A stretch of DNA of 52,946 nucleotides, from assembly GCA_903835685.1 (NCBI GenBank), contig CAILNX010000027.1:1-52946 (forward strand). Reading direction: 5' to 3'. Below, one piece after another: positions 1-52,946 of the stretch. Position 1 is the stretch's first letter, and the number at the start of each line of letters is the position of its first letter. A program made the position numbers and the translations under genes. This DNA comes from an uncultured delta proteobacterium. Its GTDB lineage: Bacteria; Desulfobacterota; Desulfovibrionia; Desulfovibrionales; Desulfovibrionaceae. The notes below the pieces were generated by a model. That model did no database searches. It saw nothing but the letters and a program-made list of their open reading frames with translations, and had not been told where the DNA came from.

Positions 1-768
<768 letters not shown>

Positions 769-769
<1 letters not shown>

Positions 770-864
770 TGAAATACGATGCGGACTCGACGCCCGGGAC
801 CGTGGCCGACTCCGGTTTGCTTGGAAGTTCCTCGGACTCGTCCGGCGCGTCGTCAACGGGGTGA
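769..864 (+). pseudogene. C-terminal tail of an unidentified protein, 5' part lost at the CRISPR junction
   Basis: From the first base after the intact part of the last repeat, a plus-strand frame reads VKYDADSTPGTVADSG and continues Ser/Gly-rich to a TGA at 862-864. The GTG at 769 is half repeat sequence and has no ribosome binding site, so this looks like the 3' end of a longer gene whose upstream part was removed. The stop lies three bases before the ATG of the next small ORF, as in phage or island operons. The family is not recognised. Confidence 0.35.
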
Positions 865-867
865 GGC

Positions 868-966
868 ATGAACCCGGACGCGGGGATGGGCTGGGAGTGG
901 TTGCTGGCGATGGGAGTGCTTCTCGGGGCGGGCTGGAGGACGCGCCAGGGCGTAGGACGCGAATAA
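868..966 (+). CDS. Small hydrophobic protein (32 aa), unknown function
   Basis: ATG at 868 follows a GGGGTGAGG ribosome-binding stretch and a 3-base gap after the preceding stop. The product has one hydrophobic stretch (WEWLLAMGVLLGAGW, residues 9-23) followed by basic residues, as in a tiny single-pass membrane protein. It is convergent with the minus-strand island operon. Such small ORFs are common at the end of phage structural operons, but nothing in the sequence gives a function. It could be a chance frame. Confidence 0.35.
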   Translation: MNPDAGMGWEWLLAMGVLLGAGWRTRQGVGRE

Positions 967-1000
967 AAGAAGGCGGCCGCACCGCGAGGATGGGACCGCC
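962..1000 (-). terminator. Possible intrinsic terminator of the island operon
   Basis: On the minus strand GGCGG (1000-996) pairs with CCGCC (976-972) and is followed by TTCTTTTATTC. It lies 27 bases past the stop of the last operon gene. The stem is short (5 bp) with a long loop that can pair further, so this is a moderate call. Confidence 0.4.
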
Positions 1001-1026
1001 AAAAGGAGTAGGATTGCTGTCTGGTC

Positions 1027-1293
1027 TCACTCGGCCGGGAGGTTTGCACGAGCGAAATTCCGCGTGGCACCATCAACCCTGGCGAATAATTCCGCGACAA
1101 CGATCTGGATTGCAGCATCAAGCTGGGCCTCGGTGTATTTCTCTTCCGCTGGGTGGGGCGGGGTATCGGACGTGAGATGGGGCGTCATCTCTCGCATGAA
1201 CTTTGCTTCTGCAACAGCCCGCAATTCTTCGGTCATGACGACCTGTCCGGGAACACCAACCTCCAACTTTTTCACTCGTCTCACCAAACTCAT
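1027..1293 (-). CDS. Hypothetical protein (88 aa), last gene of the island operon
   Basis: This is a small acidic protein. Its basic N-terminus (MSLVRRVKKLE) is followed by a helix-rich body with a Pro-rich break near residues 37-50 and a C-terminal helix (EAQLDAAIQIVVAELFARV). Its start codon overlaps the stop of the DUF5681 gene by 4 bases (1290-1293), so translation is probably coupled. No known family is recognised. Its position beside a DUF5681 protein and a nuclease suggests an island-specific DNA-processing or packaging role, but this is only context. Confidence 0.7.
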   Translation of the reverse strand: MSLVRRVKKLEVGVPGQVVMTEELRAVAEAKFMREMTPHLTSDTPPHPAEEKYTEAQLDAAIQIVVAELFARVDGATRNFARANLPAE

Positions 1294-1751
1294 GATTTCC
1301 TCCGAACTTTGGATTGTTGAGATTCCAGGACCGCTACCCGCTCTGCCAGGTCCGCAGTCTCGACGGCCTTCCGATGTGATTCTACTAGTGATGCAAGGGC
1401 CTGACCTTCGCCGGGAGTCAGTTCACCACCAGCCACGGCCTGGGTGATCGCCCCTGTCACCCGGGGCAGGTCCGCCAGAGTTTCGAAGGTGGGCAGGTCG
1501 ATAGACAGGGGGGCCTCGCGCCGGGGTGGAGCCAGCCTTTCGAGGCACAGCCGCATGGCCGTGGTATCGCCCCCCAGGGCCATTTCGACGGCCCGCCGGG
1601 TCAATGCTTCGGCCTCACCATCCAGGAGCGTTAGAACGGCTACCGTGGCCTTGTGGCGTGACCCCAATGGACGGCCCGCAGGATTACCACTTTGGCCTGG
1701 CTGGAATGGACGCCCGGGGCTTTTCTGTTTTCGCGTTGTTTTGTCAGCCAT
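1290..1751 (-). CDS. DUF5681 domain protein (terminase-small-subunit-like)
   Basis: The 153-aa product begins with the DUF5681 signature, a basic Gly/Pro-rich segment (FQPGQSGNPAGRPLGS, about residues 16-31), followed by a helical domain. DUF5681 proteins occur in prophages and islands beside terminase-like genes and are thought to bind DNA; the biochemical role is not established. The start at 1751 is chosen because GGAGGTG lies 7-8 bases upstream and the domain begins soon after; longer versions have no such support. It overlaps the 3' end of the nuclease gene by 8 bases and the downstream gene by 4. The C-terminal third (residues 110-150) is predicted coiled coil. Confidence 0.85.
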   Translation of the reverse strand: MADKTTRKQKSPGRPFQPGQSGNPAGRPLGSRHKATVAVLTLLDGEAEALTRRAVEMALGGDTTAMRLCLERLAPPRREAPLSIDLPTFETLADLPRVTGAITQAVAGGELTPGEGQALASLVESHRKAVETADLAERVAVLESQQSKVRRKS

Positions 1752-2256
1752 GATCTTCACCTCCATATTCTGCTTGTCCCTGGCCGTGAGCCTTAACGAT
1801 GGAGGCCCACCGCTTCTTTGCTTCTCCCAAGTATTGTTTGAGGAATCCCCAGGCCGCGTACTCTCCGGCCGTCCTGGACCCGGCGAAGATGAACGGAGTG
1901 CGATACCGGGCCGTGAACGCCAAGACACTTTGACAGGCCGCGTGAGGCTTCAGGGCGCTTTTGTAATTGCCCTGGGCCAGGTCCGCCCATGAGGCTTCGA
2001 CCACCACGGCGAAGGCATCCAGGGCCACACCCCGTTGAAGCTCGCGCACGAACCGCTCTCGCTCCCGGCCGAGGCAGGCCACCAAGTCTCCGAGTTCCTT
2101 GCGCTCGACGGCCACCTTGTCGATCAAACCGGCCAATAAGTAATCGCCCACGGTCAGGGTTCCGGGCTGGACAATGGCCGCGTACTTCTCATGGGCAAAG
2201 GCGTAGGGCCGCTGTTCTCTGGAATCCGCGACGATGGTCATCATTGCCGCAGTCAT
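1744..2256 (-). CDS. ERCC4-type (XPF/Mus81-like) nuclease
   Basis: This 170-aa protein carries the ERCC4 nuclease core: an early acidic strand with DSREQ (VADSREQRPYAF, residues 9-20), then VAVERKELGDL near residues 48-58. The latter fits the V-x-E-R-K-x3-D signature that binds the metal ion in XPF/Mus81/Hef nucleases. The family cuts branched DNA such as flaps or stalled forks. The protein is a stand-alone nuclease domain without helicase or helix-hairpin-helix parts, as often found in phages and islands. Its ATG at 2256 overlaps the upstream stop by 4 bases. With the primase-like gene three positions upstream, a role in processing replicating island DNA is likely. This is inference. Confidence 0.85.
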   Translation of the reverse strand: MTAAMMTIVADSREQRPYAFAHEKYAAIVQPGTLTVGDYLLAGLIDKVAVERKELGDLVACLGRERERFVRELQRGVALDAFAVVVEASWADLAQGNYKSALKPHAACQSVLAFTARYRTPFIFAGSRTAGEYAAWGFLKQYLGEAKKRWASIVKAHGQGQAEYGGEDHG

Positions 2257-2558
2257 TGGAGCCACCGCCCTTCCTGATCCCTGAACTTCCGGCAGAAGTA
2301 GAGGGCGGATAAATCGCAGGACGGGCAAGAAGTGCAGTCCTCCCAATACCCGGCGCACAACCTGGCGTATCTGTCCTTCGGGTGCTCGGCCTGGGCTTCC
2401 ATCTCGGCCAGGATCGCCGCCTTGTTTGCCCTGGCGTAGTCCACAACGACCCGGGCCTGTCCGACCGGGAGGGAGCCAAGCCCCAACAACTTCAATTCCC
2501 CATCTGGAGAACGCACCACTTGGACTCCGTGGGCATGAAGGAGGTCGGACGCGCTCAT
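2253..2558 (-). CDS. Small protein with TubC_N-like N-terminus and cysteine cluster
   Basis: In this 101-aa protein residues 5-52 (LLHAHGVQVVRSPDGELKL then helices ending NKAAILAEM) resemble the TubC_N fold seen at the start of many phage and island replication proteins. The second half has an aromatic/Cys cluster (CAGYWEDCTSCPSC, later YFCRKF) that could bind zinc. The gene overlaps its neighbours by 4 bases on both sides, so it is translated together with the primase-like protein and the nuclease. A protein-docking role in replication is plausible but unproven. Confidence 0.75.
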   Translation of the reverse strand: MSASDLLHAHGVQVVRSPDGELKLLGLGSLPVGQARVVVDYARANKAAILAEMEAQAEHPKDRYARLCAGYWEDCTSCPSCDLSALYFCRKFRDQEGRWLQ

Positions 2559-4966
2559 AGCACCACCTCGTCGCCAGGATGTTCATAGTCGGGATAGAGA
2601 GCCAGACCCTCCAGGGGAATATCCTGTGCGACCCAGGTGAGAGAGTCCATTTTCTGTCCGCTCCCATGCGAATTAAGCGAAGAAAGCGAATTAAGGTCGG
2701 GGGTGGGGAGGCTTATTTCGCTTAATTCGCTTTTTTCGCACAGACTGAACCTCGTTTTGGGCCTGCCTCCGGTCTGTTCTTGGGTGACAAGCACCCGACC
2801 GTCCCCGGCCAAAGCCTCCAGAGTGGCCTTGAGACGATCCGCGTTGTAGTGGTTGCCCAGGGCATTATGCAGTTCGGTTGTGGTCCTCGGCCCCCCCTTG
2901 AGCGCGTCCAGGACCTTCTCTGCAATCGGGTCGGCCTCACGCTCACCAAAGATGAGTTGTGCGGACTCGCGGCAGTATCCCCAGAAGGCCAGGGCCGACG
3001 CCAGGTGGTTGGTGCTGATACTGTCCTGTCCATCCAGGAGGGCGTAGATCATGGCCAGCCGAAGCGTTTGGGCCTCGCCACGGTTGATGATGCACCCGGA
3101 CAGGCCGGGGTGCGCCCTGGACAATTCCGGGTAGGCCGATTCCCACATGACGCGGACATCGTTCCCCATGGTGATCCTGCCCCGCCCCTGGGCCAACCGG
3201 ATCAGCCGCAACACCTCCCGGCGGATATGGTTAATCTCCACTTCCTCCATGGGCTGGGGGAAGGGCACAAGCCTCTGTCTCCGGGAGCAAACCCAAAGGA
3301 ATCGATTCCCAAATCCGTTGAGTACCTGGACGTTATCCAACATATCTTTGAGTTCAGCGATGGTGATATGCGCGACCAGACACACATTGGCCCCCGTGGT
3401 TTTGATCCGGTTCGACTTCGTGAGGGGGCTCACGTCTCCATCGTCCCACAAGCACCGCATGGTAGTGGACAAGGTATTACCCGTCCTTTTCGTGCTATGG
3501 AGCGCGGCGGCCAGTTCCTCATCCAAAACGAACAGGCGCTTGTCTGTTTCCCCAGGATCAGAGACAACCCAGGCACCGTCTTCGCCCGGCTGTTTACCGA
3601 CCTTCCACTCCTTCACCTCATCGCGGACGGCGAAGACCAGACCCTCACCGGAAGAGAGAGGACCAGGGCTGGTGGTTGCCGGGGTGTAGGTTTCATCATC
3701 GAAGGTGAAGAGCTTCTTGGTCGGCTGGGCCGAGGTCCCTTTTCGGGACTTCGCGCTGTCGCCCACGATGCAGGCGAATAACCTCGGCTTGTGCCTGCCG
3801 TCCCCCACCATAAGGGAGGGGCCAGCCCCGGGTGCATGTCCGCTCACCTCGGCCCCGAATCGAGTCAGGAATGTTGCCAGGACGGCAGCGGGATCAGCCT
3901 CACTATTGCGGGTCGCCAAGCGCACGAAGTCGCCCACGATCCCGGGCATGGCGCGTTCGGACAGTTTTGGCCAAGTCTTCGTGGCAGGTGCCCATTCGTC
4001 GTCCAGGCACATTGTAGGTCCTGGGATGTCAGCCTTAACCATTGGAGGCTCTGACTGGGTATCAATGGCCTTGGCCTGGGCCAGTTGCGCCTTGACCACC
4101 TCAATGCTCTCGGCCACCATCAAATCATTGAAGTCGGACCCGGCCCCGTCGATATCGGCGAACAAGGGGAAGACCACCATGGCATTGATCGCCCGGGCCG
4201 CCGCAGTCGCTTCCGTCCTGCCCGGATTGCCTTTCGTGCGCAGGTCGTCGTCGCCAGCAATGATGATCTCTCGCTTGGGATACTTCTCTCGGGCCAGCCG
4301 GGCCACGGCCAGAAGATTGCCGCAATCCAGGGCAACCAATACCGTTCCACCCGTGGCGAGGTGGATACTTGCGCCTGTGGCGAATCCTTCGACCACAAAC
4401 AGGCGGTCCTTGTCTCCGGCAATGACCCCGAAGTGTCCCGCCTTTTTCATGCCAGACAAAAACCGCTTGTTCCCGTCCTCAAAGATGCGCTGGAGCCCCT
4501 GGACCCTCCCGCACACGTCCATCAAGGGCAGGAGCATGGCCCCGTCCTGGCCCACCCGCACACCACCAAGAGGGGGGATGCCCTTCTTTTGGAGATAGGC
4601 ATGGTCTTCTGGGCAGGGTGACGCGGCCTTGAGAATTTCTCGGGCCTTGGCCGCTGCTTCTGCGTTGCGCTCGGCTTGAGCCTTCTCCCGGGCGGCCCGG
4701 TCGGCTTCTATCCTGCACTTAAGCTTGTCTTTCTCGGCCTGGGCAAGGGGCGCACCATTGGTCGCGGTCCAGGTCTCGCTTGTGCCCGTCCGCCAGTTGC
4801 CGAAAGCACCACTGGCCGGATGATCTCCATGGAAGGTGTACCACCCATCTCGGGATTGAGGTTTGTCCAGAGTTCCGCAACGCTGAAGGGTCCCATCGCC
4901 CGCGACTTCTCCGGGAAGTAGCCCGGCCCGCTCTATCTCCTGTCGGAAGGCGTTCATGGCATTCAT
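2555..4966 (-). CDS. Toprim / DUF3987 primase-helicase-like replication protein
   Basis: The 803-aa product contains a Toprim domain of the phage P4-alpha type at about residues 190-290. Visible parts are LFVVEGFATGASI (catalytic Glu) and IIIAGDDDL (acidic cluster), preceded by the usual PLMDVCGRVQGLQRI. Residues 320-730 match the DUF3987 type found next to Toprim in mobile elements, with a P-loop-like GDSAKSRKGTS. The C-terminus has a winged-helix-like segment. Such proteins are thought to prime and unwind DNA for autonomous replication. I see no zinc-binding N-terminus. The ATG at 4966 is one of two near-adjacent Met codons. Together with the integrase, this makes the island likely able to replicate after excision. 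Confidence 0.9.
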   Translation of the reverse strand: MNAMNAFRQEIERAGLLPGEVAGDGTLQRCGTLDKPQSRDGWYTFHGDHPASGAFGNWRTGTSETWTATNGAPLAQAEKDKLKCRIEADRAAREKAQAERNAEAAAKAREILKAASPCPEDHAYLQKKGIPPLGGVRVGQDGAMLLPLMDVCGRVQGLQRIFEDGNKRFLSGMKKAGHFGVIAGDKDRLFVVEGFATGASIHLATGGTVLVALDCGNLLAVARLAREKYPKREIIIAGDDDLRTKGNPGRTEATAAARAINAMVVFPLFADIDGAGSDFNDLMVAESIEVVKAQLAQAKAIDTQSEPPMVKADIPGPTMCLDDEWAPATKTWPKLSERAMPGIVGDFVRLATRNSEADPAAVLATFLTRFGAEVSGHAPGAGPSLMVGDGRHKPRLFACIVGDSAKSRKGTSAQPTKKLFTFDDETYTPATTSPGPLSSGEGLVFAVRDEVKEWKVGKQPGEDGAWVVSDPGETDKRLFVLDEELAAALHSTKRTGNTLSTTMRCLWDDGDVSPLTKSNRIKTTGANVCLVAHITIAELKDMLDNVQVLNGFGNRFLWVCSRRQRLVPFPQPMEEVEINHIRREVLRLIRLAQGRGRITMGNDVRVMWESAYPELSRAHPGLSGCIINRGEAQTLRLAMIYALLDGQDSISTNHLASALAFWGYCRESAQLIFGEREADPIAEKVLDALKGGPRTTTELHNALGNHYNADRLKATLEALAGDGRVLVTQEQTGGRPKTRFSLCEKSELSEISLPTPDLNSLSSLNSHGSGQKMDSLTWVAQDIPLEGLALYPDYEHPGDEVVL

Positions 4967-4975
4967 GACCGCCCC

Positions 4976-5188
4976 CTACACGTGCGCCAGGCGCAGCAAG
5001 TTGAAACAGGCCTGGACGAACCGGCGCGGCAGGAGGCCCCGGCAATAGACCACCATGAGTAAGTGTTTTGCCAGCACCTTGACCCGATAACCCGTCAGAC
5101 ATAAAAGGGACCTGCATGTACCCAACGCCCTTTTCAGTGCAAGGCCCGGCCCCCCAGCCGGGTTTTGCATTTGTTGGCGCATAGTCAT
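4976..5188 (-). CDS. Hypothetical basic protein (70 aa)
   Basis: This short, strongly basic protein has two Cys-containing hydrophobic stretches (RSLLCLTGYRVKVLAKHLLMV and a C-terminal LPRRFVQACFNLLRL). Its ATG at 5188 overlaps the stop of the upstream gene by 4 bases, and it ends 10 bases before the primase gene. It therefore sits firmly inside the operon and is unlikely to be a chance frame. Family unknown; possibly a small DNA-binding or membrane-associated island protein. Confidence 0.6.
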   Translation of the reverse strand: MTMRQQMQNPAGGPGLALKRALGTCRSLLCLTGYRVKVLAKHLLMVVYCRGLLPRRFVQACFNLLRLAHV

Positions 5189-5454
5189 GCTGCTTCCCCG
5201 TCATTTTCTTCCATCGCCTTGAACTTGGTCGCTAGGAAGTCGCAGGCGGCCGCCTTCGGGTAAGCCGTGACCTTGCCAATTCGGAACCGGCCCTTAATCC
5301 CCGCGCCGTTGCAGTCAGCATTGGCGGCACTTCGTCCGCAATAGCCATTGCCGGTGAACTTTTTCATGTCGGGGCGGGTGACATGCGGGAAGGGCCAGGC
5401 GTCGTACATCGCCTGGATGGGTTCCGGCCACTTTGAAGAATCCGACTGGCGCAC
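5185..5454 (-). CDS. Hypothetical island protein, possible DNA-binding/excisionase role
   Basis: The 89-aa product starts at a GTG (5454) with GAGGG eight bases upstream. Residues 39-75 (GYCGRSAANADCNGAGIKGRFRIG then TAYPKAAACDF) show a compact basic region loosely like the recognition part of AlpA/excisionase helix-turn-helix proteins, but the match is weak. A perfect palindrome (5470-5484) lies 16 bases upstream of its start, so it is probably a regulated gene and could be self-regulated. It is the first gene of the replication part of the operon. Confidence 0.6.
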   Translation of the reverse strand: MRQSDSSKWPEPIQAMYDAWPFPHVTRPDMKKFTGNGYCGRSAANADCNGAGIKGRFRIGKVTAYPKAAACDFLATKFKAMEENDGEAA

Positions 5455-5469
5455 AGAGTTACCCTCACT

Positions 5470-5484
5470 GTTAAAAAGTTTAAC
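5470..5484. promoter_or_regulatory. Operator-like palindrome GTTAAA-AAG-TTTAAC
   Basis: A perfect 6-3-6 inverted repeat lies 16 bases upstream of the GTG start of the 89-aa gene. In otherwise GC-rich DNA, an AT-rich palindrome next to a start codon suggests a repressor site overlapping the promoter. The regulator is unknown. Confidence 0.5.
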
Positions 5485-5585
5485 AATGAAGGCATGTTGC
5501 CTTTTATTTGGTCCCAGATCACTGATAGGGAGGGAGGAAGGTGCCTTATCAACCTAATGAAAAGACAGGGGAATTCATGGACACC

Positions 5586-5622
5586 CCAACTTATCACCTG
5601 ATAGGTTGAGGTGATAAGTTGG
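5586..5622. repeat. Perfect 14-bp inverted repeat with 9-base loop
   Basis: CCAACTTATCACCT (5586-5599) is followed by GATAGGTTG and AGGTGATAAGTTGG (5609-5622). Related half-sites occur just upstream (CCTTATCAACCTAAT near 5541-5555 and CTGATAGGG near 5521-5529). The run following the hairpin on the plus strand is A, not T, and on the minus strand the T run precedes it, so it is not an ordinary terminator. It lies between the 184-aa gene and the replication genes. A replication-initiator or repressor binding region is the best guess. Confidence 0.6.
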
Positions 5623-5632
5623 AAAAAGACTG

Positions 5633-6187
5633 CTAGCCCTGTTGACGTTTAGCCATGGCCTTGGCGTTGAGTAGTTTTCCCTTCATCGCGTGGTTGTGGG
5701 CTCTACGGATTACGCTATCATCCGCAGAGTCTTCGCGTGGGAAGAGATGTGCTGCCAAATCCTTTTCATCAGGGCCGGTCTGTTTGAACAGAAAAGCCTT
5801 GCGATACGATTCGACCTGATCTTTTGTCTGCTTTGGCCCAGCTACAGACATGAATTCCTCAAGTGATGAGACATGAACGGCTTTAGAAGCATTCTGGATA
5901 GCACATGGCGATTGCCTTTTCTCCGCCTGTACTTCCTGCCCGGTCAGATGTAAGGGGTTATGTGCAGGGGCATTCCATTTACCAAACAACTCGTTAACGC
6001 CATTTATCATATCAATTTGTTTTGCCTTCTCCTCCTCTAGCTCCTTTTTTAGCTCTGAACGCCTCTTCTCGCGTTCCAGTGTGGCATCCACAACCCGAGT
6101 TCCCGTTGCGGAAACGCCACTGACAGCGTGTAACAGGGCTTCACCCGCGATGACTTTTCCAGCCTTGTTCTTCGATGCGGCGGCCAT
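5633..6187 (-). CDS. Hypothetical coiled-coil protein (184 aa)
   Basis: Residues 1-30 are small and flexible. Residues 36-58 (LEREKRRSELKKELEEEKAKQ) are a charged coiled coil. The remainder is polar with no recognised domain. Base composition is more AT-rich than neighbouring genes (codons such as ATA, TTA, AAA are frequent), suggesting a different recent origin. It is separated from fic by 149 bases and from the next gene by 178 bases of palindrome-rich DNA, so it may have its own promoter. Function unknown. Confidence 0.65.
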   Translation of the reverse strand: MAAASKNKAGKVIAGEALLHAVSGVSATGTRVVDATLEREKRRSELKKELEEEKAKQIDMINGVNELFGKWNAPAHNPLHLTGQEVQAEKRQSPCAIQNASKAVHVSSLEEFMSVAGPKQTKDQVESYRKAFLFKQTGPDEKDLAAHLFPREDSADDSVIRRAHNHAMKGKLLNAKAMAKRQQG

Positions 6188-6320
6188 TCTTATGCCCCTG
6201 CTTTTCCCTGCCTTTGAGGTTCCCCCGACCCAGCCCGCAGGGGTGAGGCATGAGCGCGGTTCATGAGGCCGCGCCGGGCCGGGGGAAATGTGATAACATC
6301 GTCAGAATTAGCGAATTAAC

Positions 6321-6334
6321 GTGCCAATTGGCAC
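6321..6334. repeat. 14-bp perfect palindrome GTGCCAATTGGCAC
   Basis: This self-complementary sequence lies two bases after the fic stop codon, in the gap before the 184-aa gene. It could be an operator for that gene. The eroded second fic copy near 9100 keeps the surrounding sequence but not this palindrome. Confidence 0.45.
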
Positions 6335-6336
6335 AT

Positions 6337-7392
6337 TCACCCATTCGAGGTCTTGGCCCAAACCGCATCGCGGCCGGGGTTCAGACAGCGGACCAGTCCT
6401 TTTTTCTTGAGTCCAGCCAGGACCAGTCGAATTGTTGCGTGGCTCACGCCCGGACAAGCCTTTTCCAGGGCCGCCACCTGGAATTGGCCGGGCATCCGGT
6501 CCAAGGCCGCCAGGACTGCCGCCTGTTTGGCTCCCCTGGCCGAAGTCAATTCCCCAGCCCGGCCCTCCATCTCCCGGTAGGAGGACAGGAGGACCACGCC
6601 CAGGAAGTATTCCCACCAGGGTGTCAGGTCGTGCTCTCCTTCATGCCAGCCCTGGGAGGACTGGTGAAGGGTGTCGTAGTACCCCTCCCTGTGCTGCTCC
6701 ACGACGTGCTCCAGGCTGATGTACCTCCCGACCTCGAACCCGGCCCGGTAGAGGAGCAGGAGGGTCAGGAGCCGGGCCATGCGGCCATTGCCATCCAGGA
6801 AGGGATGGATGCACAGGAAGTCCAGGACATAGGCCGGGATCAACAGGAGGGTGTCCACCTGCCCGGCTGTCCAGGCCGCCTCGAACCGGTCATGCAGGGC
6901 GTTCATGGCCTCGGGCGTCCGATGCGCGGGTAGGGGCTTGAACCGGACGAACTGGCTTCCGTCCGGCATCTTCTCTATGATGTCGTTGTCCGCGATCTTC
7001 CACCGACCTCCATCTCCCGGGGCGAACTTGAACAAGTCCCGATGGAACTGGAGGACTAGGCCGGGAGTAAATGGGATGTCCTCGTGGTGGTGATGGATGG
7101 TGGCCAGTACGTCACGATAACCGGCGATCTCCTGTTCCGAGCGGTTGCGGGGAGTGGTCTTCTGGCTCACCAGGGCTCGGATGCGTCCGAGCGGGGCCAC
7201 GACACCCTCCAGCCGGTTCGAGGACTCCGCGCTCTGAATGATGGACGCCTCCCGCAGGGTCTTGAGGACCTGGGGGGACTGCTTTTGGAACATCTCCTGA
7301 CGGCCCTTGTGCTCTCCCAACAGCCGGATGGTGCGAAGAAGCTGGGGGGATATCGGCTGGGCCTCAATGAAGCCAGGCTTGAAAGAGTTCAT
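6337..7392 (-). CDS. Fic family protein (adenylyltransferase-like)
   Basis: The 351-aa product has the complete Fic motif HPFLDGNGRMAR (His196 catalytic, Asn202/Gly203/Arg204 for phosphate binding). The inhibitory helix S-x3-E-G (Ser58-Glu62-Gly63) lies in the N-terminal domain, so it is a class II, self-inhibited Fic protein. Residues 290-351 form a winged helix that ends GLKKKGLVRCLNPGRD. Fic enzymes usually transfer AMP to a hydroxyl of a target protein; the target here is unknown. The start overlaps the integrase stop by 4 bases, so the two are translated together. A degraded homologous 3' end lies at 9102-9207. As a toxin-like or defence cargo of the island it is plausible. Confidence 0.92.
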   Translation of the reverse strand: MNSFKPGFIEAQPISPQLLRTIRLLGEHKGRQEMFQKQSPQVLKTLREASIIQSAESSNRLEGVVAPLGRIRALVSQKTTPRNRSEQEIAGYRDVLATIHHHHEDIPFTPGLVLQFHRDLFKFAPGDGGRWKIADNDIIEKMPDGSQFVRFKPLPAHRTPEAMNALHDRFEAAWTAGQVDTLLLIPAYVLDFLCIHPFLDGNGRMARLLTLLLLYRAGFEVGRYISLEHVVEQHREGYYDTLHQSSQGWHEGEHDLTPWWEYFLGVVLLSSYREMEGRAGELTSARGAKQAAVLAALDRMPGQFQVAALEKACPGVSHATIRLVLAGLKKKGLVRCLNPGRDAVWAKTSNG

Positions 7393-8651
7393 GCCGCCCC
7401 CCCTACCCTGGCCCGGAGGATTCGCGCCACCTTCTTGTTGGCATTGTCCACCCCCAGGCTCTTTTCCAGGGCGCGGACAGCGGCATGGCGCTGGTTGTCG
7501 CCGACGTGGGAATACCGTTCAGTCATCTGGATCATCTCGTGCCCCATGAGTTCCTTAACCACGTACAGGTCCACCCCGGCCGCCACCAACTGGCTGGCGT
7601 AGGTATGCCTCAACGAATGGAATACTACCCTCTGCCTGGTGTCGGCAACGTCGTCGTTGAGGCCGAGGGCCTTCACCACCCGATCAAACGTGGTGGAGAT
7701 GGCCACAATCTGCTTCCCCTTCTTGCTCGGAAAGACCAAGGCGGACTTATCGCCCCGAGACTTGGCCTCAAGCATGTCCTTGGCGTCGCCAGTCAGGAAG
7801 GCCACTCGGGTACGCCCGTTTTTGGTGTTCAGGAGGGTCAGCAAGCCCCGCTCCATGTCCACGTCGGCCCAGGTCAGGCGGAAGACCTCGGACGCCCTGG
7901 CCCCGGTACGCAGGGACAACAGGACCACCTCGTACACCTCCTGGCTCTTGGCCTTGAGCGCGGCCAGAAGCCGGTCGGCCTCCTCGCTGGTCAGGAACCG
8001 GAGCCGCCGGTTGTCGAACTTGGGCTTCTTGGTCTTGGCCGTGGGGGACAGGCACTCGGTCAGGCCGTGGTCCCGGGCGAAGTTGAACACCTGGCGGACC
8101 ACGCACACGGCGTAGTAGACGGTCCTCGGCCCCACCCCGCCGTCTGCCATGGCCCGCTTGATCCTCTCCACGTCGAAGGGGCTGACGGTCTTGAGGGGCT
8201 TACCCGCAATGACCGGGGCTATCCACTTCTGGTACAGACCCCGCTCGGTGACGTAGGAGTTGCGCTTCTTGTTCGCCAGGGTGTGGGGCAGGTAGTGGGC
8301 GTCGAAGATGCTACCGAAGGTGACGGCCTCCTGGGCCTGCGCTGCTTTTTGCGCCTCCTGTTCCAGCCGTAGGACTTCCGCAGCCGCCCGCTTGGCCGCA
8401 TTCTCCCGCTTGGGCGTGACCGGCCCGCTTCCCTGTTTGGCGTTCTCAATCAGTTCCAGGCGTTTCAGGTGGGCGGCCTCTTCTGTCCACCCACCACTTT
8501 CCCACCCCAGGACTGCCTCGAACCGTTTCCCGGCCACCGCGTAACGGATGCCAAAACACCGGTCAAAACGGACCCCGTTCTTTCGGGTGGGATGGGCATA
8601 CCACCTGACCCCGGAAAACTTCTTCGACTTCTCCCATTTCGGCTGCGCCAT
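7389..8651 (-). CDS. Tyrosine recombinase (site-specific integrase)
   Basis: This 420-aa phage-type integrase has an N-terminal arm-binding region (residues 1-70), a SAM-like core-binding domain (about 115-205) and a catalytic domain containing LRTGARASEVFRL (first Arg), HSLRHTYAS (His-x-x-Arg) and LMGHEMIQMTERYSHV (His and the nucleophilic Tyr). It covalently cuts and joins DNA at the attachment site. It lies 161 bases from a tRNA-Pro fragment, as expected for the enzyme that inserted the island there. A promoter region with tandem 11-bp repeats precedes it, and it reads away from the attachment site into fic. Confidence 0.96.
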   Translation of the reverse strand: MAQPKWEKSKKFSGVRWYAHPTRKNGVRFDRCFGIRYAVAGKRFEAVLGWESGGWTEEAAHLKRLELIENAKQGSGPVTPKRENAAKRAAAEVLRLEQEAQKAAQAQEAVTFGSIFDAHYLPHTLANKKRNSYVTERGLYQKWIAPVIAGKPLKTVSPFDVERIKRAMADGGVGPRTVYYAVCVVRQVFNFARDHGLTECLSPTAKTKKPKFDNRRLRFLTSEEADRLLAALKAKSQEVYEVVLLSLRTGARASEVFRLTWADVDMERGLLTLLNTKNGRTRVAFLTGDAKDMLEAKSRGDKSALVFPSKKGKQIVAISTTFDRVVKALGLNDDVADTRQRVVFHSLRHTYASQLVAAGVDLYVVKELMGHEMIQMTERYSHVGDNQRHAAVRALEKSLGVDNANKKVARILRARVGGAA

Positions 8652-8669
8652 GCCGCCCTCCCCTTTCTA

Positions 8670-8691
8670 TTTCCCACCACTTTCCCACCAC
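8670..8691. repeat. Tandem 11-bp repeats, probable integrase arm sites
   Basis: TTTCCCACCAC occurs twice in direct tandem (8670-8680 and 8681-8691) between the integrase start and the tRNA-Pro fragment. Tandem short repeats here are typical arm-type binding sites for the integrase N-terminal domain. A related pair with the same 11-bp period lies on the other side of the att core at 8916-8937. Confidence 0.5.
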
Positions 8692-8812
8692 TTTTTCGAG
8701 GAAGCAGGGGGTTTCTAAGTGATGGACCGTGAGAGGGAGATACCCAGGAAGCCATACTGCGTCAAGCTTTTAGTGTATGCCTGTGATGGATCGTGAACAC
8801 CGGAAAAACTGA

Positions 8813-8859
8813 ATGGGGTTCAGGGGGCCGGAGGTTCAAATCCTCTCATCCCGACCAGC
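8813..8859 (+). mobile_element. Attachment site: 3' part of tRNA-Pro(GGG), copy 1
   Basis: The sequence covers the anticodon loop (ATGGGGT, anticodon GGG), 3' anticodon strand, variable loop, T arm (GG-AGG-TTCAAAT-CCTCT) and acceptor strand CATCCCG-A-CCA of a tRNA-Pro. The bases to the left (only CTGA fits) do not make the 5' half, so it is not a functional tRNA gene. The same 47 bases recur exactly at 11080-11126. This is the attR-type end produced when an element inserts into a tRNA gene. Confidence 0.85.
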
Positions 8860-8867
8860 AAATGCCC

Positions 8868-8905
8868 AAGGGCTTACAGTCGAAAGGTTGTGAGCCCTTT
8901 TTCTT
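8868..8905 (+). terminator. Intrinsic terminator after att copy 1
   Basis: AAGGGCTTAC (8868-8877) pairs with GTGAGCCCTT (8890-8899) and is followed by TTTCTTTC. It would end transcription entering through the tRNA fragment. A closely related hairpin sequence follows the P460 gene at 11867-11902. Confidence 0.75.
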
Positions 8906-8915
8906 TCAGATGTTT

Positions 8916-8937
8916 TCTCTCCCCACTCTCTCCCCAC
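8916..8937. repeat. Tandem 11-bp repeats on the far side of att copy 1
   Basis: TCTCTCCCCAC is present twice head to tail (8916-8926 and 8927-8937). It resembles the 8670-8691 pair in length, tandem order and CCCAC core. This is compatible with arm sites belonging to a second, neighbouring element. Confidence 0.4.
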
Positions 8938-9101
8938 TTTCTGCGTGACGAGGTGACCTTCCCCCCGCCAGGTATCCCAGTTAGAAGTTCGTGACAACGG
9001 CCAAGGAGGTCGAAGTCATGAGGAAGAGTCGATTCAAGATGGATCGCGACTTCCATGCCGGGGCCGGGGGAAATGTGTTCACACATTCAAAATGAGCGCA
9101 T

Positions 9102-9207
9102 TCACTCCATCGGAGTCTTGGTCCAGGTGGCATCTCTACCCGGGCGAAGGCAACGGACCAACCCTTTCTTCTTGAGTCCGTCCAAAACCCGACGAATGAG
9201 GTCATGC
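9102..9207 (-). pseudogene. 3' remnant of a second fic gene
   Basis: The minus-strand reading LDGLKKKGLVRCLRPGRD followed by TWTKTPME and a stop matches the C-terminal winged helix of the intact Fic protein at 6337-7392 (LAGLKKKGLVRCLNPGRD). Sequence just past the stop is also similar between the two places (GGGCCGGGGGAAATGTG at about 9060 and 6278). Homology ends near 9207. The Fic catalytic domain is gone, so this is a fragment of a deleted paralogous element. Confidence 0.75.
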
Positions 9208-9215
9208 CAAAACAC

Positions 9216-9240
9216 TGGACAATTTGTTCTATTTTGTCCA
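9216..9240. promoter_or_regulatory. Inverted repeat upstream of the agmatinase-like gene
   Basis: TGGACAA (9216-9222) and TTGTCCA (9234-9240) form a 7-bp inverted repeat with an AT-rich centre, about 135 bases before the start codon. It may be an operator or part of a promoter. The right half belongs to a 14-bp sequence repeated in inverse orientation at 10449-10462. Confidence 0.35.
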
Positions 9241-9375
9241 ATGTTGTTCCATAAGCGCGAAATAGGAACCGTGCCTGGACCTTGGAGGCCCGGGGCGGCC
9301 GGGGCATGATCTCCACCCGTGGGGGGCTCGGGGACAATGCTCCGGTATTGTGGGAACACGAAGCCAGGAGGACTC

Positions 9376-10356
9376 ATGAAACATCTCGAAGGCGACGAGT
9401 TGATGCAACGCATCGGTTCCTACAGCAAGAATTTCAATGCCCGGACGTATGCCGGGATTGCCACATTCTTTCGGTCCAACTGGTGTGAAGACCACTCGCA
9501 GCTCGACGTGGCCCTTGTCGGCCTGCCCTGTGACGCCGGACTCACCCAACGCACGGGGGCTCGCCACGGTCCGCGGGAAATACGCAACCAATCCTGCAAT
9601 ATCCTGTATTATAATCCTCTGACCAAGGTCATCCCTTACGAAATGGCCCGCATCGGCGACATCGGCGACGTGCCGCTGGATAATGTTTTCGATCTAGAAA
9701 AAATTGTGGCTGAAATCCATGCCTTCTACCGGACCCTGCACGCTGAAGGCATCGTTCCAGTGACGGCGGGTGGCGACCATTCCATCACGTATCCCATACT
9801 CAAAGCCTTGGGCGCGGACAGACCCGTGGGCCTCGTGCACATTGACGCGCACATCGACGCTACCGGCGAAATCGGCGGCAGCACCTTGCACCACGGCGCT
9901 CCATTCAAGAACGCCGTTGATTGCGGCGCCCTGGATCCCAAGCGTACCGTGCACATTGCCATCCGTGATCCAGCCATGCAGTTCGAACAATTCGCCGTCG
10001 AAACCGGACAGACCATCATCGATATCAACCGATTCTACGATTTGGGGGTTGACGGAGTCATCGACGAAACCCGGAAAGTGATAGGCCCTGGCCCCGCCTA
10101 CGTCACCTTCGACGCCGACGCGCTTGACCCCGCCTATGCCCCGGGCACCGGAACACCCGTGGTGGGCGGCATCACCACCTATGAAGCCAAGCGGCTGTTG
10201 CAGGGGTTGCGTGGCCTGGACATTGTCGGCGGCGACGTGGTCGAGGTGTCCCCGCCCTTTGATACCGGCGGCATCACCGCCCTGGCGGGGGCCCAAATGC
10301 TCTTTGAGATTCTTTGCCTGGCGGCCGAGGCCTTTGGGAAGCGGGCCAAGGGCTGA
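9376..10356 (+). CDS. Agmatinase/arginase-family ureohydrolase
   Basis: The 326-aa product has all six manganese ligands of the ureohydrolase family: His135 (GGDHS), Asp157, His159 and Asp161 (DAHID), and Asp246 and Asp248 (TFDADALDPAYAPGTGTP). The family hydrolyses a guanidino group to urea plus an amine; agmatine, guanidinobutyrate or related compounds are possible substrates. The GTGTPVVGG loop is agmatinase-like rather than arginase-like. The ATG at 9376 has AGGAGG five bases upstream; a longer frame to 9319 lacks a site. It is the only intact gene between the two tRNA-Pro fragments, so it may be cargo of an eroded element. No polyamine pathway partner is adjacent. Confidence 0.92.
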   Translation: MKHLEGDELMQRIGSYSKNFNARTYAGIATFFRSNWCEDHSQLDVALVGLPCDAGLTQRTGARHGPREIRNQSCNILYYNPLTKVIPYEMARIGDIGDVPLDNVFDLEKIVAEIHAFYRTLHAEGIVPVTAGGDHSITYPILKALGADRPVGLVHIDAHIDATGEIGGSTLHHGAPFKNAVDCGALDPKRTVHIAIRDPAMQFEQFAVETGQTIIDINRFYDLGVDGVIDETRKVIGPGPAYVTFDADALDPAYAPGTGTPVVGGITTYEAKRLLQGLRGLDIVGGDVVEVSPPFDTGGITALAGAQMLFEILCLAAEAFGKRAKG

Positions 10357-11079
10357 TCCGCCTTGTCTGGATACGCTGAAGGAAATGATCCAAAGAGTTC
10401 AAGACAATCGACCCAGTAACCCGCGCCAATCCAAGAGGTTGCACCACAAACATTGGACAAAAGGATACGCGAGCGGGTCAGAGACGCACGGCCCCAATAC
10501 TCCGAATGCGGAGACAAGAAAAAGACTGCTCGGGGGACACCTTGCGGCATCCCCCACCATTTTCACGGAGACCGTACCTGAAAGCTCTTTGACCAAGCAC
10601 ACGGCCGGGCCACCAGATTCCCCTATGGTCTTCGTAAAGGGCTGTTGCGCTTCCAGGTCGCCTCAGACGAGTACGCCTTTCCGGATCCTCGAGGCGAAAG
10701 AGTGGGGGAACCTTTACAAGGCTATTTCTCTATCAATGGGGCGAATATCCAAAAAAATGCCCGGCTCCGCCTGCGAAGACCATGGGAGGCAGAATCACCA
10801 TGGCCACCCCCTCGGGTGCTTTCTGGCATCCATGGAATCCGTATCAATTTTTGTAGGGGCTTGTTTCGGCCAGGCGCTTGAGACCATACAAAAAGCGTGT
10901 CTGGCAGGGGCCTTTTTAGACTTGGGTGAGGGGCAGAGGGGGGACGAGACGGACTGCCAGTCGAATGGATAACATCAAGAGAACCTATTCGCCGCTCGCC
11001 CATCAAAACCTAGAGGAAAGTTGTTATCCACTACATGAAAATATTCAATTATTTCATCCAACCAGATTACGCTCCAGGC
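10357..11079. other. 723-bp stretch without a convincing gene
   Basis: Short overlapping frames exist on both strands (for example about 10722-11006 minus and 10645-10881 plus), but none has a ribosome binding site, recognisable family or operon context. Visible structure: the AACATTGGACAAAA arm at 10449-10462, a small stem CTCCG-AATG-CGGAG near 10500, and GGGGGA...TCCCCC near 10535-10560. AT content rises toward 11079. It is probably decayed mobile DNA. Confidence 0.5.
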
Positions 11080-11126
11080 ATGGGGTTCAGGGGGCCGGAG
11101 GTTCAAATCCTCTCATCCCGACCAGC
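11080..11126 (+). mobile_element. Attachment site: 3' part of tRNA-Pro(GGG), copy 2
   Basis: This is an exact 47-base duplicate of 8813-8859, again lacking the 5' half of the tRNA. To its right, chromosomal-looking genes and terminators begin. It is the likely outermost right boundary of the tRNA-Pro insertion hotspot. Confidence 0.85.
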
Positions 11127-11132
11127 TATCCC

Positions 11133-11165
11133 AAGGGGCCATGAGTGATCGTGGCCCCTTTTTCG
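11133..11165 (+). terminator. Intrinsic terminator after att copy 2
   Basis: AAGGGGCCA (11133-11141) pairs with TGGCCCCTT (11152-11160) and is followed by TTTCG. It is probably the original terminator of the host tRNA-Pro gene. Confidence 0.8.
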
Positions 11166-11317
11166 TTTCCAGGGCCTGGATGGGCGCTTGTCCTGGCTCG
11201 GCACAACAGCCTTGTTATTTCCCCCACGCATGATATGCAAGATAAGAAGGATTTCCCCTCGCCCGGGCGCGATTCGGGCCAAGCGTTCGCAAGTCACATC
11301 CAACCAAGGAGTCTCCC

Positions 11318-11854
11318 ATGATATCCAACGTGGTGCGCTGGCTGGCCGGGGCCTCATTCCTCCTGGCCGTGACGGTCGGTATGGCCCTGGGCCAGGGGGG
11401 CGCGGGCAAAGTCGCCCCGGCCCCGAACGGCATCGTTTTTTACCCGGACTACCCCAACTGGCGCGTCCTGGCCGTCTCGCACCGCGAAGACAACAATTCG
11501 CTGCGGACCATCCTGGGCAACGATGTGGCCATTGCGGCCGCCCGGGCCGGGAACACCAATCCTTGGCCGGATGGGTCGGTGCTGGCCAAGGTTTCCTGGA
11601 AGCGCGTCCCCCTGGACGCCTTTCCCGGAGCTTTCGTGCCCGGTGATTTCATGCAGGTCGAATTCATGCGCAAGGACAAGGTGAAGTTCGCCGCTACCCT
11701 GGGATGGGGTTTCGCCCGCTGGAAGGGCATGGACCTGGTCCCTTACGGGAAGGACGCCTCCTTTGCCCAGGAATGCGTCGCCTGTCATACGCCGGTGGCC
11801 CAAAGTGATTTCGTCTTCACTCATCCGGCGCGCCTTGGCGGGGGTGGGAAATAG
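11318..11854 (+). CDS. Cytochrome P460 family protein
   Basis: The 178-aa product has a signal peptide (residues 1-25, cut near GMALGQ), so it is periplasmic. The body follows the cytochrome P460 pattern, with FYPDYPNWRVLAVSHR near the start of the mature protein and a C-terminal c-type haem site CVACH (about residues 148-152). P460 cytochromes oxidise hydroxylamine or detoxify nitrogen oxides and cytochrome c'-beta members bind NO; which activity applies here cannot be told from sequence. AAGGAG lies 9 bases before ATG. The gene stands alone and is followed by a terminator. Confidence 0.88.
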   Translation: MISNVVRWLAGASFLLAVTVGMALGQGGAGKVAPAPNGIVFYPDYPNWRVLAVSHREDNNSLRTILGNDVAIAAARAGNTNPWPDGSVLAKVSWKRVPLDAFPGAFVPGDFMQVEFMRKDKVKFAATLGWGFARWKGMDLVPYGKDASFAQECVACHTPVAQSDFVFTHPARLGGGGK

Positions 11855-11866
11855 AAGCCAAAGCCC

Positions 11867-11902
11867 AAGGGCTTACCGTCGAAAGATGGTAGGCCCTCTT
11901 TC
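11867..11902 (+). terminator. Intrinsic terminator of the P460 gene
   Basis: AGGGCTTACC pairs with GGTAGGCCCT and is followed by CTTTCTTTT. It starts 12 bases after the stop codon. It shares its arms and the GTCGAAAG loop sequence with the terminator at 8868-8905. Confidence 0.8.
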
Positions 11903-11993
11903 TTTTCCCGGGTTTTGTCCATCCCTGACCAGGCTTGACGGGTCATGAGCCCGGGCTTAGGCCGGAGGGAGGTCAGACCAGGAGGACGCCCTC

Positions 11994-12803
11994 ATGAACA
12001 GTTTCCATGCAATTCCTCTTTGGCTCCTCGGTACGTTCCTGTTCTTCACCGCCTCCAGCAGTCAGGCGGAAGTACTGTCCGTACCCCACGCGGAAACCGG
12101 CCTGCTTTCAAACTCAAACCCAACGCTCACCTTTCTCTGGGCTGGCGACCGGCCCAAAGCCACGCTGATCATGATCCCCGGAGGAGAAGGCCACATCGGG
12201 CTGTCCATGGACAAAACCGATCTGGGCGGCTTCTATGGAAAAACCCTGAAACCGCTCAGCAATTCCACCCTCACCTCGGGCCTCTTTCATGTGGTCATTT
12301 TTGACAGCCCGACCGCCCTGGCTGTGGGCGATACCTACCCCACCTCACGAGCGGCAACCGCGCATCTTTCAAGAATCGAGGATGTCGTCCAGTTCTACAA
12401 AGACAAATTCAATATACCCATCTGGCTGATGGGCCATAGCAACGGCGCGGCCAGCGTCACTGAGTTTTATAAGTACCTGCAGAAGAACCACAAAGAAAAC
12501 GCGATCAGCGGAATCATTTACAGTTCGGGCCGAAACGGGGCTGGATTCAATCCGGACACAGACGCCCCGGTTTTGTTCTTGGCCCACGAAAAAGACGGGT
12601 GTCCGAAATCAACCCACTTGAGTTCATTCAAAGAATATACTGAACTCGCGAAAACCAACAAACAAAAGACTGAATATGTCCTTATCAAGTCAGGGGAATC
12701 TGAATCGCAAAACCCCTGCCGCTCGGGATACCATATGTTCTTCAACGCCCATGAGGAGGTGTACAAGGCGATAGACCGCTTTGCTTCCGGAGTCCTGCGC
12801 TAG
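11994..12803 (+). CDS. Exported alpha/beta hydrolase-fold protein
   Basis: In this 269-aa protein residues 1-24 are a signal peptide ending SSSQA-E. The fold is shown by an oxyanion-strand motif MIPGGEGH (about 59-66), nucleophile elbow GHSNG (Ser near 149), an acid candidate in AHEKDGC and a C-terminal His in SGYHMF. That makes a complete Ser-Asp-His triad for an esterase/lipase-like enzyme. Two or more Cys in the last third may form a disulfide in the periplasm. GGAGG lies 7-8 bases before ATG. AT content is higher than in adjacent genes. Substrate unknown. Confidence 0.82.
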   Translation: MNSFHAIPLWLLGTFLFFTASSSQAEVLSVPHAETGLLSNSNPTLTFLWAGDRPKATLIMIPGGEGHIGLSMDKTDLGGFYGKTLKPLSNSTLTSGLFHVVIFDSPTALAVGDTYPTSRAATAHLSRIEDVVQFYKDKFNIPIWLMGHSNGAASVTEFYKYLQKNHKENAISGIIYSSGRNGAGFNPDTDAPVLFLAHEKDGCPKSTHLSSFKEYTELAKTNKQKTEYVLIKSGESESQNPCRSGYHMFFNAHEEVYKAIDRFASGVLR

Positions 12804-12869
12804 ACAGCCGCTGCACAGAGCGGGCGGGCGCGGGTTGACGGCAGCCCGAATCAGGCAGAAAAGCTCCCC

Positions 12870-13322
12870 ATGCACATCTACGCCGATGCCGACGCCCTGC
12901 CCGGGGCCATCAAGGAGATCCTCTTCCGCGCGGCCCTGCGGCGGGGGCTCGGGCTGACCCTGGTGGCCAACAAGACCCTGCAAGTGCCCACGTCGCCGCA
13001 TATTTCCACCATCCGGGTGGGCCAGGGCTTTGACGTGGTGGACGCGGCCATCGTGGAGATGGTCAAGCCCGGGGACCTGGTCATCACCGCGGACATTCCC
13101 CTGGCCGCCCAGGTCATCGCCAAGGAGGCCCACGCCCTGAACCCTCGGGGCGAGCTGTACACCAAGGACACCATCCAGAGCCGCCTGACCATGCGCAACC
13201 TGCTCGCGGAACTGCGCGGCGGCGGGGTGATCACCGGCGGGCCTGCGCCCCTCAATAACCGCGACCGGGAGAACTTCGCCAACCAGTTCGACATCTTCCT
13301 GACCCGCCAGGCCCGGGGGTGA
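12870..13322 (+). CDS. YaiI/YqxD family protein (UPF0178)
   Basis: The 150-aa product starts with [10 protein letters not shown] and contains [13 protein letters not shown] and a C-terminal [13 protein letters not shown], all landmarks of UPF0178. The fold is PIN-like: conserved Asp residues near the N-terminus and in the TADIP motif suggest metal binding and nuclease-type chemistry, but no activity is firmly established. Length is normal for the family. It stands alone between the hydrolase and a repeat-containing gap. Confidence 0.9.
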
Positions 13323-13361
13323 GGGGGCGGGCAACACCGCCTCTCCCATCCCGGCCCGTGA

Positions 13362-13479
13362 CAATCAGTGAACTACCCCGCAGCAAGCTGCGGAGCATCA
13401 AAGGCATAAGGCCCAGAACAGACTCCTCAAACCAAGAGTAAACGAAGCGAGCTTCGAGGAATCAACCCGCAGTGATTGA
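13362..13479. repeat. REP-like double-hairpin palindromic element
   Basis: Two small hairpins, CCGCAGC-AA-GCTGCGG (13378-13393) and CGAAG-CGAG-CTTCG (13443-13456), are each followed by a similar tail (AGCATCAA, AGGAATCAA). The unit is bracketed by CAATCA and TGATTG. Such paired hairpins are characteristic of REP/BIME-type repeats spread by a RAYT/IS200-like transposase. They lie in the 292-base gap upstream of the hybrid kinase. Confidence 0.5.
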
Positions 13480-13614
13480 CTCTTTCCGGCCCAACCTTTA
13501 TCCATTGCCGGGAGTTATTCTCCGCGACCGGAGGCTCACCCGGTTCGCGGAAGGCCCGGCTCATCCCGGAGCCGTTTTCCAGCGCGTAGCACCGTCCCCT
13601 GAATGAGGCTCGAC

Positions 13615-17478
<3,864 letters not shown>

Positions 17479-17490
17479 GCCCCGAAAAGC

Positions 17491-18054
17491 CTATTCCGGG
17501 ACCCGGCGCGCTCCCTGGTAGCGTTCCAGCCAGAAGGGCGCGTCCAGGGAGTCCTCGCGCACCGCACCGCCCGAGGACGGGCTGTGCAGGAACATCCGCT
17601 CCCCGGTGAAGAGGCCCATGTGCAGGGCCTCCACCTCGTCCTCGATCTGGAAGATGATCAGATCCCCGGGCAAAAGCATTGGTTCCTCCACCCCCCTCCC
17701 GGCCACGGCCTGCTCCTGGGAGCGCCGGGGCAGCTCCATCCCGGCCTGGGAATAGGCCCACCAGATCAGACCCGAGCAGTCGAACCCGGCCTTGGGCGAG
17801 GAGCCCCCGGGCTTGTAGGGCCTGCCTATCTGGTTCTTGGCCGCCTGGACCACCCGGGCCATGAGCTCCGCGCGGATATCCTCGGCCGTGGGACCGGCCG
17901 GGACGACCACCTCGGGCAAAGGGGCCGGGGGGGCCGGGGGCAAAGGCTTGGGGGCGCAGCCCGGGGCCAGGACCATCAGGGCCAAAAGGGCCAGAAGGAC
18001 CAGGGAGGCCCACAGGCCCACAACGCGCGGTTCGGGGTTCATCCTCCAGATCAT
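17491..18054 (-). CDS. NlpC/P60 family cell-wall hydrolase, lipoprotein
   Basis: The product has a hydrophobic leader ending in a lipobox (VLAPGC), a Pro-rich linker, then an NlpC/P60 domain. Catalytic residues are visible: Cys in FDCSGLIWWAYSQAG, His in VEALHMGLFTG and a following His in FLHSPSSGG. The family cuts peptide cross-links in peptidoglycan, here from the inner leaflet of the outer membrane. The start at 18054 is chosen for GGGGTG five bases upstream; the next Met, 18042, has GGAGG directly abutting it. Longer N-terminal versions run through the katG control region and lack a signal peptide. It is divergent from katG. Confidence 0.88.
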   Translation of the reverse strand: MIWRMNPEPRVVGLWASLVLLALLALMVLAPGCAPKPLPPAPPAPLPEVVVPAGPTAEDIRAELMARVVQAAKNQIGRPYKPGGSSPKAGFDCSGLIWWAYSQAGMELPRRSQEQAVAGRGVEEPMLLPGDLIIFQIEDEVEALHMGLFTGERMFLHSPSSGGAVREDSLDAPFWLERYQGARRVPE

Positions 18055-18117
18055 ACTGACACCCCAAATAAAAGCCAAGCCCATATGTTCCCTGCGGATT
18101 GACAGGAACGATTTTAT

Positions 18118-18136
18118 ATGGATAATCATTATCCAT
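18118..18136. promoter_or_regulatory. PerR/Fur-type operator between katG and the NlpC/P60 gene
   Basis: ATGGATAATCATTATCCAT is a perfect 19-bp palindrome centred on C18127. Its core ATAAT-N-ATTAT equals the PerR box centre, and GATAATCATTATC is the heart of the Fur box. It lies 126 bases before katG and about 64 bases before the divergent gene. Since katG answers to peroxide, a PerR-type (iron-dependent peroxide sensor) repressor is the likely ligand. The regulator gene is not in the window. Confidence 0.75.
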
Positions 18137-18243
18137 GGAAAACCAACGCCGGGGTCCCGGTTTCGGACAACCGGAACGTTTGTACCGTATGACCACAAGG
18201 CTGAATGCATTGTATTCATAACCATACAGCAAACAATGTATAA

Positions 18244-20457
<2,214 letters not shown>

Positions 20458-20519
20458 AGGAGGAAGAATAGTGGCCATGCATTGATTGATCGCTCATGGC
20501 GGCTCCTGGCCTTAGGTGG

Positions 20520-20560
20520 GCGCGGCGTTTCAGGACCATCTGAAACGCCGCGCTTTCTTT
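20520..20560 (+). terminator. Intrinsic terminator of katG
   Basis: A 14-bp perfect stem, GCGCGGCGTTTCAG (20520-20533) with CTGAAACGCCGCGC (20540-20553), six-base loop, is followed by TTTCTTT. Confidence 0.93.
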
Positions 20561-20676
20561 GGATCCCGGCCGCGCCCAGGCCGCAGGCCTGGGGGACGGC
20601 TCCGGGGCCTCTTTTCTCGGGCCGGACATCCTGATATGGAAACTGCTCATCGACCCTCGCAGCCACCGGAGCCCCC

Positions 20677-22305
20677 ATGCCCCTGCCCTCGGAACCCCGG
20701 GCCTCGCTGTTCGCCCATTTCTCCTGGCAGGCCGTCGTCTGGACGGTCTTGGCCTTTCTCCTGGGCGTGGTCGGGGCCTGGTATTTTTCCACGGCCCGGG
20801 CCGAGACCCGCAAGGCCCAGCTCCTGGCCCGGGAACAGCTCGAAGCCGAGCGCAGCGCCGAGACCGTGGGGGCCATCATCGAGCACAGCCTCACCCACAT
20901 CCGGAACATCCCGGCCATCGTGGCCTGCGAGCCCGGGACCGCGGCCCTGCTCGCCCGCTTCGGCCCCGAGGTCCAGGCCTCGCCCCTGACCTACGACCAG
21001 CGCCACGCCCTCTGGCTGGCCGACCCCGAACTGGCCGCCTTTGGCCAGCGCCTGTCGAGCATCGTGGCCATGAACGGCATCGGCATCAACGGTTGCTGGC
21101 TCATGAACGCCGCTGGCGACACCGTGGCCACCGGGGTCCTGCCCGGGGACATGAACTACACCGGGGCCAACTACGCCGATCGGGACTATTTCCAGACCGC
21201 CCGCCAGGGCACCCAGGGCCGCCAGTTCGCCGTGGGCCGGGTCACGGGCATCCCGGGCCTGTTCTTCGTGTCCCCGGTGATGCGGGAGGGCCGATTCCTC
21301 GGGGCCGTGGGCGTGCGCACGAACATCGAGGGCCTGGCCCGGCTCCTGGAGCCCGACGTGTTCCTGACCGACGAGCACGGGGTGGTCATCCTGTCCCGGG
21401 ACCCGGGCCTGCGGATGTGCGCCGTGCCCGGGGCCAGGGCCATGGGCCTGTCCCCGACCGAGCGCCGGAACCGCTACCGCCAGGAGGAGCTGAACACCCT
21501 GGCCCTGTCCTTCGGCCTGCCCCTGGGCCAGGGAGGCCCGGTCTCCTGGGAGGGCCAGCCCGCGCCCAGCGTCTTTGCCCTGCGCCGGAACCTGGACGAT
21601 TTCCTCAACGTCTACGCCCATCGGCCCCTCAAGGCCGTGGCCGACATCGAAAGCGACAGCCTGCGCCTCTTCGCCCTGCTCTCGGTGATCTCCCTGCTCC
21701 TGGCCGTGTGCGTGGCCGGAGGCCTGGCCTTTGTCCGCAACAACCGGGAACACCGCCGGACCCTGCTCGGGATCAACGAGGAACTGGTGCGCCAGTCCCG
21801 CACCGACGCCCTGACCGGATGCGCCAACCGCCGCCGCTTCCTGGAGGCCCTGGCCGAGGAGCGCCAGCGTTTCGCGCGCTACGGCCAGCCCTTCTGCCTC
21901 CTGAGCATGGACCTGGACCATTTCAAGCTGATCAACGACCACCGGGGGCACCTGGCCGGGGACCAGGCCCTGCGCCATTTCGTGGCCGTGGTCCAGGGCA
22001 TCCTGCGGCCCTCGGACCTCCTGGGCCGCCTGGGGGGCGAGGAGTTCTGCGTGCTCCTGCCCCAGACCGAGGCCCGGGCCGCCGCCCTGGTGGCCGAGCG
22101 CATCCGCGCGGCCGTCGAAGCCACCCCGGTCCCCACGGAACAGGGGGACATCCCCTTCTCCATCAGCGCAGGAGTGGCCCAGTGGCGTCCCGACCAGGAC
22201 CAGGACGTGCAGGACATCCTCAGCCGGGCCGACGAACGCATGTACGCGGCCAAGAAGGCCGGGCGCAACCGGGTCATGGCCGAGGACCCACCCGAATCCG
22301 CCTGA
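20677..22305 (+). CDS. Membrane diguanylate cyclase with Cache-type sensor
   Basis: The 542-aa product has a TM helix at about 16-38, a periplasmic Cache-like sensor to about 325 (YADRDYFQTARQG is typical of dCache), a second TM helix at about 330-350 and a GGDEF domain at about 365-540. The active site is intact (GGEEF near 454). An RPSD product-inhibition I-site lies five residues before it. It should make c-di-GMP from two GTP in response to an external ligand. No EAL domain is present. CGGAG lies six bases before ATG. It is followed after a terminator by a FecR-domain giant surface protein, whose release or secretion may be c-di-GMP controlled (inference). Confidence 0.93.
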   Translation: MPLPSEPRASLFAHFSWQAVVWTVLAFLLGVVGAWYFSTARAETRKAQLLAREQLEAERSAETVGAIIEHSLTHIRNIPAIVACEPGTAALLARFGPEVQASPLTYDQRHALWLADPELAAFGQRLSSIVAMNGIGINGCWLMNAAGDTVATGVLPGDMNYTGANYADRDYFQTARQGTQGRQFAVGRVTGIPGLFFVSPVMREGRFLGAVGVRTNIEGLARLLEPDVFLTDEHGVVILSRDPGLRMCAVPGARAMGLSPTERRNRYRQEELNTLALSFGLPLGQGGPVSWEGQPAPSVFALRRNLDDFLNVYAHRPLKAVADIESDSLRLFALLSVISLLLAVCVAGGLAFVRNNREHRRTLLGINEELVRQSRTDALTGCANRRRFLEALAEERQRFARYGQPFCLLSMDLDHFKLINDHRGHLAGDQALRHFVAVVQGILRPSDLLGRLGGEEFCVLLPQTEARAAALVAERIRAAVEATPVPTEQGDIPFSISAGVAQWRPDQDQDVQDILSRADERMYAAKKAGRNRVMAEDPPESA

Positions 22306-22358
22306 CACCATTTCGTCACTTGAAGCTTGCACGCTTCCCGAGTAAGCTCCGCTCGACG

Positions 22359-22390
22359 CCCGGGGCGGCCTGGCCGCGTCCGGGATTTTT
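22359..22390 (+). terminator. Intrinsic terminator of the diguanylate cyclase gene
   Basis: Inner stem GCGGC-CTG-GCCGC lies inside an outer CCCGG/CCGGG stem, followed by ATTTTT. It separates the cyclase transcript from the downstream surface-protein gene. Confidence 0.75.
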
Positions 22391-22434
22391 CCGTGCCAGA
22401 ACAGCCCTGTCCGTCCTGGAAAAGAGGGATCGCC

Positions 22435-25400
22435 ATGCCTGAGTCCAGCCAGCAGATCGAAATCGGCAACATCGCGGCCATCAAGGGCCAGGTTTTCGCG
22501 GACTTCGGCAGCGGGGTGCGGCCGCTGACCCTGGGCGCGCCCGTGCACCAGGGCGAGGCCATCATCACCAAGGCCGGGGCCACGGTGGAGATCATCTTCA
22601 AGGACGACACGGTCCTGGCCGAGGGCGAGAACTCCCACATGCTGCTGGACACCTACGTGTACGACCCGGACAAGAGCCCGGGCGGGGACCTGCTGTTCAA
22701 GATGGCCGAGGGCACCTACAAGGTGGTCACGGGCAAGATCGCGGACTCCAATCCGGAAAAATTCGTGCTCAAGTCCCCGCTGGCCACCATCGGCATCCGG
22801 GGCACCACCGTGGTCAGCGAGATCAGGAACGGGGTGGAGAAGCACGGCGCGGAAGAGATTCACGCGGGCAAGGCCCTGACCATCCAGAACCCCCTGGGCG
22901 AAGTGCGCATGATCACCCAGTCCGGGTCCCTGGTGGATTTCCGGCCCGATGGCAGCATGGGCCAGCCCCGGGCCTTCTCGCCCATGGAAATCCGCACCTT
23001 TCAGACCGTCACCCCGATCACCATCCAGCCCTCCAGCCAGCCCCAGAACCAGCCCAAGCCCGGGGAATCCAGGGGCGGGGACTCCAAGGGTGGCGACTCC
23101 AAAGGCGGGGACCCCAAGGGAGACCCCAAGGGCGAAGGCAAGGGAGAGGGCAAGGGAGAAGGCAAGGGAGAAGGCAAAGGCGAGGGCAAGGGCGAGGGTG
23201 AAGGCAAAGGCGAAAAAGGGGCCAAGGGTGACAAGGCCGGAGACAAGGCCGAGGCCGACGCCCAGGGCAAGGGTGAGCAGGCTGCCGGACAGACAGGTCA
23301 GGCCGGACAGGCCGGGCAGGCCGGACAGGCAGGGCAGACTGGGCCAGGCGGACAGGCCGGACAGGCTGCCGGAGCCGCCGCCGGAGCAGCTGCAGGGGCT
23401 GCCGGAGCGGTCGCCGGGGATGCGGGCGCTTCGCCCAGTGGCTCTGGTGGTGGTTCAGCCGGTGGTCCTGGCGCGGGCGCTGCCCTGGGCGGCGGCGGCA
23501 TAGGCGGCGGCAGCGTGGGCGGAGTTTTCGGGGGCGGGTCCGGGCTTGCGGGCACGGGCCAGGGCGTGCTGGGCGGGACCCAGGGTCTTGGCGGGCTGGG
23601 AGGCCAGGGCGGACTGGGCGGAAATTCAGGTCTGGGCCAGGCCGCCGCTGCCCAGGCGGCTGCCCAAGCCGCAGCCCAAGCCCAAGCCCAGGCTCAGGCC
23701 CAGGCCTTTGCCCAGGCCCAGGCTCAGGCAGCGGCCCAGGCTGCGGCCCAAGCCTCGGCGGCAGCGGCCCAGCAGGCTGCGGATGCAGCGGCCCAGGCGG
23801 TCCAGCAGGCGGCCCAGCAGGCCGCTCAGCAGGCCGCTGCCCAACAGGCGGCCCAGCAGCAGGCCAACCAGCACGCGAACCCCATCTTTCTCTCGCTCCT
23901 GGCCGCTGTGCCCGCCTCCTCCCAGGCCGAGGCCCAGGCCGTCATCAGCCAGATTCAGACCCGGCCCAACATCGAGCACACCGACGCCAGCACCGCCGCC
24001 AGCGGGGTCAACGTCACCGTGGCCCTGACCTTGGGCTCCAACGACGTCATCTACGGCTCCTCCGGCGCGAGCCACGACATCTTCCTGACCGGCCAGGCCG
24101 ACCAGGGCGACATTTACGTGTACAACCAGTCCACGGGCGTGGGCTGGGACGAGGTGCACCTGCCCACGGCGGCCAACACCTTTGCCGTGTTCGGCACCAG
24201 CAGCCCCACGGCCGTCGGGACCACGGTCATCCTGCCCACGGCCTCGGGCCAGTCCCCGGCTCTTGACCAGAAGATCATCTTTTTCGGAGGGGGGTCCTAC
24301 TATCTCAACCTGGGCGGCCCCATCCCCTCGGGCACCGAGGTCCGAGCCGAGGTGTTCGACAGCAACGCCTCGCCCACGGCCCGTCACGACATCTACATCG
24401 GCGGCACGCCCAACAACATGGCCATCGACCTCGGGGACGACTCATACAACCCCGTCGTCTCGGCCGAATTCGACTTCCTCACCACCAACGGGCAGAACTA
24501 CCTGCACGTGAACCCCGGCGCCGCCTCCACCGGCTTCGCCCTGGACGTGTTGAACGCCAAGTCCATCCAGGTCTCGGGATCGGCCTCCAACGCCATCAAG
24601 GACTTTTCCGACTCCCCCAACCCGGTCGCCCTGACCACGGTGTCCATGGGCACGGGCCAGGACACCCTGACCTCCGGGGATTTCGACACCATGTCCGGGA
24701 CCTACCAGCACGGGGCCTTCCCCACCTTCGCCAACCAGGCGGCCATCGGCAACAACGCGGCCAAGGTGGACCTGGGCGGCTGGTCCACGGCCGACACGGT
24801 CTGGGGCGGGGACACCCTGGTCATGGTCAAGACCGACGACCAGATCGTTGACCCCACCCGCTGGCAGGCCGTGGACATCGTGGCCCACCACGGCAACCAC
24901 GAGATGCTCACCCTCATCTATGAGCACCCGGGCAGCAACCAGGTCCGGGGCTACGACGATGCGGCCTCCATGCTCGCGGGCGCGACCACCGGGTCAGGGG
25001 GCACCGGCCTGGACTACACCATCACGCGCGTGGGTATCAGCGGCACGGCGGCCAACGGCGCGCCAAGCGACACCATCAGCCTGGTCTCCACCACCAACGG
25101 CATCCACCACCTGCACCTGGGCTTAAGCGGCCAGCTCACCGTGGACACCTCGGCCTACAACACCGTGGGCGCGGGCGACGAGCGGCTCATCCTGTCCACG
25201 GCCAACGGCATCGTCGGGTCCGTGCTCATGAGCGCCACGGCCACCAACGACCGCCTGGCCCTGGGCAACGGGGAGATGATCCTGACCACCACCGGCGTGG
25301 ACGAGATCGTGTTCGAGGGCGGGACCGGGCACAAGGCCGTGTCCTCGGCCACGGACATGTACATCGACCTGCGCGGCGCAAGCTCGGGCGCGGACGACAA

Positions 25401-26988
25401 AATGTACTTTTTCGACCTGAACACTGACCTCAACTCGGCCCACACCGTGTATGTGGGCGACGGCACCAGCGACGACACCGGCAACTACGGCGGCTCGTCC
25501 AGCGCGGTGCCCCTGGACGTGTTCTTCAACGCCGTATGCACCGGAACGCATGCGGCCGGGGCCAACGACGCCATCCTGCATCTGGGCTCCAAGGGCTATC
25601 TCATCGCCGCGCACGGGGCCACCCAGATCGACGACTCGGGACTGGCCAGCACGGCCATGAACTACATTTTCGCGGACAACACGGCCACGGGCCAGCACGA
25701 CCACTTCCTGACCAAGGTCGATTTCTCGCACCACACCGGGATGGACTTCCTGGAGAGCGGGGCCTTTCCCACGGACACCCTGGGCTCGTCCATCGGGCAC
25801 GCCAAGGTGGATCTGGGCGGGTTTGGAATCGGCCACGCCCTGATCCTGGACAAGTCCCCGCATGAATGGCTGAACGGGGCGGCCGGGGATCATCCCGACT
25901 ACTACCAGTACGTGGACATGGTCATGCATCACGGGACCCAGGTGGACGTGACCCACGACGCCAACCTGGTTCTGGACGGCTACAAATACGCCCTGACCGA
26001 TCCCTACGCCCAGTTCCATCTGGTCCACCACGCCGGGCTCACCACCATCACCGACGACGCGCACGCGGACTCTTCCGGCGGCCAGGACAAGACCGTCAGC
26101 TTAAAGGCCCACGACGCCATCAGCGTCAACCTGCCCATCACGGGCCAAAGCGGCGAGTTCTGGCTGAGCAGCGACACCTCGGTGCACGGGGACGTGACCC
26201 TGGGCACCGGCCACGGCGGCTTCACGAACACAGGAGCCCTCGTGCTCATGGAGGGAGACAAGACCCTGCACATCGACGGCGTGTCCATGGTGGAGTTCAT
26301 GAGCCAAAGCGGCCACAACGCCATCGACGCCACGGCCCAGACCCAGGTCGGGCTGTACGGCACCAACTCCAACGTGGACGTGACCATGACCAACGCCGAG
26401 TCCCTGCATATCCTGGAATACTCATCCTTAAGCGTCAATTCGCACGGGGCCGAGTCCATCTACATGCAGAGCCAGGGCGCGCACACGAACGTGACCGGCC
26501 TCACCCTCACCTCCACGGACGACCATACCTTCACCTTTGATACGGGCGAACATTTCTCGAGCAACATCACCCTGACCAACTCCACCGGATCGGACCTCTT
26601 CTTCTACCAGCAGAACAAGGATTTCGGCACCTCGACCAGCACGGCCAACGTCATCACCGACTTCCATCCCGTGGCCTCCTCGGGCCAGGCCCAAGACGGG
26701 TTCCAGTTCGACAGCACCTACGGGTACGGGAACGACGCGGCCTGGGGCGCGGCCAGCGCCAACCACTTCATCACCACCGCCGACCACACCAACGTGGTCC
26801 AGCACGCCGGATACAACTTCATTCTGGAGGCCGTGGACAGCCATACCGGGGTGCTCTACCTCGACCATCCCGGAGGCGACACCGTGGGGCTGACCGCCTC
26901 GGCCCTGGTCGTGGCCACGGTCCATGTGGACAACGCCCACACCCTGACCGATTTCACCGCCACGGACCTGCACTTCCATACCACCTAG
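22435..26988 (+). CDS. Giant FecR-domain repeat protein, probable surface adhesin
   Basis: In this 1517-aa protein residues 8-165 form a FecR-like beta domain (IGIRGTTV near its end). Next come low-complexity blocks: Lys/Gly/Glu repeats (about 210-282), GQAG repeats (285-310), Gly/Ala-rich (310-400) and Ala/Gln-rich (402-480). Residues 480-1517 are Asp/Asn/Gly/Thr-rich beta sequence with two diverged copies of a module (GAFPT..AKVDLGG..HHG, from about 755 and about 1106). Near 1407 NVITDFHP resembles the end of type-1-secreted adhesins. There is no Sec signal peptide. The layout (anchoring N-domain, flexible linker, long beta body, secretion-like C-terminus) recalls LapA-type biofilm adhesins. 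The start at 22435 has GAGGGA upstream. No secretion genes are adjacent. Confidence 0.85.
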   Translation: MPESSQQIEIGNIAAIKGQVFADFGSGVRPLTLGAPVHQGEAIITKAGATVEIIFKDDTVLAEGENSHMLLDTYVYDPDKSPGGDLLFKMAEGTYKVVTGKIADSNPEKFVLKSPLATIGIRGTTVVSEIRNGVEKHGAEEIHAGKALTIQNPLGEVRMITQSGSLVDFRPDGSMGQPRAFSPMEIRTFQTVTPITIQPSSQPQNQPKPGESRGGDSKGGDSKGGDPKGDPKGEGKGEGKGEGKGEGKGEGKGEGEGKGEKGAKGDKAGDKAEADAQGKGEQAAGQTGQAGQAGQAGQAGQTGPGGQAGQAAGAAAGAAAGAAGAVAGDAGASPSGSGGGSAGGPGAGAALGGGGIGGGSVGGVFGGGSGLAGTGQGVLGGTQGLGGLGGQGGLGGNSGLGQAAAAQAAAQAAAQAQAQAQAQAFAQAQAQAAAQAAAQASAAAAQQAADAAAQAVQQAAQQAAQQAAAQQAAQQQANQHANPIFLSLLAAVPASSQAEAQAVISQIQTRPNIEHTDASTAASGVNVTVALTLGSNDVIYGSSGASHDIFLTGQADQGDIYVYNQSTGVGWDEVHLPTAANTFAVFGTSSPTAVGTTVILPTASGQSPALDQKIIFFGGGSYYLNLGGPIPSGTEVRAEVFDSNASPTARHDIYIGGTPNNMAIDLGDDSYNPVVSAEFDFLTTNGQNYLHVNPGAASTGFALDVLNAKSIQVSGSASNAIKDFSDSPNPVALTTVSMGTGQDTLTSGDFDTMSGTYQHGAFPTFANQAAIGNNAAKVDLGGWSTADTVWGGDTLVMVKTDDQIVDPTRWQAVDIVAHHGNHEMLTLIYEHPGSNQVRGYDDAASMLAGATTGSGGTGLDYTITRVGISGTAANGAPSDTISLVSTTNGIHHLHLGLSGQLTVDTSAYNTVGAGDERLILSTANGIVGSVLMSATATNDRLALGNGEMILTTTGVDEIVFEGGTGHKAVSSATDMYIDLRGASSGADDKMYFFDLNTDLNSAHTVYVGDGTSDDTGNYGGSSSAVPLDVFFNAVCTGTHAAGANDAILHLGSKGYLIAAHGATQIDDSGLASTAMNYIFADNTATGQHDHFLTKVDFSHHTGMDFLESGAFPTDTLGSSIGHAKVDLGGFGIGHALILDKSPHEWLNGAAGDHPDYYQYVDMVMHHGTQVDVTHDANLVLDGYKYALTDPYAQFHLVHHAGLTTITDDAHADSSGGQDKTVSLKAHDAISVNLPITGQSGEFWLSSDTSVHGDVTLGTGHGGFTNTGALVLMEGDKTLHIDGVSMVEFMSQSGHNAIDATAQTQVGLYGTNSNVDVTMTNAESLHILEYSSLSVNSHGAESIYMQSQGAHTNVTGLTLTSTDDHTFTFDTGEHFSSNITLTNSTGSDLFFYQQNKDFGTSTSTANVITDFHPVASSGQAQDGFQFDSTYGYGNDAAWGAASANHFITTADHTNVVQHAGYNFILEAVDSHTGVLYLDHPGGDTVGLTASALVVATVHVDNAHTLTDFTATDLHFHTT

Positions 26989-27022
26989 GGTCGCGCTCCA
27001 GAAAGAGGATCAGCCAAGAAGG

Positions 27023-27052
27023 AAGAATAAGAATTATAATTTCATATTCTTA
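27023..27052. repeat. AT-rich imperfect inverted repeat
   Basis: AAGAATAAGAATT is followed by a palindromic AATTATAATT core and TTCATATTCTT. It lies 35 bases after the surface-protein gene in the 276-base gap before the VKOR gene. The same AAGAATAAGAA word bounds inverted repeats at 33672-33712 and 46208-46335. It could act as a weak terminator or be a small dispersed repeat. Confidence 0.45.
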
Positions 27053-27264
27053 CGCGCTGGTGAAAGGCTGGCCCATTCCGAAACGCACCATTCGCGGGGT
27101 CTCAAGGAAATGGGTGTTGCCAGCACCAGGGCGCAAGGGAAGAAAGACCGTCTTCAATCCCCTCCGCCACTGCCCTTTGGCCCCCGCCCCCTACCGAGGC
27201 TTGTCAACACCGCCCCCTTTCGGCCATAAGGGGAGCCACGCCAATCACCCCTTGCGGAGGACTC

Positions 27265-28734
27265 ATGCTGGACAAGCTCAAACTCGTGGCCCTGTGGATT
27301 CTGGCCGTGGCCGGACTGGCCGTGGCCGTCCTGGCCGGGCTTTCGGAATATTTCCCCTGGATCGCCTCCCTGTGTACCGGGTTTTCCGACGGGTGCCGTC
27401 AGACCGCCCAGTTCGGGCTGTACGGCCTGTCCGTCTGGCCCCTGGGCGCGGCCTATTACCTGCTGCTCATGCTGGCCCTGATGCGCGCCCGCAAATGGGT
27501 CCCGCTGGTGGTTGCCGCGGGCCTGGGGGCCGAGTTGGCCCTGGCCTATGTCCTGTACTCCATCCAGGCCGCCTGCCTGTTCTGCCTGGCCAATCTGGCC
27601 GTGATGGTCCTGCTCTTCCTGGTCTCCCTGGAAATCGCCCGCTTCTGGCAGATGAGCACCGTGGCCCTGCTGCTGCTCGTCGCGGTGCACCCCGGCCTGG
27701 CCCGCAAGGACTTGAGCCCCGAGGCCCAGGCCCTGGCCCTGGTCCAGATGGGCCTTAAGGCCCCGGCCAAGCCCGGACCCGTGGCCCAGGTGGCCGGGCG
27801 GGACATCACCCTGGAGGAGTTGGACATGTCCCTTACAGCCCGGCTGCACGACCTGGAGCAGCAGATATTTCGCCTGCGCCGGGAGCGGCTGGAGCACATG
27901 GTCGAGGACCAGGTCCTTTCCCTGGAGGCCCAGGCCCGGGGCCTGGACCTGCCCGGGCTGGTGGCGGCCGAGGTATTGTCCAAGCAGCCGCCCGTTCCCC
28001 CCGAGGCCGTGGAGGCCTACATCAGTGACAACAAGGCGGTCATCAAGGGCTTCAAGGGCACGGACGAGGAGTTGCACCAGCGGGTGCTGGAATTCTTGAC
28101 CGAGCAGCAGACCGGACGACTGGTGGCGGCCCTGGCCAAGGGCCTGGAGCCCAAGTACCAGGTCAGCCTGAGCCTGCCCGAGCCCAAGGCCCGGCTGGTG
28201 CAGGTGGACGCGGGCGCTAGCCCGGCCCTGGGCGCGGCCAACGCCACGATCCTTGTGGCCGAGTTCTCGGACTACGAATGCCCGGCCTGCCGCAAGGGGC
28301 ACGAGACCGTGCGCAAGGTGCGGGAGATGTACGCCGATAAGGTGCGCTGGGTGTTCAAGGACTTTCCCCTGGACATGCACCGGCACGCGGCCAAGGCGGC
28401 CGAGGCGGCCCGCTGCGGGGGCGAGCAGGGCCGCTTCTGGGAGACCCAGGACGCGCTGTACGCGGCCGAGGACCTCTCCCCGGACAAGCTGCCCGGCCTG
28501 GCCGAAAAGATCGGCCTGGACCCGGCCCGCTTCGCCGCCTGCCTGGCCAGTTCCAGTCAGGCCCCGGGGGTGCTGAAGGACCTGGACCAGGCCAAGCGCA
28601 TCGGCCTGGAGGCCACGCCCACCTTCGTCATCGGCGGCCGCCTGGTCTCCGGCACGCCCTCGGTGGAGCGCTTCAAGGAGCTTCTGGACGCGGCCCTGAA
28701 GGAGGCTGCGCCCAAGGCCCCGGCCGCGCCCTAG
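27265..28734 (+). CDS. VKOR-DsbA fusion, disulfide-bond formation protein
   Basis: In this 489-aa protein residues 1-150 are a multi-helix VKOR domain with the loop cysteines Cys37 and Cys44 and the quinone-side active site Cys104-Leu-Phe-Cys107. Residues 170-310 resemble a SurA/parvulin-type N-domain (VAQVAGRDITLEELD, helix-rich). Residues 320-480 are a DsbA-like thioredoxin domain with Cys339-Pro-Ala-Cys342 and the cis-Pro loop (EATPTFVIGG). VKOR passes electrons from the DsbA partner to quinone, so this single protein could both make and renew disulfides in the periplasm. The ATG has GGAGG six bases upstream. It is monocistronic, with a terminator. Confidence 0.92.
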   Translation: MLDKLKLVALWILAVAGLAVAVLAGLSEYFPWIASLCTGFSDGCRQTAQFGLYGLSVWPLGAAYYLLLMLALMRARKWVPLVVAAGLGAELALAYVLYSIQAACLFCLANLAVMVLLFLVSLEIARFWQMSTVALLLLVAVHPGLARKDLSPEAQALALVQMGLKAPAKPGPVAQVAGRDITLEELDMSLTARLHDLEQQIFRLRRERLEHMVEDQVLSLEAQARGLDLPGLVAAEVLSKQPPVPPEAVEAYISDNKAVIKGFKGTDEELHQRVLEFLTEQQTGRLVAALAKGLEPKYQVSLSLPEPKARLVQVDAGASPALGAANATILVAEFSDYECPACRKGHETVRKVREMYADKVRWVFKDFPLDMHRHAAKAAEAARCGGEQGRFWETQDALYAAEDLSPDKLPGLAEKIGLDPARFAACLASSSQAPGVLKDLDQAKRIGLEATPTFVIGGRLVSGTPSVERFKELLDAALKEAAPKAPAAP

Positions 28735-28736
28735 AA

Positions 28737-28775
28737 AAGAATCCCTTTGATCCCACGAAAGGGGATTCTTCTTAC
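28737..28775 (+). terminator. Intrinsic terminator of the VKOR-DsbA gene
   Basis: AAGAATCCC-TTT (28737-28748) pairs with AAAGGGGATTCTT (28758-28770) with one bulged base, followed by CTT. It may also serve the convergent HEPN gene. Confidence 0.75.
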
Positions 28776-28787
28776 CCTCGGCTTTTG

Positions 28788-29231
28788 CTATTCTTCCGGG
28801 CAGGGGGCAGAGAAGAGATTTTTTTCTATAAGCGGCGAAATTATCTGCAATATTTGGTTTGCAGCCTGATGGGCGTCAAAAACATCTTCCTGGTCGCAAA
28901 AATGCTCTTCTGACTCCGGGTATCGTGCAAAGGCAACAAACCCCTGGAGGACCATGCAAGAATCCTGAATCAGCTCCAACGTAGGGTCCACATCCAGGCA
29001 CGCGCCAAACAGGTCTGACATGTTGTGCGTTTTTGCGGGTTTTTTCCCGCTCGACCATAAGAAGGCCTTCAGGAGCTTTTCACCACTCTGCTGGAATACA
29101 TAACATATCTGGTTTTCACACGATCTGGTTTCTTTGTCCAAGTGCTCCATGCCAAATTGAGCATATTGATAATCGCTTTTTGCAATATGAAACATGTGTT
29201 GCGTTTGTTCACAACCTTTACTCGTGAGCAT
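28788..29231 (-). CDS. HEPN domain protein of a MNT/HEPN toxin-antitoxin pair
   Basis: A four-helix HEPN domain is shown by HIAKSDYQYAQFGMEHL, then QQSGEKLLKAFL and KTHNMSDLF, the usual order in this family. Length is about 147 aa. HEPN partners of MNT proteins are often RNase toxins with an R-x4-6-H motif; I do not find a clear copy (only KTH), so this may be a non-nuclease or nucleotide-sensing type. The start at 29231 overlaps the MNT gene and has AAGGGA nine bases upstream; Met at 29195 is an alternative that fits the domain start. Codon use is AT-richer than in surrounding genes, suggesting transfer. Confidence 0.8.
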   Translation of the reverse strand: MLTSKGCEQTQHMFHIAKSDYQYAQFGMEHLDKETRSCENQICYVFQQSGEKLLKAFLWSSGKKPAKTHNMSDLFGACLDVDPTLELIQDSCMVLQGFVAFARYPESEEHFCDQEDVFDAHQAANQILQIISPLIEKNLFSAPCPEE

Positions 29232-29556
29232 ACAGCACAATCCCTTCTTTCAAAACAGTATTGTCCAGGGTAATGGAAGCGGCGGACAGGCGCCTGAACT
29301 CCTCACCCGTCCGCACTATCACGTCCATTGGAACCCGAACCTTTCGGAAAAAGAGCCTGAAAATTTCAGTTATGCGGCGGCGCGGACGCAAAGAAGCCAG
29401 TCTCGGATCATCTGAAACGATCAGGAGGTCGTAATCGCTGTCGTCCCGACTATTCCCGCGCGCCCGTGAGCCGAATAAATACACACGCTCAACGGCATAC
29501 GTCCCTGTGAGCAGGTCAACGATCTGTTTTATATTTGTTTTCTCGAGAGTGTTCAT
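29218..29556 (-). CDS. MNT-type nucleotidyltransferase, probable antitoxin
   Basis: The 112-aa protein is a minimal nucleotidyltransferase. GSRARGNSRDDSDYDLLIV gives the GSx10DxD active site, and a third acidic residue follows in PMDVIV. In characterised MNT/HEPN systems this enzyme silences the HEPN partner by adding AMP. It overlaps the downstream HEPN frame by about 14 bases. Its own ATG overlaps by 4 bases the stop of a small upstream frame (29553-29705), so a further coupled ORF may belong to the unit. Confidence 0.88.
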   Translation of the reverse strand: MNTLEKTNIKQIVDLLTGTYAVERVYLFGSRARGNSRDDSDYDLLIVSDDPRLASLRPRRRITEIFRLFFRKVRVPMDVIVRTGEEFRRLSAASITLDNTVLKEGIVLYAHE

Positions 29557-29705
29557 ATCAAGCCTCGACCTTGTCGCCTGAAAATTGCCGACTGATCGTG
29601 ATTTCGTGCTTCCCAGTCAGCCTGGACATGTCCAGGGGACAGCCCGGCCACCTTCATTTTTTCCTGCCACGGATGTTTCGCAGGGTCAAGATACGCAGAT
29701 TTCAA
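29553..29705 (-). CDS. Possible small ORF coupled to the MNT gene, unknown
   Basis: The minus-strand frame ends with a TGA that overlaps the MNT start codon as ATGA. It reads [21 protein letters not shown] and then a polar, Trp/His-containing stretch. It begins at TTG 29705 or ATG 29657 (50 or 34 aa); neither has a good ribosome binding site, and the frame stays open back into the 3' end of the kinase gene. It could be a real leader/antitoxin-type peptide or the 3' stump of a lost gene. Family not recognised. Confidence 0.35.
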
Positions 29706-29754
29706 GAGGAGGAGGACGGAGGGGGTGAATTGCTCCGGCTTTTTCCTGGAAATA

Positions 29755-32700
29755 TCACACCGGCTTGAGCAGCCGCCCCAGCACCTGGGCCAGATCGCCC
29801 ATGTCCAGGGGCTTGGGCAGGTAGGCGTTCATGCCCTTGGACAGGAAGCGCTCCTTGTCCCCGTGCATGGCGTAGGCCGTGAGCGCCACCACCGGCACCG
29901 CCGGGTCCAGGCATCCGGCCGTGCCTGAGCGGATGAGGGCCACGGCCTCCAGCCCGTCCATGACCGGCATCTGGATGTCCATGAGCACGCAGTCGAAGCG
30001 CTCCCGGGCCAGGAGGTCCAGGGCCTCGCGGCCGTTCTCGGCCATCTCGCAGGATATCCCCATCTTTTTCAGCATGCTGACCATGGAGAAGCGGTTGATG
30101 CGCTCGTCCTCCACCACCAGCACCCGGCGGCCCGACGGCGGCGGCGGGCCAAGCTGGCCCGTGTCCTGGCCCGTATCCTGCGCCGTGTCCTGGGCCGGGG
30201 CCAGGGCTGCGGTCCAGTCGCCCTCGACCAGGGCCAGGGGCAGGGTCAGGTGCATCTCCGTGCCCAGGCCGGGCTCGCTCACGGCCGTCAGGCTCCCGCC
30301 CATGAGCACCACCAGGCGCTTGACAATGGCCAGTCCCAGGCCCACGCCCCCGTACCTCCGGTTCAAGGCCCCCTCGGCCTGGCTGAAGGTCCCGAACACC
30401 TGGTCCAGCTTCTCGGCCGGGATGCCGATGCCGGTGTCGATGACCGCCAGGTGCAGGCAGGCGCAGCCGGTCCGGGTGCAATGGGGCAGGCGGTAGACCT
30501 CCAGATGGACCCCGCCGGTGTCGGTGTATTTGAGCGAGTTGCCCACGAGATTGAAGAGGATCTGGCGGATGCGGCCCGAGTCCCCGGAGAGCGGGGGAAT
30601 GCCCGGCTCCACATTGAGGGTCAGGGTCAGGCCCTGCTTGCGGGCCTCCAGGCCGAGCACGTCGGCCACGGGCGAGACCACGTCCTCCAGGACAAAGGGC
30701 TCGCTGACCATCTGCATGGCCCCGGCCTCGATGCGCGAGAGGTCCAGGATGTCGCTCAAGATGCGCAGCAGACTGCGGGCCGAATTGAGGGCCGTGTCCA
30801 CGTACTCGGTCTGCTCGGCGTCCCGGCTGGTGATGCGCAAAAGCTGGAGCATGCCCAGGACCCCGTTCAAGGGGGTGCGGATCTCGTGGCTCATGGTGGC
30901 CAAAAATTCGGATTTGGCCCGGTTGGCCGCCTCGGCCGCCTCCTTGGCCCGGACCAGCTCCTGGCGGCTCTGCCGCCGCTGGGTCACGTCCCAGCAGGAG
31001 GCCGGGAAAAAGAGGCTGCCCCTGCTGTCCGTATAGGAAAAGGCGTCCAGCATGACCTCGAAGGTGGACCCGTCCTTGCGCCGGGCCGTGAATTCCGCCA
31101 GGCAGCGGCCCGTGCCCCGGGCCTCGGCCATGATCCGGTCGGCCAGGCCCGGGTCCTGGCAATGCTCGGCCAACGGCGCGCCCAAGACCTCCACGGCCGA
31201 GCCGAAACCCCACATGCTCAAATAGGCCCGGTTGACGTAAACGAAACGGCCCTCTTGGTCCACGATGGAGTAGCCGTTCAAGGCGTTCTCCACGGCCCGG
31301 GTCAAAAGCTCCAACTGGTCCAGACGGGCCTTTTTCTCGCTAATGTCCGTGAGCATGGCGAAGGACCCGCGAAAGTGGCCCTCCCCGTCGAGCACGGCCC
31401 GGGCCGAGACCAGGACCCAGATATCCCCGCCCGTGGCCGTGCGCAGCCGCCGCTCGTAGACCTCGTCCAGGCCTTGCTGGCGGGCCAGGACCCGCTCCTT
31501 ATGGGCGGCCTGGTCCTCGGGAAAGATGAAGTCGGCCATGGGGCGGCCGAGCAGGTCCTCGGGCGCATAGCCCAGGGTCCGGGCCAGGACCTGGTTCACG
31601 TAGGTGGCCCGGTGGTTCTCGTCCAGAATCCAGATGCCTTCCAGGGAGGTCTCCACCACCCGGCGGTACTGCTCCTCGCTGGTGCGCAACTCGGCCTCGG
31701 TGGCGGCCCGCAGGCCCTCCCGGGCCTGAAGCTGGTCGGCCATGCGGTCAAAGACCCGGCCCAGTTCGGCCACCTCCAGGCGGGCCTCCACCTGGCCCAC
31801 CCGCCCGGACATGTCGCCCGAGGCCAGGCCTTCGGCCGCCTCCACCAGACGGTCCACGCCCGCGCCCAGGGTGCGCTCGCCCAGCAGGCGGACAATGACC
31901 AGGGCCAGGGCCATGGCAATCAGGAGCAGGATCAGGGCCAGGCCTGGTCCGGCCAGGAGCAGCCCGGCCAGGGTGGGCCGGGGGATGCTCACGGAGACCA
32001 CCAGGAACGGGGCCTCCCCAGGGGCCAGGCGCAGGCGGGCGAATCCGAAGCTCACCGGAACCCCGTCCGAGCCCTGGCCGTCGAACTGGCCGAAATCCTG
32101 ATCCGAGGCCAGCATGACCCCGCCGATGCTGGCCGGACTCTGGGTACCCGGCCGCAACCGCTCCTCATGGAACGAGGGAAAGCGGTGCAGGCGCACGCCC
32201 TTGTGGTCGAGCAGCGCCAGGCGCATGTTCTTGGGAAAGGCCGGGCTGTCCAGGGCGGCGTCCAGGGAGTCCAGCCTCACGGCCACCCCGAGCACCCCGG
32301 CCAGGTTCCCGGCCTGGTCCAGGACCGGGGAGGCGAAATGAAAGGCCGGCTCTCCGGTGGAGCGGCTGACGGCGAATTCCCCGGCGCTGAAGGACCAGGA
32401 GCGCAGGACATCCTGGAAATACTTGCGGTCGGACATGTCCCGGCCGCGCATGCCGGGAAAGGGCGCGGCCGTGATAAGGCCCCGGGAGTCCAGGAGAAAG
32501 ACGTTGCCGTAGACCGGGTGGTCCCGCAGAAGCGCGGCAAAGAGCGGCTCCAGACTCTCGTGGTCGTGGGCGCGCACGGCCGGGAGCCGGGCCAGGGTGT
32601 CCAGAAGGAGCCGGGTGTGCAGGGCCAGTTGCCCCTGTTCGTGGGCCAGGACCCGGGCCAGGGACAGGGACTGGTCCCGAACGTCCTGGCTGATGCGCTG

Positions 32701-32811
32701 GTACTCGGCCACCCCGTGGGCCAGGATCATGGCCAAGGCCGGGCCGATGGCGCAGAGCACCAGGGCCTTCAAGGTCTTGCGCATGCTCCAGGCGGTGAAA
32801 AAAGGCGGCAT
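29755..32811 (-). CDS. Membrane hybrid histidine kinase (Cache-HAMP-PAS-PAS-HisKA-HATPase-REC)
   Basis: This 1018-aa protein has TM helices at about 12-35 and 285-310 enclosing a Cache sensor ([15 protein letters not shown] is the typical dCache segment), HAMP about 312-370, PAS about 385-500 and 510-630, HisKA with SHEIRTP near 640, HATPase about 760-870 with the usual GxGLGLAI box and a REC domain from about 895 with phospho-Asp near 942 (CVLMDIQMP). It should sense a small periplasmic ligand and relay phosphate internally. There is no Hpt or output domain, and no partner is adjacent. ATG 32811 has GGAG five bases upstream and is preferred to GTG 32817. Confidence 0.93.
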
Positions 32812-32994
32812 GGCCACTCCGGGATTCAGGAAGCTTCGGCTCTATGCGTTTATCCTTATTCCCCCTCTGAGACAAGCGGATTCACAGAATATCGTGTATT
32901 CCATACTGCTTTGGTTCCTCCCCTCCCCTTTCCCTGGCGCCACCCGACCTTGCCCTGGCCTGAGCGGGCAGGACCGCCCAGGCGCGTTCTTTTT

Positions 32995-33028
32995 CGGGCC
33001 ATTTTTTGGGCCGGGCCCGCTCTTTTTT
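32995..33028 (+). terminator. Terminator- or attenuator-like hairpin in the mraZ leader
   Basis: CGGGCC (32995-33000) can pair with GGCCCG (33014-33019), followed by CTCTTTTTTTG. A smaller alternative stem GGGC-CGG-GCCC uses the same bases. No plus-strand gene precedes it, so it may lie within the dcw operon leader. Confidence 0.45.
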
Positions 33029-33061
33029 TGTTGCTTTATTTTTTCCTTGACCCTAAAGGAT

Positions 33062-33105
33062 GGGGGAAAGAGTGGTGGAAAGTGGGAAAAAGTAGAAATT
33101 GGTGG
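33062..33105 (+). promoter_or_regulatory. MraZ box array
   Basis: GGGG (33062), GTGG (33072), GTGG (33082), GTAG (33092) and GTGG (33102) are spaced exactly 10 bases apart immediately upstream of mraZ. MraZ is known to repress its own operon by binding such evenly spaced GTGG-type repeats. The last lies eight bases before the start codon, so it also overlaps the ribosome binding region. Confidence 0.8.
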
Positions 33106-33112
33106 TAGCCAC

Positions 33113-33577
33113 ATGAAGTTTCGTGGACACAGCCTGCGCAACCTGGACCCCAAGGGTCGTCTGCTCCTGCCCCAGGATTTCCGGGACCGCATCCTGGCCG
33201 ACTCGGATCAAACCGACTCGCTGGGACGGGTGGTCCTGACCATCCTGGACGACTGCGTGGTGGGCTTTACCGCCACCCAGTGGGCCTTGGTCGAGGCCGA
33301 GATGGACAAGATCAAGAACCCGAGCAAGAAGCTGCGCAATTTCCGCCGCAAATTTCTCTCCGGGGCCGAAGAGGCCCAGATCGACGCCCAGGGCCGGATC
33401 AAGCTGCCCCAGCACCTGCGCGAGTACGGGACCCTGGACCACGACGTGGTGGTGGCCGGGGTGGGCCAGTATTTCGAGATCTGGAACAAGGCCGAATTCG
33501 ACCGCATGCTGGACGGCCAGGACTTAGACGATGTTTCCGAGGAGCTGACGGCCGCCGGGGTGGATTTGCCCTTCTAA
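33113..33577 (+). CDS. mraZ: Transcriptional regulator MraZ
   Basis: The 154-aa product has two SpoVT/AbrB-like halves, each with the MraZ signature: LDPKGRLLLPQDFR (residues 11-24) and IDAQGRIKLPQHLR (about 88-101). MraZ forms a ring and binds GTGG-type repeats to control the division and cell-wall cluster. It is the first gene of the dcw cluster, with its own probable binding sites directly upstream. A 248-base gap with AT-rich inverted repeats separates it from rsmH. Confidence 0.95.
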   Translation: MKFRGHSLRNLDPKGRLLLPQDFRDRILADSDQTDSLGRVVLTILDDCVVGFTATQWALVEAEMDKIKNPSKKLRNFRRKFLSGAEEAQIDAQGRIKLPQHLREYGTLDHDVVVAGVGQYFEIWNKAEFDRMLDGQDLDDVSEELTAAGVDLPF

Positions 33578-33671
33578 GGCCGACCTCAGGGCGAGGCCTG
33601 ACCTCCACCCCAAGCCGGGAAGTCGCAACAAGGGCAAGGATCAAGAATAAGAAAGAGACAAGAAATGGCGC

Positions 33672-33712
33672 AAGAATAAGAAATAATTTATTATTTTAAA
33701 TTTCTTATTCTT
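33672..33712. repeat. AT-rich 13-bp perfect inverted repeat between mraZ and rsmH
   Basis: AAGAATAAGAAAT (33672-33684) is exactly complementary to ATTTCTTATTCTT (33700-33712). The centre is 15 bases of A/T. Flanking DNA holds further partial copies (CAAGAATAAG near 33640, TTCTTCATTCTTGCC near 33720-33734). In RNA it would form a long weak hairpin within the dcw operon. In DNA it may carry a secondary promoter. Confidence 0.6.
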
Positions 33713-33825
33713 TTCTTGTTCTTCATTCTTGCCGAACCGGGTTCGCGGACTTCACCCGGACACCGGGGGCAAGGATGGAACCAAGCGCGAATGTCCTTTG
33801 AAGGGACCGCGCCAGGAGTGAGGCC

Positions 33826-34878
33826 GTGGCCGAGGAATCCGAAACCAGGGGGACAGCGCACGTCCCGGTCCTTTTGCGCGAGACCCTGGAATTCCTGCGC
33901 GTGCGTCCCGGCGGCCGCTTTCTGGACGGAACCCTGGGCGCTGGCGGGCACACCCGGGCCATCCTGGAAGCCGGAGACGGCCAGACCCAGGTCCTGGGCC
34001 TGGACCGCGACCAGACCGCCCTGGCCCTGGCCGCCAAAAATTTAGGTCCCCTGGCTGAACGGGCCATTCTGCGACACCTCCCCTTCAGCCAGTTCGACAC
34101 GGCCCTGGCCGAGGCGGGCTGGGACTTTCTGGACGGGGCACTGGTGGACTTAGGCGTCAGCTCCATGCAGTTGGACACCCCGGAACGCGGGTTCAGCTTC
34201 ATCGCCGAGGGGCCGCTGGACATGCGCATGGACCAGAACGGCGGCTCAGGTGGCGGCGAGGCCCCGGCCCGGACCCTGGTGAACAAGGCCTCGCCCGACC
34301 GCTTGCGCGAGATCATCCGGGACCTGGGCCAGGACCCCATGGCCGGACGCATCGCCCGGGCCATCGAAAAGGCCAGGACGGACAAGGACATCGAGACCAC
34401 GGCCGAACTGGCGGCCATCGTGGAGCGGGCCTACCCGGCCAAATGGCGGCGGGAGTCCCGCAACCACCCGGCCACCCGCACCTTCCAGGCCCTGCGCATG
34501 GCCGTGAACAGCGAACTCTCCGAACTGGAGACCTTTTTGGACACAATCGGCGCGCATCTCGCCCCGGGCGGCCGCCTGGTGGTCATCTCCTTCCACTCCC
34601 TGGAGGACGGGATGGTCAAACATTTCCTGCGCAAGGCAGCCACGGGCTGCGTGTGCCCCCCACGCCAGCCCATGTGCACCTGCGAACACAAGCCGGTCTA
34701 CACCGTGCTGACCAAACGCCCGGTCATGGCCGACGAGGCCGAGCAGGCCCAAAACCCCCGCTCCCGCAGCGCCAAACTGCGGGCCGCCGAACGTTTAGGT
34801 GAAGGGGTGGGCGAAAATGCGGGAGAAACGGCCGAGGGCCAGGCCAAGGCCTGGAAGCGCAAGAGGCCCCGCCCATGA
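33826..34878 (+). CDS. rsmH: 16S rRNA m4C1402 methyltransferase RsmH
   Basis: The 350-aa SAM-dependent enzyme N4-methylates C1402 of 16S rRNA. Landmarks are HVPVLLRETLEFL at the start, the SAM-binding DGTLGAGGHTRAIL, DGALVDLGVSSMQLD with RGFSF following, and VVISFHSLEDGMVK with a Cys-rich CVCPPRQPMCTC near the end. The start is GTG at 33826, placed a normal distance before the conserved N-terminus; the AGGAG before it is about 7 bases away. Its stop overlaps the ftsL start. Confidence 0.95.
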   Translation: MAEESETRGTAHVPVLLRETLEFLRVRPGGRFLDGTLGAGGHTRAILEAGDGQTQVLGLDRDQTALALAAKNLGPLAERAILRHLPFSQFDTALAEAGWDFLDGALVDLGVSSMQLDTPERGFSFIAEGPLDMRMDQNGGSGGGEAPARTLVNKASPDRLREIIRDLGQDPMAGRIARAIEKARTDKDIETTAELAAIVERAYPAKWRRESRNHPATRTFQALRMAVNSELSELETFLDTIGAHLAPGGRLVVISFHSLEDGMVKHFLRKAATGCVCPPRQPMCTCEHKPVYTVLTKRPVMADEAEQAQNPRSRSAKLRAAERLGEGVGENAGETAEGQAKAWKRKRPRP

Positions 34879-35171
34879 TGCCTTCCAACACCAAGAAGGA
34901 GAACCGGGGCTTCAGCTTCCTGGTATTTGCCTCCATCTTCGGGTCCCTGGGCCTGGGCCTCATGTTGGTCTGGCTGAACATCGAGCGGGTGGACCTGGCT
35001 TATGAGGTGCGCACCCACCAGACCGAGCTGGACAAGAAGAATCAGTACATCACCAAATTGAACGTGGAACGGGACAATCTGATGGCCCCGGCCCGGCTCC
35101 GCGAGCTGGCCCGGGACCTGGACCTAGGCCCGGCCCAGCCCGGGCAGATCCGCCGGATCAAGGCCGAGTAG
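34875..35171 (+). CDS. ftsL: Cell division protein FtsL (FtsL-like)
   Basis: In this 98-aa bitopic protein a short cytoplasmic part is followed by a TM helix at about residues 14-35 and a periplasmic coiled coil (LAYEVRTHQTELDKKNQYITKL) ending with the LxxPARLRELA motif common to FtsL proteins. FtsL links FtsQ/FtsB to FtsW-FtsI in the divisome. Position between rsmH and ftsI is canonical. Two adjacent Met codons (34875, 34878) overlap the rsmH stop. No separate FtsB is seen in the window. Confidence 0.88.
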   Translation: MMPSNTKKENRGFSFLVFASIFGSLGLGLMLVWLNIERVDLAYEVRTHQTELDKKNQYITKLNVERDNLMAPARLRELARDLDLGPAQPGQIRRIKAE

Positions 35172-35186
35172 GAACGAGTCACAACC

Positions 35187-37241
35187 ATGGCCCTCTTAAG
35201 CGCACGACCCCGCAAGACCGAGAGCAACCGCCGTCAGGATCTCTCGCGCTCCATGCTGGTGGTGGTCATGGTCCTTTTGGGCCTGGCCTGGGTCGGGCTC
35301 TGGGCGCGGGGGGCCTGGGTGCAGTTGTTCATGGGCGCGGAGTTGAACCGCCTGGCCTCCAAGCAGTACCTGTCCGCCGAGTTCGAGCGCGGGGTGCGCG
35401 GCCGCATCCTGGACCGCAAGGGCCGGGTCCTGGCCTCCGGGGCCGAGTCCAAGTCCCTGTACGCCCGGCCCCTGGAAGTGGCCCATGTGGACTCCACCGC
35501 CCGCATCCTCTCCCGGCTCCTGGACCTGCCCGTGCCCGAGGTGATCAAGAAGCTGACCACCCGCAAGAATTTCGTGTGGATCAAGCGCCAGATGGAGGAC
35601 AAGGTGGCCGCCCGCATCGTGGAGGCCCACTTGCCCGGCCTGTACCTGACCACCGAGAGCGTGCGCCTCTATCCCAACGACCAACTGGCCGGGCAGTTGC
35701 TCGGGTTCGTGGGCCTGGACGACACCGGCCTGGAGGGCATGGAAAAGGCCTTCAACGACCGGTTGGCGGCCAAGAGCGCGGAGTTCGTGGTCCAGCGGGA
35801 CGCCTCGGGCCGCAAGCTCTATCTGGACGCCCAGGGCCAGGAGCTGGACACCCGGGGCCAGGACGTGACCCTGACCATCGACTCCCACATCCAGAACTCG
35901 GCCGAACAGGCCCTGGCCAAGGCCGTGACCCAGAACAACGGCAAGTGGGGCGTGGCCGTGGTGGCCGACGTGGAGACCGGGGACATCCTGGCCTGGGCCA
36001 ATTTCCCCTTCTTCAACCCCAACTCCTTCGGCAAGGTCAAGTCCGGGGCCTGGCGGGACCGCGCGGCCCTGAACACCTTTGAGCCCGGGTCCACCTTCAA
36101 GCCCATCCTGTTCGCCGCGGCCCTGCAGAACCAGGTCATCACCCCGTCCACCCTGTTTTTTTGCGAGAACGGCAAGTGGGAGACCCGGGGCCACACCATC
36201 CGGGACACCCACCCCCTGGGCTGGCTCACGGCCCGGGGCGTGCTGGTCCAGTCCAGCAACATCGGCAGCGCCAAGATCGGCCTGGAGCTGGGGGTCAAAC
36301 GCTACTACGACGCCCTGCGCCGCCTGGGCTTTGGCGAGCGGGCCGGACTGCCCACGCCCGGCGAGAGCCCGGGCATCCTGCGCGACCCCAAGAACTGGGC
36401 GGACATCGACCTGGCCACCGGGGCCTTCGGCCAGGGCATCGGCGTGACCACGGCCCAGATGACCCGGGCCTTTCTGTGCCTGGCCAACGGCGGGGTGATC
36501 AAGCAGCTCCGCCTGACCCTGGACCCGGCTGTGACCCCGGACGCGCCCCAGCGGGTGTTCGAGGAGAGCGTCACCGAGCAGGTCATGGAGATGATGACCG
36601 CAGTGGTGGAGGAGGACGGCACGGGCAAGCGGGCGCGCATTCCCGGGGTGCAGGTGGCGGGCAAGACCGGCACGGCCCAGAAGGCCATGCACAGCGGCGG
36701 GGGCTACGGCGAGGAGTACCTGGCCTCGTTCGTGGCCCTGGTCCCGGCGAAAAAGCCCAAGTATTTCTTCATGCTCCTGGTGGACGGACCCAAGCCCCAG
36801 TATTTGGGCGGCCTGGTGGCCGCCCCGGCCGTGCGGGACATCGCGGTGGAGACCCTGGCCTATTCCGGCATGGTGCCCGAAGGCCTGCAACTGGCGGCCA
36901 AGGCCCCGGCCCCGTCGAATACCCCGGGCGCGGCGGGCGCGGCCGCCACCTCCGAGACCAATCCAAATGGACAGGCCCAGGCCCAATCCCAGGCCGGTTC
37001 GGACCCCTCCCTGCCGGACCTCTTGCCCGTGAAACCCCTGCCCCCGGCAGGAAAAACCGTGCCCGACATGGCTGGACTGCCAGTGCGCCGGGCCGTGGAA
37101 GTTTTAGTGGAAAAGGGCATCGTCCCGGTCGTCAAGGGCCGGGGCATGGTGGTGGCCCGGCAGAAGCCCGGCCCCGGTGAACCCTGGCCCACGGGAGAAA
37201 ACGATGTTTTTATTCTCTGGCTGGCTGGACAGGCGGGATAG
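35187..37241 (+). CDS. ftsI: Peptidoglycan transpeptidase FtsI (PBP3) with C-terminal PASTA domain
   Basis: This 684-aa class B penicillin-binding protein has one TM helix (about 24-45), a dimerisation domain with RGRILDRKG and a transpeptidase domain with Ser302-x-x-Lys305 (PGSTFKP), Ser356-Ser-Asn358 and Lys493-Thr-Gly495 (AGKTGTAQ). It cross-links septal peptidoglycan together with FtsW. A Pro/Ala-rich linker (about 575-620) leads to a PASTA domain (VPDMAGLPVRRAVEVL). A C-terminal PASTA is usual for Spo VD/PBP2x-type proteins and also found in this lineage, but absent from E. coli FtsI. It follows ftsL by 15 bases. Confidence 0.95.
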   Translation: MALLSARPRKTESNRRQDLSRSMLVVVMVLLGLAWVGLWARGAWVQLFMGAELNRLASKQYLSAEFERGVRGRILDRKGRVLASGAESKSLYARPLEVAHVDSTARILSRLLDLPVPEVIKKLTTRKNFVWIKRQMEDKVAARIVEAHLPGLYLTTESVRLYPNDQLAGQLLGFVGLDDTGLEGMEKAFNDRLAAKSAEFVVQRDASGRKLYLDAQGQELDTRGQDVTLTIDSHIQNSAEQALAKAVTQNNGKWGVAVVADVETGDILAWANFPFFNPNSFGKVKSGAWRDRAALNTFEPGSTFKPILFAAALQNQVITPSTLFFCENGKWETRGHTIRDTHPLGWLTARGVLVQSSNIGSAKIGLELGVKRYYDALRRLGFGERAGLPTPGESPGILRDPKNWADIDLATGAFGQGIGVTTAQMTRAFLCLANGGVIKQLRLTLDPAVTPDAPQRVFEESVTEQVMEMMTAVVEEDGTGKRARIPGVQVAGKTGTAQKAMHSGGGYGEEYLASFVALVPAKKPKYFFMLLVDGPKPQYLGGLVAAPAVRDIAVETLAYSGMVPEGLQLAAKAPAPSNTPGAAGAAATSETNPNGQAQAQSQAGSDPSLPDLLPVKPLPPAGKTVPDMAGLPVRRAVEVLVEKGIVPVVKGRGMVVARQKPGPGEPWPTGENDVFILWLAGQAG

Positions 37242-37242
37242 G

Positions 37243-38742
37243 ATGGACGACTTTCTCACCAACGAGCAGGCTTACAACCGCCTTCTGGATCTGGTGGCCG
37301 GCGGTCTGGCCGTGCGCACCAACTCCTCCCTGGTCCGGGAGGGCGAGGTCTTCGTGGCCCTGCCTGGGACCACGTCCGGGAATGACGGCAGCGCGTACAT
37401 CCCGGACGCCGTGGCCCGGGGCGCGGCCTACGTCCTGGCCGGACCCGGCGCGGTCCTTCCCCCTCAAACCTCGTCCGACGGAGCCCCGGTCCGGCTCATC
37501 GCCCATCCGGACCCCCGCACGGCCCTGGGCGAGCTGGCCAATCGCCGCTTCGGCACCCGCGACCGGGCCATGAAGCTCCTGGCCATCACCGGGACCAACG
37601 GCAAGACCACCATCTCCTATCTGATCGAGCGCCTGCTGGCCGCTGCCGGGCTCAAGGCCGGGGTGGTGGGCACCATCTCCTACCGCTGGCCGGGCTTCTC
37701 CCTGGACGCGCCCCTGACCACCCCGGGCTGCTGGCAGTTGCACGAGCTGCTGGCCAACATGGCCCGGGCCGACGTGGACGTGGCGGTCATGGAGGTCTCC
37801 TCCCACGCCATCGACCAGCAGCGGGTGGCCGGCCTGGAGTTCCACACCGCCGTGCTCACCAACGTGACCCAGGACCATTTGGACTACCACGGGGACATGG
37901 AGACCTATTACGCGGTCAAGTCCCGGCTGTTCACCTGGGGCCAGGGACCCAAGCACAGCGTGCTCAACTGCGACGACCGCTACGGCCGCCGCCTGGTGCG
38001 GACCTTGGGACCCGGGGCCATGAGCTACGGCCTGGGCTCGGACTGCCTGGGCACCCACCCGGCCCTGAAAGGCGAACTCCTGTCCTGCGACAGCCGGGGC
38101 ATCAAGATGACCATGCGCCACGGGGAAAAGACCTTCCCGGTCTCCTCCCCCCTGGTGGGACGGCACAACGCCGAGAACCTCCTGGCCGCCGTGGGCGCGG
38201 GCCTGACGCTGGGCCTGGGCTGCCGCGAGTTCAAGTCCCTGGCCGACTTCTCCGGGGTTCCCGGCCGCCTGGAGCGGGTGGAGAACGACCGGGGCCTGTC
38301 CATCTTCGTGGACTACGCCCACACCCCGGACGCCCTGGCCAGCGTGCTCACCACCCTGCGCAACCTGGATTTCAAGCGCCTGATCACGGTCTTCGGGTGC
38401 GGGGGCAACCGGGATAAGGCCAAACGGCCGCTCATGGCCCAGGCCGTGGCCCGCATGTCCGACGTCTGCGTGCTGACCTCGGACAACCCCCGGTTCGAGA
38501 ACCCGGCGGACATCATCGAGGACGTGCGGCCGGGCCTGGCCACGGCCCGGGAGGCCCTGGTCATGGAGGACCGGGCCGAGGCCATTGACGCGGCGGTCAT
38601 GCTCATGCGGCCCGGGGACTGCCTGCTGGTGGCGGGCAAAGGGCACGAGACCTATCAGGAGATCAGCGGGGTGCGCCGTCCCTTCAGCGACGTGGAGCAG
38701 GTTCGCCTGGCCCTGGCCCGGCGCGGGGAGCGGCAGGCGTGA
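37243..38742 (+). CDS. murE: UDP-MurNAc-tripeptide synthetase MurE
   Basis: This 499-aa Mur ligase adds the third residue to UDP-MurNAc-L-Ala-D-Glu. It has the ATP loop GTNGKTT, the central-domain VMEVSSHAIDQQRV and the C-terminal substrate motif TSDNPRFENP. DNPR is the form that selects meso-diaminopimelate, so a Gram-negative-type peptide is expected. The start at 37243 lies one base after the ftsI stop; in-frame codons further upstream would run inside ftsI. Its stop overlaps the murF GTG. Confidence 0.96.
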   Translation: MDDFLTNEQAYNRLLDLVAGGLAVRTNSSLVREGEVFVALPGTTSGNDGSAYIPDAVARGAAYVLAGPGAVLPPQTSSDGAPVRLIAHPDPRTALGELANRRFGTRDRAMKLLAITGTNGKTTISYLIERLLAAAGLKAGVVGTISYRWPGFSLDAPLTTPGCWQLHELLANMARADVDVAVMEVSSHAIDQQRVAGLEFHTAVLTNVTQDHLDYHGDMETYYAVKSRLFTWGQGPKHSVLNCDDRYGRRLVRTLGPGAMSYGLGSDCLGTHPALKGELLSCDSRGIKMTMRHGEKTFPVSSPLVGRHNAENLLAAVGAGLTLGLGCREFKSLADFSGVPGRLERVENDRGLSIFVDYAHTPDALASVLTTLRNLDFKRLITVFGCGGNRDKAKRPLMAQAVARMSDVCVLTSDNPRFENPADIIEDVRPGLATAREALVMEDRAEAIDAAVMLMRPGDCLLVAGKGHETYQEISGVRRPFSDVEQVRLALARRGERQA

Positions 38743-40145
38743 GGCTCGGCCTGCACGACATATTGAACGCCGTGGACGGCCGCATGGACCCGGGCCATCC
38801 CAGGGCCAATCCGCTGTTCTTCGGGGTGGGCACGGACTCCCGGCTGGTCAAGCCCGGGGACCTGTTCGCCTGCATCCCGGGCGAGCGCGTGGACGGGCAT
38901 GATTTCGCGGCCCAGGCCCTGGCGGCCGGGGCTGTCGCGGTTCTGGCCCAGCGCGCCCTGCCCGGCATCGAGTCCCAGAAGATCATCCTGGTCCCGGACA
39001 CGGTGGCGGCCCTGGGACGGCTGGCCTCCTTCTGGCGGGAGCGGTGCGGGGCCGTGGTCGCGGCCGTGACCGGCTCGGCGGGCAAGACCACGGTCAAGGA
39101 GCTGCTGTTTGCGGCCGTGAGCGTCGAGAAAAGGGCCGCCCGCAATCCCGGGAATTTCAACAACCAGTTGGGCCTGCCCCTGTCCATGCTGGCCTGCGCC
39201 GGGGATGAGGACGTCTGGGTCATGGAGCTGGGCATCAGCCGCCCCGGGGACATGGAGGAGCTCTCAGCCATCGCCCGGCCGGACCTGGCCGTGATCACCA
39301 ACGCGACCACGGCCCATGCCGAGGGCCTGGGCGGACTCTCGGGCGTGGCCCGGGCCAAGGCCTCCCTTCTTTCCGCCCTGACGCCCAAGGGCCAGGGCCT
39401 GGTCTGCCGGGACTATCCCGAACTCTGGGAGGCGGCCCAGGCCGCGCTGCCCCGGGTGCGGGCCTTTTCCACTCAGGACGAGTCCTGCGAATTTTTCTGC
39501 CGCGCCCTGGGCCAGACGGAAGCCGGAGAAGGCCGCTATGAACTGAAACTTCCGGGTTTCCTGGCCGAGATCGAGCTGCCCCTGGCCGGGACCCATCTGG
39601 CCGAGAGCGTGGCCGCGGCAGCCGGAGCGGCCTGGCTCCTGGGCGTGTCCGGCCTGGGCATCGTCCGGGGACTGACCGTGGGACTGGCCCAGACAGCGGC
39701 CCTGGCCCGGCGCTTCTGCCCGCGCCGGATGGGCCAGACCCTGCTCATCGACGACACCTACAACGCCAACCCCCTGTCCATGGTCCGGGCCTGCCAGGCC
39801 GCCAGGGACCTGGCCAAGGACGGGCCGCTCATCCTGGTCCTGGGGGACATGCGCGAACTCGGGGAGCAGGCCGCCTCCGCCCACGAGGACCTGGGCCGGG
39901 CCGTGGCTCCCCTGGCTCCCTTGGCCGTGCTTCACCACGGGGAGTTCGCCGCCAGCATGCAGGCCGGGCTGGCCTCGGGCGGATACCAGGGCCACTTCGC
40001 CCGGGTGAACAGGCCCGAGGAATTTCTCGCGACCTTCCGGGGGCTGGCCCCGGCCAAGTCCACGGTGCTCTTCAAGGGCTCCCGGGGCCTGACCATGGAA
40101 CGTTTCCTGGACGCGCTCTGCGCCGAACTGGAGAGGGACGCCTGA
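38739..40145 (+). CDS. murF: UDP-MurNAc-tripeptide:D-Ala-D-Ala ligase MurF
   Basis: This 468-aa Mur ligase joins D-Ala-D-Ala to UDP-MurNAc-tripeptide. The ATP loop is [11 protein letters not shown] (about residues 109-119). [13 protein letters not shown] and the later [11 protein letters not shown] are MurF-specific. The start is GTG, overlapping the murE stop by 4 bases. Its own stop overlaps the mraY ATG by one base. No ddl gene accompanies it in the cluster, so D-Ala-D-Ala must be made from elsewhere. Confidence 0.96.
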
Positions 40146-41221
40146 TGCTCTACCATCTCTTCTATTCCCTGGCCGACACCTTCTCCGTGTTCAACGTCTT
40201 TCGCTACATCACCTTTCGGTCGGTGCAGGCCCTGGTCACGGCGCTGATCCTGTCCATCTTCCTGGGTCCGGCCATGATCCGCTTCCTGGTGCGCCTGAAA
40301 TTCGGGCAGCACATCCTGGAGGAAGTGGCCGCGCACAAGGCCAAGGCCGGGACCCCGACCATGGGCGGCCTGCTCATTGCCGGGAGCGTGCTCATCAGTG
40401 TCCTTTTGTGGGGGGATCTGCGCAACCACTACCTCTGGCTGACCATCCTGGTCTTTGCCGGGTTCGGGGCCGTGGGGCTCATCGACGACTACATCAAGGT
40501 GGTGCGCAAGAACAACAAGGGGCTCTCGGCCCGGGCCAAATTCTGGGGCCAGGTGGCGGTCGCCCTGCTGGCCATCGGGCTGTTGTTCCTGGAGCCGGCC
40601 TATTCCACCAAGCTCTACGTGCCCTTTTTCAAGGTCCTGACCCCGGACCTGGGCTGGTTCTACATCCCCTTTGCCGTGCTGGTCCTGGTGGGCTCGTCCA
40701 ACGGGGTGAACCTGACCGACGGCCTGGACGGCCTGGCCATCGGGACCACCGTGGTGGCCTCGGGGTGCATGGCCGTGTTCATCTACGTGGCCGGGCACGC
40801 GGCCCTGGCCAAGTACCTGTTCGTGGCCTCGGTGCCCGGGGTGGGCGAGGTCACGGTGTTCTGCGGGGCCTTGATCGGCGCGGGCCTGGGCTTTCTCTGG
40901 TACAACGCCCACCCGGCCCAGATGTTCATGGGCGACGTGGGCTCGCTGTCCCTGGGCGGAGCTCTCGGGTTCATCTCGGTCCTGTCCAAGCAGGAATTGC
41001 TCCTGGCCGTCGTGGGCGGGGTGTTCGTGTTCGAGACCCTGTCCGTGGTTCTCCAGGTGGGCTATTTCAAGTTTTCCGGCGGCAAACGCATCTTCCGCAT
41101 GGCCCCCCTGCACCATCATTTCGAGCTCAAAGGCATACCGGAGTCGAAAATCATCATCCGGTTCTGGATATTGTCCATCCTCATGGCGCTGATGGCCCTG
41201 TCCACGCTCAAGTTGCGGTAG
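40145..41221 (+). CDS. mraY: Phospho-MurNAc-pentapeptide transferase MraY
   Basis: This 358-aa enzyme has about ten TM helices. It transfers phospho-MurNAc-pentapeptide to undecaprenyl phosphate, giving lipid I. Signature motifs are KAGTPTMGG, the Asp pair in [21 protein letters not shown] and [12 protein letters not shown], plus [11 protein letters not shown] at the C-terminus. All catalytic Asp residues and the His motif are present. It overlaps the murF stop and is followed 15 bases later by murD. Confidence 0.97.
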
Positions 41222-41236
41222 AAAGGCGCGAAAATA

Positions 41237-42562
41237 ATGAATCCTCAGACCATCGCCCAGATAAAAACCGAACTGCGCGACCGCCTGGCCGTGGTGGTGG
41301 GGGCCGGGGTCTCGGGCCTGGCCTCCTGCCGCCTGCTCCTGCCGCTTGGCGCGCGGGTGCGGCTCCTGGACGTGAAGACCGATCTGGACCCGGCCCTGCT
41401 CGGCGATCTGGCCGGGCGGGTGGAGCTTGTGACCGGCCCGCACACCCCGGAGCAGTTCGCGGGCGCGGCCCTGGTGGTGCTCTCGCCCGGGGTCCCGATC
41501 CTGCGCCTGGCCAAGGTCCTGGCCGAGGTCCCGCCCTGGCGGGTAGTGGCCGAGATGGAGCTGTCCTCCTGGTTCACCGACGCGCCCATCATCGCGGTGA
41601 CCGGCACCAACGGCAAGACCACCACGGTCTCCCTCATCGCCCACATCCTGAAATCCTGCGGGATCACAGCCTTTGTGGGCGGGAACATCGGCGACCCCCT
41701 GGCCGGGCACGTGGCCGAGGTGGCGGACGGAAAGACCCCCGAGGCCCAGACCCTGGTCCTGGAAATATCCAGCTTCCAGCTCCAGACCTGCCGCTCCTTT
41801 CGGCCCCACGTGGCCGCCCTGCTCAATTTCTCGGCCAACCATCTGGACTGGCACCAGGACATGGACGAATACCTGGAGGCCAAGCTGAACCTGTTCACCC
41901 ACATGGCCCCGGAGGGCCGGGCCATCCTGCCCGCGTCCATGGCCGAAATTCTTCAGGGCCGGAGCTTCACCAAGGCCAGGGTGATCTGGTACGCGCCCCA
42001 GGGCCGCTTCTCCTGCCCCAACCTGATCGGCCAGCACAACCAGGCCAACATGGAGGCCGCGTTCCTGTGCGTGGAGCCCTTCGGGGTGAGCGAGAAAGCG
42101 GCGGCCAAGGCCATGCTGACCTTCTCCCCGCCCTCCCACCGCCTCCAGTTCGTGGCTGAGAAGGCCGGAGTGCGCTTCGTGGACGATTCCAAGGCCACCA
42201 CCGTGGAAGCGGTCATGGCTGCGGTGAAGAGCTTCGATACGCCCGTGCGCCTGCTCTTGGGCGGGGTGTTCAAGGGCGGGGACGTGCCCGCCCTGGCCGA
42301 GGTCATGGCCGGACGGGTGGCGGCCGTGGGGCTGTATGGCGGCGCGCGGGAGGTGTTCGAGCCCGTGCTCTCCCCGCTCTTTCCGACCTTCTGGGTCCCG
42401 ACCCTCACCGAGGCCGTGAACCGGCTGGCGGCCGAGGCCCGTCCCGGGGACGTCATCCTCCTGTCCCCGGCCACGGCCAGCTTCGACCAGTACTCGGGCT
42501 ACAAGGCCCGGGGGGATGATTTCCGCAAGGCCGTGGCCGATCTTCCTGAGGTTCTGCCATGA
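41237..42562 (+). CDS. murD: UDP-MurNAc-L-Ala:D-Glu ligase MurD
   Basis: The 441-aa Mur ligase adds D-glutamate. The nucleotide-sugar domain begins VVVGAGVSGLASCRLL. The ATP loop is TGTNGKTTTVSLI, followed by LEISSFQLQTC and NFSANHLDWH. The C-terminal domain has DDSKATT and the closing SPATASFDQYSGYKARGDDF, all characteristic of MurD. Its stop overlaps the ftsW ATG by four bases. Confidence 0.96.
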   Translation: MNPQTIAQIKTELRDRLAVVVGAGVSGLASCRLLLPLGARVRLLDVKTDLDPALLGDLAGRVELVTGPHTPEQFAGAALVVLSPGVPILRLAKVLAEVPPWRVVAEMELSSWFTDAPIIAVTGTNGKTTTVSLIAHILKSCGITAFVGGNIGDPLAGHVAEVADGKTPEAQTLVLEISSFQLQTCRSFRPHVAALLNFSANHLDWHQDMDEYLEAKLNLFTHMAPEGRAILPASMAEILQGRSFTKARVIWYAPQGRFSCPNLIGQHNQANMEAAFLCVEPFGVSEKAAAKAMLTFSPPSHRLQFVAEKAGVRFVDDSKATTVEAVMAAVKSFDTPVRLLLGGVFKGGDVPALAEVMAGRVAAVGLYGGAREVFEPVLSPLFPTFWVPTLTEAVNRLAAEARPGDVILLSPATASFDQYSGYKARGDDFRKAVADLPEVLP

Positions 42563-43674
42563 CCAAGAACACGCCCAAGCTGCGCCACGGCGCGCCCCCG
42601 GACTACTGGCTCCTGGGCTTCACCCTGATCCTGGCCACCCTGGGCCTGATCATGGTCCTGTCCGCGTCCGGGATCATGGCCGAGCGTTTTTATCACGACA
42701 AGTACCTGTTCTTCAAAAAGCAGGGTCTGTTCATGGTCCTGGGCGTGATCGGCATGTACGCCACCTCCAAGATGCCCAGGGCCTTCTTCTACAGCATGAT
42801 CTACCCCATGGTCATCGGCTGCGGCATCCTCCTGGCCCTGACCCTGACCCCCCTGGGCCTGTCCGCTGGCGGGGCCAAGCGCTGGCTCAAACTCGGGGTC
42901 ATGAGCATCCAGCCCATGGAGTTCGTGAAACCGGCCCTGGTCATGTACCTGGCCTATTTCTTCAGCCGCAAGCAGGGCCAGGTGCGCACCTTCAGCGTGG
43001 GTTTTGTCCCGCCCATGCTGGTCACCGGGGCCTTCTGCCTGATCCTGGCCCTGCAGCCCGATTTCGGCGGGGCCGTGGTCCTGGCCCTGCTGCTCCTGGC
43101 CATGTGCCTGGTGGGCGGCACGCGCCTGACCTACCTGTTCCTGTCCGTGGGCTTCGCGGTGACCACGGGCTGGATGATGATCGTGCAGTCGCCCTACCGG
43201 TTCAAGCGCTGGACGGCCTTCCTGGACCCCTTCAAGACCGCCAAGGAGGAGGGCTACCAGTTGGTCCAGTCCCTGTACGCCTTCGGCTCCGGGTCGCTGT
43301 TTGGCACGGGCATCGGCGCGGGACGGCAGAAGCTCTTCTTCCTGCCCGAGGCCCACAACGACTTCATCATGGCCGTGGTGGGCGAGGAGCTGGGCTTTAT
43401 CGGCATGACCGCGGTCATGCTGGTGGTGGCCATCATCCTGTTCCGGGGCTTCATCATCGCCTTCCGCCAGGAGGACCTCCAGGACCGCTTCACCGGCTAC
43501 GGCATGGTCCTGGTCCTGGCCATGGGATTCGTGCTGAACATCGCGGTGGTGCTCGGGTGCGTGCCGCCCAAGGGCGTGCCCTTCCCCTTCATGAGCTACG
43601 GCGGCAGCAGCCTTTTGAGCTCCTTCTTCTGCGTGGGCATGCTGCTCAACCTCTCCAAGGGGGTGAACAAATGA
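42559..43674 (+). CDS. ftsW: Septal peptidoglycan glycosyltransferase FtsW
   Basis: This 371-aa SEDS protein with about ten TM helices polymerises lipid II at the septum with FtsI. Landmarks are GAKRWLKLG, QPMEFVKPALVMYLAY, LALQPDFGGAVVL with the catalytic Asp loop region, and the C-terminal FPFMSYGGSSLLSSF. ATGA overlap with murD and a similar overlap with murG show tight coupling. Confidence 0.96.
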   Translation: MTKNTPKLRHGAPPDYWLLGFTLILATLGLIMVLSASGIMAERFYHDKYLFFKKQGLFMVLGVIGMYATSKMPRAFFYSMIYPMVIGCGILLALTLTPLGLSAGGAKRWLKLGVMSIQPMEFVKPALVMYLAYFFSRKQGQVRTFSVGFVPPMLVTGAFCLILALQPDFGGAVVLALLLLAMCLVGGTRLTYLFLSVGFAVTTGWMMIVQSPYRFKRWTAFLDPFKTAKEEGYQLVQSLYAFGSGSLFGTGIGAGRQKLFFLPEAHNDFIMAVVGEELGFIGMTAVMLVVAIILFRGFIIAFRQEDLQDRFTGYGMVLVLAMGFVLNIAVVLGCVPPKGVPFPFMSYGGSSLLSSFFCVGMLLNLSKGVNK

Positions 43675-44759
43675 GCCTGCGCCTGGTGATCTCCACCGGC
43701 GGCACCGGGGGGCACGTGTTCCCGGCCCTGGCCGTGGCCCAGACCCTGGTCCGGGAGCGGCCCGGGACCGAGGTCCTGTTCATGGGCGGCCAAGGCCCGG
43801 AGGGGGACATGGCCAGAAAGGCCGGGGTGCCGTTCATGGCCCTGCCCGCCCAGGGCGTGCTGGGCACGGGCTTGGGCCGACTCAAGGCCCCGCTCTGGCT
43901 CTCCCAGGCCCTCATCCGCGCCCTGTGGAAGCTGAAGAATTTCAAGCCGTCTTGCGTGGTGGGCTTCGGGGGCTACGCCGGGTTCTGCCCGCCCCTGGCG
44001 GCCTGGATGCTGGGCCTGCCCACGGCCGTGCACGAGCAGAACAGCGTGCCCGGGGCCGTGAACCGGGTGCTGGCCAAGGTCGTGGACCGGGTCTTCGCCT
44101 CGTTCGCGGCCTCGGCCGGACATTTCCCAGCGGCCAAGACCACGGTCACGGGCAACCCGGTGCGGCCGGACATCGCGGCCGTGGGCCAGACCGGCAAGGG
44201 CCGCTTCGGCACAAACCTGCTCGTCCTGGGCGGCAGCCAGGGGGCCAGGGCGGTGAACGACCTCATGGCCGAGGCCGCGCCCGTGCTCCTGGACCAGGGA
44301 GCAAGCATCCGGCACCAGGCCGGGGCGGCCGACGCGGCCCGGGTGCGCGAACTGTACATTTCCCGGGGGCTTGATCCCGCGCCGGTCACGCCCTTCATCG
44401 AGGACATGGCCGGGGCCTACCAGTGGGCCGACCTGATTCTGTGCCGGGCCGGGGCCTCCACGGTGTTCGAGGCCGCCGCGGCCGGACGCCCCTGCCTGTT
44501 CCTGCCCTTTCCCCACGCCACCCATGACCATCAGCGACACAACGCGGAAGCCATGACCCGAGCCGGGGGGGCTCTGGTCCTGGCCCAGTCGGGGCTCACG
44601 GCCAAAGACCTCCTCACGGCCGTGAGCCCCCTTCTTTCCGACCCGGGCCGCCTGGACTCCATGAGCCGGGCCGCCCGGGACTTCGCCCGGCCCCAGGCCG
44701 CCCGGGACATCGCCCTGGCCGTCCTTCAAATGGCCGAGGCCCAAAGGAGCCGTTCATGA
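43671..44759 (+). CDS. murG: UDP-GlcNAc:lipid I transferase MurG
   Basis: This 362-aa GT-B glycosyltransferase converts lipid I to lipid II at the inner membrane face. [14 protein letters not shown] is the N-terminal donor/acceptor loop. LHEQNS-type sequence appears as VHEQNSVPG. The C-terminal domain has [21 protein letters not shown] and PHATHDHQ. The start at 43671 overlaps the ftsW stop and its end overlaps murC. Confidence 0.96.
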
Positions 44760-46180
44760 GCCTGGAAAAACCCGTCTCCATTCCGGCCGCTTATGGCCTG
44801 GCCTCCTCGGTGATGCAGAGCCGGGTCAACCACATCCACATGGTGGGCATCGGCGGCTCGGGCATGAGCGGGATCGCCGAGGTGCTTTTGAACCTGGGAT
44901 TCTCCGTGAGCGGCTCGGACATGAGCCAGAGCTCCACGGTGAAACGGCTCCAGAAGCTGGGCGCGCAAGTCTTCATCGGGCACGGCCAGGCCAACGTGGC
45001 CGGGGCCGACGTGCTGGTCAAGTCCACGGCCATTGCCGAGGACAACCCGGAGCTCGAAGCCGCCCGCGAGCACGGGGTGCCCATCATCCCCCGGGCCGAG
45101 ATGCTGGCCGAGCTCATGCGCCTGCGCACCGGCATCGCCGTGGCCGGGACCCACGGCAAGACCACCACCACCTCGCTTTTGGCCACCATCTTCACCGAAG
45201 CGGGCCTGGACCCCACGGTGATCATCGGCGGACGCCTGAACACCTACGGCTCGAACGCCCGTCTGGGGGAAGGCCAGTACTTGATCGCCGAGGCCGACGA
45301 GTCGGACGGGAGCTTTCTCTGCCTGGCCCCGATCATCACCGTGGTCACCAACATCGACGCCGACCACCTGGATTTCTATGCGGACCTGGCGGCCATCGAC
45401 CGCAGCTTCGAGACTTTCATGAACCACATCCCCTTCTACGGGACCAACGTGGTCTGCGGGGACGACCCCGGGGTCAAGCGGGTGCTCCCGCGCACCAAGC
45501 GCCCGGCCCTGACCTACGGCCTGGGCGAGAAGAACCGTTTGCGGGCCGAGATCATCACCACGGGCCTGCGCAGCCTGTTCAAGGTCTTTCTGGACGGGGA
45601 GTTCTGGGGCGAGGCCTCGCTGGCCCAGCCCGGGAAGCACAATATTTTGAACGCCCTGGGGGCCATCGGGGTGTCGCTCGAGGCCGGGCTGCCCAAGGAG
45701 GCCATCCTGGCCGGGCTGTCCAATTTCGGGGGCGTGGGCCGGAGATTCGAGCGCAAGGGCGAGCGCAAGGGGGTCCTGGTGGTGGACGACTACGGCCACC
45801 ATCCGGCCGAGATCGTGGCCACCTTGAAGACGGCCCGGGCCTGCTACCCCAGCCGCCGTCTGGTGGTGGCCTTCCAGCCCCACCGCTTCACCCGCACCCG
45901 GGCCTTGTTCGGGGATTTCTGCAAGGCCTTTACCGAGGCCGACCTGCTCCTTTTGACCGAGATCTACCCGGCCTCGGAAGCGCCCATTCCCGGGGTCAGC
46001 GGCCAGTCCCTGGCCCAGGGCATCAAGCAGGTCAGCCAGACCCACGTGGAGTTCTTCCCGGACTTCCCGGCCCTGGAAGAGGCCCTGCCGGGCGTGCTGA
46101 AGGCCGGGGACCTGCTCATCACCCTGGGGGCCGGGAGCATCTGGCAGGTGGGAGAGCGGTTCTTGAACGCCGAAGGCTAG
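44756..46180 (+). CDS. murC: UDP-MurNAc:L-Ala ligase MurC
   Basis: This 474-aa first Mur ligase adds L-alanine to UDP-MurNAc. [15 protein letters not shown] binds the nucleotide sugar. [11 protein letters not shown] is the ATP loop, followed by EADESDGSF and [20 protein letters not shown] and FQPHRFTRT are the C-terminal signatures. An N-terminal extension of about 25 residues precedes the core. It is followed by a 223-base gap with a hairpin and AT-rich repeats before murB. Confidence 0.96.
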
Positions 46181-46207
46181 AGGCCGCAAAGAGAATGCAA
46201 AAGAATG

Positions 46208-46335
46208 AAGAATAAGAATAAAAAAAAGGGCCGTCCGCAGAGGGAACGGCCCGTTGTGAAGCGGGACACAAGAATGACGTTGCGTCCAGCGACACCCGCA
46301 AGAAGAAAAATTTAAATTTATTATTTCTTATTCTT
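46208..46335. other. Hairpin and AT-rich inverted repeats in the murC-murB gap
   Basis: AAGAATAAGAA (46208-46218) and its complement TTCTTATTCTT (46325-46335) bracket the gap. Inside, GGGCCGT (46228-46234) pairs with ACGGCCC (46246-46252). The eight A residues just before that stem mean that on the minus strand it reads as a terminator with a T8 tail. On the plus strand no T run follows. The AT-rich stretch 46306-46335 could carry a secondary promoter for murB-ftsQ. Confidence 0.55.
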
Positions 46336-46403
46336 AGGTGTTTCAAAAGGATGATCGGTTCAATTTTTTCGTCAATGCAGCATCAGGAGCCAGGATTATT
46401 GCC

Positions 46404-47297
46404 ATGAACGCCTTTCCAGGAATCGAACTGACCCGAGGGGTCCCCCTGTCCCAGCGCACCACCTTGCGCCTGGGCGGCCCGGCCGTGGCCGAGGCCCTGG
46501 TCCGCTCCGAGGAGGGGTTTTCGAGCCTGGACGAACTTTTGCGCCAGGAAGGGGCCGCGCCCCTGGCTCTCGGCGCGGGCAGCAACATCCTGGCCGCAGA
46601 CGGCCCCCTTCCCCTGGTCCTGGTCCGTCCGGGCAATGGCCGCGAGCCGGAAATCCTGGGCCAGGAGCACGGCGCGACCCGGGTTCTGGTCCCGGCGGCC
46701 TTACGCCTGCCCGGGCTCCTGGCCTGGGCCGCCTCCTGGGGCCTGGCCGGGCTGGACGGGCTCACGGGCATTCCCGGGTACATTGGCGGGGCCGTGGCCA
46801 TGAACGCCGGGTCCTACGGCTCGGAAATGGGCCAGGTGCTCACCCGGGTGCGGATCTGGCGTCCGGGCCAGAGCCTCTCCTGGATCGAGGCCCGGGACTG
46901 TCGCCTGGACTACCGCACCTTTGATCCGGGCATTCCCGGGTTCTTCCTGGTCTGGGAGGCCGAGTTGGCCCTGCGCCAGGACCAGGTCTCGGCCGTGCGC
47001 GAACGCATGGCCGCAGCCTACATCCGCAAGAAGGCCACCCAGCCGGTCACGGCCCACACCTGCGGCTGCGTGTTCAAGAACCCCCCGGGGGCCAGCGCGG
47101 GCTGGCTCCTGGACCAGTGCGGGTTCAAGGGCCGCACCGAGGGCGGCATGGGCTTCTCCGCCCTGCACGCCAATTTCCTGGTCAACCTGGGCCAAGGCAC
47201 GACCGCGCAGGCCTTGACCCTTTTGGACCAGGCCCGCCGGGCCGTGGCCGAGAAATTCGGGCCGATCCTTCAGTGCGAAGTGAGGATGGTTCCATGA
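46404..47297 (+). CDS. murB: UDP-N-acetylenolpyruvoylglucosamine reductase MurB
   Basis: This 297-aa FAD enzyme reduces enolpyruvyl-UDP-GlcNAc to UDP-MurNAc. Motifs are TTLRLGGPAVAEAL at the start, LGAGSNILAADGPL, GLTGIPGYIGGAVAMNAGSYG in the FAD domain and the C-terminal CVFKNPPGASAGWLLDQCG. It ends soon after the LVNLGQ motif as in type II (short) MurB. ATG 46404 is chosen because it lies just before the conserved LTRGVPLSQRTTL; a GTG at 46338 sits in AT-rich repeat DNA. Its stop overlaps the ftsQ start by 4 bases. Confidence 0.94.
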   Translation: MNAFPGIELTRGVPLSQRTTLRLGGPAVAEALVRSEEGFSSLDELLRQEGAAPLALGAGSNILAADGPLPLVLVRPGNGREPEILGQEHGATRVLVPAALRLPGLLAWAASWGLAGLDGLTGIPGYIGGAVAMNAGSYGSEMGQVLTRVRIWRPGQSLSWIEARDCRLDYRTFDPGIPGFFLVWEAELALRQDQVSAVRERMAAAYIRKKATQPVTAHTCGCVFKNPPGASAGWLLDQCGFKGRTEGGMGFSALHANFLVNLGQGTTAQALTLLDQARRAVAEKFGPILQCEVRMVP

Positions 47298-48184
47298 ACC
47301 AGACCGCCAACCGCCCCACCCGGCTGTCCCTGGCCAAGCCCCGGGAGAACAAGTGGAAGCGCAAGAAACCCGAAGGCATGCGCGAGCCCGGACGCGAGAT
47401 GGGCCGCGAGGCCCCGCGCCTTGGACCCCCGTCGTCCCGCTCGCCCATGGCCGGGAGCGTCCTGTCCCTGGCCGGGAGCCTGGCCTACGGGGTTCTGGCC
47501 CTGGCCCTTTTGTGCGGCCTGGGCGTGGGCCTGTTCGAGTCCTACACCTGGCTCACCGAGCTGCCCTTTTTCGCCCTGAAAACCATCTCCGTGCAGGGCA
47601 ACGTGCGCCTGTCCGAGGAGGAGGTCCTGACCCTGGCCGAGGTCCAGCCGGGCATGAACTCCCTGGCCGTGAACATCCGGGAGGTGGAGGAGAAGCTGCT
47701 CACCAATCCCTGGATCGAGTCCGTGTCCGTGGCCCGGCAGTTCCCGGACACCCTGGCCCTGGAGGTGCGGGAGAAGAACCCCTCCTTCTGGATGCAGTCC
47801 GGGGAGCGGCTCTATTACGTGGACGCGGCCGGCCGGGCCATCGCGCCCGTGGACACCAACCGCTTCGCCTCCCTGCCGCTTCTGGCCGTGGACCAGGGGG
47901 CCATGGAGGATTTGCGGCTCCTGCCCGACCTCCTGGCCATGCTGGACAAGAAGACCATGCCCTTTGCCACCGGGCAACTGGCCTGGGTGCGGCTCTCCAG
48001 CGTGGGCGTGGAGATGTTCCTGGACGGCCCGGGACTGCTCCTGCGCCTGGGCAGCACGGACTTAAAAGGCGAGGTGTCCCGGCTGGAGCGGGTCTGGCGG
48101 GATTTGAAGGAGCGCGGGGAACTGACCCGGGTGTCCATCGTGACCGTGCTGGGGACCCGGATCTGGGTCACCCGCAGGACCTAA
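47294..48184 (+). CDS. ftsQ: Cell division protein FtsQ
   Basis: The 296-aa bitopic protein has a long basic cytoplasmic tail (about 1-52, rich in Arg/Lys/Pro), a TM helix about 60-82, a POTRA domain about 95-165 (FALKTISVQGNVRLSEEEVL) and an FtsQ domain with YYVDAAGRAIAP. It recruits FtsL/FtsB and later proteins to the septum. The start at 47294 overlaps murB by 4 bases; the frame stays open further upstream inside murB but without signals. Confidence 0.94.
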   Translation: MNQTANRPTRLSLAKPRENKWKRKKPEGMREPGREMGREAPRLGPPSSRSPMAGSVLSLAGSLAYGVLALALLCGLGVGLFESYTWLTELPFFALKTISVQGNVRLSEEEVLTLAEVQPGMNSLAVNIREVEEKLLTNPWIESVSVARQFPDTLALEVREKNPSFWMQSGERLYYVDAAGRAIAPVDTNRFASLPLLAVDQGAMEDLRLLPDLLAMLDKKTMPFATGQLAWVRLSSVGVEMFLDGPGLLLRLGSTDLKGEVSRLERVWRDLKERGELTRVSIVTVLGTRIWVTRRT

Positions 48185-48293
48185 GGGTCGCGAGTTTGAA
48201 GACGGCAAGAAGAATGCATCGATAAATAAACCGCTGATTTCGAGAAGGCATGAACCGCCGGGGCGGCCCGGCATTTCAAAAAGGAGAGGGAGC

Positions 48294-49526
48294 ATGGGCA
48301 AATCAGATCTCATTGTCGGGCTGGACATCGGCACGACCAAAATCTGCGCGGTGGTGGGCGAACTCACCCCGGACGGCGTGGACGTGGTAGGCGTGGGCAC
48401 CAGCCCCTCCACGGGCCTGCGCAAAGGCGTGGTGGTGAACATCGAGCAGACCGTGCAGTCCATCAAGAAGGCCCTGGAAGAGGCCGAGCTCATGGCCGGG
48501 TGCCAGATCCGCTCGGTCTACGCCGGGATCGCGGGCAGCCACATCATGGGATTCAACTCCCACGGGGTGATCGCGGTCAAGGGCGGCGAGGTGACCCAAA
48601 AGGACGTGGACCGGGTCATTGACGCGGCCAAGGCCGTGGCCATCCCCCTGGACCGCGAGGTCATCCACACCCTGCCCCAGGAGTTCATCGTGGACGACCA
48701 GAAGGGCATCGCCGACCCCTTGGGCATGGCCGGGGTGCGCCTGGAAGTGAAGGTGCACATCGTGACCGGGGCCGTGACCAGCGCCCAGAACATCGTGCGC
48801 TCCTGCCACCGCTCCGGCCTGGACGTGGCCGACATCGTGCTGGAGTCCCTGGCCTCCAGCAAGGCCGTGCTCACCGAAGAGGAGCGCGAGATCGGCGTGG
48901 CCCTGGTGGACATCGGCGGCGGGACCACGGATCTGGCCATCTTCAACAACAACTCCATCAAGCACACCTCGGTCCTGGCCCTGGGCGGCAACAACCTGAC
49001 CAACGACATCGCCTACGGCCTGCGCACGCCCATGCAGTCGGCGGAAGCGGTGAAAAGGGCGCACGGCTGCGCCATGGCCGACCTGATCAAGAGCGACGAA
49101 CTCATCGACGTGCCCAGCGTGGGCGGCCGGGAGTCGCGCAAACTCACCCGCCGGGTCCTGGCCGAGATATGTGAGCCGCGCATCGAGGAGATTCTGGCCC
49201 TGATCGACCAGGAGCTGGTGCGCTCGGGATTCAAGACCCAGATCGCGGCCGGGGTGGTGCTCACCGGCGGAACGGCCCTCATCGAGGGCATGCAGGATTT
49301 GGCCGAGCAGATATTTGATCTGCCCGTGCGCATCGGCTACCCCCGGCACATGGGCGGCCTGCACGACGTGATCAACAGCCCCAAATACGCCACGGCCGTG
49401 GGCCTTTTGCTCTACGGCGCGGAGAAAGAGGGCGTGGTGGAGGAGCAGCGCTTCCGCATCCGGGACGACAACGTGTTCAACCGGATTTTGGGCCGCATGC
49501 GCAAGTGGTTCACGGACATCGCCTAA
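48294..49526 (+). CDS. ftsA: Cell division protein FtsA
   Basis: This 410-aa actin-fold ATPase tethers FtsZ to the membrane. GLDIGTTKICAVVGE is phosphate loop 1. The 1C (SHS2) domain follows, then VDIGGGTTDLAIF (phosphate 2) and VLTGGTALIEGM (adenosine loop). The last residues (FNRILGRMRKWFTDI) form the amphipathic membrane helix. AAAGGAGAGGG lies just before ATG. A 279-base gap, unusual in this tight cluster, separates it from ftsZ. Confidence 0.97.
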   Translation: MGKSDLIVGLDIGTTKICAVVGELTPDGVDVVGVGTSPSTGLRKGVVVNIEQTVQSIKKALEEAELMAGCQIRSVYAGIAGSHIMGFNSHGVIAVKGGEVTQKDVDRVIDAAKAVAIPLDREVIHTLPQEFIVDDQKGIADPLGMAGVRLEVKVHIVTGAVTSAQNIVRSCHRSGLDVADIVLESLASSKAVLTEEEREIGVALVDIGGGTTDLAIFNNNSIKHTSVLALGGNNLTNDIAYGLRTPMQSAEAVKRAHGCAMADLIKSDELIDVPSVGGRESRKLTRRVLAEICEPRIEEILALIDQELVRSGFKTQIAAGVVLTGGTALIEGMQDLAEQIFDLPVRIGYPRHMGGLHDVINSPKYATAVGLLLYGAEKEGVVEEQRFRIRDDNVFNRILGRMRKWFTDIA

Positions 49527-49650
49527 AAAAAACATGGGCCTGGGACGCGGAATGTGGGGTTTACGGCTGAAAATAAGGGGAAAATCCAATGATCACGGGC
49601 CAGTTCGCCATATGCGTACGCAACCGTCAGATCTTGATTTTTTCTAGACA

Positions 49651-49678
49651 TTTCCTTGCAACAGGATTTACAAGGAAA
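49651..49678. promoter_or_regulatory. Inverted repeat in the ftsZ leader
   Basis: TTTCCTTG (49651-49658) and CAAGGAAA (49671-49678) are exact complements with a 12-base spacer, 128 bases before ftsZ. It could be an operator, a mRNA hairpin or part of an ftsZ-specific promoter region in the 279-base ftsA-ftsZ gap. Confidence 0.45.
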
Positions 49679-49805
49679 CGCAGCCATATCACCGCGCATC
49701 ACCAGGCAGGCTGATGCGGCCCGGACAGGGGGAAAACCGTTTGGGCTGCGGGCCGATCCTCAAAGGATACTGGTTCAGGTAACAATCAAGGGGGAAGGAG
49801 GGCTT

Positions 49806-51077
49806 ATGCGTCTTGAGATCGAACACGACACCAGTGCCAAAATAAAGGTCTTCGGAGCCGGGGGCGCGGGTGGCAACGCGGTGAACAACATGATCATGTC
49901 CTCCCTGGGGGGCGTTGAGTTCATCACGGCCAACACCGACATCCAGGCCATCAACAAATCCCTGGCCCCGCGCAAGCTCCAGCTCGGCGAGAAGCTGACC
50001 AAGGGCCTGGGCGCTGGCGCCGACCCCAATGTCGGCCGGGACGCGGCCCTGGAGTCCATCGAGGAGATCAAGCTCTGCATCGGGGACGCGGACATGGTTT
50101 TCGTCACCGCGGGCATGGGCGGCGGCACGGGCACGGGCGCGGCCCCGGTCATCGCCCAGGCGGCCAAGGAGGTCGGGGCCCTGACCGTGGCCGTGGTCTC
50201 CAAACCCTTTTATTTCGAGGGCCAGAAGCGCCTCAAATCCGCCGAGCGCGGTATCGAGGAACTGAAAGCCGTGGTGGACTCCATCATCACCATCCCCAAC
50301 GACCGCCTGCTCCAACTGGCGGCCAAGAAGGCCACCTTCCTGGAGATGCTCAAAAAAGCCGACGAGGTTTTGTACTACGCGGTCAAGGGCATCGCGGACC
50401 TGATCACCGTGCATGGCCTGATCAACCTGGACTTTGCCGACGTGCAGGCGGTCATGGCCAACGGCGGCCTGGCCCTCATGGGCACGGGCATCGCCCGAGG
50501 CGAGGGCCGGGCCAGGGAAGCGGCCATGAAGGCCATCACCTCCCCGCTCCTGGAAGACGTATCCATCGAAGGCGCGCGCGGCCTCTTGATCAACATCACC
50601 TGCTCCCCGGACATGACCATCGAAGAGGTGTCCGAGGCCGCCAACCTCATTTCCCAGGAGGCGGACGAGAACGCCCAGGTCTTCTTCGGCACGGTCTTCG
50701 ACCCGGACGTGGCTGACGAGATGCGCATCACGGTCATTGCCACGGGCATCGACAAGGAGACCAAGCAGTGCCAGCCCGAGGACACCAGCAAGGTCCGGCT
50801 CATGCCCGTGCGCAGCATGCCCGGCCGCGCGCCCATCGGCGGCAACCAGGTGCGCAAGAGCACGATCAACATCATGGAAAAGGACATGAATATCCCGGCC
50901 TACCTGCGCAAGACCAAGGAAGGCCCGGACGCGGTCAAGGCCATGGCCGAGGCCCAGGCCGTGGCCGCCCGGACCAAGGTCACGGCCAAGGTGGCCCCGG
51001 GACCCGGCGAAGAGGAATTCATTTTCGACGAGGACGAACTGGAGATCCCCTCCTTCATCCGCAAGCAGGCGGACTAG
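49806..51077 (+). CDS. ftsZ: Cell division GTPase FtsZ
   Basis: This 423-aa tubulin homologue forms the Z ring. FGAGGAGGNAVNNMI starts the GTPase domain. The tubulin signature GGGTGTGAAP lies near residue 105. The T7 loop NLDFADVQAVM contains the catalytic Asp. A flexible linker (about 330-405) leads to the C-terminal tail DELEIPSFIRKQAD, the FtsA-binding peptide. AAGGAGGG lies five bases before ATG. The stop is TAG, placed inside a perfect hairpin, and the frame remains open beyond it into the radical SAM gene. Confidence 0.98.
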   Translation: MRLEIEHDTSAKIKVFGAGGAGGNAVNNMIMSSLGGVEFITANTDIQAINKSLAPRKLQLGEKLTKGLGAGADPNVGRDAALESIEEIKLCIGDADMVFVTAGMGGGTGTGAAPVIAQAAKEVGALTVAVVSKPFYFEGQKRLKSAERGIEELKAVVDSIITIPNDRLLQLAAKKATFLEMLKKADEVLYYAVKGIADLITVHGLINLDFADVQAVMANGGLALMGTGIARGEGRAREAAMKAITSPLLEDVSIEGARGLLINITCSPDMTIEEVSEAANLISQEADENAQVFFGTVFDPDVADEMRITVIATGIDKETKQCQPEDTSKVRLMPVRSMPGRAPIGGNQVRKSTINIMEKDMNIPAYLRKTKEGPDAVKAMAEAQAVAARTKVTAKVAPGPGEEEFIFDEDELEIPSFIRKQAD

Positions 51078-51091
51078 GCGGCTTCGCCTAG
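51074..51091 (+). repeat. Stem-loop containing the ftsZ stop codon
   Basis: CTAGGCG (51074-51080), loop GCTT, CGCCTAG (51085-51091): a perfect 7-bp stem that includes the TAG stop. No T run follows, so it is not an ordinary terminator. Confidence 0.7.
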
Positions 51092-51119
51092 CCAGTTCGG
51101 CGTCAAGCGGGAGAAGGCC

Positions 51120-52775
51120 CTGGAACCCGGTCTGTACTACGGCCGGACCCAGCCGACCGCCCCGGAGCACGGGGGTCGGCTGCCAATAGCCCTGGTTTTC
51201 CCGGGGTCCGAGGCCTTCGCCCTGTCCTCCCTGGGCTGGCAGGCGGTGTACCGCCAACTGGCCTCGGACAACCGCTTCGCTGTCGAACGCTTCAATCTGG
51301 ACCTCAAGGACAGCCCCGCACGTTCCCTGGAAGCAAACAGGCCGCTCTCCTCCTTCCCCCTGGCGGCCGTGAGCCTGGCCTTCGAGGAAGACGTACGGAG
51401 CCTTGCCCATATCCCCCTTGAGATGGGCGCTCCGACCCTGCGGTCGGAGCGCCCCGATTTTCCCCTGATCCTGGCCGGAGGCCCCCTGGCCTTTTTGAAC
51501 CCGGCCCTCATGGCCCCCTTCGTTGACCTGATCTGGGTGGGCGAGGCCGACCCCACCCTCTCGGACCTCCTGGCCGACCTGCACACCCACATCCTGGCCG
51601 GTGGGACCAAGGCCGCCTTCCTGAAAAAGGTCGCGGCCCGGCCCGGGGTCTACGCGCCCGGGCTCTCCCCCCTGCCCGTGCGCCGGAAGCGCTCGGGCCG
51701 CTCCCCGCACCTGTCCGAACCGGCCTGGTCCTGCTTCATCAGCTCCAAGGCCGAGTTCAAGGACACCTTTCTGGTGGAGATCAACCGGGGCTGTCCCTAC
51801 GGCTGCCGGTTCTGCGCGGCCGGGTTCGTGTACCGGCCCCCGCGCCGGGCGCATATGTCCGACTTGAAGGCCCTGGTGGAGCAGGCCGATCCGCCCAAGG
51901 TGGGCCTGGTGGGCACGGCCCTGACCGACTGGCCGGACCTCCTGCCGTTTCTCACCTGGCTGCACGGCCGCAAAACCAAGTTCACCCTGTCCTCGGTGCG
52001 GGCCGACGGGCTCACCGAGGAGTTGGTGGCCTTCCTGCGCCTGGCCGGGGTGCGCTCCGTGACCCTGGCCCTGGAGGCCCCGTCCGAGCGCCTGCGCCGC
52101 GCGGCCAACAAGAACCTGGACACCCAGGCCTTTCTCTCGGCCGTGACCCGCTGCGCCCGGCACGGGGTCAACCACCTGAAAATCTACTGCATCACCGGCT
52201 GGCCGGGCGAGACCGACGCGGACTACGCGGAACTCGCGGATTTTCTCGACCGCATCGACGCGGCCCGGGCCGAAGGGTTCGGGAAAAAGAAGGTGGACAT
52301 GCTCATCACGCTCAGCATGTCCTGTCTGGTGCCCAAGCCCTTTACCCCCATGCAGTGGTCGCCCATGGCTTCGGAAGAGGCCCTGGAGGCGCGCCTGAAA
52401 CAGGTGCGCGAGATGGTCCGGCCGCACCGGGCCTTCCGCTTCGCCTCCGACGGCCCCGGGGCGGCCCGGCTCCAGGGGCTCCTGGCCCGGGGCGGCGAGG
52501 ACCTGGCCCCCCTCGTCGTGAGCGCCCTGGACCTCGGCTGGAAAAAGGCCCTCAAGGCCTGGCCCCGGGACGCATCGGCAGACCTGGACCGGGAGCGGGC
52601 CAAGGACGAGGTCTTCCCCTGGGAGGTCATCGACTGCGGCGTGAGCCGGGCCGTGCTGTGGCGGGAGTGGGGAAGATATAAGAAGGAGTTGGAGACCGAG
52701 CCCTGCCCGGCGGCAGGGTGTGGGGAGTGCGGGCGGTGCGGGGTGGAGGCACAGATTGGCTCCACCCCCTCATAG
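51120..52775 (+). CDS. Radical SAM protein with B12-binding-like N-terminus
   Basis: CPYGCRFC is the radical SAM 4Fe-4S motif (CxxxCxxC) in NRGCPYGCRFCAAG. The region before it (LPIALVFPGSEAFALSSLGWQ) resembles the N-terminal B12-binding-like domain of related enzymes. A C-terminal Cys cluster (CPAAGCGECGRCG) may hold another metal site. Substrate unknown. The first ordinary start codon is GTG 51246, but conserved N-terminal sequence extends upstream of it with no ATG, GTG or TTG back to the ftsZ stop. CTG 51120 has GGGAG six bases upstream and is taken as the start with reserve (552 aa). The gene is probably co-transcribed with ftsZ. Confidence 0.85.
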   Translation: MEPGLYYGRTQPTAPEHGGRLPIALVFPGSEAFALSSLGWQAVYRQLASDNRFAVERFNLDLKDSPARSLEANRPLSSFPLAAVSLAFEEDVRSLAHIPLEMGAPTLRSERPDFPLILAGGPLAFLNPALMAPFVDLIWVGEADPTLSDLLADLHTHILAGGTKAAFLKKVAARPGVYAPGLSPLPVRRKRSGRSPHLSEPAWSCFISSKAEFKDTFLVEINRGCPYGCRFCAAGFVYRPPRRAHMSDLKALVEQADPPKVGLVGTALTDWPDLLPFLTWLHGRKTKFTLSSVRADGLTEELVAFLRLAGVRSVTLALEAPSERLRRAANKNLDTQAFLSAVTRCARHGVNHLKIYCITGWPGETDADYAELADFLDRIDAARAEGFGKKKVDMLITLSMSCLVPKPFTPMQWSPMASEEALEARLKQVREMVRPHRAFRFASDGPGAARLQGLLARGGEDLAPLVVSALDLGWKKALKAWPRDASADLDRERAKDEVFPWEVIDCGVSRAVLWREWGRYKKELETEPCPAAGCGECGRCGVEAQIGSTPS

Positions 52776-52825
52776 TTACCCACTAATCAAAATCGCAATA
52801 CAAACATTTCGTAAGGGCTCACGGG

Positions 52826-52946
52826 TCAGTCTGCCAAAGCACGAATCCACGCGAGGTTTGGATGCTCACCTTTGAAGAACGCGGTCATAGCCTCGACCAG
52901 CACGGGGTAGGTTCTCTTTCCCTGAATTCGGCACGTTTGCCGCAGG
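52826..52946 (-). CDS. C-terminal end of a truncated-by-window ORF, possibly transposase
   Basis: The minus-strand frame enters from the right edge and reads LRQTCRIQGKRTYPVLVEAM, then TAFFKGEHPNLAWIRALAD and a TGA at 52828-52826. The arrangement (QTCR..G...PVLVEAM..FF) is reminiscent of the C-terminus of some transposases (IS66-like), but this is from memory and weak. It is convergent with the radical SAM gene. The 5' part lies outside the window. Confidence 0.45.
   Translation of the reverse strand, partial: LRQTCRIQGKRTYPVLVEAMTAFFKGEHPNLAWIRALAD

What the first reader, a model, noticed from the sequence alone, without database searches (positions are those of the whole stretch)
8813..11126. 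Two identical 47-bp tRNA-Pro(GGG) fragments without an intact tRNA: stacked insertions at one hotspot
Bases 8813-8859 and 11080-11126 are identical and both cover the tRNA from anticodon loop to CCA, each preceded by non-tRNA sequence. An integrating element leaves one such 3' fragment at its far end, so two fragments imply two tandem insertions, with the whole tRNA further left outside the window. The island at 1.0-8.65 kb ends at the first copy with its integrase beside it. The second interval (2.27 kb) keeps only a fic stump and an agmatinase gene.
Basis: partly seen in the sequence, partly recalled or inferred. Interest (0 to 1): 0.65.

Follow-up and report, generated by a model that had tools for sequence, protein, structure and literature searches.

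The report
Stacked mobile elements behind one tRNA
Two identical stumps of a proline tRNA gene mark where mobile DNA elements inserted one behind another at the same spot in what is probably a sulfate-reducing bacterium; the newest carries a whole CRISPR immune system, and the piece between the stumps looks like fused scraps of two older elements.

Summary
Observation confirmed; mechanism largely confirmed. The 47-bp repeat is exact. The window is a whole contig, and the predicted intact tRNA-Pro(GGG) lies on contig C16. C16 ends, and the window begins, inside a type I-C CRISPR array whose repeat was found nowhere else in the genome at up to 3 mismatches. Element A therefore runs from the intact tRNA to copy 1: at least 18.7 kb, with complete CRISPR-Cas I-C, primase, Fic and integrase.

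A's two ends carry the same 22-bp repeat. Its three closest integrase relatives in other genomes sit beside the same tRNA fragment, and G166 shows the empty site of the sister element in G024.

One correction: the 2.27-kb interval is probably not one element. Its left end is integrase-Fic type (unpaired repeat, fic tail); its right flank resembles another attachment family in relatives. I infer at least three insertions, two decayed and fused by deletion.

Tandem accretion in tRNA genes is known. The fresh part is the element family: sister elements at this tRNA carry CRISPR-Cas I-E, viperin-like and caspase-like genes, or a CHAT-domain gene.

The parts
1..782 (+). Trailer end of a type I-C CRISPR array: 11 full repeats GTCGCCCCCCTCGCGGGGGCGTGGATTGAAAC and a degenerate last one that starts at 751; cas genes and the other array end are on G000:C16
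1290..1928 (-). DUF5681 protein of element A
   Evidence: PF18932, E 1.7e-13
1744..2667 (-). ERCC4-type nuclease, phage-like (ORF as listed; the real start is probably internal)
   Evidence: phrog_3490, E 1.7e-19
2555..4966 (-). Toprim primase / DUF3987 helicase-like protein of element A (the DUF3987 match is below Pfam's cut-off)
   Evidence: phrog_2249, E 2.5e-79; PF13362
6337..7392 (-). Fic-domain protein, overlaps the integrase gene by 4 nt
   Evidence: PF02661, E 6.5e-14; the same int-fic overlap in G024, G081 and G129
7389..8651 (-). Tyrosine recombinase (integrase) of element A, one open frame; R, HxxR, H and Y motifs present
   Evidence: PF00589, E 1.1e-32; motifs located (which residues are catalytic is recalled)
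8673..8694 (+). Right-end repeat of element A (CCCACCACTTT twice), presumed arm site; identical left-end copy at G000:C16:116666-116687
8809..8857 (+). tRNA-Pro(GGG) 3' fragment 1 (nt 29-77); overlaps repeat copy 8813-8859; junction of element A and the next element
8860..8906 (+). Terminator-like hairpin, seen by eye, that came in with the element to the right of fragment 1 (inference)
   Evidence: sequence
8917..8940 (+). Left-end repeat of a second integrase-type element (B1), unpaired; same motif as at both ends of the tRNA-Arg(ACG) element on C30
9061..9197 (-). Remnant of B1: region downstream of fic and about 34 codons of the fic C-terminus
   Evidence: D6, 80%; 71.6% over 102 bp
9319..10356 (+). 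Agmatinase / arginase-family gene (start possibly the ATG at 9376)
   Evidence: PF00491, E 1.6e-78; TIGR01230
10940..11079 (+). Right-end flank of a third element (B2), like the flanks of nt 33-77 fragments in relatives; TGGATAAC-type repeat at 10966-10984
11080..11124 (+). tRNA-Pro(GGG) 3' fragment 2 (nt 33-77); overlaps repeat copy 11080-11126
11318..11854 (+). Cytochrome P460 gene right of the array (flank); no match in the other 58 of 59 genomes searched
   Evidence: PF16694, E 1.3e-36

Best explanation
The 3' half of tRNA-Pro(GGG) is the attachment site of several tyrosine-integrase elements, with the crossover in or next to the anticodon loop. Each incoming element brings its own copy of the tRNA 3' half plus a terminator, restores the tRNA, and pushes the old 3' half to its far end. 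If insertions enter at the restored tRNA, the youngest lies nearest to it. The order here is: intact tRNA (contig C16), element A (CRISPR-Cas I-C, primase, Fic, integrase; apparently complete), fragment 1, remnant of an older integrase-Fic element (B1: left end and fic tail), agmatinase, remnant of a still older element of another attachment family (B2: right end only), fragment 2, chromosome. B1 and B2 were probably fused by a deletion that also removed the fragment between them. Shown: the repeats, the tRNA, a unique shared CRISPR repeat at the two contig ends, matched ends of A, an empty site for a sister element. Inferred: order in time, the deletion fusion, that the end repeats are integrase arm sites, present mobility of A.
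For: Exact 47-bp repeat; intact tRNA on C16. The CRISPR repeat occurs only at the C16 end and the window start, all 14 full copies in one orientation, none for the reversed control. 22-bp end repeat: 4 places in 3.94 Mb at up to 3 mismatches, two at the ends of A and two at the ends of a tRNA-Leu element, 0 for the reversed control. Left and right ends match at 17-20 of 20 bases in 7 of 7 intervals that carry this integrase type, off-diagonal mean 13.9, 95th percentile 16.75. Integrase homologues: 33 of 36 loci have a tRNA 3' fragment starting at nt 26-34 upstream of the gene; 27 of 36 have an exact 9-bp repeat at period 11, at most 2 at any other period from 6 to 23. Empty site: G024 1-1778 = G166 539-2316 (96.8%) and G024 15025-15207 = G166 2251-2433 (97.8%), so the 13.3-kb sister element of G024 is absent in G166. 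For B: the left motif is unpaired (3 places, the other two are both ends of the tRNA-Arg element); own-end match 13 of 20, at background; right flank resembles nt-33 flanks in 5 of 6 cases and none of 5 integrase-type flanks.
Against: No congener is held, so the empty site was shown for a sister element, not for this locus. The sequences after the tRNA and after the nt-33 fragment in G166 are nearly alike: both match the sequence after fragment 1 of G024 at 97.8% over about 178 bp; what fixes the place is the left flank (1.8 kb) and 6.9 kb further right at 94.3%, with 2.5 kb in G166 that G024 lacks in between. The C16-window join rests on a unique repeat and complementary array ends, not on reads. 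End repeats are not unique to one element: A-left matches Leu-right, and G081-left matches G024_1-right, at 20 of 20. The end-matching score does not detect the nt-33 class (G024_2, G156, G166, G144 score 13-15) nor six other intervals (13-14), so B's low score counts only together with B's integrase-type left motif and the flank test. One of the 6 nt-33 flanks (G156) did not match. No excision product was observed.
Confidence: 0.72

Rival explanations
1. Only two insertions: element A, and one older element that decayed to 2.27 kb and keeps both of its own ends.
For: Exactly two fragments in the window. Simplest count. Decayed elements that keep their att sites (CIMEs) are described as the usual partner in tandem accretion (PMC5704250, passages).
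Against: The two ends of the interval do not match each other (13 of 20). The left motif has no partner. The right flank resembles the other attachment family. The interval between the two tRNA-Arg(ACG) fragments in the same genome does have matched ends. None of these alone is proof, because intervals of the nt-33 class also fail the end-matching score.
Confidence: 0.22
2. The fragments arose by duplication of the tRNA 3' end or of a segment, without integrase.
For: The two copies are identical in sequence.
Against: The left flanks of the two copies are unrelated (copy 2 against the copy 1 flank: 467 of 500 shuffles score as high), and the right flanks differ. The integrase sits next to copy 1, as in 33 of 36 homologous loci. 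Fragments begin at the anticodon stem-loop in relatives too: 17 of the 22 partial matches of at least 90% identity reaching the 3' end that I took from the listing start at nt 26-34 (the listing was cut, and one row at a contig edge was dropped).
Confidence: 0.02
3. Contigs C16 and the window are not neighbours, so the CRISPR-Cas genes belong to another place and element A is shorter.
For: The assembly has a gap there; no read evidence was available.
Against: The repeat is found nowhere else; one side has the cas genes, the other the degenerate array end; the same 22-bp repeat lies at both outer ends; same orientation relative to tRNA and fragment.
Confidence: 0.04

Closest known systems
Tandem accretion of integrative elements and CIMEs at a tRNA or other gene end (review PMC5704250, passages seen)
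   Same: Elements with unrelated ends piled at one site, the older one decayed, sharing the target-derived direct repeat
   Different: The reviewed cases concern ICEs and IMEs with conjugation functions. No relaxase or conjugation gene came up among the element A proteins that I scanned (not every ORF). The interval here seems to be a fusion of two elements, not one CIME.
tRNA-targeted genomic islands of the Islander type (PMC4383910, passages seen)
   Same: Regenerated tRNA at one end, displaced 3' fragment at the other, tyrosine integrase, anticodon-centred site (2083 of their islands)
   Different: Islander calls a tandem only if each member has its own fragment and integrase, so this array would probably be counted as one island. 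They list 125 tandems of two or more and 4 of three or more, beside 3919 islands.
P4-like satellites with anti-phage hotspots (PMC9122126, abstract start and passages seen)
   Same: Integrase, primase-helicase and defence cargo
   Different: [quoted passage not shown] Element A has at least 18.7 kb and a complete type I-C system. No satellite packaging gene was seen, but none was searched for specifically.
CRISPR-Cas systems on Vibrio mobile elements (PMC6360697, abstract and outline seen)
   Same: Whole CRISPR-Cas systems carried on mobile islands
   Different: Other hosts and elements; here related integrases at one tRNA carry type I-C in one genome and I-E in another.

Membership tests
tRNA-integrated genomic island (Islander definition) | Intact tRNA at one end and same-strand 3' fragment at the other | tested here: met
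   (across one assembly gap)
tRNA-integrated genomic island (Islander definition) | Integrase gene inside the island | tested here: met
   7389-8651, PF00589
tRNA-integrated genomic island (Islander definition) | Empty site in a relative | tested here: inconclusive
   Shown for the sister element (G024 against G166); no congener held for this genome
Tandem accretion of elements | Two or more element ends between the tRNA and the last fragment | tested here: met
CIME (decayed element with both of its att sites) | Both ends belong to the same former element | tested here: inconclusive
   Ends do not match, left motif unpaired, right flank of another family; but the end-matching score also misses nt-33-class intervals, so this leans to 'not met' without proving it
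Type I-C CRISPR-Cas system | cas3, cas5c, cas8c, cas7, cas4, cas1c, cas2 and array | tested here: met
   NCBIfam models for Cas5c, Cas8c, Cas7, Cas4, Cas1c, Cas2 and the Cas3 HD domain above cut-off, Cas3 helicase core below it; Cas3c by PADLOC, E 9e-223; array
P4-like phage satellite | Primase-helicase and integrase | tested here: met
P4-like phage satellite | Capsid-hijacking or packaging genes and a helper phage | not tested
   No such family came up in the PHROGs scan of 9 element A proteins, but this was not a dedicated search

The most novel reading that the evidence does not exclude
In this family (probably Desulfovibrionaceae) related integrase-Fic elements use the anticodon loop of tRNA-Pro(GGG). 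They keep a fixed integrase-Fic end, while the tRNA-proximal slot swaps whole defence systems: CRISPR-Cas I-C here, CRISPR-Cas I-E in G129, viperin-like plus caspase-domain genes in G024, a CHAT-domain protein in G081. A wider integrase family keeps the same geometry (tRNA fragment, 11-bp-period repeat, int) on many different tRNAs. The repeats at the two ends of an element match, so that they can serve as end labels by which fused and decayed elements in a tRNA array are told apart and counted.
Probability: 0.5. Interest if true: 0.6.

Novelty: new member of a known kind. Interest (0 to 1): 0.45.

Why it matters
Counting tRNA fragments, the usual way to count stacked insertions, undercounts once elements have decayed and fused. 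The paired 11-bp-period end repeats give a further label for each end, and on this array they turn two apparent insertions into probably three. The array also shows a complete adaptive immune system on an integrative element whose sisters at the same tRNA carry other defence genes, so immunity in this family may in part be a matter of what last landed behind tRNA-Pro(GGG).

Tried and rejected
Cytochrome P460 (11318-11854) as a core anchor for an empty site failed: found in 1 of 59 genomes, our own. The YaiI/YqxD gene (12870-13322) was found in 21 of 59 genomes including our own. I compared its place with that of tRNA-Pro(GGG) in seven of these: on another contig in G005, G009, G028 and G031, on the same contig but 0.7-1.4 Mb away in G024, G043 and G058. 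It gave no synteny. dsrA, just upstream of the tRNA here, was not found within the flanks (up to 1.5 kb) of the 29 tRNA loci from other genomes that were tested. Genes right of the last fragment gave no convincing common core with this genome, only histidine-kinase similarity. In genus g10, the sequence after the G129 fragment resembles that after the tRNA of G073 and G009 for only about 110 bp beyond the CCA, and the sequence after G129's own tRNA matches about as well, so I do not call an empty site there.

The terminator at 11856-11905 resembles the one after copy 1 (84% over 50 bp). I considered a third attachment-site remnant there, but saw no tRNA letters or repeats beside it, so I left it as a similar terminator.

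CRISPR spacers: the 13 spacers between full repeats, compared with all loci in hand, gave 3 self-hits and one 16-nt match (to two overlapping loci). The array against the phage collection gave one record, not followed up.

No tree of the integrases was built; that the tRNA-Pro(GGG) users are the nearest relatives rests on rank (the three best matches in other genomes). The next ones, at about 49-51% identity, use other tRNAs (L083 Asn, L084 Lys), and G027 and L069, at 42-44%, use tRNA-Pro(GGG) again. The primase of element A had no match among the 140 genes of the relatives' intervals and of C16, so I do not claim a shared primase.

On this tRNA-Pro site in Desulfovibrionaceae the listings of searches of the held library showed nothing that I recognised as describing it. 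That is not proof of absence.
Full report
Bases 8813-8859 and 11080-11126 are identical. Copy 1 matches nt 29-77 and copy 2 nt 33-77 of tRNA-Pro(GGG). No intact tRNA is in the window. The window is the whole of contig C27 of a 65-contig, 3.94-Mb genome. The host is probably a member of the Desulfovibrionaceae. It is placed in the same family as G064, whose contig C99 has the same length (24467) and the same integrase identity (49.4%) as the Desulfovibrionaceae record JAVHLG010000053.1, and dsrAB lie just upstream of the tRNA.

It is on contig C16 at 116530-116606, plus strand, 9.9 kb before the contig's end. Those 9.9 kb hold a gene with a weak IrrE-like peptidase match (below cut-off) and a full cas operon: cas3, cas5c, cas8c, cas7, cas4, cas1c, cas2. 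They end in a CRISPR array. The window begins in an array with the same repeat. In the whole genome the repeat occurs 14 times in full, 3 at the end of C16 and 11 at the start of the window, all forward. The cas side is on C16 and a degenerate last repeat is in the window. The simplest reading is that the assembler broke one array in two. The element from the intact tRNA to copy 1, here called A, has 18,722 visible bases plus the gap.

The two ends of A carry the same label. A 22-bp direct repeat, CCCACCACTTT twice, lies about 60 bp after the tRNA on C16 and 21 bp before the integrase start in the window. It occurs four times in the genome. The other two copies are the two ends of an element in tRNA-Leu(CAA) further left on C16, whose integrase is 43-44% identical. 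The reversed control pattern has no match.

This geometry is general for the integrase family. Among 36 loci with homologous integrases, 33 have a tRNA 3' fragment that starts at nt 26-34, 133 to 319 bp before the gene. By best match the targets are tRNAs for Pro, Lys, Asn, Arg, Thr, Ala, Phe, Leu and Met. 27 of 36 have an exact 9-bp repeat at a period of 11 bp upstream of the gene; no other period from 6 to 23 reaches more than 2. The three misses for the fragment are L095, L096 and L111. The tRNA library was from this genome only, so a miss may be a target that was not in it. The three best matches in other genomes (G129, G081, G024) sit at tRNA-Pro(GGG), and so do L069 and G027 at 42-44% identity. 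Others at about 49-51% use other tRNAs, and I built no tree. G129, G081 and G024 share the 4-nt int-fic overlap with element A; G027 has no Fic match.

The mechanism is shown directly on a sister element. G024 and G166, one genus, are 96.8% identical over 1.8 kb up to and through the tRNA. G024 then has a 13.3-kb int-fic element and the fragment nt 29-77. What follows that fragment is 97.8% identical to what follows the intact tRNA in G166 over 183 bp, and after 2.5 kb found only in G166 the two run together again for 6.9 kb at 94.3%. G166 thus gives the empty site for that element. A caution: in G166 the sequence after its nt-33 fragment is almost the same for 178 bp, so the flanks, not those 178 bp, fix the place. 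Both genomes share that further fragment, nt 33-77, to the right, so G024 is itself a stacked array. G144 (one broken and one full fragment) and G015 (two fragments downstream on the same strand) look alike. In this genome tRNA-Arg(ACG) also has two fragments, both on C30, with the intact gene on C34; that link between contigs was not tested.

Right of copy 1 there is a terminator-like hairpin and then CTCTCCCCACT twice (8917-8940), a repeat of the integrase type. It occurs in three places in the genome, the other two being both ends of the tRNA-Arg element. It has no partner in the interval. Next comes the fic tail, similar to the end of A's fic gene. Left of copy 2 the flank is of another kind. 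It resembles the flanks of the nt 33-77 fragments in G024, G144 (two places), G166 and G132 (0 or 1 of 500 shuffles as good), not G156 (103 of 500), and none of five integrase-type flanks. Comparing left and right ends of 18 intervals, the seven with this integrase type match at 17-20 of 20 bases, the off-diagonal mean is 13.9, and this interval scores 13. Two limits: some elements share a motif, so cross-pairs such as A-left with Leu-right also reach 20; and the score misses the nt-33 class and six other intervals (13-15). It supports the claim only together with the motif and flank evidence. The reading that fits best is a fusion of the left end of one element and the right end of another, with the fragment between them lost. 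That makes at least three insertions.

Cargo. In the four related elements at this tRNA, the tRNA-proximal part holds CRISPR-Cas I-C here, CRISPR-Cas I-E in G129 (Cas3e, Cas8e, Cas7e, Cas6e, Cas1e), a viperin-like protein (E 2.7e-30) with a caspase-domain protein in G024, and a CHAT-domain protein in G081, whose AAA and most TPR matches are below cut-off. G129's interval is 45 kb and holds many other genes, so it may be composite, though its two ends match 20 of 20. CRISPR-Cas on mobile islands is known (PMC6360697, abstract). P4-like satellites are said to lack systems of that size (PMC9122126, passage).

Place among known kinds. Tandem accretion with decayed partners is established (PMC5704250, passages). 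Anticodon-centred sites are the larger class in Islander (2083 against 1836), where tandems of three or more number 4 beside 3919 islands (PMC4383910, passages). The find is a well-resolved new case with an informative family, not a new principle. That the end repeats bind the integrase is inference from position and period; 'arm site' is used on that basis and from recall.

Noticed in passing
G000:C30:125913-125958 and 132838-132884; G000:C34:16578-16654: tRNA-Arg(ACG) has two anticodon-loop-to-CCA fragments on C30 and its intact gene on C34: probably another stacked site in the same genome, with a 6.9-kb integrase element with matched ends between the fragments.
   Followed up: partly
G000:C16:100416-109270: An element in tRNA-Leu(CAA) next door carries exactly the same 22-bp end repeat as element A although its integrase is only 43-44% identical and uses another tRNA; a further short Leu fragment (89.7% over 29 nt) lies at C16:97832-97860.
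   Followed up: partly
L166:2346 to its end (G129:C28, from 141345): The sister element at tRNA-Pro(GGG) in G129 carries type I-E cas genes in the slot where element A carries type I-C.
   Followed up: yes
window 11856-11905: A terminator 84% identical over 50 bp to the one after copy 1, without tRNA letters beside it.
   Followed up: partly
window 1-800 against MT836291.1: A record called Bacteriophage sp. from human faeces matches this CRISPR array stretch at 70% identity (41% covered); possibly a related array on a phage-labelled contig.
   Followed up: no
window 2668-2739: Inverted repeats of 19-20 nt (GCGAATTAAGCGAAGAAAGC and partner), 90-95% complementary, inside the 3' end of the primase gene of element A; meaning unknown.
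   Followed up: no
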